A DNA stretch of 64,000 bases, from NCBI GenBank assembly GCA_027488735.1, contig JAIYBB010000008.1:1-64000 (forward strand), in the 5' to 3' direction. Below the pieces are notes generated by a model. It saw nothing but the letters and a program-made list of their open reading frames with translations. It was not told where the DNA came from and did not search any database. This document shows, piece after piece, positions 1 through 64,000 of this stretch. The translations under genes were made by a program, and so were the position numbers. This DNA is from Comamonadaceae bacterium (GTDB lineage Bacteria > Pseudomonadota > Gammaproteobacteria > Burkholderiales > Burkholderiaceae_C). Positions within the stretch are counted from its first letter, which is position 1, and each line of letters starts with the position of its first letter.

Positions 1-2294
<2,294 letters not shown>

Positions 2295-2334
2295 AGCAGT
2301 GGCTTGGGGAAGCAGTTCTTGTTTCCCCGCTGCT
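2295..2334 (+). promoter_or_regulatory. Intercistronic hairpin between atpD and atpC
   Basis: After the atpD stop, AGCAG (2295-2299) and GGGGAA (2305-2310) face TTTCCCC and CTGCT (2330-2334), giving a two-part stem without a following T-run. It is not a classical terminator, because atpC lies only about 30 bases further on with its own AGGAG site. A role in RNA stability or in setting epsilon subunit levels is inference. Confidence 0.4.
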
Positions 2335-2365
2335 CGCTTGAATGCACCTTTTTTCAGGAGTAAAC

Positions 2366-2779
2366 ATGAACACCATCCACGTTGATGTGGTCAGTGCCGA
2401 AGAGTCCATCTGGTCGGGTGAAGCCCGGTTTGTGGCCTTGCCTGGTGAGTCTGGCGAGTTGGGCATTTACCCACGCCACACCCCACTGATCACCCGCATC
2501 AAGGCCGGGTCGGTTCGCATCGAGAAGGCTGACGGCGGCGAGGAATTCGTTTTCGTGGCCGGTGGCATTCTGGAAGTGCAGCCCGACTGTGTGACCGTGA
2601 TGTCCGATACCGCGATTCGTGGCAAAGACCTCGACGAAGAAAAAGCCAACGCCTCCAAGCAATTGGCGGAAGAAGCTCTGCGCAACGCAAAAAGCGAAAT
2701 TGACATGGCTATGGCTCAGTCTGAATTGGCGGTGCTGGCTGCTCAGATGGCAGCTCTGCGCAAGTACCGTAAAAAATGA
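2366..2779 (+). CDS. atpC: ATP synthase F1 epsilon subunit
   Basis: Epsilon subunit of ATP synthase (137 residues): an N-terminal beta-sandwich binding the gamma subunit and c-ring, and a C-terminal helical hairpin that can inhibit ATP hydrolysis. Seen are [20 protein letters not shown], the conserved [14 protein letters not shown] and the helical tail ending [12 protein letters not shown] 2366 follows AGGAG (2356-2360) with six bases between; an in-frame ATG at 2342 lies before that site and is rejected. It is the last gene of the atp operon and is followed by a strong terminator at 2821. Confidence 0.98.
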
Positions 2780-2820
2780 TTTTTGCATCAAGCAGTTCGA
2801 ACCTTGGGATCAAGGGATAG

Positions 2821-2857
2821 AAAAAACCCGGCACAGCCTCCTGTGACCGGGTTTTTT
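2821..2857 (+). terminator. Rho-independent terminator of the atp operon
   Basis: AAAAAACCCGG and CACAG pair with CTGTG and CCGGGTTTTTT around a CCTC loop with one bulged A, followed by a T-run. It lies 40 bases after the atpC stop. Confidence 0.9.
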
Positions 2858-2988
2858 GTTGCAAGTACTGTATCCATTTGCACGGGGGCAAACTCATTGG
2901 TCAAGAAGCCAAGGTGAAACAACACACAGCGCAAGATCAATTAAACAGTGCAAAATATCACGATGAACCGATGCACAGAGAAAAGCCC

Positions 2989-3438
2989 ATGAAACGCTCT
3001 AAATTGCAAGCGGCGGTGGTCGGTGGCACGCCTGATGACATTGAGCAAGCCTTTTATGAATCCCTGCACAACGCTGACATCGAAAAACTCATGTCTTGCT
3101 GGGCAGAAGAAGATGACATTGTCTGCGTGCATCCAGGTGGAGCACGCTTGATCGGGGCTGGGGCCATTCGCGCCACATTTGAGGCCATGTTCAACAATGG
3201 CAGTGTTCAGGCTTTTCCAGAGCGCGTGCACAAAGTGCAATCGCTGGCCAGTTCAGTTCATCACTTGGTTGAGCGGGTGGAAGTCATCACACCGCAAGGT
3301 GCAAGGCAAGCCTATGTGATCGCCACCAACGTTTACCACAAGACCCCGCAAGGCTGGCGAATGGTGGCCCACCATGCCAGTCCAGGAACACCCAAAGATG
3401 CCGTTGATGTGGGGGCCAAACCCCCGGTCTTGCACTAA
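2989..3438 (+). CDS. NTF2-like / SnoaL-fold small protein
   Basis: A 149-residue cytoplasmic protein with the NTF2-like cone fold seen in SnoaL/DUF4440 proteins. Visible signatures are IEQAFYESLHNADIEKLMS, WAEEDDIVCVHPGG, then GAGAIRATFEAMF, and the last strands YVIATNVYHKT and GWRMVAHHASP. These proteins are usually small hydrolases, isomerases or ligand-binding proteins; the substrate here is unknown. ATG 2989 is preferred because AGAGAAAAG lies just upstream. ATG 2971 is an in-frame alternative, and the frame remains open back to 2878. The next gene (YheT-like) starts 8 bases after its stop, so the two are probably co-transcribed. Confidence 0.8.
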   Translation: MKRSKLQAAVVGGTPDDIEQAFYESLHNADIEKLMSCWAEEDDIVCVHPGGARLIGAGAIRATFEAMFNNGSVQAFPERVHKVQSLASSVHHLVERVEVITPQGARQAYVIATNVYHKTPQGWRMVAHHASPGTPKDAVDVGAKPPVLH

Positions 3439-3446
3439 TTCAGCGC

Positions 3447-4460
3447 ATGCAATACCAAGCACCCGCCTGGCTGCCAGGTGGCCACGTCCAGACGATCTGG
3501 CCTGCACTCTATGCACGCAGGCGATGGGGTCATGTCAAGACCTTGCACAGAGAGCGATGGACCACACCTGACGCTGATTTTTTGGACATCGACAAGCAGA
3601 GGGCCAGTCGCGCAGATCGTCCCATGCTGGTTCTGTTCCACGGTCTTGAAGGCTCGTCTTCGAGCCACTATGCACAGGCATTTGCCGATTGGGCGGACGA
3701 GCAAGACATGAATTTTGCTGTGCCCCATTTCAGGGGCTGCAGTGGTCAGATGAACCTCGCGCCACGCGCATACCATTCCGGGGATCATGAAGAAATCAAC
3801 TGGGTGATGCAACGACTTCGCAGCGATCACCAAGCCGCAGGCGGTCAGATAATGGTAGCCGTTGGCGTCTCATTGGGCGGCAATGCATTGATGCGTTGGG
3901 CCGCTTTAGCGGGTCACCAAGCCCATTTCAAGACCGATGCTGTAGCCTCCATTTGCTCGCCACTTGACCTGATGAAAAGTGGAATGGCAATAGGCCAGGG
4001 TCTGAATCGGTACATCTACACGCCCATGTTCTTGCGCAGCATGAAGCCCAAGGCGCTGGCCAAATGGGCGCAACACCCGGGCCTCTTTGACAAGCAGGCC
4101 ATGCTGGCAGCCAAAGATCTCTATGCCTTTGACAATGTCTTCACCGCGCCATTGCATGGTTTCAAAGGAACCGAAGATTACTGGACAAGGGCATCAGCCA
4201 AACCATTGCTTCGAGACATTCGCTTGCCAGCTCTGGCGCTCAATGCTTTGAATGATCCATTTGTACCTGCCTGCAGTTTGCCTGACAAAAGCGATGTATC
4301 CAACAGCGTGACCCTGTGGCAACCCGCGCAAGGCGGGCATGTGGGATTCGCAAAGGGACGATGGCCAGGTCATGTGAGGGGAATGCCTGACGCGGTCGGT
4401 AGCTGGCTGTTGAGGGCCACAGGTCTTGCTGTCAAGACAGGGGAGGTTGCACATGGATGA
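3447..4460 (+). CDS. YheT-family alpha/beta hydrolase
   Basis: A 337-residue alpha/beta-hydrolase of the YheT (UPF0017/ABHD1-3) family, probably an esterase; the substrate is not known. The N-terminal motif PAWLPGGHVQTIWPAL is characteristic. The likely catalytic triad is Ser142 in GVSLGGNAL, Asp270 in NALNDPFVP and His298 in GGHVGF. The LFHGLEGSSSSHY segment forms the oxyanion-hole region. The stop overlaps the start of the following gene by eight bases (ATGGATGA), implying translational coupling. No signal peptide or membrane segment is seen. Confidence 0.9.
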   Translation: MQYQAPAWLPGGHVQTIWPALYARRRWGHVKTLHRERWTTPDADFLDIDKQRASRADRPMLVLFHGLEGSSSSHYAQAFADWADEQDMNFAVPHFRGCSGQMNLAPRAYHSGDHEEINWVMQRLRSDHQAAGGQIMVAVGVSLGGNALMRWAALAGHQAHFKTDAVASICSPLDLMKSGMAIGQGLNRYIYTPMFLRSMKPKALAKWAQHPGLFDKQAMLAAKDLYAFDNVFTAPLHGFKGTEDYWTRASAKPLLRDIRLPALALNALNDPFVPACSLPDKSDVSNSVTLWQPAQGGHVGFAKGRWPGHVRGMPDAVGSWLLRATGLAVKTGEVAHG

Positions 4461-5004
4461 CATCGTTCGGCAAGCCATGGCCAAATGGCCAAATGTCCCG
4501 GATTGTTATGGTTGGCTGGGTCTGGACAGCCGGGGGCAGTGGTGGATGCGCGACGATCGGGTGCAGGCCAGGGGATCGTTCCAAAGTGGTTTGCCGGATG
4601 CAAAGGGTTCGCTGTTGCGTCACGATAAACTGATCGAATTCATTCAGCGCAACTATGAGTCAGATGCGCAAGGGTGTTGGTATTTCCAGAATGGACCGCA
4701 AAGGGTCTACATTGAACTTGAAATAACGCCTTACATCTGGCGCATTGAAGATGATTTCGCTGTGGTCGCCCACTCCGGGGTCATGACAGAGGTTAACAAG
4801 ATGCTCGTGGACGAAAACGGGCGAGTCTACTTGGACACCACGCGGGGCCTGGGTCTGGTGCACACACTGGATGTGCCAAGGGCAGCACAAGCCCTGGAGA
4901 TGGGGCGATGGATTTTGGAGGATGCTGCGTCGCAAGAATTGCCTGTTCGGTATGCCTTTGAACTGAGCCCCTTGAAGGCAAAAATGCATCAAAAGCCGGC
5001 ATAA
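4453..5004 (+). CDS. Conserved hypothetical protein coupled to the YheT gene
   Basis: A 183-residue soluble protein of unknown function. I recognise it only as a proteobacterial family that often sits beside YheT-type hydrolases. Visible features are KWPNVPDCYGWLGLDSRGQW near the N-terminus, an aromatic-rich centre (GCWYFQNGPQRVYIELE, PYIWRIEDD) and DENGRVYLDTTRGLGLVH. There is no signal peptide, membrane helix or obvious catalytic motif. ATG 4453 follows GGGAGG (4441-4446) and overlaps the end of the hydrolase gene. A terminator follows directly, so it closes this small operon. Confidence 0.75.
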   Translation: MDDIVRQAMAKWPNVPDCYGWLGLDSRGQWWMRDDRVQARGSFQSGLPDAKGSLLRHDKLIEFIQRNYESDAQGCWYFQNGPQRVYIELEITPYIWRIEDDFAVVAHSGVMTEVNKMLVDENGRVYLDTTRGLGLVHTLDVPRAAQALEMGRWILEDAASQELPVRYAFELSPLKAKMHQKPA

Positions 5005-5005
5005 A

Positions 5006-5030
5006 AAAACCGACGTTGAACGTCGGTTTT
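5006..5030. terminator. Bidirectional terminator between convergent genes
   Basis: A near-perfect stem AAAACCGACGTT / AACGTCGGTTTT with a single-base loop sits two bases after one stop codon and about 20 bases beyond the stop of the convergent cytochrome gene. The A-run and T-run let it work in both directions. Confidence 0.9.
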
Positions 5031-5050
5031 AAGGGGTGAGGTTGGAAAAT

Positions 5051-5566
5051 TTACTTTGCCGCTTCTGGGGCCTTGGGCTCGTCAAACTTGCCACCAGCGG
5101 AATTGACCAAGTGCACCACAGCACGGGCAATTTCGGTGTCATTAAAATCACCACCACCTTGCGCACCCATGGCGCCTTTGCCCTTGAGAGCTGAGTTCAC
5201 CAGCGCCTCTAAGCCTTGGCCCAAACGTGCACCCCATGCGCCCGCTGCGGCAAACTTGGGTGCGCCTGCAGCACCGGCCTCATGGCATGCTGCGCATTGT
5301 GCTTTGTAGACTTCAGCGCCAGATTTGAGTGGGCGATTGGCATCGCGAACTTCAACAGCCCCTATTTTCTGAATGCGCAAGGCCGTCGCCTTTTCGGTAT
5401 CGACCGCGCCAGCGGCGGGTTTATTGGCCGATGTCACATAGAAAACCAAGCCAATGATGATGAACACTGGGATAACAAAAGAAGCCAAACTCAGCAAAAG
5501 CATCTGCTTAGGAGTTTTGACCGGGCCAGTGTGGGCTTCGTGCTGATCGTGGCTGTTGTCGCTCAT
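5051..5566 (-). CDS. Membrane-anchored cytochrome c (cytochrome c5 type)
   Basis: A 171-residue mono-haem cytochrome c. A hydrophobic anchor spans about residues 22-45 with the N-terminus on the cytoplasmic side. A periplasmic Ala/Lys-rich linker leads to the haem site CAACH (Cys91, Cys94, His95). It then has the c5-type order GAPKFAAAGAWGARL and MGAQGGGDFNDTEIARAVVH, where a Met could be the sixth haem ligand. The likely role is electron transfer to a terminal oxidase (family knowledge; partner not shown). AGAGGA precedes the ATG. It is transcribed leftward, alone. Confidence 0.88.
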   Translation of the reverse strand: MSDNSHDQHEAHTGPVKTPKQMLLLSLASFVIPVFIIIGLVFYVTSANKPAAGAVDTEKATALRIQKIGAVEVRDANRPLKSGAEVYKAQCAACHEAGAAGAPKFAAAGAWGARLGQGLEALVNSALKGKGAMGAQGGGDFNDTEIARAVVHLVNSAGGKFDEPKAPEAAK

Positions 5567-5704
5567 GAGATCCTCTGTTGGGGCGTGGCCGTCAGGGCCA
5601 ATGTATAGATCAAAAACAACCCCGGATTATAGCGTTGCACCCTTCACTGATCTTTCAAATCACGCAAGCAAGAGTAGTGGCGTGAGATAATGCAAACTTC
5701 AAGT

Positions 5705-5780
5705 GCGGCTGTAGCTCAGTGGATAGAGTATTGGCCTCCGAAGCCAAGGGTCGTGGGTTCGATCCCCGCCAGCCGCACCA
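5705..5780 (+). tRNA. tRNA-Arg (anticodon CCG)
   Basis: The acceptor stem GCGGCTG (5705-5711) pairs with CAGCCGC (5770-5776), followed by A and an encoded CCA. The anticodon stem TTGGC/GCCAA encloses CTCCGAA, giving anticodon CCG, which reads CGG (Arg). A T-arm with GGTTCGATCC is present. A GATAAT at 5686-5691 could be the -10 of its promoter. No integrase or duplicated tRNA 3' end was seen nearby. Confidence 0.95.
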
Positions 5781-5883
5781 CTGCGCTTCTGAAAAGCTCT
5801 ATCAAGCAGCAGTGGGATCAAAGAGCACTTCGCCCAATGATGTCCATGAGCCTTTTGCAAGGTCAAGTCAACTGCGTCAGGAG

Positions 5884-6555
5884 TCAGTTTCTGCGGGAGG
5901 CGATCACGCCGGTCAAGTAGGCATGCAACCAGACTGCCGACATCGGGCCAGATACAACCTGGATCGATGAACTGGCGCCAGAAGGCATGCTGGCTTTCAA
6001 ATCTTTTTCGGCTGTGATCAGCACTACCGACAAAGGCGTGTGAACGCGTTGATTAAAGTTCTCAAGAGCCTGGAAAGTCTTTTCTTGTTGGGGGCGTGGC
6101 ATGGACATATCCACCACAATCATGTCGAGTTTTTGGCTTGACAACTCCAGCAAGGCTTCGGTGACCGAATCAAAAAAACTCACGTCAATCGGCAAACGCC
6201 ATAACGCGCATTCCGCTTTGAGCTCCAAGAACAAAGGGGGTGATTCGATCACGACCGTGACATTGGGCTTGAGCGATGATTTGTTTGGATAACCCACCAC
6301 ATGTCGTGAAACTGTTTGGTAATCCAGGATCGATTCAATCGATATTCGGCGATGACCACCACGGGTTTTCCATCCTTTAAGGTCACCCTGATCGACCAAA
6401 GTTTGCACCAAGGTGGTGGATAAACCCAGAATGCGCGCAGCTTCAGCAGTACTCAAAAACTGAGGTGTATGAGTCACCGCCTTGGATATGAATCGGGTTT
6501 TGTTGGATGTTTGTGGGCGATTTTTATCGATCACCGGGGAAGTTTCAACGGACAT
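5884..6555 (-). CDS. MerR/excisionase-type HTH protein with a degenerate receiver domain
   Basis: A 223-residue putative regulator. Residues about 32-80 form a MerR/excisionase-like winged HTH (FLSTAEAARILGLSTTLVQ, then GDLKGWKTRGGHRRIS). The C-terminal half looks like a response-regulator receiver: VTVVIES, then KLDMIVVDMSMP containing a candidate phospho-acceptor Asp, and SVVLITAEKD. The acidic pair normally at the start is missing, and the usual Lys-Pro near the end is replaced by VVSGPM, so it is probably not phosphorylated normally. It is the last gene of the leftward type I secretion operon, 28 bp after the HlyD gene, with GGAG before its ATG. It may control the exporter or its adhesin (inference). 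Confidence 0.8.
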   Translation of the reverse strand: MSVETSPVIDKNRPQTSNKTRFISKAVTHTPQFLSTAEAARILGLSTTLVQTLVDQGDLKGWKTRGGHRRISIESILDYQTVSRHVVGYPNKSSLKPNVTVVIESPPLFLELKAECALWRLPIDVSFFDSVTEALLELSSQKLDMIVVDMSMPRPQQEKTFQALENFNQRVHTPLSVVLITAEKDLKASMPSGASSSIQVVSGPMSAVWLHAYLTGVIASRRN

Positions 6556-6583
6556 GCTGATGCTCCAGCGCTAAGTGGTCATT

Positions 6584-7795
6584 TCACCGTTCACGCAAAG
6601 CTTGCGTGACGTTCTGCAGTGGTCGGAAGATGTATTCAAGAACGGTCTTGTAGCCTGTGCGAATTTCTACGGAAGCGGTCATGCCCGGTGAAGGAATCAG
6701 ACGCAAACCGTTGCGCAAATCCGTGGGCTCTTTCACACGAACAATGATCCGGTAGAAGCCTTCCTCCAGCTCCACGGGATTGCCGGGCTTCTTCTGTTTT
6801 TCATCGCGTAAGGTGTCGGGACTTAAATGCTCCAGAACACCTTCGAGTCCGCCATACTTGTTGAAGTCATAGGCGGTGAGCTTCACCACTGCAGCCTGCC
6901 CGACTTTGAGGAAAGCCACCTCGGAAGGTTTGACATAAGCTTCCACCAGCATTTCATCTTCAGTCGGTACGATTTCCAAAATCGGTTGACCGGCTTGGAC
7001 AACGCCTCCTACGGTGGTGATTTGCACATTCTTAACGACCCCTTTCACGGGGGAGCGAATTGTGGTGCGAAGGAAAGCGTCTTCACGCGCAGAGGCGTTT
7101 TCCTTGGTCTGAGAGAGTTCTGAAGCCACCCGTGTCAGTTCGTTGTTGGCATCGGTCAGGTAACGGTTTTGTCGTTCGGCACGTTGCCCCATCAGCTCCG
7201 ATTGCTGTCGCTTGAGCCGGAGCAATTCAACTTCAGACATCACGCCCTGGCGCACCATGGGTTCAGTGATGGTCAACTCCCGAGTGACGGCGGCCAAGGA
7301 AGTGTCCAAGGCGTGCAATGATTGGGTCAGGGAGCGCTTTCGTGCATTGAACGCCTGCAACTCTTGCTGCATCAAGTCGGGGTGCTCATTGAGTTCAGGG
7401 GGGAAAACAAGTGCAGTGCCATACGCTTCAGCTTTGAGTCGAGCGGATAAAGCGGTTAATGCCAGGAACTTTTCTTGGGCTTCCCTGAAAACGGCACCCG
7501 AGCGGGCATCGTCGATGCGCAACAAAACCTGATCCTTTTCCACCACGCTGCCTTCTCGGACAAGCAATTCACTCAAGACGCCAGAGTCAAGACTTTGGAT
7601 GACTTGTTCGCGGCTGGTGGGGATCACCTTGCCTTGACCGCGTGTAATTTCGTCCAGTTCGAACATGGCGGCCCAAACCAAGGCCAAAACCAGAGTCAGT
7701 CCGGTAGACCAGACCAGTATCTGACTGGCGCGGCGTTCGTCATCTTCAACCGTATTGACGCCAAAGCCTGAACGGCTGGCTTTGTACTTGATCAT
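6584..7795 (-). CDS. Type I secretion membrane-fusion (adaptor) protein, HlyD/LapC family
   Basis: A 403-residue periplasmic adaptor linking an inner-membrane ABC exporter to a TolC-type channel. There is one membrane helix at about residues 27-46. The first barrel/lipoyl part contains GQGKVIPTSREQVIQSL. A long coiled coil (about 100-240) is followed by the second lipoyl half RSPVKGVVKNVQITTVGGVV and the beta-barrel domain typical of HlyD (LVEAYVKPSEVAFLKVGQ). The C-terminus carries GMTASVEIRTGYKTVLEYI. Its start overlaps the ABC gene stop by four bases and has GGGAG just upstream, so the two are translationally coupled. Confidence 0.95.
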   Translation of the reverse strand: MIKYKASRSGFGVNTVEDDERRASQILVWSTGLTLVLALVWAAMFELDEITRGQGKVIPTSREQVIQSLDSGVLSELLVREGSVVEKDQVLLRIDDARSGAVFREAQEKFLALTALSARLKAEAYGTALVFPPELNEHPDLMQQELQAFNARKRSLTQSLHALDTSLAAVTRELTITEPMVRQGVMSEVELLRLKRQQSELMGQRAERQNRYLTDANNELTRVASELSQTKENASAREDAFLRTTIRSPVKGVVKNVQITTVGGVVQAGQPILEIVPTEDEMLVEAYVKPSEVAFLKVGQAAVVKLTAYDFNKYGGLEGVLEHLSPDTLRDEKQKKPGNPVELEEGFYRIIVRVKEPTDLRNGLRLIPSPGMTASVEIRTGYKTVLEYIFRPLQNVTQALRER

Positions 7796-10020
7796 GTCGA
7801 TGCTCCCTGGCTCTTGGCACCATTGACATCAATGCCCCGTGACAGCTTGTCAATCATTTCTTGTTTGGGTCCAATGGCTACACATTGGCCGCTGTCGATG
7901 ACGGCGATCAAGTCAACCCATTCCAGAAGCTGGGGGCGGTGGGTGGCCATCAGAAGTGTTCGACCTTGTAACCAATCCTTGAGGACCGCAATGACGCGCG
8001 CTTCGGTGTTTTGATCCATGTTGGAGGTGGGCTCGTCCATGAAAACCAATTGGGGGTTGCGCAGCATCATGCGAGCGATGGAGAGCAATTGGCGTTGACC
8101 GCCTGACAAACCACCCCCGGCTTCGGTGACGGGCATGTCCAAGCCCAGTGGGTGATTGGCGACGATGTCATAAATGTTCAAGGCCTTGAGGACCTCAATG
8201 ATCTTGACATCGCTGATCCAACTGTCGGCCAGGATCAGGTTGTCGCGCACAGTGCCCATGAACAACTGAGGGTCCTGGCCCACGTAACCCATGCGGCTGC
8301 GAACTTCACTGGGCTCGATTTGTTGCAAATCCACACCATCCAGACGAATACTGCCGGCGCCAGGAGCATAAAGGCCCGCTATCAGCCGCAACAAGGTGCT
8401 TTTGCCACTGCCAACTCGGCCGAGCATGGCCACTTTTTGACCCGGTGCGATTTGCATGGAAAGCTTTTTAATCACCGGTATCTTGTATTCGCCTGGGTAG
8501 GCAAATTCAAGCGCCTCAGCTTGCAGTCCCCCCTGGATACTCTCTGGGACCAAATAATTTCGCGCATGAATTCGATCACGAGGTCGTTTCATCAGTCCAT
8601 CCAGCGTTTCAAGCGATGTGGCAGCTTGCTGGTAACGCGATGCCAAGGACATGACGCTGGCCAAAGGCGCAATGGCACGTCCCGCCAAAATCACCGATGC
8701 AATCAGGCCACCCAGAGTCAACTGGTTGGCGTGGATCAGGTACACGCCACCGACCACCATGGCCACGGTGATCAATTGCTGAACCGATGTGGTCAGCCCC
8801 ATGATCCAGTTGGTCAAACTGCGTATGCGCTTGTAGGAGTCGGCACCCGCCAGATTGGACATTTCCCAGCGACGCTGCAAATAGCTTTCGGCGTTGTGAG
8901 CCTTGAGCAATTCAAGGTTGAGGACAGACTCCACCAAAACACTTTGCTTATCGCCTGACTCCTTCATGTTCTCGCGCATGGCGGACATCAATGGTTTTTG
9001 GGCCACCAAACCGATGATGATCAGCAGTGGCACGGCCAATGCGGGGATCCAGACCAGGGGACCTCCGACCATGGCGATCAAGGCCAGAAACATCAAAACA
9101 AAAGGCATATCTGCCAACAAGACCAGAGAAGCCGAGGAAAAGAAGTCCCTTAAGGATTCGAAGTCCCGCATCGAGCTGGCAAAAATTCCCGCCGACTGTG
9201 GTCTGTGCTCCAGGCGAATGGCCATGATTTCCCGCAGCAAAGTGGCATTGATCGCCAAGTCAGCCTTTTTGCCGCCCAAATCCACCAGGCGGGCTTTGAG
9301 CCAACGCATGATGAATTCCAGAAAAATCGCGATGGTCGTGCCAATGGCCAAGGTCCACAAGGACGTGTAGGCACCCGTAGGCACCACACGGTCGTAGACG
9401 TTCATGGTGAAAAAGATGGCGGCCAATGTGAGGATGTTGGCCACCACAGTGGCCACCATGGATTCCACGTAAAAGGCACGAAAGCGCCATAGCGTCCCCC
9501 AAAACCAGTTGAAGGCCGAGCCTTGCATGGGGGTCAAGGTTTGGTCATGGCGCGAGGGGGGCAGTTTCAAGGCCAAGACCTCGGGGCGTGCCAATGCTTG
9601 CAATTCCGCCAGAGGGATGCGCTGGTCCTCCATGCCTTTGTCGGCCCATAGGACGATCGCGTCATTGCCCTGAATGCTGCGCAGTACACAGGCTCGCCCA
9701 TCGATCAAGGGCATCAAAACAGGAAGAACGTAGTGAGGAATTTCGGACAAGCGAACCCGTGACCACGCGGCCATCAAGCCATTTTTGTGGGCCATGTCCG
9801 GGTAAGCAGCCAAAGGGACTCGACCTCGACTGTCGAGTGCAAATCCCGCACGCATGACTTGAAAGTGCACGGGGCGCCCCAGCAGTTTTGCGGCCATGGT
9901 CATGCACAGCAGCAAGGGGTCAGCCATCGCGTCAGAACCCGGTGCGGGGCGGTTGGGCGTGTTGTCCATATTGGGCAATGAGGCACCGCCCGTGGTGGGC
10001 AATGGAATCAAGTTGGCCAT
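7792..10020 (-). CDS. Type I secretion ABC transporter ATPase, LapB-like, with inactive C39-like domain
   Basis: A 742-residue permease-ATPase fusion that powers export of a protein substrate. The first about 150 residues resemble a C39 peptidase domain but lack the catalytic Cys context, as in LapB/HlyB-type exporters of RTX proteins. Membrane helices follow (for example ANILTLAAIFFTMNVYDRVV and SLVLLADMPFVLMFLALIAM). The nucleotide-binding domain has Walker A LGRVGSGKST (near 535), signature LSGGQRQ and Walker B LVFMDEPTS. It lies 28 bp after the TolC-like gene and overlaps the adaptor gene, making a complete type I secretion system; no substrate gene is in the window. Confidence 0.95.
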   Translation of the reverse strand: MANLIPLPTTGGASLPNMDNTPNRPAPGSDAMADPLLLCMTMAAKLLGRPVHFQVMRAGFALDSRGRVPLAAYPDMAHKNGLMAAWSRVRLSEIPHYVLPVLMPLIDGRACVLRSIQGNDAIVLWADKGMEDQRIPLAELQALARPEVLALKLPPSRHDQTLTPMQGSAFNWFWGTLWRFRAFYVESMVATVVANILTLAAIFFTMNVYDRVVPTGAYTSLWTLAIGTTIAIFLEFIMRWLKARLVDLGGKKADLAINATLLREIMAIRLEHRPQSAGIFASSMRDFESLRDFFSSASLVLLADMPFVLMFLALIAMVGGPLVWIPALAVPLLIIIGLVAQKPLMSAMRENMKESGDKQSVLVESVLNLELLKAHNAESYLQRRWEMSNLAGADSYKRIRSLTNWIMGLTTSVQQLITVAMVVGGVYLIHANQLTLGGLIASVILAGRAIAPLASVMSLASRYQQAATSLETLDGLMKRPRDRIHARNYLVPESIQGGLQAEALEFAYPGEYKIPVIKKLSMQIAPGQKVAMLGRVGSGKSTLLRLIAGLYAPGAGSIRLDGVDLQQIEPSEVRSRMGYVGQDPQLFMGTVRDNLILADSWISDVKIIEVLKALNIYDIVANHPLGLDMPVTEAGGGLSGGQRQLLSIARMMLRNPQLVFMDEPTSNMDQNTEARVIAVLKDWLQGRTLLMATHRPQLLEWVDLIAVIDSGQCVAIGPKQEMIDKLSRGIDVNGAKSQGAST

Positions 10021-10048
10021 GTTGAATGAATGTGGATCCGTAGGTCGT

Positions 10049-11410
10049 TCATTGAGCTGGTGCTCTCACCAGACCGGGCTCGTCTGCAAAGCGTTTGGCC
10101 AGTTCACCAGTTGCCGCCAGCAAGCGCACACGAGCGAGGCGCTCATCGTGAAAAGCGGCCCTTGCTGCACTGCGGTAACCGAAGGTGTCGGCCTGAATGT
10201 TCAAAAGATCCAACAAGGAACGTCTGGCGACACGAAACTGCTGTCGATAGGCGTCGACGAGTTTGTCGCCTACAAGGGTCTGGGCGCTGCCCGTATCAGA
10301 CCGGGACTTGGCTGAAGCCCATTCTTGCCAGGCAAGCGCTGCTTTTTCGCGGGCCAACAGGCGAGCTTCTTCCAATGCAAATTCTGCGGACTTCACCTGG
10401 TTAACGGCACTTTCAACCAATGCCGCAGTGCCTCCGCCGTTGTAAAAGGGAGCATTGACCTGAAGCTGGGTTAAGGCCTCTTGTTTGCCGGTGATGGCGT
10501 TGTTCTGTCGTGAAAACGCCAAGTCGACGGTGGGCCAATATTGGCCCTTGGCCTGACGCACGCTGGCCTGTGCCGCCTGGAGTTGGGCGCGAGCTTGCGC
10601 AATGGGTGCCAAGTCCTCAGAGACCAGGTCCATGGCCTTGCTCAAAGAGGTGGGGATACGGCCCAGGACACCAAATTCAGACATGGCCGCGTCCAGGTTC
10701 ACGGGCCGTGCATCCATATCGCCCTTCCAGAAGCGACGCAGGCGCTGTATGGCTTGCGCAAAGTCTGACTTGCGTTGCTGTAATGCCAAGGTGGCGTTCT
10801 CCATGCGCACCAAGGCTTGCTCGTAATCCACCCGCCGCCCGGAGTCAGCTTGGGCAATTTTTTCGATGTCGTTCAGTGTTTCCCGATGAGCGTTCACGTT
10901 GCGAACAGCAAGGCTGTACAAATCGGCGGTTTTGTCCCAATTGATATAAGCTTCAGCAGCCAATTGCGCCACTTCATCCAGCGTTTCGGCTTGCTGAAAT
11001 TCGGAGGCCAACGTCAGTGCTTCGGCCCGCTGTGCTTCGGCTTCGATCTTTCCGCCCGACCAGAGATTGAGTCGAGCCGTTGGGCTGATGGCCGTTCTTT
11101 GTGTGCCAACGGGCAGCGTGCCCGCTGCATTGGCCGTCGCGCTGATGCCGAGTTGGGGGTAGTGTGCGCTGCGCGCACGGGCGATGTCACTGCGGGCAGC
11201 TGCGGTTCGTGCCGAAGCAGACAAAACAGTGGGGTAGGTTTGTAAGGCCTGATTCACCACCTGTGGCAATGTTTGCGCATGCAGCGCAACAGGCACGAGG
11301 GCAGCCACCAACACGAGGCAAGCGGTCTTGGAAGTGGTAAAAGATCCAAAAAACGGCCTCAGCTGTTGCGAAGACCTCAGAATGTATTTTTGACATTCGG
11401 AATGAATCAT
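10049..11410 (-). CDS. TolC-family outer membrane channel of the type I secretion system
   Basis: A 453-residue outer-membrane efflux protein (TolC/LapE type). A signal sequence ends near ALHAQ. The mature protein has two repeated OEP domains: the first with TLPQVVNQALQTYPTVLSA, SARTAAARSDIARARSAHYP and LNLWSGGK, the second with ARAQLQAAQASVRQAKGQYW and LQVNAPFYNGGGTAALV. The frame is open back to 11557. ATG 11410 is preferred because it gives a plausible signal peptide, but no clear ribosome site precedes it, so the start is uncertain. It is the first gene of the leftward four-gene secretion operon. Confidence 0.92.
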   Translation of the reverse strand: MIHSECQKYILRSSQQLRPFFGSFTTSKTACLVLVAALVPVALHAQTLPQVVNQALQTYPTVLSASARTAAARSDIARARSAHYPQLGISATANAAGTLPVGTQRTAISPTARLNLWSGGKIEAEAQRAEALTLASEFQQAETLDEVAQLAAEAYINWDKTADLYSLAVRNVNAHRETLNDIEKIAQADSGRRVDYEQALVRMENATLALQQRKSDFAQAIQRLRRFWKGDMDARPVNLDAAMSEFGVLGRIPTSLSKAMDLVSEDLAPIAQARAQLQAAQASVRQAKGQYWPTVDLAFSRQNNAITGKQEALTQLQVNAPFYNGGGTAALVESAVNQVKSAEFALEEARLLAREKAALAWQEWASAKSRSDTGSAQTLVGDKLVDAYRQQFRVARRSLLDLLNIQADTFGYRSAARAAFHDERLARVRLLAATGELAKRFADEPGLVRAPAQ

Positions 11411-11588
11411 GGCGGATGAAATACCAACTACGTTAAAAATGAAATTCTCGCCACAAAAAATGATTGGCGAATCCACCAATTGGCGTATACCTGCCGAAAA
11501 AATAGACGTAAATGGTGATTTCGTGCAAAAAATGTTTCGCTTCCCGCACCTGGTCATAAAGGGCGGCTAAGGTGCAAGCTGTATGAGA
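11411..11588 (-). other. A+T-rich leader of the type I secretion operon
   Basis: About 180 bp between the secretion operon and the hairpin downstream of pyrE. It is conspicuously A+T-rich with several A- or T-tracts (for example around 11450-11460 and 11497-11533), as expected for a regulated promoter. I could not assign a convincing -35/-10 pair or operator, and no credible gene lies here. Confidence 0.4.
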
Positions 11589-11610
11589 ACCGAGCAGGGG
11601 CCTGCTCGGT
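11589..11610 (-). terminator. Inverted repeat downstream of pyrE, possible terminator
   Basis: A perfect 10-bp inverted repeat ACCGAGCAGG/CCTGCTCGGT with a 2-base loop lies about 80 bases after the pyrE stop. Only a weak T-rich tail follows on the minus strand, so termination is plausible but not certain. Confidence 0.45.
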
Positions 11611-11689
11611 CAAGACGGCGCCGAAGCTGTTCAATCCGCTCTTAGCTCAGAGAGCGGCACGCGATAAGCAAAAGTCCAACTTGTCTGCT

Positions 11690-12394
11690 TCAGACCCCAT
11701 ACCGATCACGGTAGGCCTGAACATGGCCCAAGTGGGCCTGTAACTCGGGTTGGCTTTGATGGGCCAGGAAGGCCAGCAAGTCAGAAAGTTGGGCGATGGT
11801 GCACACCTGCATGCCCAGCGTGTTGCGCACATATTGAACCGCGCTGTGCGGCACATCCCGGACAGAGCCGTCGGCTTGTTTTTCGGTGGCCATTTCTTGG
11901 CGATCCAGCGCAATCGCGATGGCGTGGGGCGTGGCCCCGGCGGCCTGGATCAGGGCAATCGACTCGCGCGCCGCGGTGCCTGCGCTCATCACATCGTCCA
12001 CGATCAGCACCCGGCCTTGGAGTGGCGCACCCACCAGGGCGCCGCCTTCGCCGTGGTCCTTGGCCTCCTTGCGGTTGTAGGCAAAGGGCACATTCTTGCC
12101 CAGGCGGGCCAGTTCGATGGCCACGGCCGCGCCCAGCGGGATGCCCTTGTAGGCGGGGCCAAAAATCATGTCGAATTCGATACCGCTGGCCAGCAAGGCT
12201 TTTGCATAGAATTGCGCCAGTCGACCGAGCTTGGCACCATCGTCAAACAAACCAGCGTTGAAGAAGTAAGGACTCATGCGACCGGCTTTTGTCTTGAATT
12301 GCCCAAAGCGCAGAACGCCTGAATCCACTGCAAACTGCACAAATTCCTGAGCGAGCGCCTGCATTTCGGCGCTGCTTGCCTGTCCTGTCACCAT
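11690..12394 (-). CDS. pyrE: Orotate phosphoribosyltransferase
   Basis: Converts orotate and PRPP to orotidine 5'-monophosphate in pyrimidine synthesis (234 residues). Visible are FKTKAGRMSPYFFNAGLF (orotate-binding region), FGPAYKGIPLG, FAYNRKEAKDHGEGG and the PRPP loop RVLIVDDVMSAGTAARES. The start at 12394 is supported by AAGGA seven bases upstream on the minus strand. The frame is open further upstream but lacks such support. The start codon overlaps the divergent xth start within CCATGG, so the 5' ends of the two genes overlap. Confidence 0.95.
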   Translation of the reverse strand: MVTGQASSAEMQALAQEFVQFAVDSGVLRFGQFKTKAGRMSPYFFNAGLFDDGAKLGRLAQFYAKALLASGIEFDMIFGPAYKGIPLGAAVAIELARLGKNVPFAYNRKEAKDHGEGGALVGAPLQGRVLIVDDVMSAGTAARESIALIQAAGATPHAIAIALDRQEMATEKQADGSVRDVPHSAVQYVRNTLGMQVCTIAQLSDLLAFLAHQSQPELQAHLGHVQAYRDRYGV

Positions 12395-13196
12395 GGGGAA
12401 ATCCTTGTTCAAACTCACCAGCCTCAACCTCAACGGCATCCGCTCGGCCACGACCAAAGGGGTCGAAGCCTGGCTGGCGCAAGAGAAACCCGATTGTATT
12501 TGTGTGCAAGAGGTCAAAGCCCAGGCGAGCGATGTGGCGGGCAAGTTTGAAGAGCTTGCAGGCCTCAAGGGGTACTTTCACTTCGCCGAGAAAAAAGGCT
12601 ACTCGGGTGTGGGTGTTTACACCCGCCACGAACCCAGCGACGTGGTGGTGGGCTTTGACGGCGGCGAATTCGACGCCGAAGGCCGGTATATCGAAACGCG
12701 CTTCGACACGCCTCACCGCAAGCTGTCCATCATCAGCGTTTATTTTCCCAGCGGCTCATCCGGCCCCGAGCGGCAAGAGGCCAAGTTCCGATTTCTGAGC
12801 GTGATGTACCCCCATTTGATGGCGCTCAAGAGCGAGCGCGAATTCATTGTTTGCAGTGACGTGAACATCGCTCACAGGGAGGCCGACCTCAAGAACTGGA
12901 AGGGCAACCTCAAAAACAGCGGCTTCTTGCCTGAAGAGCGCCAGTGGATGACTCAGCTCACCACCGAGGGCGGTGTGGTCGACGTGTACCGCCGCTTGAA
13001 ACCCGACACCACCGACGACTGCTACACCTGGTGGAGCAACCGCGGCCAGGCCTACGCCAAGAACGTGGGCTGGCGGCTGGACTACCACTTGGCCACACCC
13101 GCTGTTGCCGAGAAGGCGCGCAGCGAGCATATCTACAAGGGCGAGAAGTTCTCGGACCACGCCCCGATCACGATCGGCTACGACCTCAGCCTGTGA
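12393..13196 (+). CDS. xth: Exodeoxyribonuclease III / AP endonuclease family
   Basis: A 267-residue exonuclease III-type enzyme of the endonuclease/exonuclease/phosphatase fold, acting in base-excision repair. Motifs seen are LTSLNLNGIRSATTKG, the catalytic Glu in CVQEVKAQ, VGVYTRHEP, CSDVNIAHREADLKNWKGN, GWRLDYHLATP and the terminal FSDHAPITI with the catalytic Asp-His. ATG 12393 has no clear ribosome site. A TTG at 12405 (giving MFKLTSLNLNG) has GGGGAA upstream and is a real alternative. Its start region overlaps the start of pyrE on the opposite strand. Confidence 0.93.
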   Translation: MGKSLFKLTSLNLNGIRSATTKGVEAWLAQEKPDCICVQEVKAQASDVAGKFEELAGLKGYFHFAEKKGYSGVGVYTRHEPSDVVVGFDGGEFDAEGRYIETRFDTPHRKLSIISVYFPSGSSGPERQEAKFRFLSVMYPHLMALKSEREFIVCSDVNIAHREADLKNWKGNLKNSGFLPEERQWMTQLTTEGGVVDVYRRLKPDTTDDCYTWWSNRGQAYAKNVGWRLDYHLATPAVAEKARSEHIYKGEKFSDHAPITIGYDLSL

Positions 13197-13272
13197 CTCG
13201 CAGCGGTGCAACCATGGACCCCGAAATCAGGTTGCGTGGTTCGCATCGGGCACAACAACGGTGAGCACCCCT

Positions 13273-13587
13273 TCAGGGGCGAACCGCGATCTCGTTGCGC
13301 ACCGAGGTGACGCCCTTGACGCCGCGTGCAATGGCCTCTGCCTTATTGCGCTCTAAGGCGCTCTTGGCAAAGCCTGAGAGCATCACGGTGCCCTTCAGCG
13401 TCTCCACGCTGATGGATGATCCCGCTACGTCCTTGTCCTCAAAAAAACGTGATTTGACCAAGGTGGTGATGCCGGTGTCATCGATGTAAGCCCCCACCGA
13501 TTCCTGCCCGCGCGAAACCGCACAGCCAGAAGCCAGAACCAGTACCAGAGAGGCGGCCAAAGTGGCCCACGTGGATGGATGAATCAT
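13273..13587 (-). CDS. BON-domain lipoprotein (OsmY-like)
   Basis: A 104-residue periplasmic lipoprotein. The signal peptide ends in the lipobox LASGC (lipidated Cys at about residue 22). A single BON domain follows (TTLVKSRFFEDKDVAGSSIS, VETLKGTVMLSGFAKS, GVKGVTSVRNEIAV). BON domains bind membranes or phospholipids and are common in osmotic or envelope stress proteins. It is a single gene transcribed leftward, divergent from the YqjD-like operon, with AAGGAC before its ATG. Confidence 0.85.
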   Translation of the reverse strand: MIHPSTWATLAASLVLVLASGCAVSRGQESVGAYIDDTGITTLVKSRFFEDKDVAGSSISVETLKGTVMLSGFAKSALERNKAEAIARGVKGVTSVRNEIAVRP

Positions 13588-13791
13588 GATGAAGTCCTTT
13601 CTTGCAATTCGTCAAATCGGTCAGAGCTGAGCTTGACCCTGAGCCTGAAGCAGCGCCTTGAAAACGTCCTCTCAAGACATTTCATCGTAGGTGGTGCAAT
13701 CAGATCGGTCGGTGCGCTGACACACAGACGCCAACTGGCAAGCGGCTTAAAGTGAAACCTCGTTTTGATTTCAATTCACCCAAAGGTTCCT

Positions 13792-14118
13792 ATGTCAGAC
13801 TCCAAAACCGTACAGGAAAAAATTTCATCACTGGGCGCTCGCGTGAACAGCCAGGTCCAAGGTCTGGTGGATGAGGCGCAGCCCGCACTCCAACGCATGA
13901 CCCATCGAGTTAAAGACGAATTTCACGACCTGAGCGAGTCAGGCCAAGAGGCGTTATCAGACGCCAAACACATGCTTGAAAAAGAAGCGCACCATGTGCG
14001 GGTGACCACCGAACACATCATCCAGCACGACCCGATCCGCTCGGTCCTGATCGCGGCAGGAACGGGAGCAGCCATCGCCTTGGCCGCTTCTTGGTTCATG
14101 CGTTCACGTTCACAGTGA
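13792..14118 (+). CDS. YqjD/ElaB (DUF883) family inner-membrane protein
   Basis: A 108-residue protein with a long amphipathic helical N-terminal part and a single C-terminal membrane helix (SVLIAAGTGAAIALAASWF) followed by basic residues RSRSQ. This is the layout of YqjD/ElaB proteins, tail-anchored proteins reported to bind ribosomes in Escherichia coli. Its stop overlaps the start of the next gene (TGATG). AAAGG precedes the ATG. With the next two genes it matches the yqjD-yqjE-yqjK type cluster. Confidence 0.85.
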   Translation: MSDSKTVQEKISSLGARVNSQVQGLVDEAQPALQRMTHRVKDEFHDLSESGQEALSDAKHMLEKEAHHVRVTTEHIIQHDPIRSVLIAAGTGAAIALAASWFMRSRSQ

Positions 14119-14501
14119 TGTTGCGGCTTCTGCTGAAAATGTTGCTGCTGCCACCTGACTTGCTCAAGTCGCACGCTCAGGGCTATGTCGATTTGGCCAG
14201 TGAGGTGAGCGCACGGTACCTTTGCACACTCAAAAACCGTTGGGTGATGTACGGGCTGAGTGCTTTGACTTTGTTGTTGGCGTTGATTTTTGGTGGTGTC
14301 GCATTGCTGCTCTGGGCTGCCTTGCCGCTGAGCGATGCCCCCCATGCGTGGGTTTTGATTGCGCTGCCAACCCTTTCTCTGCTTGTGAGTGGCTTGTGTT
14401 GGTGGTGGGCGCGCACCCAGCGCCTGCAGCCCTTGCTGAGTGACATTCAGGCGCAAATTGCGCTCGACCTTCAGGCCATCCGGCAAGTGCATTCCGCATG
14501 A
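14118..14501 (+). CDS. YqjE-like / putative holin-superfamily membrane protein
   Basis: A 127-residue membrane protein with two hydrophobic helices (WVMYGLSALTLLLALIFGGV and an adjoining LLLWAALP; then WVLIALPTLSLLVSGLCWWW), as in YqjE proteins. The N-terminal region is amphipathic and the C-terminus is soluble. Annotation pipelines often call this family phage holin, but the operon context (YqjD upstream, a short basic protein downstream) indicates an envelope housekeeping gene. It starts within the YqjD stop and its own stop overlaps the next ATG (ATGA). Confidence 0.8.
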   Translation: MLRLLLKMLLLPPDLLKSHAQGYVDLASEVSARYLCTLKNRWVMYGLSALTLLLALIFGGVALLLWAALPLSDAPHAWVLIALPTLSLLVSGLCWWWARTQRLQPLLSDIQAQIALDLQAIRQVHSA

Positions 14502-14629
14502 GTTCCGATGCCGACTTGACACCCACGCAGCGTTTGGCCATTTCACGGGCCAGATTGGCGCAGGCCTTGCGCGACCCTGCCTGGTTGTTGCTGCTGCAGC
14601 GGTGGCTGCAAGAAAAAAAACCGCATTAA
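14498..14629 (+). CDS. 43-residue protein, third gene of the YqjD/YqjE operon
   Basis: A short frame starting at the ATG that overlaps the YqjE-like stop by four bases (ATGA) and ending at TAA 14627. The product begins MSSDADLTPTQRLAISRARL, has DPAWLLLLQRWLQ and ends EKKPH. The position and coupled start match the small third gene (YqjK-like) in this kind of operon. The sequence is too short for family assignment, so function is unknown. A GGGGCT/AGCCCC hairpin follows at about 14631-14653. Confidence 0.65.
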   Translation: MSSDADLTPTQRLAISRARLAQALRDPAWLLLLQRWLQEKKPH

Positions 14630-14753
14630 AGGGGCTGCCTTCAAGAAGCCCCCAATGCATGGACCCAGTTAGCACCTAAAAAAGCAACTTGGCCTGCTTT
14701 GTCAGGTTGGGCCACACTGGGGTGGAAACTCAACAGGCGCTGTGACGGCTTCC

Positions 14754-14759
14754 TATAAT
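14754..14759 (+). promoter_or_regulatory. Candidate -10 of a leaderless promoter for the MBL-fold gene
   Basis: A consensus TATAAT ends six bases before the ATG at 14766, so transcription would start at or near the start codon. A weak -35 (TCAACA, 14730-14735) lies 18 bases upstream. No Shine-Dalgarno sequence is present. Confidence 0.55.
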
Positions 14760-14765
14760 TTGCCC

Positions 14766-15407
14766 ATGTTGCAATACCAAACCATTCCCGTCACGCCCTT
14801 TCAGCAAAACTGCTCACTCGTGTGGGACGACCAGAGTCGCCAAGCGGCGGTGATCGATCCAGGAGGCGATCTGGATCTGATTTTGGATGCCGTACGCCAG
14901 CACGGCCTCAAGTTGGAGCAAATCTGGATCACCCATGGCCACCTGGACCATGCTTCAGGCACGGCCGATCTGGCCGAACAACTGGGCGGCTTGCCGATCA
15001 TCGGCCCGCACCCGGCGGATCAGTTCTGGATCGATGGTTTGCCGCAGGCGGCTGCGGCCTATGGTTTTCCGCCAGCGCGGGTGTTCAAGCCCACGCGCTG
15101 GCTGGCCGATGGCGATACTGTGTCACTGGGCGCACACACTTTGCAAGTTCGCCATTGCCCTGGACACACACCCGGCCATGTGGTGTTTTACTCGCCCGAA
15201 ATCAAGCGCGCTTTTGTGGGCGATGTGCTGTTTGCGGGAAGCATTGGGCGCACCGACTTCCCACAGGGCAACCACGACGATTTGATTGCCAGCATTACCC
15301 GGCGGCTTTGGCCCATGGGCAATGACACGGTCTTCATTCCTGGGCATGGGCCAGAGAGTAACTTTGGGCGTGAGCGACAGAGCAACCCATACGTTCGGGA
15401 CAGGTGA
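14766..15407 (+). CDS. MBL-fold metallo-hydrolase (glyoxalase II-like, YcbL type)
   Basis: A 213-residue metallo-beta-lactamase fold hydrolase close to glyoxalase II/YcbL. The metal motif is THGHLDHASG (HxHxDH). The further ligands are in HCPGHTPGHVVFY, VGDVLFAGSIGRTDFP (bridging Asp) and the terminal FIPGHGPESNFGRER. The likely reaction is thioester hydrolysis; the substrate is not determined. The start MLQYQTIPVTPFQQNCSLVW matches the family. It has no ribosome site and a TATAAT immediately upstream (see that entry), suggesting a leaderless mRNA. Confidence 0.9.
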   Translation: MLQYQTIPVTPFQQNCSLVWDDQSRQAAVIDPGGDLDLILDAVRQHGLKLEQIWITHGHLDHASGTADLAEQLGGLPIIGPHPADQFWIDGLPQAAAAYGFPPARVFKPTRWLADGDTVSLGAHTLQVRHCPGHTPGHVVFYSPEIKRAFVGDVLFAGSIGRTDFPQGNHDDLIASITRRLWPMGNDTVFIPGHGPESNFGRERQSNPYVRDR

Positions 15408-15448
15408 GGCCTTGCTGCTGCCCATCGCAGCTGGCGAGCACGCGCTCC

Positions 15449-15530
15449 CGTCACTGCGAGGAGCGAAGCGACGCGGCAGTCCATAGATTGCTTCGTGCCT
15501 CGCAATGCCGGAATGAGCGGCAGTCTATGG
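15449..15530. repeat. Dispersed palindromic repeat, copy 1
   Basis: A short imperfect palindrome in the intergenic space: TGCGAGG with GCGAAGC on the left faces GCTTCG and CCTCGCAATG on the right. The stretch GATTGCTTCGTGCCTCGCAA is nearly identical to a stretch at about 17911-17930. It is probably a REP-like element. Confidence 0.7.
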
Positions 15531-15564
15531 TGCCTTGTGGCTTATCTGGCGCTATGACCGTTGC

Positions 15565-16437
15565 TCAGCCTCTGCGGGCTTGTTCGTAGAGGTGTTGCAC
15601 CTTGGGCAGGTTGGCCTGCAGTTCCTCAATGCGGTTGTTGCCACTGGGGTGGGTCGACAAAAAAGAGGGTCCGCCATTGCCGCTGGCCGCTTGCATCTTC
15701 TGCCATAAAGTCACGCTGGCTTCGGGTCGGTAGCCGCCGCGTGCGGCGATCTCCAGGCCCACCAGGTCGGATTCAGTTTCGTCGTCGCGGCTGTATTTGA
15801 GGGAGAGCAGTTGGGTGCCCAAGTTGGCCGCCGCATCCCCTAGTGCGCCCAGCCCCAACAATTGCGAAGCGATGGACAAGCCCATCCCGGTGGCCTGGGT
15901 TTTGGCCAGACGCTCACGGGCGTGTTCGCGCAAAGCATGCGCCATTTCATGGCCCATGATCATGGCCACTTCGTCATCGTTCAGGCGCAATTGCTCCAGG
16001 ATGCCGGTGTAAAACGCGATCTTGCCGCCGGGCATGCACCAGGCATTGATCTGTTTGCTGTTGATCAGGTTGACCTGCCACTTCCAGTCGCGTGCGCGTT
16101 TGTTCCAGGGGGTGGTGAAGGGAATGAGTTTTTGGGCGATGGCGTGCAGGCGCTGCAGCTGGGGATGGCCATCGGGTGCCAGCGCGTTTTGGGCACGGGC
16201 TTCGGCCAGCACCTGCGCATATTGCTGGCGGGCCGAGTTTTCCAGAGTCTCGGCAGGCACCAATTTGCGCAAGCTCGAGGATGAGCCCACGTCAACCTGT
16301 GCGAGCGCCGATCCTGCTGCGCCAGCACCAGCGGTCAAAAGGAAGGCACGCCGGGCTTGCCAGCGAGGTGACGGATGGCCCCCGGCGTCGGTTAGCGTGT
16401 GGGCGGTCGTGGTTTTGAAGTTGCAAATTAAGCACAT
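15565..16437 (-). CDS. M48-family zinc metalloprotease, putative periplasmic
   Basis: A 290-residue peptidase with the zinc motif HEMAH (near residue 163) and the downstream ligand Glu in DETESDLVGLEIAARGGY, as in M48B/LoiP-like proteases. An export signal follows an N-terminal extension: RRAFLLTAGAGAAGSALA resembles a twin-arginine signal, but the preceding about 30 residues, starting MCLICNF, are unusual. Without them the start would be an internal codon. The C-terminal region has FLSTHPSGNNRIEELQANLP, typical of the family. No clear ribosome site was found. The likely role is outer-membrane protein quality control (family inference). Confidence 0.88.
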   Translation of the reverse strand: MCLICNFKTTTAHTLTDAGGHPSPRWQARRAFLLTAGAGAAGSALAQVDVGSSSSLRKLVPAETLENSARQQYAQVLAEARAQNALAPDGHPQLQRLHAIAQKLIPFTTPWNKRARDWKWQVNLINSKQINAWCMPGGKIAFYTGILEQLRLNDDEVAMIMGHEMAHALREHARERLAKTQATGMGLSIASQLLGLGALGDAAANLGTQLLSLKYSRDDETESDLVGLEIAARGGYRPEASVTLWQKMQAASGNGGPSFLSTHPSGNNRIEELQANLPKVQHLYEQARRG

Positions 16438-16545
16438 GGTTAGCAAATCATAACGAATGCTGTGAATGGCTGAGAGCTTACACAAAAAGCCATTCAAGGA
16501 TCAATGCCCTGGTCCAAGGGAGACCCAGCAGTTGATAATCCGCGA

Positions 16546-17898
16546 ATGTCAGAACCCATTCTTACTGCCGCACCCACCGAGAAAACGTCGTCCGCCACCG
16601 TGCGCACCTGGCGCGAGGCACTGCGTCTGTATTTGCAGCCCGCCAGTTTGCGCATGCTGGCTTTGGGTTTTGCGGCGGGCTTGCCCTTGCTCTTGGTGCT
16701 GGGCACGCTGAGTTTTCGGCTGCGTGAAGCGGGCATCGACCGCAGCACCATCGGTTACCTCAGCTGGGTCGGCTTGGCCTATGGCGTCAAGTGGATGTGG
16801 GCCCCGCTGGTGGACCGCTTGCCCATTCCGTGGCTCACAAGGCAACTGGGGCGCAGACGCAGCTGGTTGCTTTTGTCGCAAATCGTCATCGCGGGTGGTT
16901 TGGTGGGCATGGCTCTGAATGACCCATCTCAGTTACTGGGACCTTTGGTGGCCTGTGCCTTGGCAGTGGCAGTGGCCTCGGCCACGCAAGACATTGCGCT
17001 GGACGCCTACCGCATCGAATCGGCTGAGGTGAACGCCCAGGCCGCCTTGGCCGCCAGCTACCAAACAGGCTATCGCCTGGCCATGATTTGGGCGGGGGCG
17101 GGCGTGTTGTGGATCGCGGCCTGGGCTCAAGGTGATCAAGCCACGGGTTATGCCCAGTCGGCCTGGCAGGCAGCCTATTTGGTGATGGCGCTGAGCATGC
17201 TGCCGGGCATGCTGGTGGTGCTGAGCTCGCCCGAGCCGGTGCCTGCGCCCTTTGCCCCCGCGCGCAACCTGGTCGAGTGGCTCAAGGGTGCGGTGGTCGA
17301 GCCCTTTGTCGATTTTTGGCTCCGCTACCGCTGGCAGGCGGTGCTGCTGTTGGCGCTGATCGCGGTGTACCGCATCAGCGATGTGGTCATGGGCATCATG
17401 GCCAACCCGTTTTATGTGGACATGGGCTTCACCAAAAGCGAAGTGGCCGGCGTGAGCAAAGTGTATGGCGTGATCATGACCTTGGTCGGCGCGTTTGTCG
17501 GCGGTCTGCTCTCGGCGCGGCTGGGGGTCATGCGCATCCTCATGCTGGGCGCGGCCCTGAGTGCGGCCAGCAACTTGCTGTTTGTTTGGCTCAGCGGCGT
17601 GGGGCACGATGTGCAGGCGCTGGTGTGGGTTATCTCGGCCGACAACCTGGCCAGTGGCATTGCATCTGCGGCCTTCATCGCTTATTTGTCATCGCTCACC
17701 AACATCAGCTATTCGGCCACGCAATACGCCCTGCTCAGCTCCATGATGCTGCTTTTGCCCAAGTTCATCGCCGGGTTTTCGGGTGATTTTGTCGATGCCT
17801 ACGGCTACGCCAGTTTCTTCACGGCCACCGCTTGGCTCGGTGTGCCGGTGCTGTTGCTGGTCGCCCTGGCGTCGCGGGTGCATGCGCGCACCTTGTAG
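16546..17898 (+). CDS. AmpG-like MFS permease
   Basis: A 450-residue major facilitator protein, about 12-14 membrane helices, closest in pattern to AmpG muropeptide permeases: GFAAGLPLLLVLGTLSFRLR, GIDRSTIGYLSWVGLAYGVK, WMWAPLVDRLP and TQDIALDAYRIES. AmpG imports anhydro-muropeptides for peptidoglycan recycling. The specific substrate here is inferred from the family. ATG 16546 is preferred over ATG 16504 because it gives the usual N-terminus. No ribosome site is seen, and GATAAT ends six bases before it, so the mRNA may be leaderless. Confidence 0.88.
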   Translation: MSEPILTAAPTEKTSSATVRTWREALRLYLQPASLRMLALGFAAGLPLLLVLGTLSFRLREAGIDRSTIGYLSWVGLAYGVKWMWAPLVDRLPIPWLTRQLGRRRSWLLLSQIVIAGGLVGMALNDPSQLLGPLVACALAVAVASATQDIALDAYRIESAEVNAQAALAASYQTGYRLAMIWAGAGVLWIAAWAQGDQATGYAQSAWQAAYLVMALSMLPGMLVVLSSPEPVPAPFAPARNLVEWLKGAVVEPFVDFWLRYRWQAVLLLALIAVYRISDVVMGIMANPFYVDMGFTKSEVAGVSKVYGVIMTLVGAFVGGLLSARLGVMRILMLGAALSAASNLLFVWLSGVGHDVQALVWVISADNLASGIASAAFIAYLSSLTNISYSATQYALLSSMMLLLPKFIAGFSGDFVDAYGYASFFTATAWLGVPVLLLVALASRVHARTL

Positions 17899-17907
17899 TG
17901 CGTTGGA

Positions 17908-18018
17908 ATGGATGGCTTCGTGCCTCGCCATGACGAGATCAAGAGCGTCATGCGGATGTTCCGTGTGCGAAGACGATTTATCTGTCATGGCGAGGCGCGC
18001 AGCGCCGTGGCCATCCAT
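17908..18018. repeat. Dispersed palindromic repeat, copy 2 (long inverted repeat)
   Basis: Two perfect paired arms: ATGGATGGC (17908-17916) with GCCATCCAT (18010-18018), and CCTCGCCATGAC (17923-17934) with GTCATGGCGAGG (17984-17995). About 50 bases of loop lie between. The left arm shares GAT-GCTTCGTGCCTCGC with copy 1 at 15.5 kb. It lies between ampG and the response regulator and could act as a transcription barrier. Confidence 0.75.
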
Positions 18019-18083
18019 GTTGCTTTTACCAAACTTTACCAGGCGGACACTTGTGGCCAGGCACAACAAGAGATGATCAATCC

Positions 18084-18785
18084 ATGAATCAATTGTTGAT
18101 GATCGAAGACGATGCGCGGCTCGCGGGCATGGTGGCGGATTACTTGGGGCAAAACGGTTTTGGTGTGAGCCATGCGCCCAATGCTCAAAGCGGTCTGGTC
18201 CGATTGCAAAGCGTGGGCGTGGACCTGGTCATTCTCGATCTGATGCTGCCCGACATGGACGGCTTGCAGGTGTGCCAGCGCATCCGCGCCCTGCCTGGCG
18301 CTTTGGGTCAGGTGCCGGTGCTCATGCTCACGGCCAAAGGTGACCCCATGGACCGCATCATTGGCCTTGAAATGGGGGCCGATGATTATTTGCCCAAACC
18401 CTTTGAGCCCCGAGAGTTGCTGGCCCGCATCAAGGCCATTTTGCGACGCAAAAACACCACCCTTGACACGACTCAACAACGCATGCAATTCGGATCGCTC
18501 GAGATCGACCGCGACGCCCGACGTGTCAGCGTGAATGGTCAAGACTGTGAATTGACCTCTTACCAATACGACCTCTTGGTGGCGCTGGCCGAACGTGCAG
18601 GCCGTGTGCTCACGCGCGACCAGATCATGGAGGCCGTGCGTGGGCGTGAACTGGAGGCCTTTGACCGATCCATTGATGTGCACATGGGTCGTATTCGCGC
18701 TGCCATCGAAGCCGACCCCAAAGCCCCGCAGCGCATCCTCACCGTGCGCGGCGTGGGCTATGTGTTTGCGCGACAACAAGACTGA
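18084..18785 (+). CDS. OmpR-family response regulator
   Basis: A 233-residue two-component regulator. The receiver domain has the acidic pocket IEDD (residues 7-10), phospho-acceptor Asp52 in VILDLMLPD, Thr in MLTAKGD and Lys in LPKPFEPRELLARI. A C-terminal winged-helix DNA-binding domain follows (LTSYQYDLLVALAERAGRVL, RSIDVHMGRIRAAIE, ILTVRGVGYVFA). It is followed four bases later by its sensor kinase. The output genes are not identifiable from sequence; the MFS gene upstream or envelope genes are possible targets. Confidence 0.95.
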   Translation: MNQLLMIEDDARLAGMVADYLGQNGFGVSHAPNAQSGLVRLQSVGVDLVILDLMLPDMDGLQVCQRIRALPGALGQVPVLMLTAKGDPMDRIIGLEMGADDYLPKPFEPRELLARIKAILRRKNTTLDTTQQRMQFGSLEIDRDARRVSVNGQDCELTSYQYDLLVALAERAGRVLTRDQIMEAVRGRELEAFDRSIDVHMGRIRAAIEADPKAPQRILTVRGVGYVFARQQD

Positions 18786-18789
18786 ACCC

Positions 18790-20106
18790 GTGCCAATACA
18801 AGCCTTATCGCACCACTGGTCACGCCACCTGTACCTGCGCATCTGGCTGGCGGTCGTGGGTGTGGTGACCCTGTTGATGCTGGTGGTCGGCTGGGCTTGG
18901 CGGGCCAGCGTCGAACACCATGCCGCGCCGCCGGCCCCGCGTGAATGGGTGGTACTGAATGCCCAAGGCGAGGTGTTGGCCAGCACCACCCGCGCCGGAC
19001 CCGGCGCGCCTTTGGTCTTTGATGTGCCCTTGCCCGATGGCCAGACTCTACCCCTGCAAGTGCAGCGCAGCGGCGACCGTTTGGGTGAGCGCGGCAGACC
19101 TCATGCGATGCAGGGTATGCCGGGGATGGGCCCTGGCGCTGAAGGCCGCGTGCCCCCCCACATGCGCAAGGACATTCCCTGGTGGGCCAGGCCCTCGGGG
19201 TTTTTCTGGATGCTGGGCCTGATTGGCCTGGCCGTGGCGTTGGGCCTTTACCCTGTGGTTCGCAGACTGACCCAGCGCCTTGAAAGCCTGCAGCGCGGCG
19301 TGCAGCGATGGGGTGAAGGCGACTTGTCGGTGCGCGTGCCCGTGCAAGGCGACGACGAAGTGGCCGACCTGTCCGAGCGCTTCAACGCGGCGGCGCAGCG
19401 CATCGAAGCCCTGATGGCCTCGCAAAAGTCATTGTTAGCCAATGCCTCTCATGAGTTGCGCTCACCCCTGGCCCGTATCCGCATGGGGCTGGAGCTGATG
19501 AGCACGCCTGCAGCCGACCCTTCAATGTTGTCCCGAAGTCGCGAAGAAATCTTGCGCAACATGGCTGAGCTCGATCAGCTGATCGACGAAATCCTGCTGG
19601 CCAGCCGCCTCGACGCCAAAGAAGCTGACATCGGCACCTTCGAGGCGGTCGAACTGGTCGGTTTGTGCGCTGAAGAGTGCGCGCGAGTCGGGGCTGCGCT
19701 GGACGTGCCACCAGGGCTGAGCCTGCTGGAGGTGACCGGCGTGTCCAAGTTGCTGCGCCGCCTGGTGCGCAACCTGTTGGAAAACGCACGGCGGTATGGT
19801 GCCAGCCGCCATGAAACCCCGGAAGGCGATGGCATCGCCCTGACCTTGACTCAGCATGGCGAGTCGGTTCGCATCGGGGTGTGTGACCATGGGCCTGGAG
19901 TGCCCCCTGACTACCGCGAGAGAATTTTTGAGCCGTTTTTCCGTCTGCCAGGTGCCAGTGAGCGTGTAGGTGGCGTGGGATTGGGACTCTCACTCGTCAA
20001 GTCGATTGCCGAGCGCCATGGCGGGCGGGTACGGTGCGCAGACCGTCCCGGCGGCGGTGCCTGCTTCGAGGTGGATTTGCCCAAAAGCAAAACGGCGAAC
20101 ACCTGA
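18790..20106 (+). CDS. Sensor histidine kinase, partner of the OmpR-type regulator
   Basis: A 438-residue membrane kinase. TM1 is at about residues 17-40 (WLAVVGVVTLLMLVVGW). The periplasmic part is short and rich in Pro/Met/Gly (MQGMPGMGPG, then PPHMRKDIPWW), followed by TM2 (FFWMLGLIGLAVALGLYPVV). HAMP is followed by the phospho-acceptor His221 in ASHELRSPLARIRMGLELM. Catalytic boxes are RNLLENARRYGA (N), DHGPGVP (G1), FEPFFRLPG (F) and GVGLGLSLV (G2). The GTG at 18790, four bases after the regulator stop, is the natural start; an overlapping ATG at 18760 is possible. The Met/His-rich sensor loop could suggest metal or envelope sensing (inference). Confidence 0.92.
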   Translation: MPIQALSHHWSRHLYLRIWLAVVGVVTLLMLVVGWAWRASVEHHAAPPAPREWVVLNAQGEVLASTTRAGPGAPLVFDVPLPDGQTLPLQVQRSGDRLGERGRPHAMQGMPGMGPGAEGRVPPHMRKDIPWWARPSGFFWMLGLIGLAVALGLYPVVRRLTQRLESLQRGVQRWGEGDLSVRVPVQGDDEVADLSERFNAAAQRIEALMASQKSLLANASHELRSPLARIRMGLELMSTPAADPSMLSRSREEILRNMAELDQLIDEILLASRLDAKEADIGTFEAVELVGLCAEECARVGAALDVPPGLSLLEVTGVSKLLRRLVRNLLENARRYGASRHETPEGDGIALTLTQHGESVRIGVCDHGPGVPPDYRERIFEPFFRLPGASERVGGVGLGLSLVKSIAERHGGRVRCADRPGGGACFEVDLPKSKTANT

Positions 20107-20158
20107 GGGTTCGCCGTGGGCATGTCGAGCCATCCTAAGGATGGCTGTTGCTTGTGCC

Positions 20159-20365
20159 TCAGTGGTGGTGCCCCGCCACCTCTCCGGCTTTGAGTTTGTA
20201 CACAGTGCCGCAATAAGGGCACTTGGCTTCACCCGTTTTGGCCACATCCAAATAGACCTTGGGGTGGCTGTTCCAGATTTTCATGTCGGCTTTGGGGCTG
20301 GGGCAAAACACGCCGCCCTGGGGGTTCAGGTCGGCGGCCAGCAGTTCAACAGCTTGGGTGCTCAT
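20159..20365 (-). CDS. Small zinc-finger protein (CHCC family)
   Basis: A 68-residue protein with a single zinc finger: FCPSPKADMKIWNSHPKVYL followed by CPYCGTVYKL, matching the zf-CHCC family. Members include the NDUFS6-type complex I accessory fold and small bacterial proteins of unknown role. The C-terminus ends in HHH, which may also bind metal. It follows ilvE by 11 bases with GAGGAG before the ATG, so it is co-transcribed with ilvE. This pairing is common in Burkholderiales (from memory). Confidence 0.85.
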   Translation of the reverse strand: MSTQAVELLAADLNPQGGVFCPSPKADMKIWNSHPKVYLDVAKTGEAKCPYCGTVYKLKAGEVAGHHH

Positions 20366-20376
20366 GTTGCCGCTCC

Positions 20377-21315
20377 TCAAACCTTGGTCAGCCAGTGGGC
20401 GTACTTGGGGTTGCGGCCATTGACGATGTCAAAGAACGCGCTTTGGATTTTCTCGGTGATCGGGCCGCGGCTGCCGATGCCGATTTCAATGCGGTCGAGT
20501 TCGCGGATGGGCGTGACCTCGGCAGCAGTGCCTGTGAAGAAAGCCTCGTCGGCGATGTAAATCTCGTCGCGCGTGATGCGCTTTTGCACGATTTCCAAAC
20601 CCAAATCTTTGGCGATGTGGAACACCGTGTTGCGGGTGATGCCGTTCAAGGCACCGGCGGACAAGTCAGGCGTGTAAATGACGCCGCCTTTGATGATAAA
20701 GAGGTTTTCGCCCGCGCCTTCAGACACAAAACCGGAAGCGTCGAGCAACAAGGCTTCGTCGTAACCGTCGTCCAGCGCTTCCATGTTGGCCAAAATGGAG
20801 TTCGTGTAATTGCTGACCGCTTTAGCTTGCGTCATGGTGATGTTGACGTGGTGGCGTGTGAAGCTGCTGGTCTTGACGCGAATGCCGCGCTTCATGCCGT
20901 CTTCACCCAGGTAAGCGCCCCAGGTCCATGCAGCCACCATCAGGTGTATGCGGTTGCCTTTGGGGCTGACACCGAGTTTTTGTGAACCGATCCAAGTCAA
21001 GGGGCGGATGTAACCGCTTTTCAAGTTGTTGGCCCGCACCACAGTGCGCTGCACTTCGTTCACCTCGTCTTGGGTGAACGGGATTTTCATGCGCAAAATT
21101 TTCGCGCTGTTGAACAAACGTTCGGTGTGCTCTTGCAAACGGAAGATGGCGGTGCCGTTGACGGTGTCATAAGCGCGCACGCCTTCGAATGCGCCGCAGC
21201 CGTAATGCAAGGTGTGTGACAGCACATGGATTTTGGCGTCGCGCCATTCCACCAACTCGCCGTCCATCCAAATCTTGCCGTCACGGTCGTGCATGGGGGG
21301 TGGCAGGGCGCTCAT
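20377..21315 (-). CDS. ilvE: Branched-chain amino acid aminotransferase
   Basis: A PLP-dependent fold-type IV transaminase (312 residues) catalysing the last step of valine, leucine and isoleucine synthesis. Seen are KIWMDGELVEWRDAKIHVLS, HYGCGAFEGVRAY, the PLP-lysine region TQAKAVSNYTNSILA and GFVSEGAGENLFIIKGG. TPDLSAGALNGITRNTV and AFFTGTAAEVTPIRELD, which are typical of IlvE, follow. AAGGA precedes the ATG. It forms a two-gene unit with the zinc-finger gene. Confidence 0.96.
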   Translation of the reverse strand: MSALPPPMHDRDGKIWMDGELVEWRDAKIHVLSHTLHYGCGAFEGVRAYDTVNGTAIFRLQEHTERLFNSAKILRMKIPFTQDEVNEVQRTVVRANNLKSGYIRPLTWIGSQKLGVSPKGNRIHLMVAAWTWGAYLGEDGMKRGIRVKTSSFTRHHVNITMTQAKAVSNYTNSILANMEALDDGYDEALLLDASGFVSEGAGENLFIIKGGVIYTPDLSAGALNGITRNTVFHIAKDLGLEIVQKRITRDEIYIADEAFFTGTAAEVTPIRELDRIEIGIGSRGPITEKIQSAFFDIVNGRNPKYAHWLTKV

Positions 21316-21358
21316 GGAAATCCTTTCGGGGGCTGTTCAGCAGTCAAAGCTTTAGATT

Positions 21359-21775
21359 TTACGTCCCGCCAGACTCGGCGGGATCCATGGCTGCTCTTTG
21401 CAGACTCCAGTTGGTCAATCGCCCCTGTTGGAACGTGCATTCGATCCGGTCGCCGGCCTCGTCCTGCCAAGCGAATATTTCGGGTTGGACGCCTTTGTCG
21501 GATTGCAGTTTGCCCAGACTACCGGCCATGCCGATGACCTTGAGCAAGCGTTGCCCTCGGTGCAATTGCGCATGAAACATGACCGCGTTGTTCAATGAGC
21601 CCATGGGCCGTTCGGCGGCGCTCTCCATGGTTTTCATCAAACGGGTCACGTGTTGCAACAACCAAAAAATGATGCCGCTCGAAACCAATGAAAAGCCCCA
21701 CCAGCCAAAGGCGCGAAAAGATAAGTACAGCAGCGCGGCCAGGCCAAAGGTGAGTGTCAAAGATCGCCAGTTCAT
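21359..21775 (-). CDS. Conserved inner-membrane protein of unknown function
   Basis: A 138-residue protein with two N-terminal membrane helices (SLTLTFGLAALLYLSFRAF and GFSLVSSGIIFWLLQHV) and a soluble C-terminal domain of about 80 residues (PMGSLNNAVMFHAQLHRGQR, LLKVIGMAGSLG, EIFAWQDEAGDRIECTFQQG). The latter resembles the small lipoprotein-assembly-like fold that measures ligand versus control parameter, but I cannot assign a family. Homologues in related genomes are sometimes labelled glycerate kinase, which this sequence does not support. ATG 21775 is chosen; ATG 21793 is also in frame. It lies downstream of radA. Confidence 0.65.
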   Translation of the reverse strand: MNWRSLTLTFGLAALLYLSFRAFGWWGFSLVSSGIIFWLLQHVTRLMKTMESAAERPMGSLNNAVMFHAQLHRGQRLLKVIGMAGSLGKLQSDKGVQPEIFAWQDEAGDRIECTFQQGRLTNWSLQRAAMDPAESGGT

Positions 21776-21802
21776 GCGCGCATTTTGACGCATACCCCGC
21801 CG

Positions 21803-21886
21803 TCATTTGTTTTTGGGTGCCTTGGCGGTTTTACTGTTGAATTCGCCAGCGGCGGCTTGGGCATGACAGGCACTGCAATTGGCGGC
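21803..21886 (-). pseudogene. Possible 3' remnant of a cytochrome c gene, directly after radA
   Basis: Immediately after the radA TGA, and in the same reading frame, 27 sense codons run to a TGA at 21803. They encode a haem-binding motif: AANCSACHAQAAAGEF, ending SKTAKAPKNK. There is no start codon. CxxCH followed by a short tail resembles the end of a small cytochrome c whose 5' part has been lost, or an in-frame extension of radA by read-through. It could also be chance, since it is short. Confidence 0.35.
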
Positions 21887-23263
21887 TCAATCCAACTGAC
21901 GCAACACCGCAATCGCCTCGTCCACCCGCTCGACCGCGTGCACCGTCATGCCTTCTATGGGTTTTTTCGGCGCATTCGCCTTGGGTATCAAAGCCACGCT
22001 AAAGCCCAGCTTGGCGGCTTCTTTCAAACGCTCTTGGCCGCGCGGCGCAGGCCGCACTTCACCGGCCAGCCCGATTTCGCCAAACGCCAAAAAGCCTTTG
22101 GGCAGCGGCTTGCCGCGCAAACTGCTTTGTATGGCCAACAACACCGCCAAGTCGGCTGCCGGTTCGCTGATGCGCACACCGCCGACGGCGTTCACAAACA
22201 CGTCCTGGTCCATGCAAGCCACACCGGCGTGGCGGTGCAACACTGCCAGCAACATGGCCAGGCGGTCACGGTCTAATCCCACCGACAAACGGCGCGGCGA
22301 AGGCCCGCCACTGTCTACCAGGGCTTGTATTTCCACCAGCAATGGCCGCGTGCCTTCCAAGGTCACCATGACGCAACTGCCAGGCACCGGCTCGGCGTGT
22401 TGGCTCAGAAAAATCGCACTCGGGTTGCTGACGCCTTTGAGGCCTTTTTCGGTCATGGCGAACACGCCGATTTCATTGACCGCACCGAAACGGTTTTTGA
22501 TGGCTCGCACCAGCCGGAAGCTGGAATGTGTGTCGCCTTCAAAGTACAGCACGGTGTCGACCATGTGCTCGAGTACGCGCGGACCTGCCAATGCGCCCTC
22601 TTTGGTGACATGGCCGACCAACACGATGGCCGTGCCGCTGGACTTGGCCAAACGCGTCAAATGCGCGGCGCATTCGCGCACTTGCGCCACCGAACCCGGC
22701 GCGCTTGTCAGTTGATCTGAGTACACGGTTTGAATCGAATCAATCACCGCGATATGCGGCGCTTGCGCCTGCAAGGTGCCGATGATTTTTTCCAACTGGG
22801 TTTCGGCCAGCACGTTCACACGGCTGTTGTCCAAACCCAGTCTGCGCGCGCGCAATGCCACTTGCGCGCCGGATTCTTCGCCGGTCACATACAAAGTGCG
22901 CTGACCGCTGCGCTGCAAACCGTCCAAGGCTTGCAACAACAAAGTGGATTTGCCAATGCCCGGGTCGCCGCCGATCAACACCACACCGCCTTCGACCATG
23001 CCGCCGCCCAACACCCGGTCGAGTTCATCCTGACCGGTGGGCGTGCGGTCGACTTCTTGCGCTTCGATGTCGCTGAGCGCCATCACCGGTGAGGCAGGCG
23101 CCAAACCGGCGCGTTCGCTGTAACGGTTTTTGCTCGCGCCGCTGTCGCTGACGCGGCTTTCCACCAACGTGTTCCAAGCCTCGCAATGCGGACATTTGCC
23201 CAGCCATTTGGGGCTGGTGCCGCCACATTCGCTGCAACTGAAGAGAGTTTTGTCTTTGGCCAT
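21887..23263 (-). CDS. radA: DNA repair protein RadA
   Basis: A RecA-like ATPase with Lon-like C-terminal domain (458 residues) that assists branch migration in recombinational repair. An N-terminal zinc finger (CSECGGTSPKWLGKCPHC) is followed by Walker A GGDPGIGKST, the RadA motif KNRFGAVNEIGVF and the Lon-type part with VFVNAVGGVRISEPAADLA. Start MAKDKTLFSCSEC at 23263 is family-typical; ATG 23272 is an alternative. No ribosome site is visible; TATCAT (23271-23276) lies seven bases upstream of the start on the minus strand, suggesting a leaderless transcript. It is divergent from the MFS gene. Confidence 0.95.
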   Translation of the reverse strand: MAKDKTLFSCSECGGTSPKWLGKCPHCEAWNTLVESRVSDSGASKNRYSERAGLAPASPVMALSDIEAQEVDRTPTGQDELDRVLGGGMVEGGVVLIGGDPGIGKSTLLLQALDGLQRSGQRTLYVTGEESGAQVALRARRLGLDNSRVNVLAETQLEKIIGTLQAQAPHIAVIDSIQTVYSDQLTSAPGSVAQVRECAAHLTRLAKSSGTAIVLVGHVTKEGALAGPRVLEHMVDTVLYFEGDTHSSFRLVRAIKNRFGAVNEIGVFAMTEKGLKGVSNPSAIFLSQHAEPVPGSCVMVTLEGTRPLLVEIQALVDSGGPSPRRLSVGLDRDRLAMLLAVLHRHAGVACMDQDVFVNAVGGVRISEPAADLAVLLAIQSSLRGKPLPKGFLAFGEIGLAGEVRPAPRGQERLKEAAKLGFSVALIPKANAPKKPIEGMTVHAVERVDEAIAVLRQLD

Positions 23264-23380
23264 GGTTTGCATGATACGGGTGGGTCATGGGTGACAATGT
23301 GCGCTGTTTACTTTGGTTTCATCACAGGTACTTCGAACTTGTCCTCTCTTCCCACAACAGATAACGTCGCTGACGCCCGC

Positions 23381-24562
23381 ATGACGCCTGACGAAAAACG
23401 TTCGGCGTTTTCGCTCTCCAGCATTTACGCGCTGCGCATGCTGGGCTTGTTCATGGTGCTGCCGGTGTTCATGATCGAGGCCCAACACTATGAAGGCGGA
23501 CAAGACGCGAGTGCGGTGGGTTTTGCCATGGGCATTTACGGCTTGGTGCAAGCGCTGTTGCAAATTCCATTCGGGCTGGCGGCGGATCGCTTCGGGCGCA
23601 AACGTGTCATTTATTTGGGGCTGGGTTTGCTGGGCTTGGGCAGTGTGATCGGCGCCATGGCCACCAGCGTGAACGGCTTGGCCTTGGGGCGCGCGCTGCA
23701 AGGCGCTGGCGCCATCTCTGCCGCAGTCACTGCCTTGTTGGCGGATCAGACCCGCGACGCGGTGCGCACCAAAGGCATGGCGCTTGTCGGCGGCAGCATT
23801 GGTTTGATGTTTGCGTTGTCTTTGTTGCTGGGTCCGTTGCTTTCCGGCTGGGGCGGTATGTCAGCGATCTTCGCCGTCACACTGCTGTTGGCCATCGGCG
23901 GCATGGCCATCGTGCGCTGGTGGACCCCGACCGAAATGCCTTTGAAAAAAAACGTCAAATCGCCGCACAGCTTGTGGGGCTTGCTGGTGCATCCCGATTT
24001 GATCCGCTTGAATTTTGGCGTGTTCGCTTTGTACGCAGTGCAACTCGCTTCTTGGGTGGCGATTCCCGCGCTACTGGTGCAAGCCGGTGTCGTCAGCACC
24101 GACCACGGCTATGTGTATTTGCCTGCCGTGTTGCTGTCCTTTGTGGTCATGGGCATGACGCTGTTCCCCATGGAACGTCGCGGCTTGCTCAGGCCCTTGT
24201 TTTTAGGGTGTATTGCCTTGGTGCTGGCTGTGCAACTGGCATGGGCTTGGATGGCCTGGCACAGCGCCCCTTCCTTAGGGCTGCTCGCCTTCTTGCTGTT
24301 TGCCTTTTTCTGCGGTTTTAACGTGCTAGAAGCCAGCCAACCCAGCCTGGCATCTCGCCTTGCGCCTGCAGGTTCACGCGGAGCGGCGCTGGGCGTTTAC
24401 AACACCTTGCAGTCCTTGGGTATTTTCGCGGGCGGGGCTATCGGCGGTTGGCTGGTCAAGCGCAATGGGGCACACGGTGTGTTTCTGGCCAGTGTGCTGT
24501 TGATGTTGATTTGGTTGGCCGTGGCTTGGCATACGCGTTATGTGCGTAGCGCACCGGATTGA
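23381..24562 (+). CDS. MFS transporter (drug-efflux-like)
   Basis: A 393-residue major facilitator protein with about 12 helices. Conserved elements are YALRMLGLFMVLPVFMIEA in helix 1, the loop motif GLAADRFGRKRVI between helices 2 and 3, and GRALQGAGAISAAVTALLAD in helix 4, typical of proton-driven efflux pumps of the DHA1 type. The substrate is unknown. ATG 23381 (MTPDEKRSAFSL) fits the family; the frame is open back to 23186 but those codons overlap radA on the other strand. The order radA, MFS, ssb is familiar from other Burkholderiales. Confidence 0.88.
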   Translation: MTPDEKRSAFSLSSIYALRMLGLFMVLPVFMIEAQHYEGGQDASAVGFAMGIYGLVQALLQIPFGLAADRFGRKRVIYLGLGLLGLGSVIGAMATSVNGLALGRALQGAGAISAAVTALLADQTRDAVRTKGMALVGGSIGLMFALSLLLGPLLSGWGGMSAIFAVTLLLAIGGMAIVRWWTPTEMPLKKNVKSPHSLWGLLVHPDLIRLNFGVFALYAVQLASWVAIPALLVQAGVVSTDHGYVYLPAVLLSFVVMGMTLFPMERRGLLRPLFLGCIALVLAVQLAWAWMAWHSAPSLGLLAFLLFAFFCGFNVLEASQPSLASRLAPAGSRGAALGVYNTLQSLGIFAGGAIGGWLVKRNGAHGVFLASVLLMLIWLAVAWHTRYVRSAPD

Positions 24563-24652
24563 CAGGCTGCAGGGCACTGAAACCACCAAGGCCGAAGCCG
24601 CATAATCCGTCACAAGACACCACTTAATCACTGTTACACCAAGAGGAACACC

Positions 24653-25123
24653 ATGGCATCCGTCAACAAAGTCATACTGCTCGGCAACTGCGGCCGCGAC
24701 CCCGAAGTCCGTTATTTGCCCAGCGGCCAAGCCGTGGCCAATGTGTCCATCGCCACCAGCAGCAAGCGCAAAGACAAAACCAGCGGTGAAATGGTTGAAG
24801 ACACCCAATGGCACCGGGTCACGTTTTATGACCGCCTGGCCGAAATCGCCGGTGAATATGTGAAAAAAGGTCGCCCTATCTACGTCGAAGGCCGCTTGAA
24901 ATACGGCGTCTACACCGACAAAACCACCGGCGTGGAAAAAAACACCGTCGACATCATCGCCACCGAATTGCAATTGCTCGGCGGACGCGAAGGCATGGGC
25001 GCACCCTCGGGCGAAGACGGCGGCGCGCGCAGCGCACCGCGCGCGGCAGCACCCGCGCCAGCCAAAGCCCCGGCAGCGGCGAAGTCCGGGTTTGATGACA
25101 TGGACGACGATATTCCGTTTTAA
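24653..25123 (+). CDS. ssb: Single-stranded DNA-binding protein
   Basis: A 156-residue SSB with an N-terminal OB fold (MASVNKVILLGNCGRDPEVR, WHRVTFYDRLAEIAGEYVKK, GRPIYVEGRLKYG), a low-complexity Ala/Pro/Gly linker and the acidic protein-interaction tip DDDIPF. It coats single-stranded DNA in replication and repair and recruits partners through the tip. AGAGGA precedes the ATG. A terminator-like hairpin lies about 90 bases downstream. Confidence 0.98.
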   Translation: MASVNKVILLGNCGRDPEVRYLPSGQAVANVSIATSSKRKDKTSGEMVEDTQWHRVTFYDRLAEIAGEYVKKGRPIYVEGRLKYGVYTDKTTGVEKNTVDIIATELQLLGGREGMGAPSGEDGGARSAPRAAAPAPAKAPAAAKSGFDDMDDDIPF

Positions 25124-25209
25124 GCTGCACCCGCGGTTTGGGGTTGACAAGCTTGGCTTATGCCTTCTGAGCCTGCACAGCAACACATATTGCCGTGAAT
25201 ATTGACCAT

Positions 25210-25240
25210 AAAACCTAAAGGCCCTTTGGGTTTCTATTCT
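25210..25240 (+). terminator. Terminator downstream of ssb
   Basis: AAACC-AAAG pairs with CTTT-GGGTTT around GCC, followed by a pyrimidine-rich T tail (TTTCTATTCTTT). It lies between ssb and the orphan LuxR-type regulator. Confidence 0.65.
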
Positions 25241-25335
25241 TTGGATGGGGGAATAATTCCCTTTTGAGTGTTTGCTTGAACATAAGCTTTTGTCGCTCAC
25301 CAGCGATTGAAGTTGATTTCTCACACACCAAACAA

Positions 25336-25980
25336 ATGATCCGAGTTTTATTGGTCGACGACCACCCGGTAGTAAGAGCGGGCTACAAACGCTTGCTTGA
25401 AGCCGATGCCTCTATAGAAGTGGCGGCAGAGGCAAGCGATGCCGACTCGGCCTATCTTGCCTTCGTGGTTTACCAACCGGACGTCACTGTGCTGGACTTG
25501 TCCATGCCGGGTGTCAGTGGCTTGAGTTTGCTGCAAAAAATAATGCTCCGCGATGACCAAGCCAAAGTTTTGATTTGTTCGATGTATGACGCGCCCTTGG
25601 TCAAGCGCAAAGCCATTGAGGCGGGTGCAAAATCATTCGTGTCGAAGAATGTGGCGCCAGAAAAGTTGCTGCTTGCGATACACGCCGTGAATTTGGGCGA
25701 AGCCCCCGCGGACCCACAAGCCGACATGCAAAGCGAAGACCCCGAGTTGCAAAAAGAGCTTGACCGCATTGCCTCCCTCACCTTGCGCGAACTGGAGTTG
25801 TTTCGCTTGTTGGCCTTGGGCAAAACCGTGAGCTATTGCGCAAAAGCCATGAACTTGAATGAAAAAACGGTTTACAACCGGCAAACAAAAATCAGAGAAA
25901 AGCTTCAAGTAGACACCTTGGCGGGCATGGTGCATTTGGCCCAACGGCATCAAATCATCGATTCGAATGTGCAGATCTGA
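25336..25980 (+). CDS. Orphan LuxR/NarL-family response regulator
   Basis: A 214-residue regulator with a receiver domain (MIRVLLVDDHPVVRAGYKRL, phospho-acceptor Asp54 in VTVLDLSMPG, Lys in SKNVAP) and a C-terminal LuxR-type HTH (LTLRELELFRLLALGKTVSY, CAKAMNLNEKTVYNRQTKIR). There is no adjacent histidine kinase. The gene immediately downstream encodes the sugar dehydrogenase; regulation of that gene is possible but only inferred from neighbourhood. ATG 25336 starts the receiver domain exactly. An in-frame TTG at 25264 is less likely. Confidence 0.9.
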   Translation: MIRVLLVDDHPVVRAGYKRLLEADASIEVAAEASDADSAYLAFVVYQPDVTVLDLSMPGVSGLSLLQKIMLRDDQAKVLICSMYDAPLVKRKAIEAGAKSFVSKNVAPEKLLLAIHAVNLGEAPADPQADMQSEDPELQKELDRIASLTLRELELFRLLALGKTVSYCAKAMNLNEKTVYNRQTKIREKLQVDTLAGMVHLAQRHQIIDSNVQI

Positions 25981-26223
25981 CCGGCTTTTTTACGCACACT
26001 CACCTTCTGCCGATCTTGTTGTGGGAATATTTCACAACTTACAAGGCCTAGGTATTTTTACTATACGAAGCTGCACAGCCTTCTCTACGATGCTTGCAAG
26101 TTGTTTGGTTGTGCCTGCATAGTTTCATTCGTGTTTCTCGCAGCTGCAACCATTCAACTGAAATGAGTTCTTCAACAGTTGCCGGCGGACAACCGCTGGT
26201 TTTCACATCCTTATGGAGTAGAA

Positions 26224-27516
26224 ATGCCAAACACACAGAGCAAAAGAAATGCTATGCAAGCTCGCACTTACTTGCTGCCTTCCCTCGTTTTAGCCGCCAC
26301 CGGCTTAATGGGCGCACAGTCTGCCTTGGCCGTCAGCGTCAAAGTAGAACAATTCGTCGAAGCCAAAGACCCCTGGGGCATGGCCGCTATGAAAGACGGC
26401 ACCTTTTTCTTCACTGAAAAATGCGGCGGCCTTTCAGTGCGTACCCCATCAGGAAGCATCAACAAATTGTTGGGCATCGGCGGTTCAGCCGGCTATTCAT
26501 CTGTCAAAAATGATTTGTTTTGCGACGGACAAGCTGGCGTTTTAGGCGTAGCAGTTGACCCTGAGTTTGACAAAAACCGTTATGTCTACCTGCGTTCTAC
26601 TTCCAAAGGTGACAACCGCGCTTTTGGCGGCTATGCCAACATTTTGATGCGCATGAAGGTCAGCGCTGACATGAAGAGCGTGTCTGACGTTACCGAAATC
26701 ATCAACGACATGGGTTACAAGCCCAAGAAATCCAACCACCCCTTTGGTGGCCCTGGCGCTCACAACGGTGGCGCTTTGGCATTCGGCCCTGATGGCTACT
26801 TGTACGTGACCATTGGCGACAACCACAGCGGCCCTGGCCCACAAGACGGCACCAAGCTGGTCGGCAAAGTGTTGCGCGTTGACCGTGATGGCAAAGGTGC
26901 CGCAGAAAACAAGCCACCAGCAGGTTTCGACCAGCGTATCTTCACCTACGGTCACCGCAATCCTCAAGGCATCACTTTCCGTGGTAACGATGTTTACATT
27001 TCGGAAAATGGACCTTGGCACAGCGATGAAGTCACCAAGCTCGTCAACGGCGGCAATGGTGGCTGGGACCCACGTGGCGAAGTCAACGGACGTCCAGCTT
27101 GTCCAGATGGCTACTGCGGTTACTCACCTAACCAAATGGGTGCCATGCCTCAGAAAGAACGCGCTGCGTTCATGCCTATGACCGACTTGAAAGCCTATCC
27201 CAAAGCCCTGAAGCCAGCGTTCAATAACAACGGCTTGTCACAAGGCATGTGCGGTAGCGCATGGCTGGTTGGCAAACAGTGGAAAGAATGGGAAGGTCGT
27301 TTGGCCGTCGGTTATGCAGGTATTGGTATCCACGGCACTCCCGTTGGTAACCGTATCGACATCCTTGACGTGAGCAAAGACGGTATGTCTGCCAAGAAGA
27401 TCGAAATGTCATACCCTGACTACGCAGGTCGCGTGCGTCACTTGCACTCAACTGAAGGTGTTTTGTATGTGGGTGATGAGGCTCGTGGTGCTATCTTCAA
27501 GGTAACTCCTCAGTAA
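26224..27516 (+). CDS. PQQ-dependent sugar (sorbosone/aldose) dehydrogenase-like protein
   Basis: A 430-residue exported six-bladed beta-propeller of the GSDH/sorbosone dehydrogenase family. A signal peptide ends near SALA. Characteristic motifs are DGQAGVLGVAVDPEFDKNRY, HNGGALAFGPDGYLYVTIGD (with the presumed catalytic His) and FTYGHRNPQGI (PQQ-contacting Arg). ENGPWHSDEV and GRVRHLHSTEGVLYVGDE follow. It would oxidise a sugar or aldehyde in the periplasm and pass electrons to a cytochrome; a small cytochrome c follows. GGAG lies before ATG 26224. The exact substrate, and PQQ use, are inferred. Confidence 0.85.
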   Translation: MPNTQSKRNAMQARTYLLPSLVLAATGLMGAQSALAVSVKVEQFVEAKDPWGMAAMKDGTFFFTEKCGGLSVRTPSGSINKLLGIGGSAGYSSVKNDLFCDGQAGVLGVAVDPEFDKNRYVYLRSTSKGDNRAFGGYANILMRMKVSADMKSVSDVTEIINDMGYKPKKSNHPFGGPGAHNGGALAFGPDGYLYVTIGDNHSGPGPQDGTKLVGKVLRVDRDGKGAAENKPPAGFDQRIFTYGHRNPQGITFRGNDVYISENGPWHSDEVTKLVNGGNGGWDPRGEVNGRPACPDGYCGYSPNQMGAMPQKERAAFMPMTDLKAYPKALKPAFNNNGLSQGMCGSAWLVGKQWKEWEGRLAVGYAGIGIHGTPVGNRIDILDVSKDGMSAKKIEMSYPDYAGRVRHLHSTEGVLYVGDEARGAIFKVTPQ

Positions 27517-27539
27517 TGTCTCTGGCTTAACGCCTCTGG

Positions 27540-27570
27540 AACGCGCTGCATTCGTGCAGCGCGTTTTTTT
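27540..27570 (+). terminator. Strong terminator after the sugar dehydrogenase
   Basis: AACGCGCTGCA and TGCAGCGCGTT form an 11-bp perfect stem capped by a TTCG tetraloop and followed by a T-run. It separates the dehydrogenase from the cytochrome gene, which therefore needs its own promoter. Confidence 0.95.
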
Positions 27571-27604
27571 CATTTAACAACGGTTTCTCGTGCGTCCTTG
27601 TTGT

Positions 27605-27634
27605 TTGACTTGTCAGCACATGGTTTTTTAAATT
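27605..27634 (+). promoter_or_regulatory. Candidate leaderless promoter of the small cytochrome gene
   Basis: TTGACT (27605-27610) and TAAATT (27629-27634) are 18 bases apart. The -10 ends six bases before the ATG at 27641, so the transcript would begin at about the start codon. No ribosome-binding site is present, and a terminator lies just upstream. Confidence 0.6.
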
Positions 27635-27640
27635 GTGATC

Positions 27641-28009
27641 ATGAACAACTTATCCACTTCTCCTCATTCTTCCTTTCTTCTGCGTTTTTTCGGCATGTCG
27701 GTGTTTGTCGGCCTGTTGTTTTGTGCCAAACCTGTTTATGCGGAAAATGAACAGCTGAAAAAACTCATGCTTACCAACAACTGCCTCGCCTGCCATCAGA
27801 TTGATAAGCGCAAGTACGGTCCTCAGTTCGATGAGATCCCTGCAAAGTACATAAACGACGCTTCCGCTGTGGCCAAACTGGCTGCCAAAATCAAAGCTGG
27901 CGGCACCGGTGTTTGGGGCGAAGACTACATGCCGCCTCAGCCCCAAGTCTCTGACGCAAATGCCATAACCATGGCCGAATTGATAATGGCGCTCAAACCC
28001 GCCAAATAA
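27641..28009 (+). CDS. Small periplasmic cytochrome c (c551/c552-like)
   Basis: A 122-residue mono-haem cytochrome. The signal peptide spans about residues 1-34 (hydrophobic FFGMSVFVGLLFCAKPVYA). The haem site is CLACH in LTNNCLACHQIDKRKYGPQF. The C-terminal EDYMPPQP segment supplies the likely Met axial ligand. It is the right size and location to accept electrons from the upstream sugar dehydrogenase, though a terminator separates the two genes. The start could also be the GTG at 27635. The upstream TTGACT/TAAATT pair suggests a leaderless message. Confidence 0.88.
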   Translation: MNNLSTSPHSSFLLRFFGMSVFVGLLFCAKPVYAENEQLKKLMLTNNCLACHQIDKRKYGPQFDEIPAKYINDASAVAKLAAKIKAGGTGVWGEDYMPPQPQVSDANAITMAELIMALKPAK

Positions 28010-28026
28010 ACATTTTTATTGACGAC

Positions 28027-28063
28027 AAGCAGACCGGGTGTAGCCACCTTGGTCTGCTTTTTT
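28027..28063 (+). terminator. Terminator after the small cytochrome gene
   Basis: AGCAGACC (28029-28036) pairs with GGTCTGCT (28051-28058), with an inner GGTG/CACC stem, followed by a T-run. It lies between the convergent cytochrome and tartrate dehydrogenase-like genes. Confidence 0.9.
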
Positions 28064-28065
28064 GT

Positions 28066-29154
28066 TTAAAGCGCTGCCGCGATCGCCTTGCCCATATCCG
28101 TGGTCTTGGCCTTGCCCCCGATATCTGGGGTTTTAGGAGCGCCACTTTTCGGGTCCAGCACCTTTTCAATCGCGGCCAGCATGGCGTCATGCGCGTCCTT
28201 GTGCCCAAGGAATTCCAGCATCATGGCGCCGGACCAAATTTGTCCGATGGGGTTGGCAATGCCTTGGCCCGCGATGTCCGGCGCCGAGCCGTGCACCGGC
28301 TCGAACAATGACGGAAACACGCGGTCTGGGTTGAGGTTGGCGCTCGGTGCAATGCCAATCGTCCCAGTACAAGCAGGTCCGAGGTCACTCAAAATGTCGC
28401 CAAACAAATTGCTGGCCACCACCACGTCGAAAAAGTCCGGGCGCTGCACAAAATGCGCGGTAAGAATGTCGATATGGAATTTATCCAGCCGTATGTCTGG
28501 ATAGGCTTTGGCCATTTCGGCCACGCGCTCGTCCCAGTAAGGCATGGTGATGGCGATGCCGTTGGATTTGGTCGCGCTGGTCAAATGTTTTTTCGGGCGC
28601 GTCATGGCCAGCTCGAACGCAAACTTCAACACGCGGTCCACACCAATGCGCGTCATCACGCTTTCTTGCATCACGATTTCGCGTGGCGTGCCCTGGAACA
28701 TGCGCCCGCCAATGCTGGAGTATTCGCCCTCGGTGTTTTCGCGCACGATGTACATGTCGATCTCGCCGGGCTGGCGCGCGGTGCCGTCGCGTCGCACCAC
28801 TGGCGCGATGATGCCGGGCATGAGCCGCGCCGGGCGCAAATTGATGTACTGGTCGAACTCGCGCCGAAACAGCAGCAGCGACCCCCACAGCGAAATATGG
28901 TCGGGGATTTTGTCGGGCATGCCAACCGCGCCGAAGAAGATGGCGTCGTGGCCGCCGATCTGTTCTTTCCAATCGTCGGGCAGCATCTGGCCATGCTTTT
29001 CAAAATAGTTCCAGCTGGAAAAATCGAAATGGTCAAATTGCAAGTTGATACCAAATTTACGCGCCGCTGCGTCCAACACCAACAAGCCTTCGGGCATGAC
29101 TTCAGTGCCGATGCCGTCTCCGGCAATCACTGCGATACGGTGTGTGTGCGCCAT
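28066..29154 (-). CDS. Tartrate / D-malate dehydrogenase-like decarboxylating enzyme
   Basis: A 362-residue beta-decarboxylating dehydrogenase of the isocitrate/isopropylmalate family, closest in pattern to tartrate dehydrogenase/DmlA. Motifs are RIAVIAGDGIGTEVMPEGL, the NAD and substrate region MYIVRENTEGEYSSIGGRMF, the catalytic ATKSNGIAITMPYWDE and FEPVHGSAPDIAGQGIANP. Substrates could be D-malate, L-tartrate or meso-tartrate, with pyruvate/oxaloglycolate-type products (family knowledge). The start at 29154 has AAGGAG at ideal distance; the ATG six bases upstream is too close to it. It is a single leftward gene. Confidence 0.88.
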   Translation of the reverse strand: MAHTHRIAVIAGDGIGTEVMPEGLLVLDAAARKFGINLQFDHFDFSSWNYFEKHGQMLPDDWKEQIGGHDAIFFGAVGMPDKIPDHISLWGSLLLFRREFDQYINLRPARLMPGIIAPVVRRDGTARQPGEIDMYIVRENTEGEYSSIGGRMFQGTPREIVMQESVMTRIGVDRVLKFAFELAMTRPKKHLTSATKSNGIAITMPYWDERVAEMAKAYPDIRLDKFHIDILTAHFVQRPDFFDVVVASNLFGDILSDLGPACTGTIGIAPSANLNPDRVFPSLFEPVHGSAPDIAGQGIANPIGQIWSGAMMLEFLGHKDAHDAMLAAIEKVLDPKSGAPKTPDIGGKAKTTDMGKAIAAAL

Positions 29155-29259
29155 GGCCATGACTCCTTGTGACAATAAATGGATGGGAATAGCTATTGTC
29201 AAGCAACAACGCAAGCTTGCATCTTTCCAGATACCTAGCGCATCGGGCAGACCAGGTAT

Positions 29260-30795
29260 TCATGGCTCGACAGGCATTTTGAAATACAGGGCTTGCAACA
29301 TATGCGGCAACAAAATGGCGTCGGCCTGCGCTAAATCTGCGATGGTTTGCGCCAATCGCATCACACGGTGCACCGTGCGGGCTGACCAAGCCGATTTCAT
29401 GGCTTGCTGCTGCAAACACTGCTGCGCGGGCTGGTCTATGCGCAAGTGTTGTAACTGCGCGGCTGTCAGGCGGTGGTTGCTGACACCGCGCCGAGACACT
29501 GCACGGTCGTAGGCCTGCTGACAACGTGCTTGCACCACCGTGCTGCTTTCACCGGTCGGGGCTTGCATCAATTCTTGCGGCGACAACGCGGCCACATGCA
29601 CTTGCATGTCAATGCGGTCAAGCAAGGGGCCGCTTAATCTTCCTTCGTACCGGGCGATTTGCTCGCGCGAGCAGCGGCATGCGGGTTGCGAGGCGCCCGA
29701 ATAGCCGCACGGGCAAGGGTTCATGGCGGCTATCCATTGGAACTGCGCGGGAAACTCGGCCTGGTGCCTGGCGCGTGACAAGGTGATGCGACCATTTTCC
29801 AAAGGCTCACGCAACGCTTCCAGCGCCAGTCTGGGGAACTCGGGCAATTCGTCCAAAAACAGCAGCCCGTGGTGTGCCAGAGAGATTTCCCCCGGCTTGG
29901 GTGGCGCCCCGCCACCGACCAAGGCCGCCATGGTGGCGCTGTGATGGGGCTGCCGGTAAGGTCGCCTGCCCCACATCGCCGGTTGAAATTGACCCGCCAG
30001 ACTGAGCACGGCGGCCGACTCTAGCGCTTGTTGCTGCGCCATGGCTGGCAATAAACCGGGCAGTCGTTGCGCCAGCATGGATTTGCCGCTTCCCGGCGGC
30101 CCGCTCATGAGCACGCTGTGCCCCCCGGCGGCGGCAATTTCCAAGGCCCGCTTTGGCCCGGCTTGGCCGCGGACATCTTGCAGGTCCAGCGCCGAGTCAC
30201 CCCCGATGGGGGGTACCGGTGCACCGCCACTCAGCTTGGCCCAGCCTTCGGCTGGCGGCTCAAACGGCGCGCTGCCCGCAGGCGCAAACGCCTGCACCAC
30301 ATCACGCAAATGACCGGCTTTGTACACACATGCATCAGGCAATACAGCCGCTTCTTCGGCGCTTTGGGCGGGCAACACCCAGGCCAGTGGCAGATGGTGC
30401 TGCTGCCAGCCCAACAACATGGCCAAGGCGCCCCGTACCGGTCTGAGTTCGCCGGAGAGTGACAGTTCACCGGCAAACACATACTGTTGCAGCGCTTGGC
30501 CGTCGATTTGTTCGCTGGCCGCCAGGATGCCCATGGCGATAGGCAAATCAAACCGGCCTGAATCTTTGGGTAAATCGGCCGGGGCCAGATTGACAATGAT
30601 GCGCTTGTTGGAAGGGAACTCCAAACCGCTGTTCAAAATGGCCGAGCGCACCCGCTCGCGGGCTTCGCGCACTTCGGTATCGGCCAAGCCCACCAAGGCA
30701 AATTGCGGCAAACCATTGGCCAAATGCACTTCCACAGTCACCGCGGGAGCTTTCAAGCCCCAAACCGTGCAACTGTGCACCTGCGCATACGACAT
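29260..30795 (-). CDS. comM: YifB/ComM-family magnesium chelatase-like AAA ATPase
   Basis: A 511-residue protein with an N-terminal Lon-like fold (VHSCTVWGLKAPAVTVEVHL), a central AAA+ ATPase with Walker A GPPGSGKSMLAQRLPG, and a Mg-chelatase-type C-terminal part. A Cys-rich zinc-like insertion is present (CPCGYSGASQPACRCSREQ). In naturally competent bacteria ComM is a hexameric branch-migration helicase used in transformation; related YifB genes are also found in species not known to be competent. It is transcribed leftward, divergent from glnK, with its own promoter region shared with the sigma-54 control region. Confidence 0.92.
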   Translation of the reverse strand: MSYAQVHSCTVWGLKAPAVTVEVHLANGLPQFALVGLADTEVREARERVRSAILNSGLEFPSNKRIIVNLAPADLPKDSGRFDLPIAMGILAASEQIDGQALQQYVFAGELSLSGELRPVRGALAMLLGWQQHHLPLAWVLPAQSAEEAAVLPDACVYKAGHLRDVVQAFAPAGSAPFEPPAEGWAKLSGGAPVPPIGGDSALDLQDVRGQAGPKRALEIAAAGGHSVLMSGPPGSGKSMLAQRLPGLLPAMAQQQALESAAVLSLAGQFQPAMWGRRPYRQPHHSATMAALVGGGAPPKPGEISLAHHGLLFLDELPEFPRLALEALREPLENGRITLSRARHQAEFPAQFQWIAAMNPCPCGYSGASQPACRCSREQIARYEGRLSGPLLDRIDMQVHVAALSPQELMQAPTGESSTVVQARCQQAYDRAVSRRGVSNHRLTAAQLQHLRIDQPAQQCLQQQAMKSAWSARTVHRVMRLAQTIADLAQADAILLPHMLQALYFKMPVEP

Positions 30796-30820
30796 CTGAA
30801 CCGCCTTTCATTCCAAATGC

Positions 30821-30868
30821 TCACCAAAACCGTGCGAGACCGGCATCAACACCGCACCAAAAAAGAGC
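30821..30868 (+). promoter_or_regulatory. Two NtrC-like binding sites (UAS) for glnK-amtB
   Basis: TCACCAAAACCGTGC (30821-30835) and GCACCAAAAAAGAGC (30854-30868) each match eight of ten positions of the GCACC-N5-GGTGC dyad. Their centres are 33 bp apart, about three helical turns, so they face the same side of the helix. They lie 60-110 bp upstream of the sigma-54 promoter, the usual enhancer position. Confidence 0.6.
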
Positions 30869-30930
30869 GCCTGCCCGTGTTTACATGCTGACAAGCCCTG
30901 TTAGAGGGCAATAGTGCAGCAGATTTTGCT

Positions 30931-30946
30931 TGGCACAGAGACTGCT
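30931..30946 (+). promoter_or_regulatory. Sigma-54 (-24/-12) promoter of glnK-amtB
   Basis: TGGCAC-N5-CTGCT with the invariant GG and GC exactly ten bases apart, preceded by TT. It lies 74 bp before the glnK ATG. It fits nitrogen control by NtrC and RpoN. Confidence 0.85.
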
Positions 30947-30992
30947 AAGAGTAGCTGCACTGCGTTTTTTTGAATGCCGTGTATTCACATGA

Positions 30993-31358
<366 letters not shown>

Positions 31359-31380
31359 TTCACCGACAAGGACACACACC

Positions 31381-32844
31381 ATGAAAAAACTCTTAGCCAC
31401 GCTGGCCTTGGGCCTGGGTCTGGTCTTCGCCTCAGGCGTTGCCATGGCCGAAGATGCGCCCGCCACACCTGCGGCAACAGCAGCATCTGCGGCCGAAGCA
31501 CCGGCGGCAGCGCCTGCCGCCGCCCCCGCGCCGGTTCCCAACAAAGGCGATACCGCTTGGATGACCGTTGCCACCATCCTCGTGATTCTGATGACCATTC
31601 CCGGTCTGGCCTTATTTTACGGCGGCCTGGTTCGCTCGAAGAACATGTTGTCGGTGCTGATGCAGGTGTTCGTCGTGTCGTCACTGATCTATGTGCTGTG
31701 GGTGTTGTATGGCTACTCTGTGGCATTCACCTCCAGCAATCCGTTCTTTGGAACCTTCGACAAAATCATGCTCAAAGGCGTGACGGTGGAATCCTTGGGC
31801 GCCACCTTCAGCAAGGGTGTTTACATTCCTGAATTGACATTTGTGGCCTTCCAAGCCACGTTCGCCGCCATCACTTGTGCCTTGATCGTGGGTGCATTCG
31901 CCGAACGCATGAAGTTCTCAGCCGTGCTGTTGTTTTGCGCGCTGTGGTTCACCTTCAGCTATTTGCCGGTCGCACACATGGTTTGGTATTGGGACGGTCC
32001 TGACGCCATCACTGATGCTGCTTCGCTGGAAAAAGTCACTGCCGCTGCCGGCTGGTTATGGGCCAAAGGCGCCTTGGACTTCGCAGGCGGCACCGTGGTG
32101 CATATCAATGCAGCGGTCGCTGGTTTGGTGGGTGCTTACATGGTCGGCAAACGCATGGGCTACGGCAAAGAATCCATGGCGCCTCACAGCCTGACATTGA
32201 CCATGGTCGGTGCCGCGCTGTTGTGGGTGGGCTGGTTCGGTTTCAACGCCGGTTCCAATTTGGAAGCCAACGGTTTGACGGCACTTGCATTCGTCAACAC
32301 GCTGGTGGCGACAGCTGCTGCGACCTTGGCTTGGATTGCCGGTGAAGCGCTGAGCAAAGGCAAAGCATCTATGTTGGGTGCAGCCTCCGGTGCCGTGGCT
32401 GGTTTGGTGGCCATCACGCCGGCTTGCGGCTTCGTTGGCCCCGGCGGCGCGATCATCATTGGTTTGGTTGCGGGTCTGCTGTGTTTGTGGGGTGTGAACG
32501 GCTTGAAGCGCATGCTCGGCGCTGACGACAGCTTGGACGTGTTCGGTGTGCACGGTGTCGGCGGTATCGTCGGCGCCTTGTTGACCGGCGTGTTCGCAGC
32601 CCCTTCATTGGGTGGCACCGGCGTCTATGATTACGTGGCCAATGCCGCCAACCCTGACTACAACATCCTCGGTCAGGTCTGGATCCAAGCGCAAGCGGTC
32701 GGCACCACCATCGTCTGGTCTGCTGTGGTGTCCTTGATTGCCTACAAACTGATTGACCTCGTGATCGGTCTGCGCGTGAGCGAAGAAGAAGAGCGCGAAG
32801 GTTTGGACATCAGCAGCCACGGCGAAACGGCTTATCACAGATAA
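31381..32844 (+). CDS. amtB: Ammonium transporter AmtB
   Basis: A 487-residue ammonium channel of the Amt/Mep/Rh family with 11 membrane helices after a cleaved signal peptide (ends GVAMA). A long Ala/Pro-rich periplasmic stretch (about residues 22-57) precedes TM1, which is unusually long. Conserved parts are PGLALFYGGLVRSKN, CALIVGAFAERMKFSAVLLF, WLWAKGALDFAGGTVVHINA (pore His) and DVFGVHGVGGIVGALLTGVF (second pore His). It is co-transcribed with glnK and followed by a strong terminator. Confidence 0.97.
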   Translation: MKKLLATLALGLGLVFASGVAMAEDAPATPAATAASAAEAPAAAPAAAPAPVPNKGDTAWMTVATILVILMTIPGLALFYGGLVRSKNMLSVLMQVFVVSSLIYVLWVLYGYSVAFTSSNPFFGTFDKIMLKGVTVESLGATFSKGVYIPELTFVAFQATFAAITCALIVGAFAERMKFSAVLLFCALWFTFSYLPVAHMVWYWDGPDAITDAASLEKVTAAAGWLWAKGALDFAGGTVVHINAAVAGLVGAYMVGKRMGYGKESMAPHSLTLTMVGAALLWVGWFGFNAGSNLEANGLTALAFVNTLVATAAATLAWIAGEALSKGKASMLGAASGAVAGLVAITPACGFVGPGGAIIIGLVAGLLCLWGVNGLKRMLGADDSLDVFGVHGVGGIVGALLTGVFAAPSLGGTGVYDYVANAANPDYNILGQVWIQAQAVGTTIVWSAVVSLIAYKLIDLVIGLRVSEEEEREGLDISSHGETAYHR

Positions 32845-32874
32845 CTATTCCTAGAGCGTATTTAGCGCTACTCA

Positions 32875-32907
32875 AAACCACCCGGTGAAAGCCGGGTGGT
32901 TTTTTTA
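32875..32907 (+). terminator. Terminator of the glnK-amtB operon
   Basis: AAAACCACCCGG/CCGGGTGGTTTT is a 12-bp perfect stem with a TGAAAG loop and a following T-run, 30 bases after the amtB stop. Confidence 0.95.
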
Positions 32908-32990
32908 TGCCTGACATTTTTGCTCGTAATCTCGCTTAGAGTTAGCCTTTCTCGGTTTGAAGTTCACCGGGCCCTTTCATATGGACCGCC

Positions 32991-33533
32991 ATGTCAAATA
33001 CGCAATCTGACATTGAACAAGAATTGAACTCACTCTGGGTACATGCGCAATTTGGGGATGCCCTGTGCTACAGGCAATTGCTGTGCGAATTGGCCACTGT
33101 GCTGCGCGCGTATTTACTTCACCTCATGCCGGATCATTCGGATGAAGTTGAAGATGTGTTGCAGGCTTGTCTGTTGGCTGCGCATATGAAACGGCATACC
33201 TACCAAGGCACCGGTTGGATCACTGACTGGCTTTACGACATCTGTCTTTTCAAATGGCAACGACACCAACAACAGCGCGGGCGCTCGAGCCGGTCTGTGT
33301 CTTCGTTCGACGGTTGGGAAGATATCACTTTGCACCAACAAGCACATGCCAAACATGCATCCAAACTCGATCTGGGAAAATCTTCCAAGCTTTTTGCGCC
33401 TCATCAACGCACCGCATTAGAGCTGGCCAGACTGGGTGATTCATCGGTTTTGAGCAACGAACTAGCGCAGAAAAATCACGACCTGCACCTGCATGCCGCG
33501 CTGGGTGTTTTGTACAAGCACTGGCGCAAATGA
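32991..33533 (+). CDS. ECF-like RNA polymerase sigma factor, divergent
   Basis: A 180-residue protein with the layout of an ECF sigma factor. Region 2-like YRQLLCELATVLRAYLLHLM and DEVEDVLQACLLAAHMKRHT, GTGWITDWLYDICLFKWQRH (region 2.4 vicinity), then a weak region 4 (HQRTALELARLGDSSVLSNE) are seen. Similarity to the consensus is low, particularly in the C-terminal HTH, so some function may be altered. It overlaps the following NrsF-like gene by four bases (ATGA), the normal sigma/anti-sigma arrangement. Assignment rests on pattern and neighbour. Confidence 0.7.
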   Translation: MSNTQSDIEQELNSLWVHAQFGDALCYRQLLCELATVLRAYLLHLMPDHSDEVEDVLQACLLAAHMKRHTYQGTGWITDWLYDICLFKWQRHQQQRGRSSRSVSSFDGWEDITLHQQAHAKHASKLDLGKSSKLFAPHQRTALELARLGDSSVLSNELAQKNHDLHLHAALGVLYKHWRK

Positions 33534-34168
33534 TGCTGACCAAAGAATTCATCGAGATCATTTGCAATGACCGCCTGTCCGCGCGTTCTGGCAGCTTGCG
33601 CTTCTCGACTGTGATCGCTATCAGCGGTTTAATTGTGACCAGTTTGTTCCTGCTCAACGCCTTGGATCTCGCGCGATTACGCAACTTGATGAACCAAACC
33701 TACTTTCAGTATGTATCGATTTGTCTGCTGCTGCTCTACATCAGCAGCGGCAAAGTACTGGTGTCACTCAGCAATCCGGGTCGCTACAGTGCTGCGGCTT
33801 TGGTTTGGGTTTTTTTGAGTGTGTTGCTGCTGTGGATGCCGTTTCTTCTGGTTTCTGTCAATCCCAAATTCGGCATGCCTGTTCCCGCTTTATCCTTATC
33901 TCACGGGATGTCCAGTACTTTCATGCTCGTAGTGTTCGCGCTGCCTTGGCTAATCTTGTTATTCAACCATTTGCGATCTATGGCGCCCACCCGTTTGGTA
34001 TTGATCGGCGCATTCGCAGGTATGGTGTCCTGCGCGTTGGCCAGCATGCTTTTATTGGTCAGCGACATCAAGGGCGTTGCACATTTTCATATTTACAGCG
34101 CCAGCTCAGCCATGCTTGTGCTCAGTCTGATGGGAGCGCTGATCGGTCCACGCTTGCTGCGTTGGTGA
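33530..34168 (+). CDS. NrsF-like (DUF1109) anti-sigma factor, membrane protein
   Basis: A 212-residue integral membrane protein with about six helices (for example FSTVIAISGLIVTSLFLLNA, VSICLLLLYISSG, AALVWVFLSVLLLWMPFLLV) and a short cytoplasmic N-terminus. This matches the NrsF/DUF1109 family of anti-sigma factors that hold ECF sigma factors at the membrane. It is coupled to the preceding sigma gene (ATGATG, so the start may be 33530 or 33533). The inducing signal is unknown. Convergent with metH. Confidence 0.72.
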   Translation: MMLTKEFIEIICNDRLSARSGSLRFSTVIAISGLIVTSLFLLNALDLARLRNLMNQTYFQYVSICLLLLYISSGKVLVSLSNPGRYSAAALVWVFLSVLLLWMPFLLVSVNPKFGMPVPALSLSHGMSSTFMLVVFALPWLILLFNHLRSMAPTRLVLIGAFAGMVSCALASMLLLVSDIKGVAHFHIYSASSAMLVLSLMGALIGPRLLRW

Positions 34169-34213
34169 CCAGACGACACCCTTGCCGTTTCCGTCGGCTG
34201 TTTGCGCAAGCTG

Positions 34214-37054
34214 CTACAAATTGGGCGCGAGCAACCTCAGCAAATCTTTGTCAGACACGCCTTGTCTGTGCGCCAAGTCTTGCACCTGGTCATCGCCAAT
34301 GCGGCCCACATTGAAATAACACGCGTCCGGATGTCCGATGTAAAAACCGCTGACGCTGGCCGCCGGTGTCATGGCCAAACTGTCTGTCAATGTCATGCCA
34401 ATGTCCGCACATTGCAGCACCTCGAACATACCGCGTTTGACGCTGTGGTCCGGGCAAGCCGGGTAGCCGGGCGCGGGGCGTATGCCTTGGTATTTTTCTT
34501 TGATCAATTCTTCATGGCTTAACTGCTCGTTGGCGGCATAGCCCCACAGGTCGCGCCGCACGCGCGCATGCATGCATTCGGCAAACGCTTCGGCCAAACG
34601 GTCCGCCAAAGCTTTAAGCATGATGGCGCTGTAATCGTCATGGTCGTCCATGAAGTATTTTTCTTTGGCCTCAACACCTAAACCCGAGGTGACCGCAAAC
34701 ATACCCACATAATCTTTGTAGCCGGTAGGTTGACCATTCGCGTCCGTGAACGGTGCGACGAAATCAGACAAACAACGGTTGGGGTTTTGCACGCCGTCGT
34801 GCACCGGCTTTTCGGTTTGCTGGCGCAAGCCGCACCAGGTCAATGCGCGTTGCGTGCGGGTTTCATCGGTCCACAACACAATGTCGTCGCCTATGCTGTT
34901 GGCCGGGTACAAACCAACCACCGCATGCGCGTTCAACCACCGGCCTTCGACCAAACGCTTCAACATGCGCTTGCCGTCACTGAACACCCGTTGCGCTTCG
35001 CTGCCGACCACTTCATCTTTCAAAATCGCAGGGAAGGGACCGGCCAAATCCCAGGTCTGGAAAAACGGTCCCCAATCGATATAGGTTTCCAACTCTGCCA
35101 AATCAAAGTTTTTGAAAAGGCGTTTGCCAATGAAGCGCGGTGTAGCCGCAGCGTATGTTGCCCAATCGATATGCGCGGCATTCGCGCGCGCTTTGACCAA
35201 AGGCAACAACGGGGTTTGTTTTTTGTTCGCGTGTTGGGTACGCACTTTGTCGTAGTCGGCGTTCAAGTCGGCAATGAATTGCGTGGCCTGATCGCTCAGC
35301 AGTCCTTGCGCCACACCGACGCTGCGCGATGCATCTGGCACATACACCACCGGGCCTTCGTAATGCGGCGCGATCTTCACCGCGGTGTGCACCCGGCTGC
35401 AAGTGGCGCCGCCGATCAAAAGCGGGATTTTGCGCACGCGGAAGTAATCGTCTTTTTGCATTTCGCTGGCGACGTACTGCATTTCTTCCAAGCTTGGCGT
35501 GATCAAACCGGACAAGCCGATGATGTCCGCGCCTTCAACTTTGGCGCGAGCCAATATGTCGTGGCAGGCCACCATCACGCCCATGTTGACCACGTCAAAG
35601 TTATTGCACTGAAGCACGACCGTGACAATGTTTTTACCGATGTCATGCACATCGCCTTTGACGGTGGCAATCACAATCTTGCCCTTGGTTTTCACCTCTT
35701 CGCCCGCGGCTTCCTGCTGGCGTTTTTCTTCTTCGATGTAGGGAATCAAATGCGCGACCGCTTGCTTCATGACGCGCGCGCTTTTCACCACTTGCGGTAA
35801 AAACATTTTTCCCTGGCCGAACAAATCGCCAACGATGTTCATGCCGTCCATCAGCGGCCCTTCGATCACATGCAGCGGTCGCCCGCCTGTTGACAGTGTG
35901 TGTTGGTAGGCCTCTTCGGTGTCGGTGGTGATGAAGTCGGTGATGCCGTGCACCAGCGCGTGGCTCAAGCGTTGCGCGACCGCCACCGGTGCATCCGGCG
36001 TGCCGCGCCAGGCGAGTTTGGCGCTGTCGTCACGCGCTGCGCCTTTGGCGTTTTCGGCAATCTCAATCAAACGCTCGCCCGGGCTTAGGTGTTCTTCGCC
36101 GTCTTTGTATTGAGGTTGACGGTTCAGCACGACGTCTTCAACGCGTTTGCGCAGTGTGGGCTCAAGGTCGTCGTACACACCAACCATACCCGCGTTGACG
36201 ATGCCCATGTCCATACCGGCTTGAATCGCGTGGTACAAAAACACCGTGTGTATGGCTTCGCGCACCGGGTCGTTGCCTCTGAATGAAAAGCTCACATTCG
36301 ACACGCCGCCGCTTACCTTTGCGCCGGGCAAATTCTGTTTGATCCAACGCGTGGCTTCAATGAAATCAACGGCGTAGTTATCGTGTTCTTCAATGCCGGT
36401 GGCGATGGCAAAAATATTCGGGTCAAAAATAATGTCTTCTGCTGGAAAACCCACCTCGTCCACCAACACGCGGTAAGCGCGTTCGCAAATTTCGACTTTG
36501 CGTTGGTAGGTATCGGCTTGGCCTTTTTCATCGAATGCCATGACCACCGCCGCTGCGCCATAGCGCTTGATCAGAGTAGCCTGGCGTTTGAATTCGTCCA
36601 AGCCTTCTTTCATGCTGATGGAGTTCACAATGCCTTTGCCTTGTATGCAGCGCAAACCGGCTTCAATCACCGTCCACTTGCTACTGTCGATCATGATGGG
36701 CACGCGCGCAATATCGGGTTCTGACGCGATCAGGTTCAAAAACCGCACCATCGCCGCCTGGCTGTCGAGCATGGCTTCGTCCATGTTGATGTCGATGATT
36801 TGTGCGCCGTTTTCTACTTGCTGACGCGCAACTGCCAAGGCCTGCTCGTACTCGCCGTTCAAAACCATGCGGGCAAAGGCTTTGGAGCCGGTGACGTTGG
36901 TGCGCTCGCCGATGTTCACAAACGTGGCTTGCGGCTGTGCGCTTAATTCGTCGTCGCTGTCTTGTGGAGATCTGTCTGATTGGCTGGAAGCGATGAACAC
37001 AGGCTCCAAGCCTGAGAGCTTCATGGGCGGAACAACACGGGTAACGGATTTCAT
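34214..37054 (-). CDS. metH: Methionine synthase, folate/cobalamin/activation part (split MetH)
   Basis: A 946-residue cobalamin-dependent methionine synthase lacking the homocysteine-binding module. In order it carries the pterin-binding domain ([19 protein letters not shown]), the cobalamin domains with lower-ligand motif DVHDIGKNI and [18 protein letters not shown], and the SAM-binding reactivation domain ([19 protein letters not shown]). The missing module is a separate gene at 38910-39992. Together they would methylate homocysteine using 5-methyltetrahydrofolate. The ATG at 37054 has AGGTGAG upstream. A SAH riboswitch sits directly before it (37080-37144). The halves are separated by pgi on the opposite strand. 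Confidence 0.96.
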
Positions 37055-37079
37055 AGACTCACCTGGTGGATGCAATACA

Positions 37080-37144
37080 GGTGAGCGTCGTTGCGAACAA
37101 ATGTCCCAAGCCTGGCTTTGTGAAAAGCTGCAACGCTCCTTGGA
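37080..37144 (-). promoter_or_regulatory. S-adenosylhomocysteine (SAH) riboswitch upstream of metH
   Basis: Read on the minus strand the element has CCAAGGAGCGTTGCAGC, then GCCAGGCTTGG, and finally CGCAACGACGCTCAC. P1 is CCAAG with CTTGG; the inner hairpin and the AACG-GCGCTC type pseudoknot arm match the SAH riboswitch layout known upstream of ahcY/metH in betaproteobacteria. The translation start is about 25 bases downstream. SAH accumulation would turn on metH expression (known class behaviour). Confidence 0.85.
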
Positions 37145-37323
37145 ATGAAAATATTTTAGCGTGAAGCTATGCGTGCTTCTGGTTTGATATGCAATGCACA
37201 ATCTGCATAGGGCCTTTGCGTAAACTATTCCATCGCAACGAAAGCGCAACAAACGTTTTATATGATGCGTCAGTGACACATGATGCCCGCGCCTATTGAA
37301 TGGCGTTTTCAATCGATTGCCCC

Positions 37324-38913
37324 ATGAACACGTCTTTATTTGTACGTCCTGAGCAACGCAAAGCTTGGCAAGAGCTGCAAGCACTGGCCAACGCATCTTC
37401 CGTGCATCTGCGGGATTTGCTCATGCAGCCTGACCGCGCTGATTCGCTGCAATACCATGCCGCAGGTTTATCGCTGGATGCTTCCCGCCAGCGCGTCAAC
37501 CCCGATATTTTGGCTGCGCTTCACGCACTTGCTGACGAATCGCATGTATTGGCCCAAGCACACGCCATGTTTCGGGGTGAACTCATCAACCGTACGGAAA
37601 ACCGCGCAGTGTTGCATGTGGCCTTGCGTGGCAGCGCACAAGCCACACCTCCTTGGGGCGCTGACATTTCGCGCGCCGTGTCCGATGAGTTGTCGCGTTA
37701 CTCCGCTTTTGCCCAAGCACTGCGTGAGCAGCAGATCAAGGGGCACACCGGCGAGTCCATCACCGACGTGGTGAATCTGGGCATAGGCGGCTCGGACTTG
37801 GGCCCGCGCATGGCGACCGAAGCGTTATGGCCCAGCGCAGACGGCTTCAGACCACCGCCGGTGCACGTGCATTTCGTGTCCAATGTGGATATTTGGCAAT
37901 TAGCCAAAACGCTGTCTGCTTTGCGCCCCGCACGCACTTTGTTTGTGGTGCAAAGCAAATCATTCACCACGCAAGAGACCATGACCTTGTTCGCGTCCGC
38001 GCGGCGTTGGCTGCTAGACGCGGGTTGCCCGCCGGCCGACTTACATCTGCATCTGGCGGCAGTGACCGCCAGGCCTGAGCTAGCGCAATCGCATGGCATC
38101 AGCAGCGAGTGTTGTTTCAGCGTCTGGGATTGGGTGGGCGGTCGTTATTCGCTGTGGTCTGCCATCGGCTTGCCATTGGTCGTGGCCATCGGCAAAGACG
38201 CTTATGCGCAGATGCTCGCCGGTGCGCACGCCATGGACCAACATTTTTTGCACACAGCCGTGGCCGACAACATGCCTATGATGATGGCTTTGTTCGGCAT
38301 TTGGAACCGCAACTTTTTAGGCGCTTGTACCCACCATGTGGCACCTTATCACTCGGCGCTTGGCAAATTGGTGGGGTTTTTGCAGCAGCAAGACATGGAG
38401 TCCAACGGCAAAAGGGTGCATATTGACGGCAGTGTTTGTGCCGTGGCCACCGCGCCTGTGCTGTGGGGCGGATTGGGCAACGATGGTCAACATGCCTATT
38501 TCCAACTGTTGCACCAAGGCAGCCATGTCGTGCCGGTTGACTTTATCGGCGTGCGAGAGGGCTACGCAGGCATGCCTTTGTCTGCCGATCACCAACGCCT
38601 AGCCTTGCTTCATATGCAAGCACAAGCAAAAGCGCTGGCATTGGGCAGAACCCCCGAGGACACGGTGCAGCAATTACTAAGGGATGGTTTGTCTCTGGCG
38701 CAGGCTCAACAACTGGCCCCTCACCGCAGTTTTCCCGGCAATATCCCCAGCAGCAGCTTGTGGATGGACAGCCTGACCCCCTACAACCTCGGCGCCTTGA
38801 TCGCGCTTTACGAACACAAAGTGTTTTGCCAAGCGGCCATCTGGGGCATCAACGCGTTTGACCAATGGGGTGTGGAACTGGGCAAAACCATGGCGCTGAA
38901 CTTAGACGCTTAG
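37324..38913 (+). CDS. pgi: Glucose-6-phosphate isomerase
   Basis: A 529-residue phosphoglucose isomerase interconverting glucose 6-phosphate and fructose 6-phosphate. Signatures are [82 protein letters not shown] and the catalytic region [22 protein letters not shown] 37324 gives a normal N-terminus; ATG 37300 is upstream and in frame. It lies between the two metH genes; its last four bases overlap the end of the convergent metH homocysteine half. Confidence 0.96.
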
Positions 38914-39992
38914 GCTGCCTTTGGAAACACGGCGCTGTGCACGCCCCGCGGCTTCAAAGGCGTGACCGCATCGCCAATCGCGCGGATGTGCTCCGGGGTG
39001 GTGCCGCAGCAGCCGCCGACGATGTTGACCAGGCCTTCAGCGGCGAACTCGTGCAATAAGCGGCTGGTGACATCCGGTGTTTCATCGAAACCGGTTTCGC
39101 TCATGGGGTTGGGCAAACCCGCGTTCGGGTAACAGCTGATGAACGTGTCACCGGCCACCTTGGCCAGCTCTTGTATGTAGGGGCGCATCAGCGCCGCGCC
39201 GAGTGCGCAATTGAGTCCGATGGCCAGCGGTTTGGCATGCCGCACGCTGTGCCAGAAAGCGGTCACGGTCTGTCCGCTCAAAATTCGCCCGGACGCGTCG
39301 GTCACCGTGCCGCTGATGATCAGGGGCAGGCGCTCGCCGCTTTGCTCGAAATACTCATCAATGGCGAACAAAGCCGCCTTGGCATTCAAGGTATCGAAAA
39401 TGGTTTCCAGCAGCAACACATCGACGCCGCCTTCAACCAGGGCTTTGACCTGCTCGAGGTAAGCCACCCGCAGTTCTTCGAAATGGATATTGCGCGCGCC
39501 GGGGTCGTTCACGTCCGGGCTGATGCTGGCGGTTTTCGGCGTGGGGCCGAGTGCGCCGGCCGCAAACCTAGGCTTGTCCGGCGTGGAAAATGTATCGCAA
39601 GCGGCGCGGGCAATGCGCGCCGAGGCCAAGTTCATCTCCACCGCCAAGTCCGCCATGTCGTAGTCTGCTTGGGCAATGGTGGTCGCGCCAAAGGTATTCG
39701 TTTCAATCAAGTCCGCGCCTGCGGCCAGATAGCCTTCGTGGATGTCGCGGATGATGTCCGGGCGGGTCAGGCTGAGCAATTCGTTGTTGCCTTTGATGTC
39801 GCGTGGGAAGTCTTTGAAACGCTCAGACTGACTGTCTTTCCCCGTGTAGCCCTGGCCACGGTACTGCGCCTCGGTCAATTTGAAGCGCTGAATCATGGTG
39901 CCCATGGCCCCGTCCAAGATAGCGATACGCGAGTTCAAAATTCCAGGCAAGGCCTGGCCGCGGGTGAATGGCTGTGGTGAAAAAACGCGCAT
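38910..39992 (-). CDS. Homocysteine S-methyltransferase module of methionine synthase (split MetH)
   Basis: A 360-residue zinc-dependent homocysteine methyltransferase domain equal to the N-terminal module of MetH. Visible are [47 protein letters not shown]-type [18 protein letters not shown] and the zinc Cys pair in [14 protein letters not shown]. It must work together with the 946-residue partner at 34214-37054. The two are normally neighbours in related genomes but here pgi lies between them. Its upstream region has no recognisable SAH riboswitch; a GCCTGC/GCAGGC hairpin is present at 40023-40038. No strong ribosome site is visible. Confidence 0.94.
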
Positions 39993-40126
39993 GGGTGGCC
40001 TAGCGAAAAGGAAAATGCACTGCCTGCGTCGGCAGGCGGCTCAACAAACCATGTATTCTCACAGACAGTTTGTGGTCAGCATGCTTGTCTTAGAATGGTA
40101 TTCAATTTTGTAGCAAGGAAGCCGCC

Positions 40127-40264
40127 ATGTCAGACCATACCCCGACCCCGCAACCTGAAGAAGATGTGGTTGAGTCCATTGTCCCTTTGATGCACTTTGT
40201 ATTACCTATTGGCGGTGCTGTCTTGATTTTCATGTTGGCATTCATCGCGATCTTCATGGCCTGA
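40127..40264 (+). CDS. 45-residue single-helix membrane peptide
   Basis: A short frame with a good ribosome site (AAGGA about ten bases before the ATG) and a promoter-like TAGAAT at 40091-40096. The N-terminal half is acidic and polar (MSDHTPTPQPEEDVVESIVP), followed by a continuous membrane helix (LMHFVLPIGGAVLIFMLAFI then AIFMA). A terminator follows at 40306. Own promoter, ribosome site and terminator argue that it is a real gene. I do not recognise the family; it resembles small accessory subunits of membrane complexes, but that is inference. Confidence 0.7.
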   Translation: MSDHTPTPQPEEDVVESIVPLMHFVLPIGGAVLIFMLAFIAIFMA

Positions 40265-40305
40265 CCCCCTGAATGGGCGAACCCTGGACCACATGGCTTG
40301 TTTGC

Positions 40306-40330
40306 CAAAACGCCCTTCTGGCGTTTTTTG
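40306..40330 (+). terminator. Terminator after the 45-residue peptide gene
   Basis: AAAACGCC/GGCGTTTT stem with loop CTTCT and a T-run, 42 bases past the small gene's stop. Confidence 0.9.
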
Positions 40331-40503
40331 ACTTTCAGTGACTGAAATAGGGTGTGCTTGCCGTTGTTACACAGATGACAGGCGGCCACGGCCAGTTTTT
40401 TTAGAATCCCCCGCTGCCAGTGACGCCGACCGCATCAGAGGATTGAGGTCAGTGCCTTTTACACAAGGTACTGACCTTAATTTTTTTGAATGAGGAGTAA
40501 GAG

Positions 40504-42336
40504 ATGAACGCACCCGAGTATGTGGCACATGCCAAGCTCAAGTCCTGGGTCCAAGACATGGTAGATTTGTGCCAACCAGATCAGGTGCATTGGTGCGACG
40601 GATCAGACACTGAATACCAACAACTGTGCCAACAATTGGTGGCTGCCGGTACATTTATTTCCCTCAATGCCAGCAAACGTCCAAACTCTTTTTTGGCGCG
40701 TTCAGACCCCAGCGATGTCGCCCGTGTCGAAGACCGCACGTACATTTGCTCCGAGAAAAAAGAACAAGCCGGCCCCACCAACAATTGGATGGACCCCGCT
40801 GAAATGCGCCGTACTTTGCAGCCCTTGTTTCAAGGCTGCATGAAAGGCCGCACCATGTATGTGGTGCCTTTCAGCATGGGCCCGCTGGGCTCGCCCATCG
40901 CCCACATCGGCATCGAGTTGAGCGACAGCGCTTACGTGGCGGTGAACCAGCGCATCATGACCCGCATGGGCAAAGCGGTGTTCGATGTGCTGGGTGAAGA
41001 CGGTGACTTTGTACCTTGCGTTCACACGGTTGGCGCGCCACTGGCCGCCGGGCAAAAAGACGTGGCCTGGCCTTGCAACAGCACCAAGTACATCGTGCAT
41101 TACCCGCAAACCCGCGAAATCTGGTCTTATGGATCTGGCTACGGCGGCAACGCTTTGCTGGGCAAAAAATGTTTTGCCCTGCGCATTGCCTCCAACATGG
41201 GACGCGACCAAGGCTGGCTGGCCGAGCACATGCTCATCCTGGGCCTGACCAACCCGCAAGGCAAAAAATACCACGTAGCTGCGGCCTTCCCCAGCGCTTG
41301 TGGCAAAACCAATTTCTCCATGCTGGTGCCACCCGCCGGTTTCGACGGCTGGAAGGTCACCACCATCGGCGACGACATTGCTTGGATCAAACCCAGCGCC
41401 AACGGCGAGTTGCGCGCCATCAACCCGGAAGCCGGTTATTTCGGCGTCGCGCCCGGCACCAATTTCCACACCAACCCGAACTGCATGGCCAGCCTGGACA
41501 GGAACGTCATCTTCACCAATGTGGCTTTGACCGACGACGGCGACGTCTGGTGGGAAGGCATGGAAAAAGACACAGGACACATGCCGGATCACTTGATCGA
41601 TTGGCAAGGCAAAGACTGGACACCGGCGATCGCCAAAGAAACCGGCGCCAAAGCCGCCCACCCGAATGCACGCTTTACCGTGGCCGCCACGAACAACCCG
41701 GCGCTCGACAGCGCATGGGATGACGCACAGGGCGTGAAAATTGATGCGTTCATTTTTGGCGGACGCCGCTCCACCACCGTGCCATTAGTCACGCAAGCGC
41801 GCAACTGGACCGAAGGCGTGTACATGGCCGCGACCATGGGCTCGGAAACCACGGCTGCGGCCTCTGGTCAACAAGGCGTGGTGCGACGCGACCCGTTCGC
41901 CATGCTGCCGTTCATGGGCTACAACATGAGCGACTATTTCCAGCACTGGCTGAACATGGGCGACACACTCAAAAATACGGGTGCGACCTTGCCCGCGATT
42001 TTCTGCGTCAACTGGTTCCGCAAAGGCGACGACGGCAAGTTTGTCTGGCCGGGTTACGGCGAAAACATGCGCGTGCTCAAGTGGATGATCGACCGCATTG
42101 AGGGCGCTGCCAAAGGCCGTGAAAACGTGTTTGGCATCAGCCCGGCCTACGAGGAAATCACGTGGGACGGATTGGCTTTTTCTGCCGCGCAATTCGAATC
42201 AGTGATGCATATCGACAAGGACGCATGGCGCGAAGAACTGGGTTTGCATGAAGTCTTGTTCACACAATTGGCTTACCACTTGCCGCCCGAGTTGCCTGCC
42301 ACCAAAAGCGCGATTGCCTTGCGACTCGATGCCTGA
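40504..42336 (+). CDS. pckG: Phosphoenolpyruvate carboxykinase (GTP)
   Basis: A 610-residue GTP-dependent PEP carboxykinase converting oxaloacetate to phosphoenolpyruvate in gluconeogenesis. The kinase P-loop is [13 protein letters not shown]. Other signatures are [47 protein letters not shown]-type [14 protein letters not shown] and [15 protein letters not shown]. It has a strong ribosome site (GAGGAG, 40492-40497). A 170-bp leader after the upstream terminator holds its promoter. It is followed by the acyl-CoA synthetase gene, 54 bp downstream. Confidence 0.97.
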
Positions 42337-42390
42337 AATTCATGCGCATGCAGACCAAAAGCCCGGCTTGTTCTCGTGGCCAACCGTCTT

Positions 42391-44001
42391 ATGACTGACG
42401 CTCAGGTGCATTGGCCAGCGCAACAACTGGAGCAGCATTTCCAGCCACCCCGAACGCTGCGCTGCTTTGCCGACAGGCCGCGCAGTTTGCATGCGCTGCT
42501 TGCCAACGCGGTTGCCAGCCGCCCACAGGCTGAAGCCTTGGTGTGTGAAGACACGCGGCTGACTTATGCACAACTGAACCAGCGTGTGGGCCAATTGGCC
42601 GCGGGTTGGCGCGCACTCGGCGTGCAAGCCGGGGATCGGATTGCCCTGCTGCTGGGCAACCGTGTCGAGTTTGTGCTGTGCCTGCTCGCGGCCACACGAC
42701 TGGGCGCCATCACTGTGCCGATGAGCATTCGGGAGCAATCCCCTGGTTTGCATTACATGCTGGAACACTGCGCAGCGGTGATGCTGGTGCATGAAGCTGA
42801 GTTGGTGGACGTACTGCCCGCAGCGGCAGACTTGCCCAGCTTGCGCTGGCGTGTGGCGGTCGCGCCATGTCCAGGCTCACTGTCTTGGACGGATATGTGT
42901 GGCGCTGATGTGCTTGACGAAGTTGTTCCCGTTCGTGAAGAAGACACGGCAGTCATTCTCTACACCTCGGGCACCACGGGCCGTCCCAAAGGTGCCATGC
43001 TCAGTCATTTGGGCATGGTCCATTCATGCATGCATTTTCAAGCAGGGATGGGTTTGGGTCCGCATGATGTCAGCATTGCCGCTGTACCACTGAGCCATGT
43101 GACCGGCTTGGTGGCATTGGTGGCCACCATGCTGCATTGCGCTGCCAAGTTGGTGATCTTGCCGGGGTTCAAAGCCCCCAAATTTTTGCAACTGGCGCAA
43201 CGCGAGCAGATGACACACACTTTGATGGTGCCAGCGATGTACAACCTGTGCCTGTTGCAGCCCGATTTCAGCACCACCGATTTGCGCCATTGGCGTGTGG
43301 GGGCCTATGGTGGCGCCCCCATGCCGGTGGCCAGCATAGAGGCGCTGTCGCAAACGCAGCCGCAATTGGTGTTGATGAATTGCTATGGCGCCACCGAAAC
43401 CACTTCGCCCGCCACCATCATGCCAGCGGGCATGACACAACGGCACAACGACACCGTCGGGCAAGCGGTGGTCTGTGCTGACATGAAAGTGGTGGACGAC
43501 GATGGCCAAGAATTACCCGCCGGCAGCATGGGAGAGATCTGCATCAAGGGTCCGATGGTGGTGGCCGGTTATTGGAACAACACCGAAGCCACTGCGAAAG
43601 AATTCACCGATGGCTACTGGAAATCGGGTGACATGGGCAGCATTGATGCGCAAGGCTATGTGCGCATCTTGGACCGCAAAAAAGACATGCTCAACCGTGG
43701 CGGCTACAAAATTTATTGCATTGAAGTAGAAAATACTTTGTACCAACATCCTGCGGTGGTGGAGTGCGCCATTGTGGCCAAACCATGCGCGGTATTAGGT
43801 GAACGAGTGCATGCCTTTGTCAGTGTGCGTGAACCTGTTGACGCAGACACCTTGAGCGGGTTTTGTGGCAGCCGTTTGTCGCGCGAAAAAGTCCCTGAAA
43901 GCTACACCATCGTGAGCGATGCCCTGCCGCGCAACGCCAATGGGAAATTGATGAAACGCTTGATGCGTGAGCAACTGCTGCAGTCACTCGGCTCGGCTTG
44001 A
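42391..44001 (+). CDS. AMP-dependent acyl-CoA synthetase / ligase
   Basis: A 536-residue ANL-superfamily enzyme that activates a carboxylic acid as acyl-AMP and transfers it to CoA. The P-loop-like AMP motif is ILYTSGTTGRPKGAML. Others are GAYGGAPMPVASIEAL, MNCYGATETTSPATIMPAG (A5), KSGDMGSIDAQGYVRILDRK (A7-A8) and the C-terminal Lys in LPRNANGKLMKRLM. The substrate cannot be read from the sequence; fatty or aromatic acids are possible. The start is uncertain: ATG 42391 (MTDAQVHWPAQQL) is chosen; a GTG at 42376 is also in frame and neither has a good ribosome site. Confidence 0.88.
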   Translation: MTDAQVHWPAQQLEQHFQPPRTLRCFADRPRSLHALLANAVASRPQAEALVCEDTRLTYAQLNQRVGQLAAGWRALGVQAGDRIALLLGNRVEFVLCLLAATRLGAITVPMSIREQSPGLHYMLEHCAAVMLVHEAELVDVLPAAADLPSLRWRVAVAPCPGSLSWTDMCGADVLDEVVPVREEDTAVILYTSGTTGRPKGAMLSHLGMVHSCMHFQAGMGLGPHDVSIAAVPLSHVTGLVALVATMLHCAAKLVILPGFKAPKFLQLAQREQMTHTLMVPAMYNLCLLQPDFSTTDLRHWRVGAYGGAPMPVASIEALSQTQPQLVLMNCYGATETTSPATIMPAGMTQRHNDTVGQAVVCADMKVVDDDGQELPAGSMGEICIKGPMVVAGYWNNTEATAKEFTDGYWKSGDMGSIDAQGYVRILDRKKDMLNRGGYKIYCIEVENTLYQHPAVVECAIVAKPCAVLGERVHAFVSVREPVDADTLSGFCGSRLSREKVPESYTIVSDALPRNANGKLMKRLMREQLLQSLGSA

Positions 44002-44007
44002 CTTTAT

Positions 44008-44775
44008 TCAAAGGCTGAGTTGTTGAGCAAGGCCTAAATACTGGGAAACGGGCACCTCTTCGGCGCGGCGCTGCACATCAAACAAACCGTCAAACCCTTT
44101 GTTCTCTAGCCAACGGCCCAAGGTATGGCGCAGCAATTTACGCCGCTGGCTGAAAGCCACCTGCACCAATTCGCTGAGTACGCCTTGGTTGACTTGTGCC
44201 GCTTGAGAGAACGGCAACATGCGCACAATGGCGCTGTCCACGCGCGGTGGCGGGTCGAATGCTTGCGGCCCGACCAGCATCAACATTTCCATCTCATAGC
44301 GCCACTGCAACATCACACTCAAGCGCCCATAGTGCGCGGTGCTGGGTGCGGCAACCATGCGCTGCACCACTTCCTTTTGCAGCATGAAATGCTGGTCCGC
44401 CACTGCCGACACATGGTCTAGCAAATGAAACAGTATGGGCGTGGAAATGTTGTATGGCAAATTTCCCACCACCCGTAAACGCGGCACAGCTAAGCTGGCC
44501 GCCAAGGCAGTGAAATCCACTTTCAACACATCAGACTCAATGACGTGCAAACTGGGGTGCAGGCGCAAGCGACGGGCCAAATCGCGGTCGAGTTCAATCA
44601 CATGCAAATGCCCCAGCCGTTCAACCAAGGGCTGTGTCATGGCGGCCAGGCCAGGGCCGATCTCAACCATGATGTCGCCCGCGTGTGGGGCTATTGACTG
44701 AACAATTTGCTCAATGACGGCGGTGTCCGTCAGAAAATGCTGCCCAAAGCGTTTGCGCGCTTGGTGTTGTGTCAT
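44008..44775 (-). CDS. rsmA: 16S rRNA dimethyladenosine transferase
   Basis: A 255-residue KsgA methyltransferase that dimethylates A1518 and A1519 of 16S rRNA. Motifs are [20 protein letters not shown], the SAM-binding [19 protein letters not shown] and the catalytic [19 protein letters not shown]. The usual C-terminal small domain is present ([20 protein letters not shown]). It is the last gene of lptD-surA-rsmA; a 15-bp gap separates it from surA. Confidence 0.97.
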
Positions 44776-44790
44776 GGTCGGGCTAAACGA

Positions 44791-46182
44791 TCACTGTGGC
44801 GGATCACGGTATTCCACATATGCGCGCCCGCGGATTTCCCGTTCCCAGTTTTTCATCGTGTCATCAAATTTGCGCTCGCGCAAGATGTTGCGAGCCATGT
44901 CTTGCTTGTCGCGGATGGTCAGTGGTTCTTCGCGTCGCTCTAGCACCTGAATCAAATGCACCCCAAAACGTGACACCAACGGGTCACTGATTTCACCCGG
45001 CTGCAACAAGTCCATGACTTTTTCGAACTCAGGCACCATGGTGCCCGGATTGGCCCAGCCCAAATCGCCGCCTTGGGTAGCACTGCCGTCTTGTGAATGC
45101 TGCTTTGCCAACTCTTCAAACTTGGCGACACCGGATTCAATCTCTTTTCTGAAACCCGTCAACTGGGCGCGGGCCGCATCTTGACTGAGTTGGTTGCCCG
45201 GTCTGAGCAAAATGTGTCGGGCGCGTGTTTGTGTGATGGAAGAGGGCAAGGCGTTGGGTGATTGACGCTCCAAGAGTTTGAGCACATGAAAGCCGGCGCC
45301 CGAACGGATCGGTCCGGCCAGTCCGCCCACCGGCAAGGACAGGACGGCGTCGACAAACAAGGCGGGATAACGGTCTGGACTGCGCATGCCCAGTTGGCCG
45401 CCATTGGCCCTGTCAGGCGCTTGTGAAAGCTTGGCCGCGAGTTTGCCAAAGTCTTCGCCCGCCTTGGCCAAGCGCAATGCTTCCTCTGCCTTGCTCAGTG
45501 CCAAAGTCAGTTCATCGGGCTGTGCTTTTTCTGACACCGCTATCAGAATGTGAGCAATGTGGATGTCTGCTTTGCTTTTGTCCGCTTCTTTGCTGTTTTC
45601 TTGTAAAAAGGCCTCCACCTCATGGTCTTGGATTTTGATGCGGCTGGAGACTTCTCTTTCGCGCACACGTTGCAGCAGCATCTGGCGCTTGATCTGGTTA
45701 CGGTAACGCTCCCAAGAAACCCCTTGAGAGTTCAGGCGTTGCTGCATCTCTTGCACGCCGATTTGGTTACGTTTTGCCGTGTTCTCAATCGCTTGCTGCA
45801 ACTCGGCGCTGGAGATTTGCATATTGCTTTGCCTGGCCACTTGCAATTGCGCAGATTCATTGATCAAGTTTTCCAATGCTTCGCGCAATAAATTTTCGCG
45901 TCCCAGTTTGTTGGCCGCAGGGTCCACCATGGCAGCTAAATTGTTCACCTCTTGGTTGGTGATCGGCTCGTTGTCGACCACGGCGACGATGAAATCAAGC
46001 GCACGTAAATCATCGTCCATGGCATCAACTGGCGACGCCGCCGGCGCCAACTTTAAGTTCAAACGCTCAGCACCCGGCTTGGGAACCGTCGGCTTGAGCG
46101 TCTGAGAAAAAGCCGCGCCAGATAAAGCCATGCAAGACAAACACAAAAGCGCCGCAGTGAAAGGGGGAGTGAAAATGCGCAT
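44791..46182 (-). CDS. surA: Periplasmic peptidyl-prolyl isomerase / chaperone SurA
   Basis: A 463-residue periplasmic chaperone for outer-membrane proteins with a signal peptide (MRIFTPPFTAALLCLSCMA). The N-terminal chaperone domain (VVDNEPITNQEVNN, IQDHEVEAFLQEN) and two parvulin PPIase domains follow (DIHIAHILIAVSEKAQPDE; TRARHILLRPGNQLSQDAA, GGDLGWANPGTMVPEFEKVM). Start 46182 is chosen to give a compact signal peptide; ATG 46194 overlaps the lptD stop by eight bases and is an alternative, as is ATG 46203. It is downstream of lptD, whose folding requires SurA in Escherichia coli. Confidence 0.95.
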   Translation of the reverse strand: MRIFTPPFTAALLCLSCMALSGAAFSQTLKPTVPKPGAERLNLKLAPAASPVDAMDDDLRALDFIVAVVDNEPITNQEVNNLAAMVDPAANKLGRENLLREALENLINESAQLQVARQSNMQISSAELQQAIENTAKRNQIGVQEMQQRLNSQGVSWERYRNQIKRQMLLQRVREREVSSRIKIQDHEVEAFLQENSKEADKSKADIHIAHILIAVSEKAQPDELTLALSKAEEALRLAKAGEDFGKLAAKLSQAPDRANGGQLGMRSPDRYPALFVDAVLSLPVGGLAGPIRSGAGFHVLKLLERQSPNALPSSITQTRARHILLRPGNQLSQDAARAQLTGFRKEIESGVAKFEELAKQHSQDGSATQGGDLGWANPGTMVPEFEKVMDLLQPGEISDPLVSRFGVHLIQVLERREEPLTIRDKQDMARNILRERKFDDTMKNWEREIRGRAYVEYRDPPQ

Positions 46183-46186
46183 GGGG

Positions 46187-48688
46187 TCAATCATATTGGG
46201 CAAAAGGGCTGGGCGCGAACTGAAACGGCTCGCGAAGATTTTGGTAGCGAGAAATATTTTCTCTGGCGGCGTTCATATTGCCAAATCCCAATCGTGAAAA
46301 ATCATTGAATTCCAATTGGAACATCAAGCTGCTGGTTGATGTGTTCAGTGTCAATTGGGTACGCTGCAAAGCAAAACGGCTGACCCAGCAACCGCCATCG
46401 TATTCCACGCCCAGCATGGACTCCACCAAGCGCTTTTCAAGCAAGCTGTAGTTGAAACGGCCGACGCTGTAGAGACGGCCGCCGCCCAAGCCCTGTCCTT
46501 GCTGCCGGTCTATGCCCACATCGCGCCACAAATCGTTCAACGGCCACTGCCAGCTAAGGTCCACCACCTCAGAAGATTCTCTTTGGAAACGGTAGGCCGT
46601 GCTTATTACCCGGTATCCGCTGGGGTTGTAACGCGCCCCGACCGACTGCCTTTCCAAGCGCTTGTACTGCTCACTGTAGTCCACCAATGTGTCCAAAGAA
46701 AGTCGCTGTGTCACATTCACACTGGCGCCGGCCAAAATATCACTGTTGCCGCTTTGCAGCGATTTGGTGGTGGGCGTGAGCTGCACATTTTGGTCGCTCA
46801 AGCGGTAGCGCTGCGCTATGCCAAACCGCGCACCTTCTGCGCCGGTGTCGGGATTGATAAATCGCGAAGTAGCGCCCAAAGTCAAGGTGTGCGAATCGGA
46901 GATGCGGTCTTGACCAGAAAACGTGTTCTCGGTGAACACAGAGGCGAAGTTGTAATCATTCGTGCCGGAGTCAAAATTTGGCAAATCGCTTTGGTAACGG
47001 TAGGCGGTCTTCACATAAAAAGCCCTTGGCTCCAAGGTTTGGCTCCAATTCAAACCAAATATAGACACGGGCCGTTCAAATGTGGCGCCCGTGTCCAAGC
47101 TGTATGAAGGCACCACCACGGATGCGGCATCACTGCCCACGGTGTTTTGTTGGAAAGTGCCATAGTAGGCCTTTTCATATTCGTAATGTCTGGCGTTCAA
47201 CAAGATTTTGGGGGTGATGTAGCCATAGGACGTGATAAAGGGTCGACTCAATTGGTTATTGACAACCAAGCGCGAGCCGTTGGGTTGGTAGCAATACGCA
47301 CTGGACGGGTAAAAAGCACAATAAAACGCACGGTCGACGGTGAAGTGCGTGATTTCGCTGTTCACCGACCAATCAAAGCCGCTCCAGTCTTGTTGCAGGT
47401 AATTGACATTGATCTGCGGCAACCGGTCATAAGACGGCGCGATGGCGGTGGTGGCGTCTGTGCCTTGCAAGGTCTGCAATTTGGAAACCGCAACGCTGGT
47501 GCTCAGTCTGCCGTTGGCCCATGCCACGCTCGCCGTGTTGTTGAGGGAGCGCTGAACCAATGGATTGGCGGTGTTGGTGGTGAAGTCTTGCCAGTAATTG
47601 TTGTCACTGACCCGGTTGACATTCAAATTAAACGCGATCGGGCGGGCCGAATCAGGTATGCCGGTGTGCTGGTAACTCAGCCCCCAACGGCTGGTGCCGC
47701 GCAAATTGTCGACCGGCATCAGGTCAAGCCTGGCGATGCCTTGGAGCGGGATTTGCGGTTCTTTGCGCTCTAAGTACCTGAACTCGTTGCTGAACAACAC
47801 ACCACGTTGCGTCATCGGGGTTGTGGTCACCGTCATATCCCGGTTAGGGGCGATGTTCCAGTAATACGGCAAGCTCATCTCCAAGCCGCCCAGATTGTTC
47901 AGCGAAAAAGTCGGCGGCAAGAACCCGGATTGACGCTCGTTGTTCAGTGGAAAACTAAATCTTGGCGCATACAAGATAGGCACACCTTGAAACACCAAAC
48001 TGCCATGGGTAGCCACGGCTTGGTTGGCATCTTGGTCAAAACTGATTCGATCAGCTCTCATGAACCAATCAGGAAACCAGTCTGGTCCCGGTTTGCGCTT
48101 GCAAGTGGTGAAGCGCGCCTGGGTGGCCACCGCTTTTTTGTCGTTGATAAACTGAATTTTTTCAGCGGTTCCTTGGCCATTGCCGCGTAAAAAGAAAAAT
48201 ATAGGGTCTAGCAAATAGCCATCCATGGCGTCTAGTTGCATATCAAGCAAGCTACCCAAATAGCGGTTGCCGGAGCGGTTGATATACACACCACCGGAGG
48301 CACGGACTTGGTCATTGGGCTGGTAATAATCGATTCGGTCTGCACGAATCAACAGACTGCCCCGGCGAATTTCAACCTCGCCTTGCATCTGTAAATCTAT
48401 ATCGCTGCGCCCGTCTATGCTTTGTGCGTTGATATAGGTGGGTGATTTGCGTGTCGCCGAGCCACCCGGTTTGCTGTTGATTACATTGCTAGGTTTGAGG
48501 GTCAAGGCCGGCGAGGTTGTGGTTTGCATTTCTTCACCAGCGCTTGGCGGCTTGTCGAATGGCAACAGCACTTCGGCTTCTTCCGACTGCAACAGCGGGG
48601 CTGCGGTTTGTGCATGGCCCATGCCCAGCGAGAGTCCAACGACAGACAGACACAGGACAATCCTTGATATCGCAAAACACGGGAACAT
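46187..48688 (-). CDS. lptD: LPS-assembly protein LptD
   Basis: An 833-residue outer-membrane beta-barrel that inserts lipopolysaccharide into the outer leaflet together with LptE. A signal peptide ends near GMGHA. An N-terminal OstA/jelly-roll domain (LQMQGEVEIRRGSLLIRADR, SGGVYINRSGNRYLGSLLDM) leads into a large C-terminal barrel ending in aromatic-rich strands. Cys residues suitable for the structural disulfides are visible in FTTCKRKPGPDWFPDW and near the end (GGCWVSRFAL). It is the first gene of lptD-surA-rsmA and divergent from amgK. Confidence 0.96.
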   Translation of the reverse strand: MFPCFAISRIVLCLSVVGLSLGMGHAQTAAPLLQSEEAEVLLPFDKPPSAGEEMQTTTSPALTLKPSNVINSKPGGSATRKSPTYINAQSIDGRSDIDLQMQGEVEIRRGSLLIRADRIDYYQPNDQVRASGGVYINRSGNRYLGSLLDMQLDAMDGYLLDPIFFFLRGNGQGTAEKIQFINDKKAVATQARFTTCKRKPGPDWFPDWFMRADRISFDQDANQAVATHGSLVFQGVPILYAPRFSFPLNNERQSGFLPPTFSLNNLGGLEMSLPYYWNIAPNRDMTVTTTPMTQRGVLFSNEFRYLERKEPQIPLQGIARLDLMPVDNLRGTSRWGLSYQHTGIPDSARPIAFNLNVNRVSDNNYWQDFTTNTANPLVQRSLNNTASVAWANGRLSTSVAVSKLQTLQGTDATTAIAPSYDRLPQINVNYLQQDWSGFDWSVNSEITHFTVDRAFYCAFYPSSAYCYQPNGSRLVVNNQLSRPFITSYGYITPKILLNARHYEYEKAYYGTFQQNTVGSDAASVVVPSYSLDTGATFERPVSIFGLNWSQTLEPRAFYVKTAYRYQSDLPNFDSGTNDYNFASVFTENTFSGQDRISDSHTLTLGATSRFINPDTGAEGARFGIAQRYRLSDQNVQLTPTTKSLQSGNSDILAGASVNVTQRLSLDTLVDYSEQYKRLERQSVGARYNPSGYRVISTAYRFQRESSEVVDLSWQWPLNDLWRDVGIDRQQGQGLGGGRLYSVGRFNYSLLEKRLVESMLGVEYDGGCWVSRFALQRTQLTLNTSTSSLMFQLEFNDFSRLGFGNMNAARENISRYQNLREPFQFAPSPFAQYD

Positions 48689-48738
48689 AAGGGAAATAAA
48701 CGCAGGGCAAAGCGCAGTTTGTAGAATTTAGATTATCC

Positions 48739-49860
48739 ATGAGCACACACATTCCCGAATCTGACCCCCAGACACCTGTTTCAGCAGCCGTGCATGCACT
48801 GGGATGGCCCGACGCTGCACGTGAAATGGCCTTTGACCATTGGCTGAAATCATTGGCCCAAAGCCACGGGCTGGCACCAGACAGCGTGTGTATCGCCAGT
48901 GCTGACGCGAGTTTTCGTCGCTATTTTCGCGCACGCACGGCCAACGGCAGTTGCATTTTGATGGATGCACCGCCTGACAAAGAAAACAACCCGGCGTTCG
49001 TTCAGATCGCGCAATTGTTTGGGCAAGCCGGTTTGCGTGTTCCACGGGTACTGCAATGGGACGAGACACACGGCTTCATGTTGCTGGACGATCTGGGCAC
49101 GCACACCATGATGCAGATGCTTGACACCGCAGACCAGCCCATGCGCCACTCGCTGTTTGAGCAAGCCACCGATGCACTGCTGCTGCTGCAGCAGGCCTCG
49201 CGCCCGGACATATTGCCTGTGTACGACAACGCCTTGCTGCACCGCGAATTGATGCTTTTTCCACAATGGTATGTGGCACAGCACAAGCAAGTGCTTTTGG
49301 ATAATGAGCAATTGAACCGTCTTCAAACGGTGTTTGAACGTGTCATCGCACACAACTTGGCAGCGCCTCAGGTATTTGTTCACCGCGACTTCATGCCACG
49401 CAATTTAATGGTCGGCTCTTCTTCGAATGCATCGCCTGTTTTGGGCGTGCTGGATTTTCAAGACGCGGTATATGGCCCCATCACTTATGACATTGCCAGC
49501 TTGATGCGTGACGCATTTGTCAGCTGGGATGAAGATGTTTGCTTGGATGTCACGGTGCGTTATTGGGAAAAGGCGCGCCGGCAAGGCTTGCTCGATTTCG
49601 AGGATTGGCACCAAGACTTTGGTGCGTTTTACCGTGCGGTGGAGTGGATGGGTTTACAGCGACACCTGAAGGTGGCTGGTATTTTTGCGCGCTTAGGTAT
49701 TCGCGATGGCAAGCCCAAATACCTGGCTGACACGCCCAGGTTCATTGCTTATTTGAGAAGCACCGCATCGCGTTACCGTGAATTGTTCCCACTTTTGAGG
49801 TTGATTGACCAGATCGAAGACACTTCGTCGGCGGTGGGTTTTTCTTTTGGTCGCCTGTGA
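48739..49860 (+). CDS. amgK: Sugar kinase of peptidoglycan recycling, AmgK-like phosphotransferase
   Basis: A 373-residue aminoglycoside-phosphotransferase fold kinase. ASADASFRRYFRARTANGSC resembles the nucleotide-binding loop, followed by GFMLLDDLGTHTMM, the catalytic VFVHRDFMPRNLMV and the metal-binding GVLDFQDAVYGPITYD. This is the AmgK pattern: phosphorylation of MurNAc/GlcNAc in the Pseudomonas-type recycling bypass. The usual partner murU is not adjacent; rsmE overlaps its stop (GTGA). No ribosome site; TAGAAT (48722-48727) lies 11 bases before ATG, suggesting a very short leader. AmgK assignment is probable, not certain. Confidence 0.82.
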   Translation: MSTHIPESDPQTPVSAAVHALGWPDAAREMAFDHWLKSLAQSHGLAPDSVCIASADASFRRYFRARTANGSCILMDAPPDKENNPAFVQIAQLFGQAGLRVPRVLQWDETHGFMLLDDLGTHTMMQMLDTADQPMRHSLFEQATDALLLLQQASRPDILPVYDNALLHRELMLFPQWYVAQHKQVLLDNEQLNRLQTVFERVIAHNLAAPQVFVHRDFMPRNLMVGSSSNASPVLGVLDFQDAVYGPITYDIASLMRDAFVSWDEDVCLDVTVRYWEKARRQGLLDFEDWHQDFGAFYRAVEWMGLQRHLKVAGIFARLGIRDGKPKYLADTPRFIAYLRSTASRYRELFPLLRLIDQIEDTSSAVGFSFGRL

Positions 49861-50582
49861 GCGCCAAAGTCCGCGTTTTCGTGCGCAGCCCTTTGCATGT
49901 CGACAGCGTGTTGTCACTAGATGAAGAGGCCGCCCGACATGTGCAAGTGTTGCGGCTTCAGCCCGGCATGTGGTTGGAATTGTTCAACGGTGATGATGGC
50001 AGCTACCTAGCGCAAGTGCAGCACATGGGGCGGCAACAGGTGCAAGTGCATGTGCACTCTTTTTCGCCGGATGTTGCTAGCCTTGCGTGCCGCACCCAAT
50101 TGGTGGTTGGAATGCCTGCCAATGAACGCATGGATTGGCTGGTAGAAAAAGCCACGGAGCTTGGCGTTTCACGCATTACACCGCTGATGACGCAACGAAC
50201 CGTGTTGAAACTGCAAGATGAGCGAGCGCTCAAGCGCCAGCAACATTGGCTGGGCATCGCGCAATCGGCGTGTGCGCAATCGGGCAGAAACCGTGTCCCT
50301 CAAATTGATCTTCCGCAAACATGGTCTGCATGGTGGTCGCAGCACAAACCCGGCTCAGATACTCAGCAGTTTGTGCTTTCGCTGCAATCACACGCGCGGC
50401 CTTGGCGTGAATTGGCACGCACACCTGCGGCTGCTGTTTGCGTTCTCAGCGGACCCGAGGGCGGCTTGAGCGAAGAAGAAGAATCTTTGGCGATCGCCAA
50501 CGGGTTTGTGCCTGTGTCTTTGGGTGCACACACGTTGCGCGCGGAAACAGCGCCGTTGGTGGTGTTGTCTCAGTTGCTGTGA
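49857..50582 (+). CDS. rsmE: 16S rRNA m3U1498 methyltransferase
   Basis: A 241-residue SPOUT methyltransferase acting on U1498 of 16S rRNA. An N-terminal PUA-like part (RVFVRSPLHVDSVLSLDEEA, HVQVLRLQPGMWLELFNGD) is followed by the SPOUT domain with QLVVGMPANERMDWLVEKAT, ELGVSRITPLMTQRTV, LSGPEGGLSEEEESLAIANG and VSLGAHTLRAETAP. The GTG start overlaps the amgK stop by four bases. Its last 13 bases overlap the end of the convergent hydrolase gene. Confidence 0.95.
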   Translation: MSAKVRVFVRSPLHVDSVLSLDEEAARHVQVLRLQPGMWLELFNGDDGSYLAQVQHMGRQQVQVHVHSFSPDVASLACRTQLVVGMPANERMDWLVEKATELGVSRITPLMTQRTVLKLQDERALKRQQHWLGIAQSACAQSGRNRVPQIDLPQTWSAWWSQHKPGSDTQQFVLSLQSHARPWRELARTPAAAVCVLSGPEGGLSEEEESLAIANGFVPVSLGAHTLRAETAPLVVLSQLL

Positions 50583-51442
50583 GCGCCTGCATAGCGTGCG
50601 TCCAACCAATGGACCAGCTTTTGCAACACCACTTGTTTTTCGGGATCATTGAATATCTCGTGGTACATCACATTGAAGCAATGTGACTGCAAGACATCTG
50701 CAGATGCCCGCTTTGAAAAGTCTGCACTGCCTTGCGGATTGACCAGTTTGTCTTGACCCGCATACAACAACAATGACGGTACTTGCCATTGTTCGGCTTG
50801 TTGCACGGCTTTGATGCCTTCTTGCACGATCCAAGCGGCCAATGACGTAGAAATCAAGGGGTGCACCAAGCGGTCGTGTTTGTAATCACGCACGACTTGT
50901 GCGTCACGGGCCAGTCCATCCAACTTCAAGCCATTGTCCAGACGCAAATGGGGCAACCATTTCGGCAAGGTGGCCAGCAATAATTTTTGCACGGCGTTGG
51001 CAAATGTCGCCAATGCCGGCGAGCTCATGACGACAGCATCGGCCAGCGATCTGTCTGAACAGGCCGCCCGCTGCACCACCAAGCCTCCCATGCTGTGCCC
51101 CAACAGCACCAAAGGCAATCCTGGGTGCAGCGACTTCACATCTTTGACCATGTGTTGCAAATGCGCTGTCAATTGGTCGGGGGTGTCGGTGTCGCCACGC
51201 TTGCCGCTAGACAAGCCATGCCCCACATGGTCATAGCCTATGACGATATAGCCCGCTTGCTGCAAGGTAAACGCCACATGTTGGTAGCGCCCCATGTGTT
51301 CTCCCAAGCCATGCACCAACAAGACCAGCGCTTTGGCTGAACTCGTCGGCACTGGCCAGTCGTAACGGGCCAAAGTGTGGTGGTCTATGTTTGTGTAAGT
51401 GATTTCGTGGTGAAAGCTGTGTTGTGCTGCAATCTTGCTCAT
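50570..51442 (-). CDS. Alpha/beta hydrolase, monoacylglycerol lipase family
   Basis: A 290-residue serine hydrolase with lysophospholipase/monoacylglycerol lipase features: VLLVHGLGEHMGRYQHVAF (oxyanion region), VIGYDHVGHGLSSGKRGDTD, the nucleophile Ser in LLGHSMGGLVVQRAA, an Asp in YAGQDKLVNPQGS and a His in VMYHEIFNDPEKQVV. Cytoplasmic, no signal. It starts four bases inside the end of metW (51439-51442 overlap) and so is the third gene of metX-metW-hydrolase. The role in lipid turnover is inferred. Confidence 0.88.
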   Translation of the reverse strand: MSKIAAQHSFHHEITYTNIDHHTLARYDWPVPTSSAKALVLLVHGLGEHMGRYQHVAFTLQQAGYIVIGYDHVGHGLSSGKRGDTDTPDQLTAHLQHMVKDVKSLHPGLPLVLLGHSMGGLVVQRAACSDRSLADAVVMSSPALATFANAVQKLLLATLPKWLPHLRLDNGLKLDGLARDAQVVRDYKHDRLVHPLISTSLAAWIVQEGIKAVQQAEQWQVPSLLLYAGQDKLVNPQGSADFSKRASADVLQSHCFNVMYHEIFNDPEKQVVLQKLVHWLDARYAGAHSN

Positions 51443-52038
51443 AAGGGTAATTTACTGCCTGACGTGAGTTGGAAAACCGCAGTGGTTGCTCTGAGATTGG
51501 GCCACCATCGTACGGTGTTTTGGTCTTGCAAGCCGAACGCTTGTTGCTTGGTCAATCGCAATTCATCCACCATGGCTTCAAAGTCTGCAAAAGTACCCAC
51601 CCGAATATTGGGCGTGTCATACCACTGATAAGGCAATTTTCGTGTGATTGGCATGCGCCCTAACAACACGCTCCATCGGTTGAACCAATGTGCAAAGTTG
51701 GGAAAAGTGATGATGCCCATGCGCCCCACACGCAAGGTTTCAAGCAGCATGGTTTGCGCATTGCGCAAATGTTGCAAGGTGTCAATTTGCAAGACCACGT
51801 CAAAGCTTTGGTCATCAAACATGCGCAGGCCTTGGTCCAAATTGAGTTGTATGACATTGACCCCGCGCGCCACGCAGGCGACCACATTGGTGTCATCAAT
51901 TTCAACGCCATAGCCTGTACAGCCACGTTGTTCTTGCAAATGGCTGAGCAAGGCGCCGTCACCGCAGCCTAGGTCGAGTACCCGGCTGCCCTGCGGCACC
52001 ATGGCGGCCACGGTTTCAACCATCCAACGGTTGCTCAT
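51439..52038 (-). CDS. metW: Methionine biosynthesis protein MetW
   Basis: A 199-residue methyltransferase-fold protein paired with MetX in proteobacteria. The SAM-type motif [15 protein letters not shown] is intact, and [12 protein letters not shown]-like [20 protein letters not shown] and [18 protein letters not shown] are typical of MetW. GGAGGT lies seven bases before ATG 52038. The start overlaps the metX stop by four bases (ATGA). MetW is thought to activate or assist MetX; the detailed role is from family knowledge. The open frame continues upstream but that part belongs to metX in another frame. Confidence 0.95.
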
Positions 52039-53171
52039 GCCACCTCCACAGATTGGGTTTGAATGCCGGCAAAATAGGAACGCACCAGTTTGAGATAGCG
52101 CCGGTCGTCCATTAAAAAGGCATCGTGGCCGTGCGGCGCGTCTATTTCGGCATAACTGACATCGCGTTGATTGGCTACCAGTGCCTGCACAATTTCTCTG
52201 CTGCGTGCAGGCGCAAATCGCCAATCGGTGGTGAAGCTCACCAATAAAAATTTGGCACATGCCTGCGCCAAGGCTTTCGTCAAATTGCCTTGGTATTGCG
52301 CTGCCGGGTCAAAATAATCCAACGCCCGTGTGATCAATAAATAGGTGTTGGCATCAAAATATTCACTGAATTTATCGCCTTGGTAGCGCAAGTAACTCTC
52401 GATCTGAAACTCAATTTCTTGCGTGCTGTACTTGAACACCTCGCCACTTTGCAAAGCACGTCCAAACTTGGTGTTCATCACATCATCGCTCAAATAGGTA
52501 ATGTGCCCGAGCATGCGCGCGATGCGCAGGCCTCTTTTTGGAACAACACCGTGCGCGTAAAAATGCCCGCCATGAAAATCCGGGTCGGTCGTGATTGCGC
52601 GACGTGCCACTTCATTGAACGCGATGTTTTCTGCATTCAAGTTTGGCGCACTGGCAATGACCACGGCATGTCGCACTCGCTGGGGGTATTGCAAGCTCCA
52701 ACTCAATGCCTGCATGCCGCCCAAGCTGCCGCCCATGACGGCCGCCAATTGCGTGATGCCCATGGCATCCAATAACCGGGCCTGTGCATTCACCCAATCT
52801 TCAACTGTCACAACGGGAAAGTCCGCGCCATACACCTGCTGTGTGTGTGGGTCAGTGTGCATGGGACCGGTAGAACCAAAACACGAGCCCGGGTTGTTGA
52901 CCCCAATCACAAAAAACCGCTCCGTGTCGACCGGCTTGCCCGGGCCGATCATGTTGTCCCACCAGCCGGTGCTTTTGGCTTGCCCTTCGTAATAACCAGC
53001 GACATGGTGCGAGGCATTGAGCGCGTGGCAAATCAAGACCGCGTTGTCGCGGTTCTGATTCAAACGACCGTATGTTTCGTACTGCAACTGATAAGCGCTC
53101 AACACCCCACCACCCTTGAGCAACAAGGGTTTGTCAAAGTGCATGGTTAAAGGTATCGCGGCAAATGTCAT
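52035..53171 (-). CDS. metX: Homoserine O-acyltransferase (acetyl/succinyl)
   Basis: A 378-residue alpha/beta-hydrolase fold acyltransferase making O-acylhomoserine, the first committed step of methionine synthesis. Signatures are [45 protein letters not shown], the catalytic Ser in [37 protein letters not shown] and the Asp-His region with [10 protein letters not shown] and [20 protein letters not shown]. Start 53171 ([20 protein letters not shown]) is family-typical. The preceding leader (53183-53264) can fold into a pseudoknot beside a weak AAGG site, probably a control element. It is the first gene of metX-metW-hydrolase. Confidence 0.96.
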
Positions 53172-53182
53172 ATCTGTGGTGG

Positions 53183-53264
53183 CCTTGCTAAATACGCAGG
53201 CGCTTGGCACGACGTGTTTAGCTGGATTTGTTAAAGCGCCCGCAAGCGGTGGCAAATCGGCGCT
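53183..53264 (-). promoter_or_regulatory. Candidate pseudoknot riboswitch in the metX leader
   Basis: Read on the minus strand, GGCGCTT (53234-53240) pairs with AAGCGCC (53199-53205), and GCTAAA (53217-53222), lying between them, pairs with TTTAGC (53187-53192), lying after them. The interleaved order makes an H-type pseudoknot. AAGG, the best ribosome-site candidate, follows at once (53183-53186), 11 bases before the ATG. An upstream AGCGCC (53259-53264) can compete for GGCGCT, so two exclusive structures are possible. Topology and gene context resemble SAM-II/SAM-V riboswitches, but no match is proven. Confidence 0.55.
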
Positions 53265-53343
53265 GGTACTCAGTATATCCAAGCGTTATGCCTGTTTGTC
53301 TCTGTTTTGTCACACGGTCTTTTCCGATGCTGTTTTTGTGTGC

Positions 53344-53357
53344 GGTGTGGTTTTTGC
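53344..53357 (+). promoter_or_regulatory. Weak sigma-54-like promoter before the second amt gene
   Basis: GG (53344-53345) and GC (53356-53357) are ten bases apart with TTTTTGCTTA at the -12 side, but the -24 side is CGGTGT rather than TGGCAC. Spacing is right and the -12 half good; the -24 half is poor. It is a candidate only. Confidence 0.3.
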
Positions 53358-53428
53358 TTAGATTTGGTGCATTTCGTTTTTCAAGCAATACACGCACCTT
53401 TTTAGAACATTTTTCCCCAGGAGTTCTC

Positions 53429-54631
53429 ATGGACGCACTTAAACAGGGCGCTGATGCTTTGTTCATTCTGCTCGGCGCCATCATGGTTTTGGCCATGCAT
53501 GCCGGATTTGCATTTTTAGAACTTGGCACGGTCCGGCATAAGAACCAGGTCAATGCCTTGGTGAAAATTTTGGCCGATTTCAGCGTATCCACCGTGGTGT
53601 ACTTTTTAGTCGGTTATGGCGTGGCTTATGGCACCGGGTTTTTTATCTCTGCAAGTGTTTTGGCTGAACGCAATGGCTACGACCTTGTCAAGTTTTTCTT
53701 TTTGCTCACCTTTGCGGCCGCTATTCCCGCGATTGTTTCTGGAGGCATTGCAGAACGCGCACGCTTTTATCCTCAACTGCTTGCAACTGCGGTGATCGTT
53801 GGTTTTATTTACCCGTTTTTTGAAGGCATTGCTTGGAACGAGCATTTTGGATTTCAAGCCTGGTTGGTCGAGACTGCTGGCGCCAAATTCCATGATTTCG
53901 CGGGCTCGGTGGTGGTTCACGCGGTCGGCGGATGGATTGCTCTGCCGGCGGTGATATTGTTGGGCGCACGCAGCAATCGTTATTCCAAAGGCGGCGCCAT
54001 ATCAGCGCACCCGCCCTCAAGCATCCCCTTTTTGGCCTTGGGTGCATGGGTGCTGTGTGTGGGCTGGTTTGGTTTCAATGTCATGAGCGCGCAGACCTTG
54101 GACAAGGTCTCAGGACTGGTGGCGGTGAACACTTTGATGGCCATGGTGGGTGGCACATTGGCAGCGCTTTGGGTTGGCAAAAACGACCCTGGCTTTGTTC
54201 ACAATGGGCCGCTGGCTGGACTGGTAGCGGTTTGCGCAGGCTCTGATGTGATGCATCCTTTGGGCGCCTTGGTGGCCGGTGGCATTGCAGGCGCCTTGTT
54301 TGTTGTCATGTTCACTTTGACGCAAAACCGCTGGAAGATTGACGATGTGCTGGGTGTGTGGCCTTTGCATGGCTTATGTGGCACCTGGGGTGGACTGGCA
54401 GCAGGTATCTTTGGGCAGCAGGCCTTGGGTGGCTTGGGCGGCGTGAGTCTGTTGGCACAAGCACTGGGCACTTTGTTGGCCGTGTCCTGGGCGCTGCTTT
54501 CTTCATTGGTTTTATATGGGTTGATCCGGTATTTTGTGGGTTTGCGCTTGAGCCAAGAAGACGAATTCCAAGGCGCTGATTTGAGCATTCATAAAATCAG
54601 TGCAAGCCCAGACAGGGAATCGAGTTGGTGA
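53429..54631 (+). CDS. Second ammonium transporter (Amt family)
   Basis: A 400-residue Amt/Mep channel with about 11 helices and no cleaved leader (MDALKQGADALFILLGAIMV then AMHAGFAFLELGTVRHKN). Pore histidines are in FAGSVVVHAVGGWIALPAV and WPLHGLCGTWGGLAAGIFG. PAIVSGGIAERARFYPQLLA is a typical Amt signature. It differs clearly from the glnK-linked amtB at 31.4 kb, so the two are not a recent duplication. ATG 53429 has AGGAG eight bases upstream; longer in-frame starts exist but lie in the promoter region. No PII gene is adjacent. Confidence 0.93.
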   Translation: MDALKQGADALFILLGAIMVLAMHAGFAFLELGTVRHKNQVNALVKILADFSVSTVVYFLVGYGVAYGTGFFISASVLAERNGYDLVKFFFLLTFAAAIPAIVSGGIAERARFYPQLLATAVIVGFIYPFFEGIAWNEHFGFQAWLVETAGAKFHDFAGSVVVHAVGGWIALPAVILLGARSNRYSKGGAISAHPPSSIPFLALGAWVLCVGWFGFNVMSAQTLDKVSGLVAVNTLMAMVGGTLAALWVGKNDPGFVHNGPLAGLVAVCAGSDVMHPLGALVAGGIAGALFVVMFTLTQNRWKIDDVLGVWPLHGLCGTWGGLAAGIFGQQALGGLGGVSLLAQALGTLLAVSWALLSSLVLYGLIRYFVGLRLSQEDEFQGADLSIHKISASPDRESSW

Positions 54632-54839
54632 TGAGTGTCGTTTTTAGGGTTTTCACGCATTTACCGACCACAAATACTTGGCCTTTTCATCCTTTTCTGT
54701 TTCATAATGATCCGCACTGGTGAATCCACAGGGTGGACACGCAGTGTGCGGGTGATCGGCTAGTTTCGCTTCTTGGCTTTCGTGGACAGGTGCAATCGGG
54801 ACTCCATCGCTTTTTTATTCGTTTTTATGGAGTCCCTGA

Positions 54840-55304
54840 ATGGGCAACAAACTGTACGTGGGCAATCTGCCTTATTCCGTTCGTGATGGCGATCTGGAAC
54901 AATCTTTTGGTCAATTTGGTAGCGTCACAAGCGCTAAAGTCATGATGGAACGCGACACCGGTCGCTCCAAAGGCTTCGGCTTTGTGGAGATGGCATCTGA
55001 TGCGGAGGCGCAAGCAGCCATCAGCGGCATGAATGGCCAGCCCCTTGGTGGTCGTAGCCTGGTAGTGAACGAAGCTCGCCCCATGGAGCCACGTCCCCCA
55101 CGCAGTGGTGGCGGCGGTGGTTACGGTGGTGGTGGTGGTGGCGGCGGCTACGGTGGCGGCGGTGGTGGCGGCTACGGTGGTGGTGGCGGCGGCGGCGGTC
55201 GTCGTGAAGGTGGCGGTGGCTACGGTGGTGGTGGTGGTGGCGGCGGCTACGGTGGTGGTGGTGGCGGTCGTCGTGATGGCGGCGGCGGTCGCAACGAATA
55301 CTGA
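54840..55304 (+). CDS. Glycine-rich RRM RNA-binding protein
   Basis: A 154-residue protein with one RNA recognition motif (RNP2 KLYVGNLPYSV, RNP1 SKGFGFVEM) at residues 1-80, followed by a glycine-rich tail of GGYGGGG-type repeats with two GRREGGG/GRRDGGG clusters (about 93-152). This is the pattern of cold-inducible bacterial RNA-binding proteins. ATG follows TGGAG. A long 5' leader of 208 bases with no gene precedes it, a hallmark of post-transcriptionally controlled cold-shock genes (inference). The tail repeats are nearly pure G/T/C and prone to slippage. Confidence 0.93.
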   Translation: MGNKLYVGNLPYSVRDGDLEQSFGQFGSVTSAKVMMERDTGRSKGFGFVEMASDAEAQAAISGMNGQPLGGRSLVVNEARPMEPRPPRSGGGGGYGGGGGGGGYGGGGGGGYGGGGGGGGRREGGGGYGGGGGGGGYGGGGGGRRDGGGGRNEY

Positions 55305-55319
55305 TCTGCGCTCACTGGT

Positions 55320-55343
55320 AAAAGGCCCTTAGGGGCCTTTTTT
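55320..55343 (+). terminator. Terminator after the RRM gene
   Basis: AAAAGGCCC/GGGCCTTTT stem with a short loop and a T-run, 16 bases past the stop codon. It abuts the stop codon of the convergent lptC gene. Confidence 0.9.
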
Positions 55344-55987
55344 CATGGCGATGGCGTCGGAACGATTGTGACTTTGACGCGGCCCTTCAATTGCAACACT
55401 TGGCTGACATTGTCAGCATGCAAACTGTCCGCAAAGAAACGGTCTTCTCCGCGAATGATGCTCACAGGCAAATGGGTGACCAAGGTGTCTGTGTCTGCAA
55501 AAAAATGTAAAAAGTCGCTGTTGATTTGCTCTGTTTTAGCGTCTGCGTTTTTGTCATCTCGCCTGACCATGGCGCTGCCCATCAATTGCACCTCTGAGCC
55601 ATCTTCATTGGTCAATGCTTGTTTGGCAGTGGCCGTGGTTAAGCGCTTGTCGGAAAAAACCCAGACATCGGGCGATTGCACCAAGGTGTTCAAGGTGTCT
55701 TGGAAATGTTGCGCCTTCTCGCCCTTCATGGCCGACAAAATTTTGCCGTTGATGTCATAACTTCTCAAAGTAAAGCGCGTGAATTCATAGTCAGGGGTGT
55801 GTGAAAGCGGTTGCGGCGCCTCTGGTGGCGGGTTGGTCGGAGCATTACGCACCAACCATATCGACAACAACAACAGCAAGCTCAACATGAACAAGGGCAT
55901 GTAGGCCAAGCCAAAGTCCCACAGTTGATACATGCGCCTTCCCAAGTGGATGGTGTTGGCAGGCTGTGGACGCGGCAGGCTGTTCAT
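55343..55987 (-). CDS. lptC: LPS export system protein LptC
   Basis: A 214-residue bitopic inner-membrane protein that bridges the LptB2FG transporter to LptA. One N-terminal helix (LAYMPLFMLSLLLLLSIWLV) is followed by a periplasmic beta-jelly-roll (YEFTRFTLRSYDINGKILSA, GSAMVRRDDKNADAKTEQIN, HLPVSIIRGEDRFFADSLHA). It overlaps kdsC by four bases and is the last gene of kdsD-kdsC-lptC. The lptA and lptB genes that often follow are not here. Confidence 0.88.
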   Translation of the reverse strand: MNSLPRPQPANTIHLGRRMYQLWDFGLAYMPLFMLSLLLLLSIWLVRNAPTNPPPEAPQPLSHTPDYEFTRFTLRSYDINGKILSAMKGEKAQHFQDTLNTLVQSPDVWVFSDKRLTTATAKQALTNEDGSEVQLMGSAMVRRDDKNADAKTEQINSDFLHFFADTDTLVTHLPVSIIRGEDRFFADSLHADNVSQVLQLKGRVKVTIVPTPSP

Positions 55988-56529
55988 GGGGCCACTGTTT
56001 TTAGCATGCGTTCATAAACACCCAGAGCTTGCAGCAATAAGTCACACGCTTCCCTGACCGCGCCAGCGCCAGCCGCGGCGGCGCACACATGGTTTACTCT
56101 GGACAAGACTTCCAGATGCGCTTGCGGCGGAGCGATCGACAAGGCTGCAGGCAACAACATGGGCAAGTCGGGCCAGTCGTCACCCATGGCCGCGGTTTGT
56201 GACCAGCTCAGCCCCATGTCTTGTAAACAAGTTTGCGCTACCTGCCTTTTGTCTTCGACACCAAAGTAGGCTGTGTGCAAGCCCAACTCGTTCAAGCGCT
56301 TTCTCAGCGCCAAGCTGTCGCGGCCGGTGATGACCACCGGCTGCACGTTTGCGCTTTGAAGCATTTTCAAACCATGGCCATCCAGTGTGTGAAAACGTTT
56401 GAAAATTTCACCTTCACTGCTTATAAATAAGCTGCCATCGGTCAACACCCCATCCACATCCAAAAAAAACACTTTGACGTGTTTTGCGCGGGACAACAGC
56501 GAATCATCGAAGCGTTGATCGGTGTGCAT
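55984..56529 (-). CDS. kdsC: 3-deoxy-D-manno-octulosonate 8-phosphate phosphatase
   Basis: A 181-residue HAD-superfamily phosphatase removing phosphate from Kdo 8-phosphate in LPS core synthesis. HAD motifs are VFFLDVDGVLTDGSLF, VVITGRDSLALRKRLNELG and TAAMGDDWPDLPML. Start 56529 is two bases after the kdsD stop; longer in-frame starts overlap kdsD. It sits in kdsD-kdsC-lptC, an LPS operon. Confidence 0.95.
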   Translation of the reverse strand: MHTDQRFDDSLLSRAKHVKVFFLDVDGVLTDGSLFISSEGEIFKRFHTLDGHGLKMLQSANVQPVVITGRDSLALRKRLNELGLHTAYFGVEDKRQVAQTCLQDMGLSWSQTAAMGDDWPDLPMLLPAALSIAPPQAHLEVLSRVNHVCAAAAGAGAVREACDLLLQALGVYERMLKTVAP

Positions 56530-56531
56530 GG

Positions 56532-57521
56532 TCAGATCACTTTGGCGCGCATCAAATCGTTGCTGTTGACAACGCCGCACAGTTGTTGCTGGGCATCCAC
56601 CACCAGCACACTGGTGATGCGTTTTTGTTCCATCAGGTCTGCCGCTTGTGCCGCCAGCGCGGTGTCAGCCAAGGTGGTCGGATTGGGGTGCATCACTTGT
56701 TCCGCACGCAGTTCGCGCAAATCAATGCCTTTTTCAACCAATCGACGCAAATCACCATCGGTGAATATGCCCAGCACGTGCCGCTGCGCATCCACCACGG
56801 CGGCAGCGCCCAAGCCCTTTTGCGACATTTCGCGCATCAACTGCGTCAGGCCAGCGTCTGCCGTCACCATGGGAATGTTGTCACCGGTTCGCATCACATC
56901 ATTCAAATGGGTCAACAACCTTCTGCCCAAACTGCCGCCGGGATGCGAGCGGGCAAAATCATCTGGTTTGAAACCTCTGGCGTCCAGTACGGCCACGGCC
57001 AGCGCATCACCCAAGGCCAATTGCGCTGTGGTGCTGGCGGTAGGCGCGAGATTCATGGGGCAGGCTTCTTTTTCAACGCTGCTGTCCAACACACAATTGG
57101 CATATTGGGCCAGGGTTGATTGCGTATTGCCAGTGATGGCCACGAGCATCACGCCTTGGCGCTTGATCAACGGCAAAATCGCCGATAACTCTTCACTTTC
57201 GCCGCTGTTGGACAAGGCAATGACCAAATCGTCACGCATGACCATGCCTAAATCGCCATGGCTGGCTTCGGCGGGATGGACAAAAAAAGCTGGGGTTCCG
57301 GTGGATGCAAAGGTGGCTGCCATTTTGCGTCCAATGTGGCCACTTTTGCCCATGCCCATCACCACGACGCGACCCTTTACCGAAAGAATAGCTTGCACAG
57401 CCTCAACAAAGGTGTCCCCTAAGTTTTTTCGCACGCCCTCAATCGCTTGCGCTTCGATGGTCAAGGTTTGCCGCGCCAGCGCAAGAATATGAGGATGTTG
57501 TGCAGACTGTTTTGCCGTCAT
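56532..57521 (-). CDS. kdsD: Arabinose-5-phosphate isomerase (KdsD/KpsF/GutQ family)
   Basis: A 329-residue SIS-domain isomerase converting ribulose 5-phosphate to arabinose 5-phosphate, the first step of Kdo synthesis. The SIS domain has VVVMGMGKSGHIGRKMAATF, FFVHPAEASHGDLGMV and ALSNSGESEELSAILPLIK. Two C-terminal CBS domains follow (GAAAVVDAQRHVLGIFTDGD; ITSVLVVDAQQQLCGVVNSN). Start 57521 (MTAKQSAQHPHIL). A CATAAT on the minus strand (57531-57536) lies nine bases upstream with no ribosome site, suggesting a very short leader. Confidence 0.95.
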   Translation of the reverse strand: MTAKQSAQHPHILALARQTLTIEAQAIEGVRKNLGDTFVEAVQAILSVKGRVVVMGMGKSGHIGRKMAATFASTGTPAFFVHPAEASHGDLGMVMRDDLVIALSNSGESEELSAILPLIKRQGVMLVAITGNTQSTLAQYANCVLDSSVEKEACPMNLAPTASTTAQLALGDALAVAVLDARGFKPDDFARSHPGGSLGRRLLTHLNDVMRTGDNIPMVTADAGLTQLMREMSQKGLGAAAVVDAQRHVLGIFTDGDLRRLVEKGIDLRELRAEQVMHPNPTTLADTALAAQAADLMEQKRITSVLVVDAQQQLCGVVNSNDLMRAKVI

Positions 57522-57562
57522 GGTTTGTCTATTATGCGTTGCGTGTGTGTGGTCAGCACGGT

Positions 57563-58972
57563 TCATTTGCCAATGCAAAAACGGCTGAATATTTCACCCA
57601 GCAAGTCGTCAGGTGTGAATTTACCCGTGAGTGCCGAAAGCGCCTGATGGGCCAAGCGGCATTCTTCGGCCAAGACATCTAAGGCGGGCGCCGTTTGAGT
57701 CAGCAATGCCAAAGCTTGCGCGACGTGTTCTGTGGTTTGAACAAGTGCTTCTACATGACGGGTACGGGCCGTGAATACACCTTCATTCAGCCCAGCTTGC
57801 CAGCCGGCCAGCAACAGCAGTTGCTCGCGCAACGCCGGCATACCGGCTCCGGTTATCGCAGAAATACAAAGCCCGCTCTGTGGTGCATGGTCAACCGTGT
57901 CTATTTTGTTGTGCACGGTGAGCAACGCAGTGTGTGCTGTGCGGGTGCGTTCAATTTTTTCATGCAAGCGGTTTTGTGCTTGTATGTAGTTTGCATCTTG
58001 ACGGCGACCTAAGTCGTCGAGCAAGACCACCAGATCGGCTTGTTCTATGTGTGACCATGCGCGTGTCATCCCAATGCGCTCCACCTCGTCTGCGTCGGCC
58101 TCTTCTCGCAAGCCCGCGGTATCCAGCACATGGATGGGCACGCCTTCGATATGTATGGTTTGGGTCAACACATCGCGCGTGGTGCCAGCAACTGGGGTCA
58201 CAATGGCCACATCCGCACCCGCCAATGCATTGAGCAAAGAGCTTTTGCCTGCATTGGGCTGACCTGCAATCACGAGTTTTAAGCCGTCGCGCAACAAGCG
58301 GCCTTGCTGCGCCTGCGACAGCAGGCCTGTCAGTTGATGCTGTATGTGTTGCAGTTGTTGCTGAACCTGCATTTGCTCAATGAAGTCCAAATCTTCTTCT
58401 GGAAAGTCCAAACATGCTTCGATTTGCATACGCACATGGACCAAGGCCTGAGCGAGTTCGTCCACGCGCCTGGAGAACTCTCCCTCAAGGGAGCGGCCTG
58501 CACTGCGAACCGCGGCTTGGGTTTGTGCGTCAATCAAATCAGCCACGGCTTCGGCTTGGGCGAGATCGAGTTTGTTGTTTAAAAACGCACGTTCTGTGAA
58601 TTCGCCGGGCCGAGCCATGCGCAAATTTGGCATTAGTGCATGTTGGTTTGAGTCGGTTTGTTTGGCCAGCCACAAGCAATGCGAGACCAGCATGCTCAAC
58701 ACCACCGCGCCGCCGTGGCCTTGCAACTCCAATACGTCTTCGCCTGTGTAACTGTGAGGCCCAGGGAAAAAAACCGCCAGCGCTTGATCAATGGTCTGGC
58801 CATGCACATCCCGAATGCTGACCAAGTGTGACTGGCGCGGTTGCAGTTCGCGCTTGACCAACTGCTGGGCCATGGGCCCAAGTTGTTTGCCGCTTAGTCG
58901 GACCACACCCACTGCCCCGCGGCCAGGCGGGGTAGCAATCGCAATGATGGGGTCGTCGCGCTCAGACAGCAT
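57563..58972 (-). CDS. mnmE: tRNA modification GTPase MnmE
   Basis: A 469-residue GTPase that, with MnmG, makes the 5-carboxymethylaminomethyl modification at wobble U34. It has the N-terminal formyl-folate domain (DPIIAIATPPGRGAVGVVRL), a helical domain, and a G domain with P-loop GQPNAGKSSLLNAL, G2/G3 TPVAGTTRDVL and DTAGLREE. The C-terminal motif FCIGK with the catalytic Cys ends the protein. A typical member in all respects. It lies between kdsD and yidC, all leftward. Confidence 0.97.
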   Translation of the reverse strand: MLSERDDPIIAIATPPGRGAVGVVRLSGKQLGPMAQQLVKRELQPRQSHLVSIRDVHGQTIDQALAVFFPGPHSYTGEDVLELQGHGGAVVLSMLVSHCLWLAKQTDSNQHALMPNLRMARPGEFTERAFLNNKLDLAQAEAVADLIDAQTQAAVRSAGRSLEGEFSRRVDELAQALVHVRMQIEACLDFPEEDLDFIEQMQVQQQLQHIQHQLTGLLSQAQQGRLLRDGLKLVIAGQPNAGKSSLLNALAGADVAIVTPVAGTTRDVLTQTIHIEGVPIHVLDTAGLREEADADEVERIGMTRAWSHIEQADLVVLLDDLGRRQDANYIQAQNRLHEKIERTRTAHTALLTVHNKIDTVDHAPQSGLCISAITGAGMPALREQLLLLAGWQAGLNEGVFTARTRHVEALVQTTEHVAQALALLTQTAPALDVLAEECRLAHQALSALTGKFTPDDLLGEIFSRFCIGK

Positions 58973-59002
58973 GGCGAAACACCCAATACATGCCGTGACG
59001 GA

Positions 59003-60664
59003 TCAGTGTTTGATGCCGAGCTGTTTGTTGATCATCCATTGCTGGGCGATCGACAAAATATTGTTGGATAACCAGTACAGCACCAAGCCCGCAGGGAAAA
59101 AGAAAAACATCACGCTGAAGGCCAATGGCATAAACCACATCAACTTGGCTTGCATCGGGTCAGGAGGCGTCGGGTTGAGCCATGTTTGAACCAATGAAGT
59201 GGCTGTCATCAACAAAGGCAGAATAAACCAAGGGTCAGGTGCTGCCAAATCTTGCACCCAGCCCACCCATGGCGCATTGCGCATTTCAACCGATGACAAC
59301 AACACCCAATACAGCGCAATGAAAAAAGGCATTTGCACCAGAATCGGCAAGCATCCGCCCAAAGGATTGACCTTTTCTTCGCGGTAAATCTTCATCATCT
59401 CCGTTTGCATTTGCTGTGGGTTGTCTTTCAACCGCTCGCGCATTTCCATGATTTTCGGGCTGATGGCTTTCATCTTTCCCATGCTTTTGTACGCCTGAGA
59501 GTTGAGCCAGTAAAAAGCGATTTTCAGCACCACGACCAAGGCCACAATAGCCCAGCCCCAGTTGCCAATCACACGGTTCAACTCATACAACAACCAAAAC
59601 AAGGGCTTGGACAAAATCGTGAGAAAGCCATAGTCCTTGAGCAATTCAAGACCCGGGTAAACGGCTTCCAGCACTTTTTCTTCTTGTGGTCCCACAAACA
59701 ATCGCGCGGTTTGTGACATGCGAGACCCGGGGCTGAGCACCGGCAAAGGCGCCACCATGCCCACCGAATACAAATTGGTATCTATTTTGCGGGCGAAGAG
59801 TTCGCGTTGCTGCGTGTCATCTAACAACCACGCTGAGGCAAAGTAATGCTGGACCATGGCCACATAGCCTTGTTGGCTTTGCTTTTCAAAGTCTGCATTG
59901 TTTTTCTCGATGTCGCTGAATTCAATCTTCTGGTATTTTTTGGCCGTGGTGAATACCGCCGGTCCCGTGAACGTGGAATAAAACGCCGATTCGCCTTCGG
60001 GTTTGTTGCCATCTCGGACCAATTGCACATACAACTGCGGCGAGATGCTGGCGCCAGACATATTCACAATGTCGTGTTTGACTTCCATGGCATAACTGCC
60101 GCGCGTGAGCACATACGTTTTGACAAGCTTGACTTCGCCAACCGGGTCAGATTCGAAGGTGATTTGTAATTCCTTGTCACCTTCTTTGAGCGTGGTGGCG
60201 CCGCTGAACTGCATGGGTGTTTTGTGTGTAGGCCAGGGCGCGCCGTTGGCTGCACCTATCAAGCCTGATTGCGCCAGATACACGCGTTCTTTGCTGTCGT
60301 CCATCATCAGCATGTTGCTGCCAGCGCGGTGCACGTCTTTGTGTTTCAGAAGCTCGGCCCTGACCAAGCTGCCGCCTTCGGTGCTGAACTGCAACTTGAG
60401 CACATCTGTTTCTACATCGATGCGCTTGGCGCTTGTGCCTGTGGCCGTTTGTGCGCCGCCAACTTGTGGCAAGTTCGTCAGCGCGTTGCCAGCCGCCGGC
60501 GCAGGGGTTGCAGCGACCGGTGCTGTGTTCGTTGCGGAAGTGGTCTGCACCGGTTGCGGGAAAAATGTAGGGGCTTTGCCTTGGCTGATTTGCCATTGGT
60601 CCCACAGCATGACCAAAGAAAAGCCAAAAACAACCCAAAGAATGGTGCGGCGAATGTCGTTCAT
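59003..60664 (-). CDS. yidC: Membrane protein insertase YidC
   Basis: A 553-residue inner-membrane insertase. An N-terminal anchor (ILWVVFGFSLVMLWD) and a large periplasmic beta domain (about residues 60-340) precede the five-helix insertase core with the conserved NWGWAIVALVVVLKIAFYWL, KMMKIYREEKVNPLGGCLPI-type KIYREEKVNPLGGCLPILVQ and the C-terminal YWLSNNILSIAQQWMINKQ. It overlaps yidD by four bases. It is part of the conserved block mnmE-yidC-yidD-rnpA-rpmH at the origin. Confidence 0.97.
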   Translation of the reverse strand: MNDIRRTILWVVFGFSLVMLWDQWQISQGKAPTFFPQPVQTTSATNTAPVAATPAPAAGNALTNLPQVGGAQTATGTSAKRIDVETDVLKLQFSTEGGSLVRAELLKHKDVHRAGSNMLMMDDSKERVYLAQSGLIGAANGAPWPTHKTPMQFSGATTLKEGDKELQITFESDPVGEVKLVKTYVLTRGSYAMEVKHDIVNMSGASISPQLYVQLVRDGNKPEGESAFYSTFTGPAVFTTAKKYQKIEFSDIEKNNADFEKQSQQGYVAMVQHYFASAWLLDDTQQRELFARKIDTNLYSVGMVAPLPVLSPGSRMSQTARLFVGPQEEKVLEAVYPGLELLKDYGFLTILSKPLFWLLYELNRVIGNWGWAIVALVVVLKIAFYWLNSQAYKSMGKMKAISPKIMEMRERLKDNPQQMQTEMMKIYREEKVNPLGGCLPILVQMPFFIALYWVLLSSVEMRNAPWVGWVQDLAAPDPWFILPLLMTATSLVQTWLNPTPPDPMQAKLMWFMPLAFSVMFFFFPAGLVLYWLSNNILSIAQQWMINKQLGIKH

Positions 60665-60948
60665 GGTGTTTGAGACTCAGAGGAAGTAGAAGAATTGCGC
60701 TGGGAGGACAACACAGCAGGTGTAAAGAGCACAGGTTCAAGCGGCACAGGGTCGTGGCCGCCATGGCACCAGGGGTGACAACGAGCGATTCGCTTAAGCG
60801 TCAAATAGCTGCCGGCAGCAGCTCCGTGCATGGCCAAAGCTTGCAGGCCATAAGCAGAACATGTGGGTGTAAAGCGGCACGAAGAGCCCAACCACGGACT
60901 CAACAGCAAGCGATAGGCTTTGACCAGCCCGATCAAAAAACGTGTCAT
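60661..60948 (-). CDS. yidD: Membrane protein insertion efficiency factor YidD
   Basis: A 95-residue protein with the YidD motif LVKAYRLLLSPWLGSSCRFT followed by PTCSAYGLQALAMHG and ARCHPWCHGGHDPVP. It assists YidC-mediated insertion of some proteins. It overlaps yidC and rnpA by four bases each. The C-terminal tail after about residue 75 is Ser/Thr-rich and likely unstructured, longer than in short YidDs. Confidence 0.95.
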   Translation of the reverse strand: MTRFLIGLVKAYRLLLSPWLGSSCRFTPTCSAYGLQALAMHGAAAGSYLTLKRIARCHPWCHGGHDPVPLEPVLFTPAVLSSQRNSSTSSESQTP

Positions 60949-61301
60949 GTGGTGTGGTGTGCCTTGTCAAACAATAGCTGCAGTTCTGTTCGCACCGCCG
61001 ACTTCAGCGCCACAGAGGAAGCGCTGCTGAAAGCAGATGTGTCAAAGGCTTTGCGCAACCTGACCACGCGGTCACTGGCCGGTTGCGGCCATTGGCAAAA
61101 GGCGGCCAATGCATAGATTTGACGTCTGATGGCATTGCGCGTGACTGCGCGCTTGGCCCACCTTTTGGGAACCACGGCACCGATGCGGTTGTGCGCACTC
61201 GGTGTTTTGATATGCAGCGCAAAGTGGGGGGTGGTGGCATGAACGCCGGCATCCATGACCGCGTCAAAATCTGTTTTCTGGGTAATGCGAATCACACCCA
61301 T
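60945..61301 (-). CDS. rnpA: Ribonuclease P protein component
   Basis: A 118-residue protein subunit of RNase P that processes tRNA 5' ends. The family motif is KRWAKRAVTRNAIRRQIYAL (the RNR basic patch). The RNA subunit is elsewhere. Start MGVIRITQKTDFDAVMDAG. It is 35 bp downstream of rpmH, the usual order; it overlaps yidD by four bases. Confidence 0.93.
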   Translation of the reverse strand: MGVIRITQKTDFDAVMDAGVHATTPHFALHIKTPSAHNRIGAVVPKRWAKRAVTRNAIRRQIYALAAFCQWPQPASDRVVRLRKAFDTSAFSSASSVALKSAVRTELQLLFDKAHHTT

Positions 61302-61336
61302 AGAAACAGCATGTTTGGTCTGCGGGTCAAAACCGC

Positions 61337-61471
61337 TCAGACAGCCAACCGTTTGCGCCCTTTGGCGCGTCTTGCGTTGATGACGGCACGCCCGCCACGG
61401 GTTTTCATGCGTACCAAAAAGCCGTGGGTACGCGCGCGGCGCGTTTTTGAAGGTTGGTATGTGCGTTTCAT
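61337..61471 (-). CDS. rpmH: 50S ribosomal protein L34
   Basis: A 44-residue ribosomal protein starting [20 protein letters not shown] and ending [13 protein letters not shown], with the typical highly basic composition. It lies upstream of rnpA on the minus strand and divergent from dnaA. The about 230-bp gap to dnaA holds the promoters for both directions and DnaA boxes. Confidence 0.98.
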
Positions 61472-61621
61472 GGTCTTTATCTCAAGTTCAAGTTCAAGGT
61501 CTCAGGTTCAAAGGTAAACCGTGCATTATCTCTGTTTTTAAGCCGTCCCCAGCGAAAATATGCTTTAGTTGTGCGGCTTTGACAAAGAAATCCCATGTCT
61601 TGAATGAAAATAGCGTGTTTC

Positions 61622-61679
61622 TGTGGATAAATTTTTGATAAAGTACGTCGCATGCGTTTATTCTCCGTCTCTATCCACA
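61622..61679. promoter_or_regulatory. DnaA boxes upstream of dnaA
   Basis: TGTGGATAA (61622-61630, perfect box on the minus strand) and CTATCCACA (61671-61679, one mismatch from TTATCCACA). They lie within 85 bp of the dnaA start and could mediate autoregulation or belong to the origin. Confidence 0.8.
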
Positions 61680-61704
61680 GTTTCCCCTGCTTGCGTTTGT
61701 GCGC

Positions 61705-63108
61705 ATGAATCCATCGGCCATCCCAGCAGATTCCAACGACGCCGGACAGGCTTTGTGGCAGTCCTGTATCGATTTACTGGCCCAAGAACTGCCAGAACAG
61801 CAATTCAACACATGGATCAAACCTCTGCACGCTTCGGTGTCGGACGATTTTTCCAAATTAACCCTTGTGGTGGTCAACCGCTTCAAACTGGACTGGATCC
61901 GCGCCCAATATGCCGTGCGTATCAGCGCTTTGTTGAGTCAGTTGTACGGGCAACCGATTCAGCTTGATTTCGCATTGGCTGCGAAAGCCGCGCCCAGTAA
62001 AAGTTTATTGGCGAGAGCTCCGGTAGATTCAGAAGATTTGAACAGCGGCTTGGCTTCCGCGCCGCCCGACACGACGCTCAATGTCTTCAAAAACCGGCTC
62101 AATAGCAGTCTGTGTTTTGACACCTTGGTCGAGGGAACAGCCAATCGCATGGCCCGTGCTGCCGCCATGCACGTGGCCAATGTGCCGGGGCAGTTGTACA
62201 ACCCGCTTTTCGTTTATGGCGGTGTCGGTCTTGGCAAAACCCATCTGATGCATGCTGTCGGCAACCAACTGTTGCAAAACAAACCTGACGCCAAAGTCCT
62301 GTACATACATGCCGAGCAATTTGTCTCTGATGTGGTCAAGGCCTACCAACGCAAAACCTTTGACGAATTCAAACACCACTACCACTCGCTCGATTTGTTA
62401 TTGATCGATGACGTTCAGTTTTTTGCCAACAAAGACCGCACGCAAGAAGAATTCTTCAACGCTTTTGAGGCTTTGCTGGCGAAAAAATCACACATTGTGA
62501 TGACCAGTGACACGTATCCCAAAGGATTGGCAGACATCCATGAACGTCTGGTGTCCCGCTTTGATTCAGGCTTGACCGTAGCCATTGAACCGCCAGAGCT
62601 TGAAATGCGTGTAGCGATATTGATCAATAAATCACGATCTGAAGGGGCTGAAATGCCCGAAGAAGTGGCATTTTTTGTAGCAAAAAATGTGAGATCAAAC
62701 GTGCGGGAATTAGAAGGTGCATTGCGTAAAATCTTGGCATATTCACGCTTTAATCAAAAAGAAGTGTCGATACAGCTCGCGCGCGATGCCTTGCGCGACC
62801 TGTTGTCAATTCAAAACCGTCAAATCTCCGTGGAAAACATTCAAAAAACAGTGGCTGACTATTACAAAATCAAGGTCGCTGACATGTATTCCAAGAAACG
62901 TCCCGCCTCGATCGCCAGACCGCGTCAAATCGCCATGTACTTGGCCAAAGAATTGACACAAAAAAGCCTGCCTGAAATCGGAGAATTGTTTGGTGGCCGT
63001 GACCACACCACGGTGCTGCATGCCGTGCGCAAAATTTCTGCCGAACGCCAAACAGTCAGCGAACTGAACCAACAACTGCATGTGCTCGAACAAACCCTCA
63101 AAGGCTGA
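61705..63108 (+). CDS. dnaA: Chromosomal replication initiator protein DnaA
   Basis: A 467-residue AAA+ initiator that binds DnaA boxes and unwinds the origin. Domain I ([20 protein letters not shown]) is followed by a linker, then AAA+ domain III with Walker [18 protein letters not shown] and Walker [11 protein letters not shown]. Domain IV has the DnaA-box helix-turn-helix ([40 protein letters not shown]). The length is slightly short of many relatives because domain II is short. ATG 61705 is chosen; GTG 61699 two codons upstream is an alternative. Followed by oriC and dnaN. Confidence 0.98.
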
Positions 63109-63351
63109 ACCATGACAGATGCATTTTCAAACATTGTGGATAATTTTTTAATAACTACAAGGTTATCCACAGGCCGAGGAGTTTTTGCAAAGTTGTTCAT
63201 TTCCAGCTTGTGGTTTCCGTGCCGCTTGCAAACAGTGTTTGGCAGTCTCCAAGTGCTTGATATAAATGTGGAAAATAGGCTTGTCCACACCAACTGGCCT
63301 TGCTTATCTACTACTGCTATTGATTAATAAAGAATTTAAGAAGAGGATGAC
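63109..63351. other. Chromosomal origin of replication (oriC) between dnaA and dnaN
   Basis: A 243-bp non-coding stretch with two perfect DnaA boxes (TGTGGATAA, 63135-63143; TTATCCACA, 63163-63171) and two variants (TGTGGAAAA, 63267-63275; TTGTCCACA, 63281-63289), followed by an A+T-rich region (about 63300-63345) suitable for unwinding. The position between dnaA and dnaN is classical. Some boxes may belong instead to dnaA/dnaN promoters. Confidence 0.85.
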
Positions 63352-64000
63352 ATGATTGTCTTGAAAGCCACCCAAGCACAAATCGTTGCTTCGTTGCAAT
63401 CGGTTGCTGGTATCGTTGAACGTCGCCACACATTGCCGATATTGGCGAATGTGATGCTCAAGAAAACTGGTGAGTCAGTCGAATTGACCACCAGTGATTT
63501 AGAAATTCAAATCCGTACCGATGCGGCATTGGGCGGCGACAGCGGTAATTTCAGCACCACAGTGGGTGCACGCAAATTGATGGATATCTTGCGCTCCATG
63601 CCTGCGGACCAAACCGTCACGCTTGAGAGCAACCAAAACAAGCTGTTGCTCAAAAGCGGCAAAAGCCGTTTCACCTTGCAAACACTGCCTGCGGAAGATT
63701 TCCCGCTGGTTCAAGAGTCTGCCAATTTTGGTTCCGTGTTCAGCGTACCGCAACAGACCTTGAAAGCGCTGTTGCAGCAAGTGTCTTTTTCAATGGCTGT
63801 GCATGACATCCGCTACTACCTCAACGGCATTTTGTTTGTCGCTGAAGGCAAACAACTCAGTTTGGTGGCTACTGACGGCCACCGCTTGGCTTACACATCG
63901 GCGACGCTTGCTGTGGATGTGCCCAAGCAAGAGGTGATATTGCCGCGTAAAACGGTGCTTGAACTGTTGCGTTTACTCAGCGACAAAGAAGGCGATATCG
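63352..64000 (+). CDS. dnaN: DNA polymerase III beta subunit (sliding clamp), truncated by window edge
   Basis: The beta clamp that tethers DNA polymerase III to DNA. The frame starts MIVLKATQAQIVASLQSVAG after AGAGGA and runs open to the window end (216 residues). The first two clamp domains are visible: RRHTLPILANVMLK, TTSDLEIQIRT, then ATDGHRLAYTSATLAVD and VILPRKTVLELLRLL. The remaining about 150 residues lie outside. Downstream of oriC, as expected. Confidence 0.97.
   Translation, partial: MIVLKATQAQIVASLQSVAGIVERRHTLPILANVMLKKTGESVELTTSDLEIQIRTDAALGGDSGNFSTTVGARKLMDILRSMPADQTVTLESNQNKLLLKSGKSRFTLQTLPAEDFPLVQESANFGSVFSVPQQTLKALLQQVSFSMAVHDIRYYLNGILFVAEGKQLSLVATDGHRLAYTSATLAVDVPKQEVILPRKTVLELLRLLSDKEGDI

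Follow-up and report, generated by a model that had tools for sequence, protein, structure and literature searches.

A probable SAM-II riboswitch before metXW in a Comamonadaceae genome, most likely an OFF switch, with putative masking of the metX start codon

The leader of the metXW genes in a betaproteobacterium of the family Comamonadaceae very probably holds a SAM-II riboswitch aptamer, located at about 53264-53213 on the minus strand of the window (the whole 64,000-nucleotide stretch analysed, contig JAIYBB010000008.1). Judged from sequence, it is probable that the leader as a whole is a SAM-II riboswitch, most likely (by inference) an OFF switch; as the window lacks a terminator's U-run, the RNA refolded with SAM would here cover the start codon of metX. 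The occurrence of SAM-II in betaproteobacteria is already published; what is new is that the metXZ element of Leyn et al. (2014) is most likely SAM-II, and that the output of SAM-II in the genus of the window seems to have been rewired.

The Rfam model SAM_alpha (RF00521) matches the leader over positions 1-79 of 79 with 35.5 bits (E 2.8e-6), just below the gathering cut-off of 36 bits, which is a database threshold and not a biological feature. It is the sole Rfam match in 52900-53600 at E<=10, and the runner-up for this model elsewhere in the genome scores 17.7 bits; at gathering level, a tRNA and a SAH riboswitch alone were reported in the whole window. A family model built from 66 distinct family leaders, none of them from the window's genus, gives the leader 60.9 bits (E 8e-15; genome runner-up 15.9 bits). 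P1 forms with 6/6 pairs, the conserved pocket nucleotides GAUUUG, UUGC and GCUAAA are present in the full-length Rfam alignment, and all pairs of the P2 pseudoknot core (UUGC with GC.AA) are possible, with UUGCG (53245-53241) facing 53224, 53222-53221 and 53219-53218. Among relatives, GATTTG occurs in 151/151 distinct leaders, though the search pattern permitted variants. The genes downstream, metX and metW, belong to methionine synthesis, and in our reading of the sequence, with an inferred metW start, the metW ATG overlaps the metX stop codon (Table 1). These matches bear out the suggestion of a preliminary description of this DNA that a divergent SAM-II precedes a betaproteobacterial metX. 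SAM-V (RF01826), a class named there as well, resembles SAM-II closely in its pocket and pseudoknot and combines a translational output with a short distal helix (PMC6061858), but it gave no match in 52900-53600 at E<=10.

Table 1. Features of the metXW leader and its genes, in window coordinates.
Feature	Position	Strand	Basis or remark
metX	52035..53171	-	homoserine O-succinyltransferase type; NF047916 649.7 bits, cut-off 560
metW	51439..52038	-	TIGR02081 239.8 bits, cut-off 189.5
metX ATG	53171-53169	-	sequence
-10-like box TATACT	53277-53272	-	sequence; 7 nt before P1
P1 5' strand AGCGCC	53264-53259	-	Rfam alignment; both-side changes in 3/6 P1 pairs, 66 family leaders
GATTTG, third strand of SAM-II pocket	53258-53253	-	Rfam alignment
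CCACCGC between GATTTG and TTGCG		-	sequence
UUGCG (TTGCG), 5' strand of pseudoknot core	53245-53241	-	Rfam alignment; family leaders
P1 3' strand GGCGCT	53240-53235	-	Rfam alignment and leader comparisons; short linker, then GCTAAA
CAGCTAAA region: pseudoknot core 3' strand, ligand pocket and switching strand	53217..53224	-	Rfam alignment, leader comparisons
GCTAAA	53222-53217	-	sequence
GCTAAACACG, putative anti-fold 5' arm	53213..53222	-	own-sequence complementarity downstream; 94.9% of cells paired, 18 genus leaders
CGTATTTAGC, putative anti-fold 3' arm; terminator loop in sister lineages	53187..53196	-	leader comparisons
GTCGTG, proposed start-codon-masking strand	53208..53213	-	covariation in 18 genus leaders; weak in window itself
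TATGAC, metX start codon region, proposed GTCGTG partner	53167..53172	-	
GCAAGGC with AAGG (53186-53183), possible ribosome site	53182..53188	-	folding of window and relatives
AAGCGCC, a' arm of the preliminary description	53199..53205	-	unsupported as switch part

At E<=0.1, RF00521 matches were found in 122/150 family genomes (39/150 above the cut-off), and at E<=0.001 in 88/200 order genomes (36 above the cut-off); the loose level of E<=1 gave matches in 53/61 genus genomes, of which none passed the cut-off and several are false, with L042, L045, L047, L049, L052, L053 and L057 representing one coding stretch, dnaK-like by eye, that was rejected. From 171 loci taken, 157 carry the core with at least 5/6 P1 pairs, and the 14 without a core were dropped. 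A SAM-V-like match, L059, was kept in the genus group for the own-sequence and terminator-overlap tests and left out of the sliding-window, GATTTG and P2 column, distal-pair and -10 counts. By hand count, about 112/150 family genomes have a full-length family-model match of at least 54 bits, the model having been built from leaders of these same genomes; the standard RF00521 cut-off, passed by 39/150, thus misses many SAM-II RNAs of the family.

The preliminary description had drawn a different fold, an H-type pseudoknot in which GGCGCTT (53240-53234, arm a) pairs with AAGCGCC (a') and GCTAAA (b) with TTTAGC (53192-53187, b'), with an extra AGCGCC upstream as a competing arm and AAGG ahead of the ATG. 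All of these strings lie where it had placed them, and the interleaved pairing does exist in the window sequence; such an arrangement, with perfect stems of at least 7 and at least 6, is only mildly unusual on its own, since it is present in 92/3000 dinucleotide shuffles of the 99 bases. As the ligand-binding fold of a new class, this pseudoknot is barely credible: the match to the SAM-II model is strong, the real P1 is AGCGCC:GGCGCT (its 5' arm being the supposed competitor), the pseudoknot core is a different one, and a-a' is not conserved, with 68.9% of cells paired against 68.7% in shuffles of 18 genus leaders. In an own-sequence test, which sets the duplex energy between a strand and the stretch downstream of it in the same leader against the energies obtained with the downstream stretches of other leaders, arm a likewise lacks complementarity to its own sequence (genus p 0.53, family 0.64, order 0.78). 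The b-b' pairing fared better in that it is conserved, but as a likely ligand-free competitor of the aptamer rather than as one of its stems.

Across the 66 family leaders, pairing reaches 98.2% of cells for P1 and 100% for the pseudoknot core; the core is nearly invariant and therefore offers no covariation support, and P2 examined column by column gave weak values only. The two distal pairs are paired in 72.0% of cells of the same leaders. Directly after GCUAAA, in the usual register, the distal P2 helix has 0/3 pairs in the window, as it does in 12/20 genus leaders, and 3/3 pairs in 34/67 family and 23/69 order leaders; a shifted 3-bp helix, CAC:GUG, is possible in the window. The distal helix has 5 bp in 60% of SAM-II RNAs, and yet a short one is not disqualifying, since it has 2 bp in the translational metX member, the RNA that was crystallised (Huang and Lilley, PMC6061858). 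The variable loop gave no own-sequence signal with the first 16 nt past GCTAAA (genus p 0.085, family 0.88, order 0.44).

The missing distal helix could also be a mark of decay, the leader being a functionless SAM-II relic before a constitutive metX, and the patchy distribution in the genus fits such a history: 22/61 genus genomes, the window's own included, match the family model at 55 bits or more, and ten chosen near-complete negative genomes all have a metX (69-80% identical) behind other leaders, in which no such motif was seen. The switch is thus present in some lineages of the genus and absent in others. We nevertheless consider a relic quite improbable, as P1, GAUUUG, the pocket strands and the -10 box are intact and the anti-fold described below is conserved over 18 genus leaders. 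Still less probable is a SAM-II-shaped aptamer that senses another ligand; SAM riboswitch scaffolds can shift specificity, as in the SAM-I variants that sense spermidine (PMC10853860), but nothing specific points that way here, and the pocket (GAUUUG with UUGC and GCUAAA) is unchanged before a gene that is metX.

The own-sequence test points to a downstream partner for the pocket strand. Together with the next 8 nt, GCTAAA favours the stretch downstream in its own leader in the genus (n=21) and the family (n=67), with p 0.0005 each, the lowest value that the test can give, and in the order (n=69, p 0.002); an upstream control strand showed no own-sequence preference (genus 0.87, family 0.79, order 0.26). 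In a sliding 14-nt scan of pooled leaders, from which the first window (-84) was left out as invalid (empty strings), z reaches -9.5 at -4 to +10 of GCTAAA (110 of 156 leaders) and lies at -5.0 to -6.3 at 0, +4 and +8, on or just past GCTAAA, the last of these touching the partner stretch; valid windows upstream of those on the pocket strand stay between -3.6 and +2.4. For the extended b-b' stem, GCTAAACACG:CGTATTTAGC, the share of paired cells is 94.9%, against 92.4% in shuffles (0/500; 18 genus leaders), a test that overstates independence since the leaders are related; both-side changes affect 1/10 of its pairs, a number reached by 353/500 shuffles. GCTAAA:TTTAGC is thus likely to be a ligand-free competitor of the aptamer. 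The loop strand was also tried against the downstream stretch and was left outside the model for the window because its signal appears at order level alone (p 0.0005; genus 0.80, family 0.16).

According to the proposed mechanism, GCUAAACACG would pair with CGUAUUUAGC without SAM and the leader would stay open; with SAM, the pocket would lock GCUAAA in, and the RNA downstream would fold upon itself. This locked state would allow the terminator to form in most relatives, and would mask the metX start codon by pairing GUCRUG with YAUGAC in the window and four near relatives (L033, L035, L038 and L039), the group without the terminator's U-run. In this group ACGUCRUG directly follows GCUAAA and YAUGAC contains the start codon. 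Over 18 genus leaders the start-codon stem is paired in 73.1% of cells against 64.2% in shuffles (0/500), shows both-side changes in 10 cells against 5.0 (0/500) and a covariation of 0.276 against 0.150 (0/500), and prefers its own sequence over permuted ones (p 0.0074, n=18). At 2, the count of pairs with both-side changes does not exceed that in shuffles, one pair within the AUG fails in 12/18 leaders, and L055, which also lacks the U-run, has almost no start-codon stem; here, too, the shuffles overstate independence because the leaders are related. RNAalifold found no common structure for the downstream region over the genus as a whole.

Folding predictions for the four relatives put the AUG at 0.00-0.02 unpaired with the aptamer locked and at 0.09-0.69 with the anti-fold forced. 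The unconstrained fold already masks the AUG in L033, L035 and L038 (0.01-0.08 unpaired; 0.64 in the fourth relative), so that opening it in these three needs the forced anti-fold. For the window the corresponding values are 0.61 locked and 0.83 with the anti-fold forced, and AAG is unchanged; GCAAGGC can pair with GCCTGC (53201-53196), again with no predicted change in accessibility. Because the predicted masking in the window is small, masking is better supported for the group than for the window sequence, and we put start-codon masking as the output in the group without a U-run at about an even chance.

The same SAM-II aptamer might instead act on transcription, through Rho or a weak terminator, or on mRNA stability, with the start-codon stem being incidental. 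Among loci of relatives with a predicted terminator, the best partner of the pocket strand overlaps it in 58/61 for the family, 59/69 for the order and 13/15 for the genus, counts that come without a chance level and from a lax finder, which in L033 and L035 accepts hairpins of -4 to -7 kcal and in L039 a match inside metX; SAM-II RNAs of S. meliloti, moreover, are described as acting on termination, translation and stability (PMC9373788). We regard this alternative as possible but on the unlikely side, given that no U-run terminator hairpin was found in the window leader and that the supposedly incidental stem co-varies in the genus. A tentative proposal, which we hold with somewhat less than even confidence, is that the genus rewired a terminator-type SAM-II: the distal P2 would have been dismantled, its freed 3' strand would pair with the metX start codon, and the old terminator loop (CGUWUUUAGC) would survive as the anti-fold, in competition with SAM for the pocket strand. 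If true, a start-codon-masking SAM-II would exist alongside sister lineages in which the terminator is retained, a testable model of a riboswitch moving from ending transcription to blocking translation.

The arms can act in this way if they are part of the mRNA, and the preliminary description had pointed to a downstream transcription start as a reason why they might not be. The TATACT box ahead of P1 argues for an upstream start, while a consensus scan found no -35/-10 promoter pair before the leader. A -10-like hexamer lies within 30 nt before P1 in 90/156 loci against 0/156 control stretches, and we expect transcription to start at about 53271-53262, a few nucleotides before P1 or at it.

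A -10 box just before P1 is also part of SAM-II as Corbino et al. describe it (RF00521, SAM_alpha, their metA element; PMC1273637), which shares with the window P1, GAUUUG, the pseudoknot core, an alternative downstream pairing and a methionine gene. The window differs in its score, 0.5 bit under the cut-off, in the distal P2 pairs missing from the usual register, in the lack of a terminator and in the proposed start-codon masking. The alignment of Corbino et al. includes Bordetella bronchiseptica, and Barrick and Breaker mention SAM-II terminators in alpha- and betaproteobacteria (PMC2258182). Leyn et al. (PMC4239095) give SAM_alpha in their text for Rhizobiales and Rhodobacterales only, and describe for betaproteobacteria (10/11 Comamonadaceae) a novel metXZ element whose pseudoknot is formed by regions 1-4 and 2-6, with region 5 supplying an alternative stem and a terminator present as well. 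It occurs once per genome and precedes metXW; in Methylophilales, Nitrosospira and Thiobacillus the gene behind it is metZ. Their text treats this element as new, without a ligand and with a terminator, which the window lacks; what it says of the genes (metXW, with metZ instead in Methylophilales and Nitrosospira), of the lineages and of a pseudoknot with an alternative stem agrees with what is described here.

Among the matches listed for a strict SAM-II core pattern, the gene that follows is of metZ type in Novimethylophilus and Nitrosospira and is metX in Variovorax and Herminiimonas; in Rubrivivax and Ramlibacter the open reading frames that follow begin like MetX. The metZ-type fragments (first 260 residues scanned) have O-succinylhomoserine sulfhydrylase as their best family, under the full-length cut-off. 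Because the SAM-II core sits before the same genes in the same lineages, the metXZ element is most likely SAM-II, a conclusion drawn from the pattern of genes and lineages. The orphan metXZ element of betaproteobacteria would most likely gain a ligand in this way. No paper making this link was found in the literature searched, and among the matches listed the name metXZ was found only in PMC4239095. Two betaproteobacterial RNA surveys report a SAH riboswitch (PMC7011215, PMC4603805); mentions of SAM-II and metX were not found in the available text of the former, nor of a SAM riboswitch in that of the latter.

The relatives include several leaders of other design. In 12/12 loci, L348-L359, metX (by eye) is preceded by a SAM-II core with an additional hairpin inserted after the P1 3' strand and before GCTAAA; leaders of this type give partial matches or low scores with the family model. 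Compact SAM-II leaders (L072, L138, L185, L191) have the start codon 9-14 nt past GCTAAA, so close that there is no room for a terminator, and represent a different route to translational control. Besides metX and metZ, the genes behind ordinary SAM-II cores include metK (at L070 by TIGR01034, at L085 by eye) and metH (at L080 as the best family, at L089 by eye). Weak matches to RF02424 (Bp2_287, a candidate Burkholderia sRNA; 22-29 bits, cut-off 70) at L086, L154 and L349 sit on the strand opposite to the SAM-II leaders, and RF02424 may be an antisense reading of a SAM-II leader.

A SAM-II-like variant, GAKUUA .. ACUUGC .. GCUAAAGCGU, lies upstream of genes with a MetK-like start. It was found in the window's own genome, outside the window (L361, G000:C9:107646-107597; 24.6 bits, E 0.0026), and at L343-L346, L365, L367, L369-L372, L375, L377, L379, L381, L383 and L384; a MetK-like start follows in 13/24 loci of L361-L384 and in 4/4 of L343-L346. 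Over 18 aligned copies both-side changes occur in 5/14 pairs, of which 3 belong to the distal pseudoknot helix, and covariation is 0.211 against 0.093 in shuffles (0/500). Rfam searches of 8 such loci gave RF00521 at best 20.9 bits, in 1/8. The metK of betaproteobacteria is without a known regulator in the text of Leyn et al. (PMC4239095), and no report of the variant was found in the literature searched.

The variant also occurs in tandem, shortly downstream of an ordinary SAM-II, at L086, L087, L133, L148, L154, L161, L193, L364, L366 and L378. Several tandems precede a small open reading frame starting MFDC or MYDC; the one scanned, at L087, matched nothing in NCBIfam or Pfam. At L322 (G165:C17:18000-26000) and L321 (G190:C6:26000-36000), SAM-V-like motifs and motifs of the SAM-II-like variant are clustered ahead of small genes. 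The former also encodes a MetK-like protein (PF00438, PF02773), an AAA_5 ATPase, a DUF3293 protein and, by eye, a DNA cytosine methyltransferase; within the latter lies L059, whose SAM-V match scores 40.3 bits (cut-off 41). Finally, the SAH riboswitch of the window (37147-37076, minus strand, 53.2 bits) precedes an open reading frame that is MetH-like by eye, and metH is given by Leyn et al. (PMC4239095) as a SAH-riboswitch target in Comamonadaceae.
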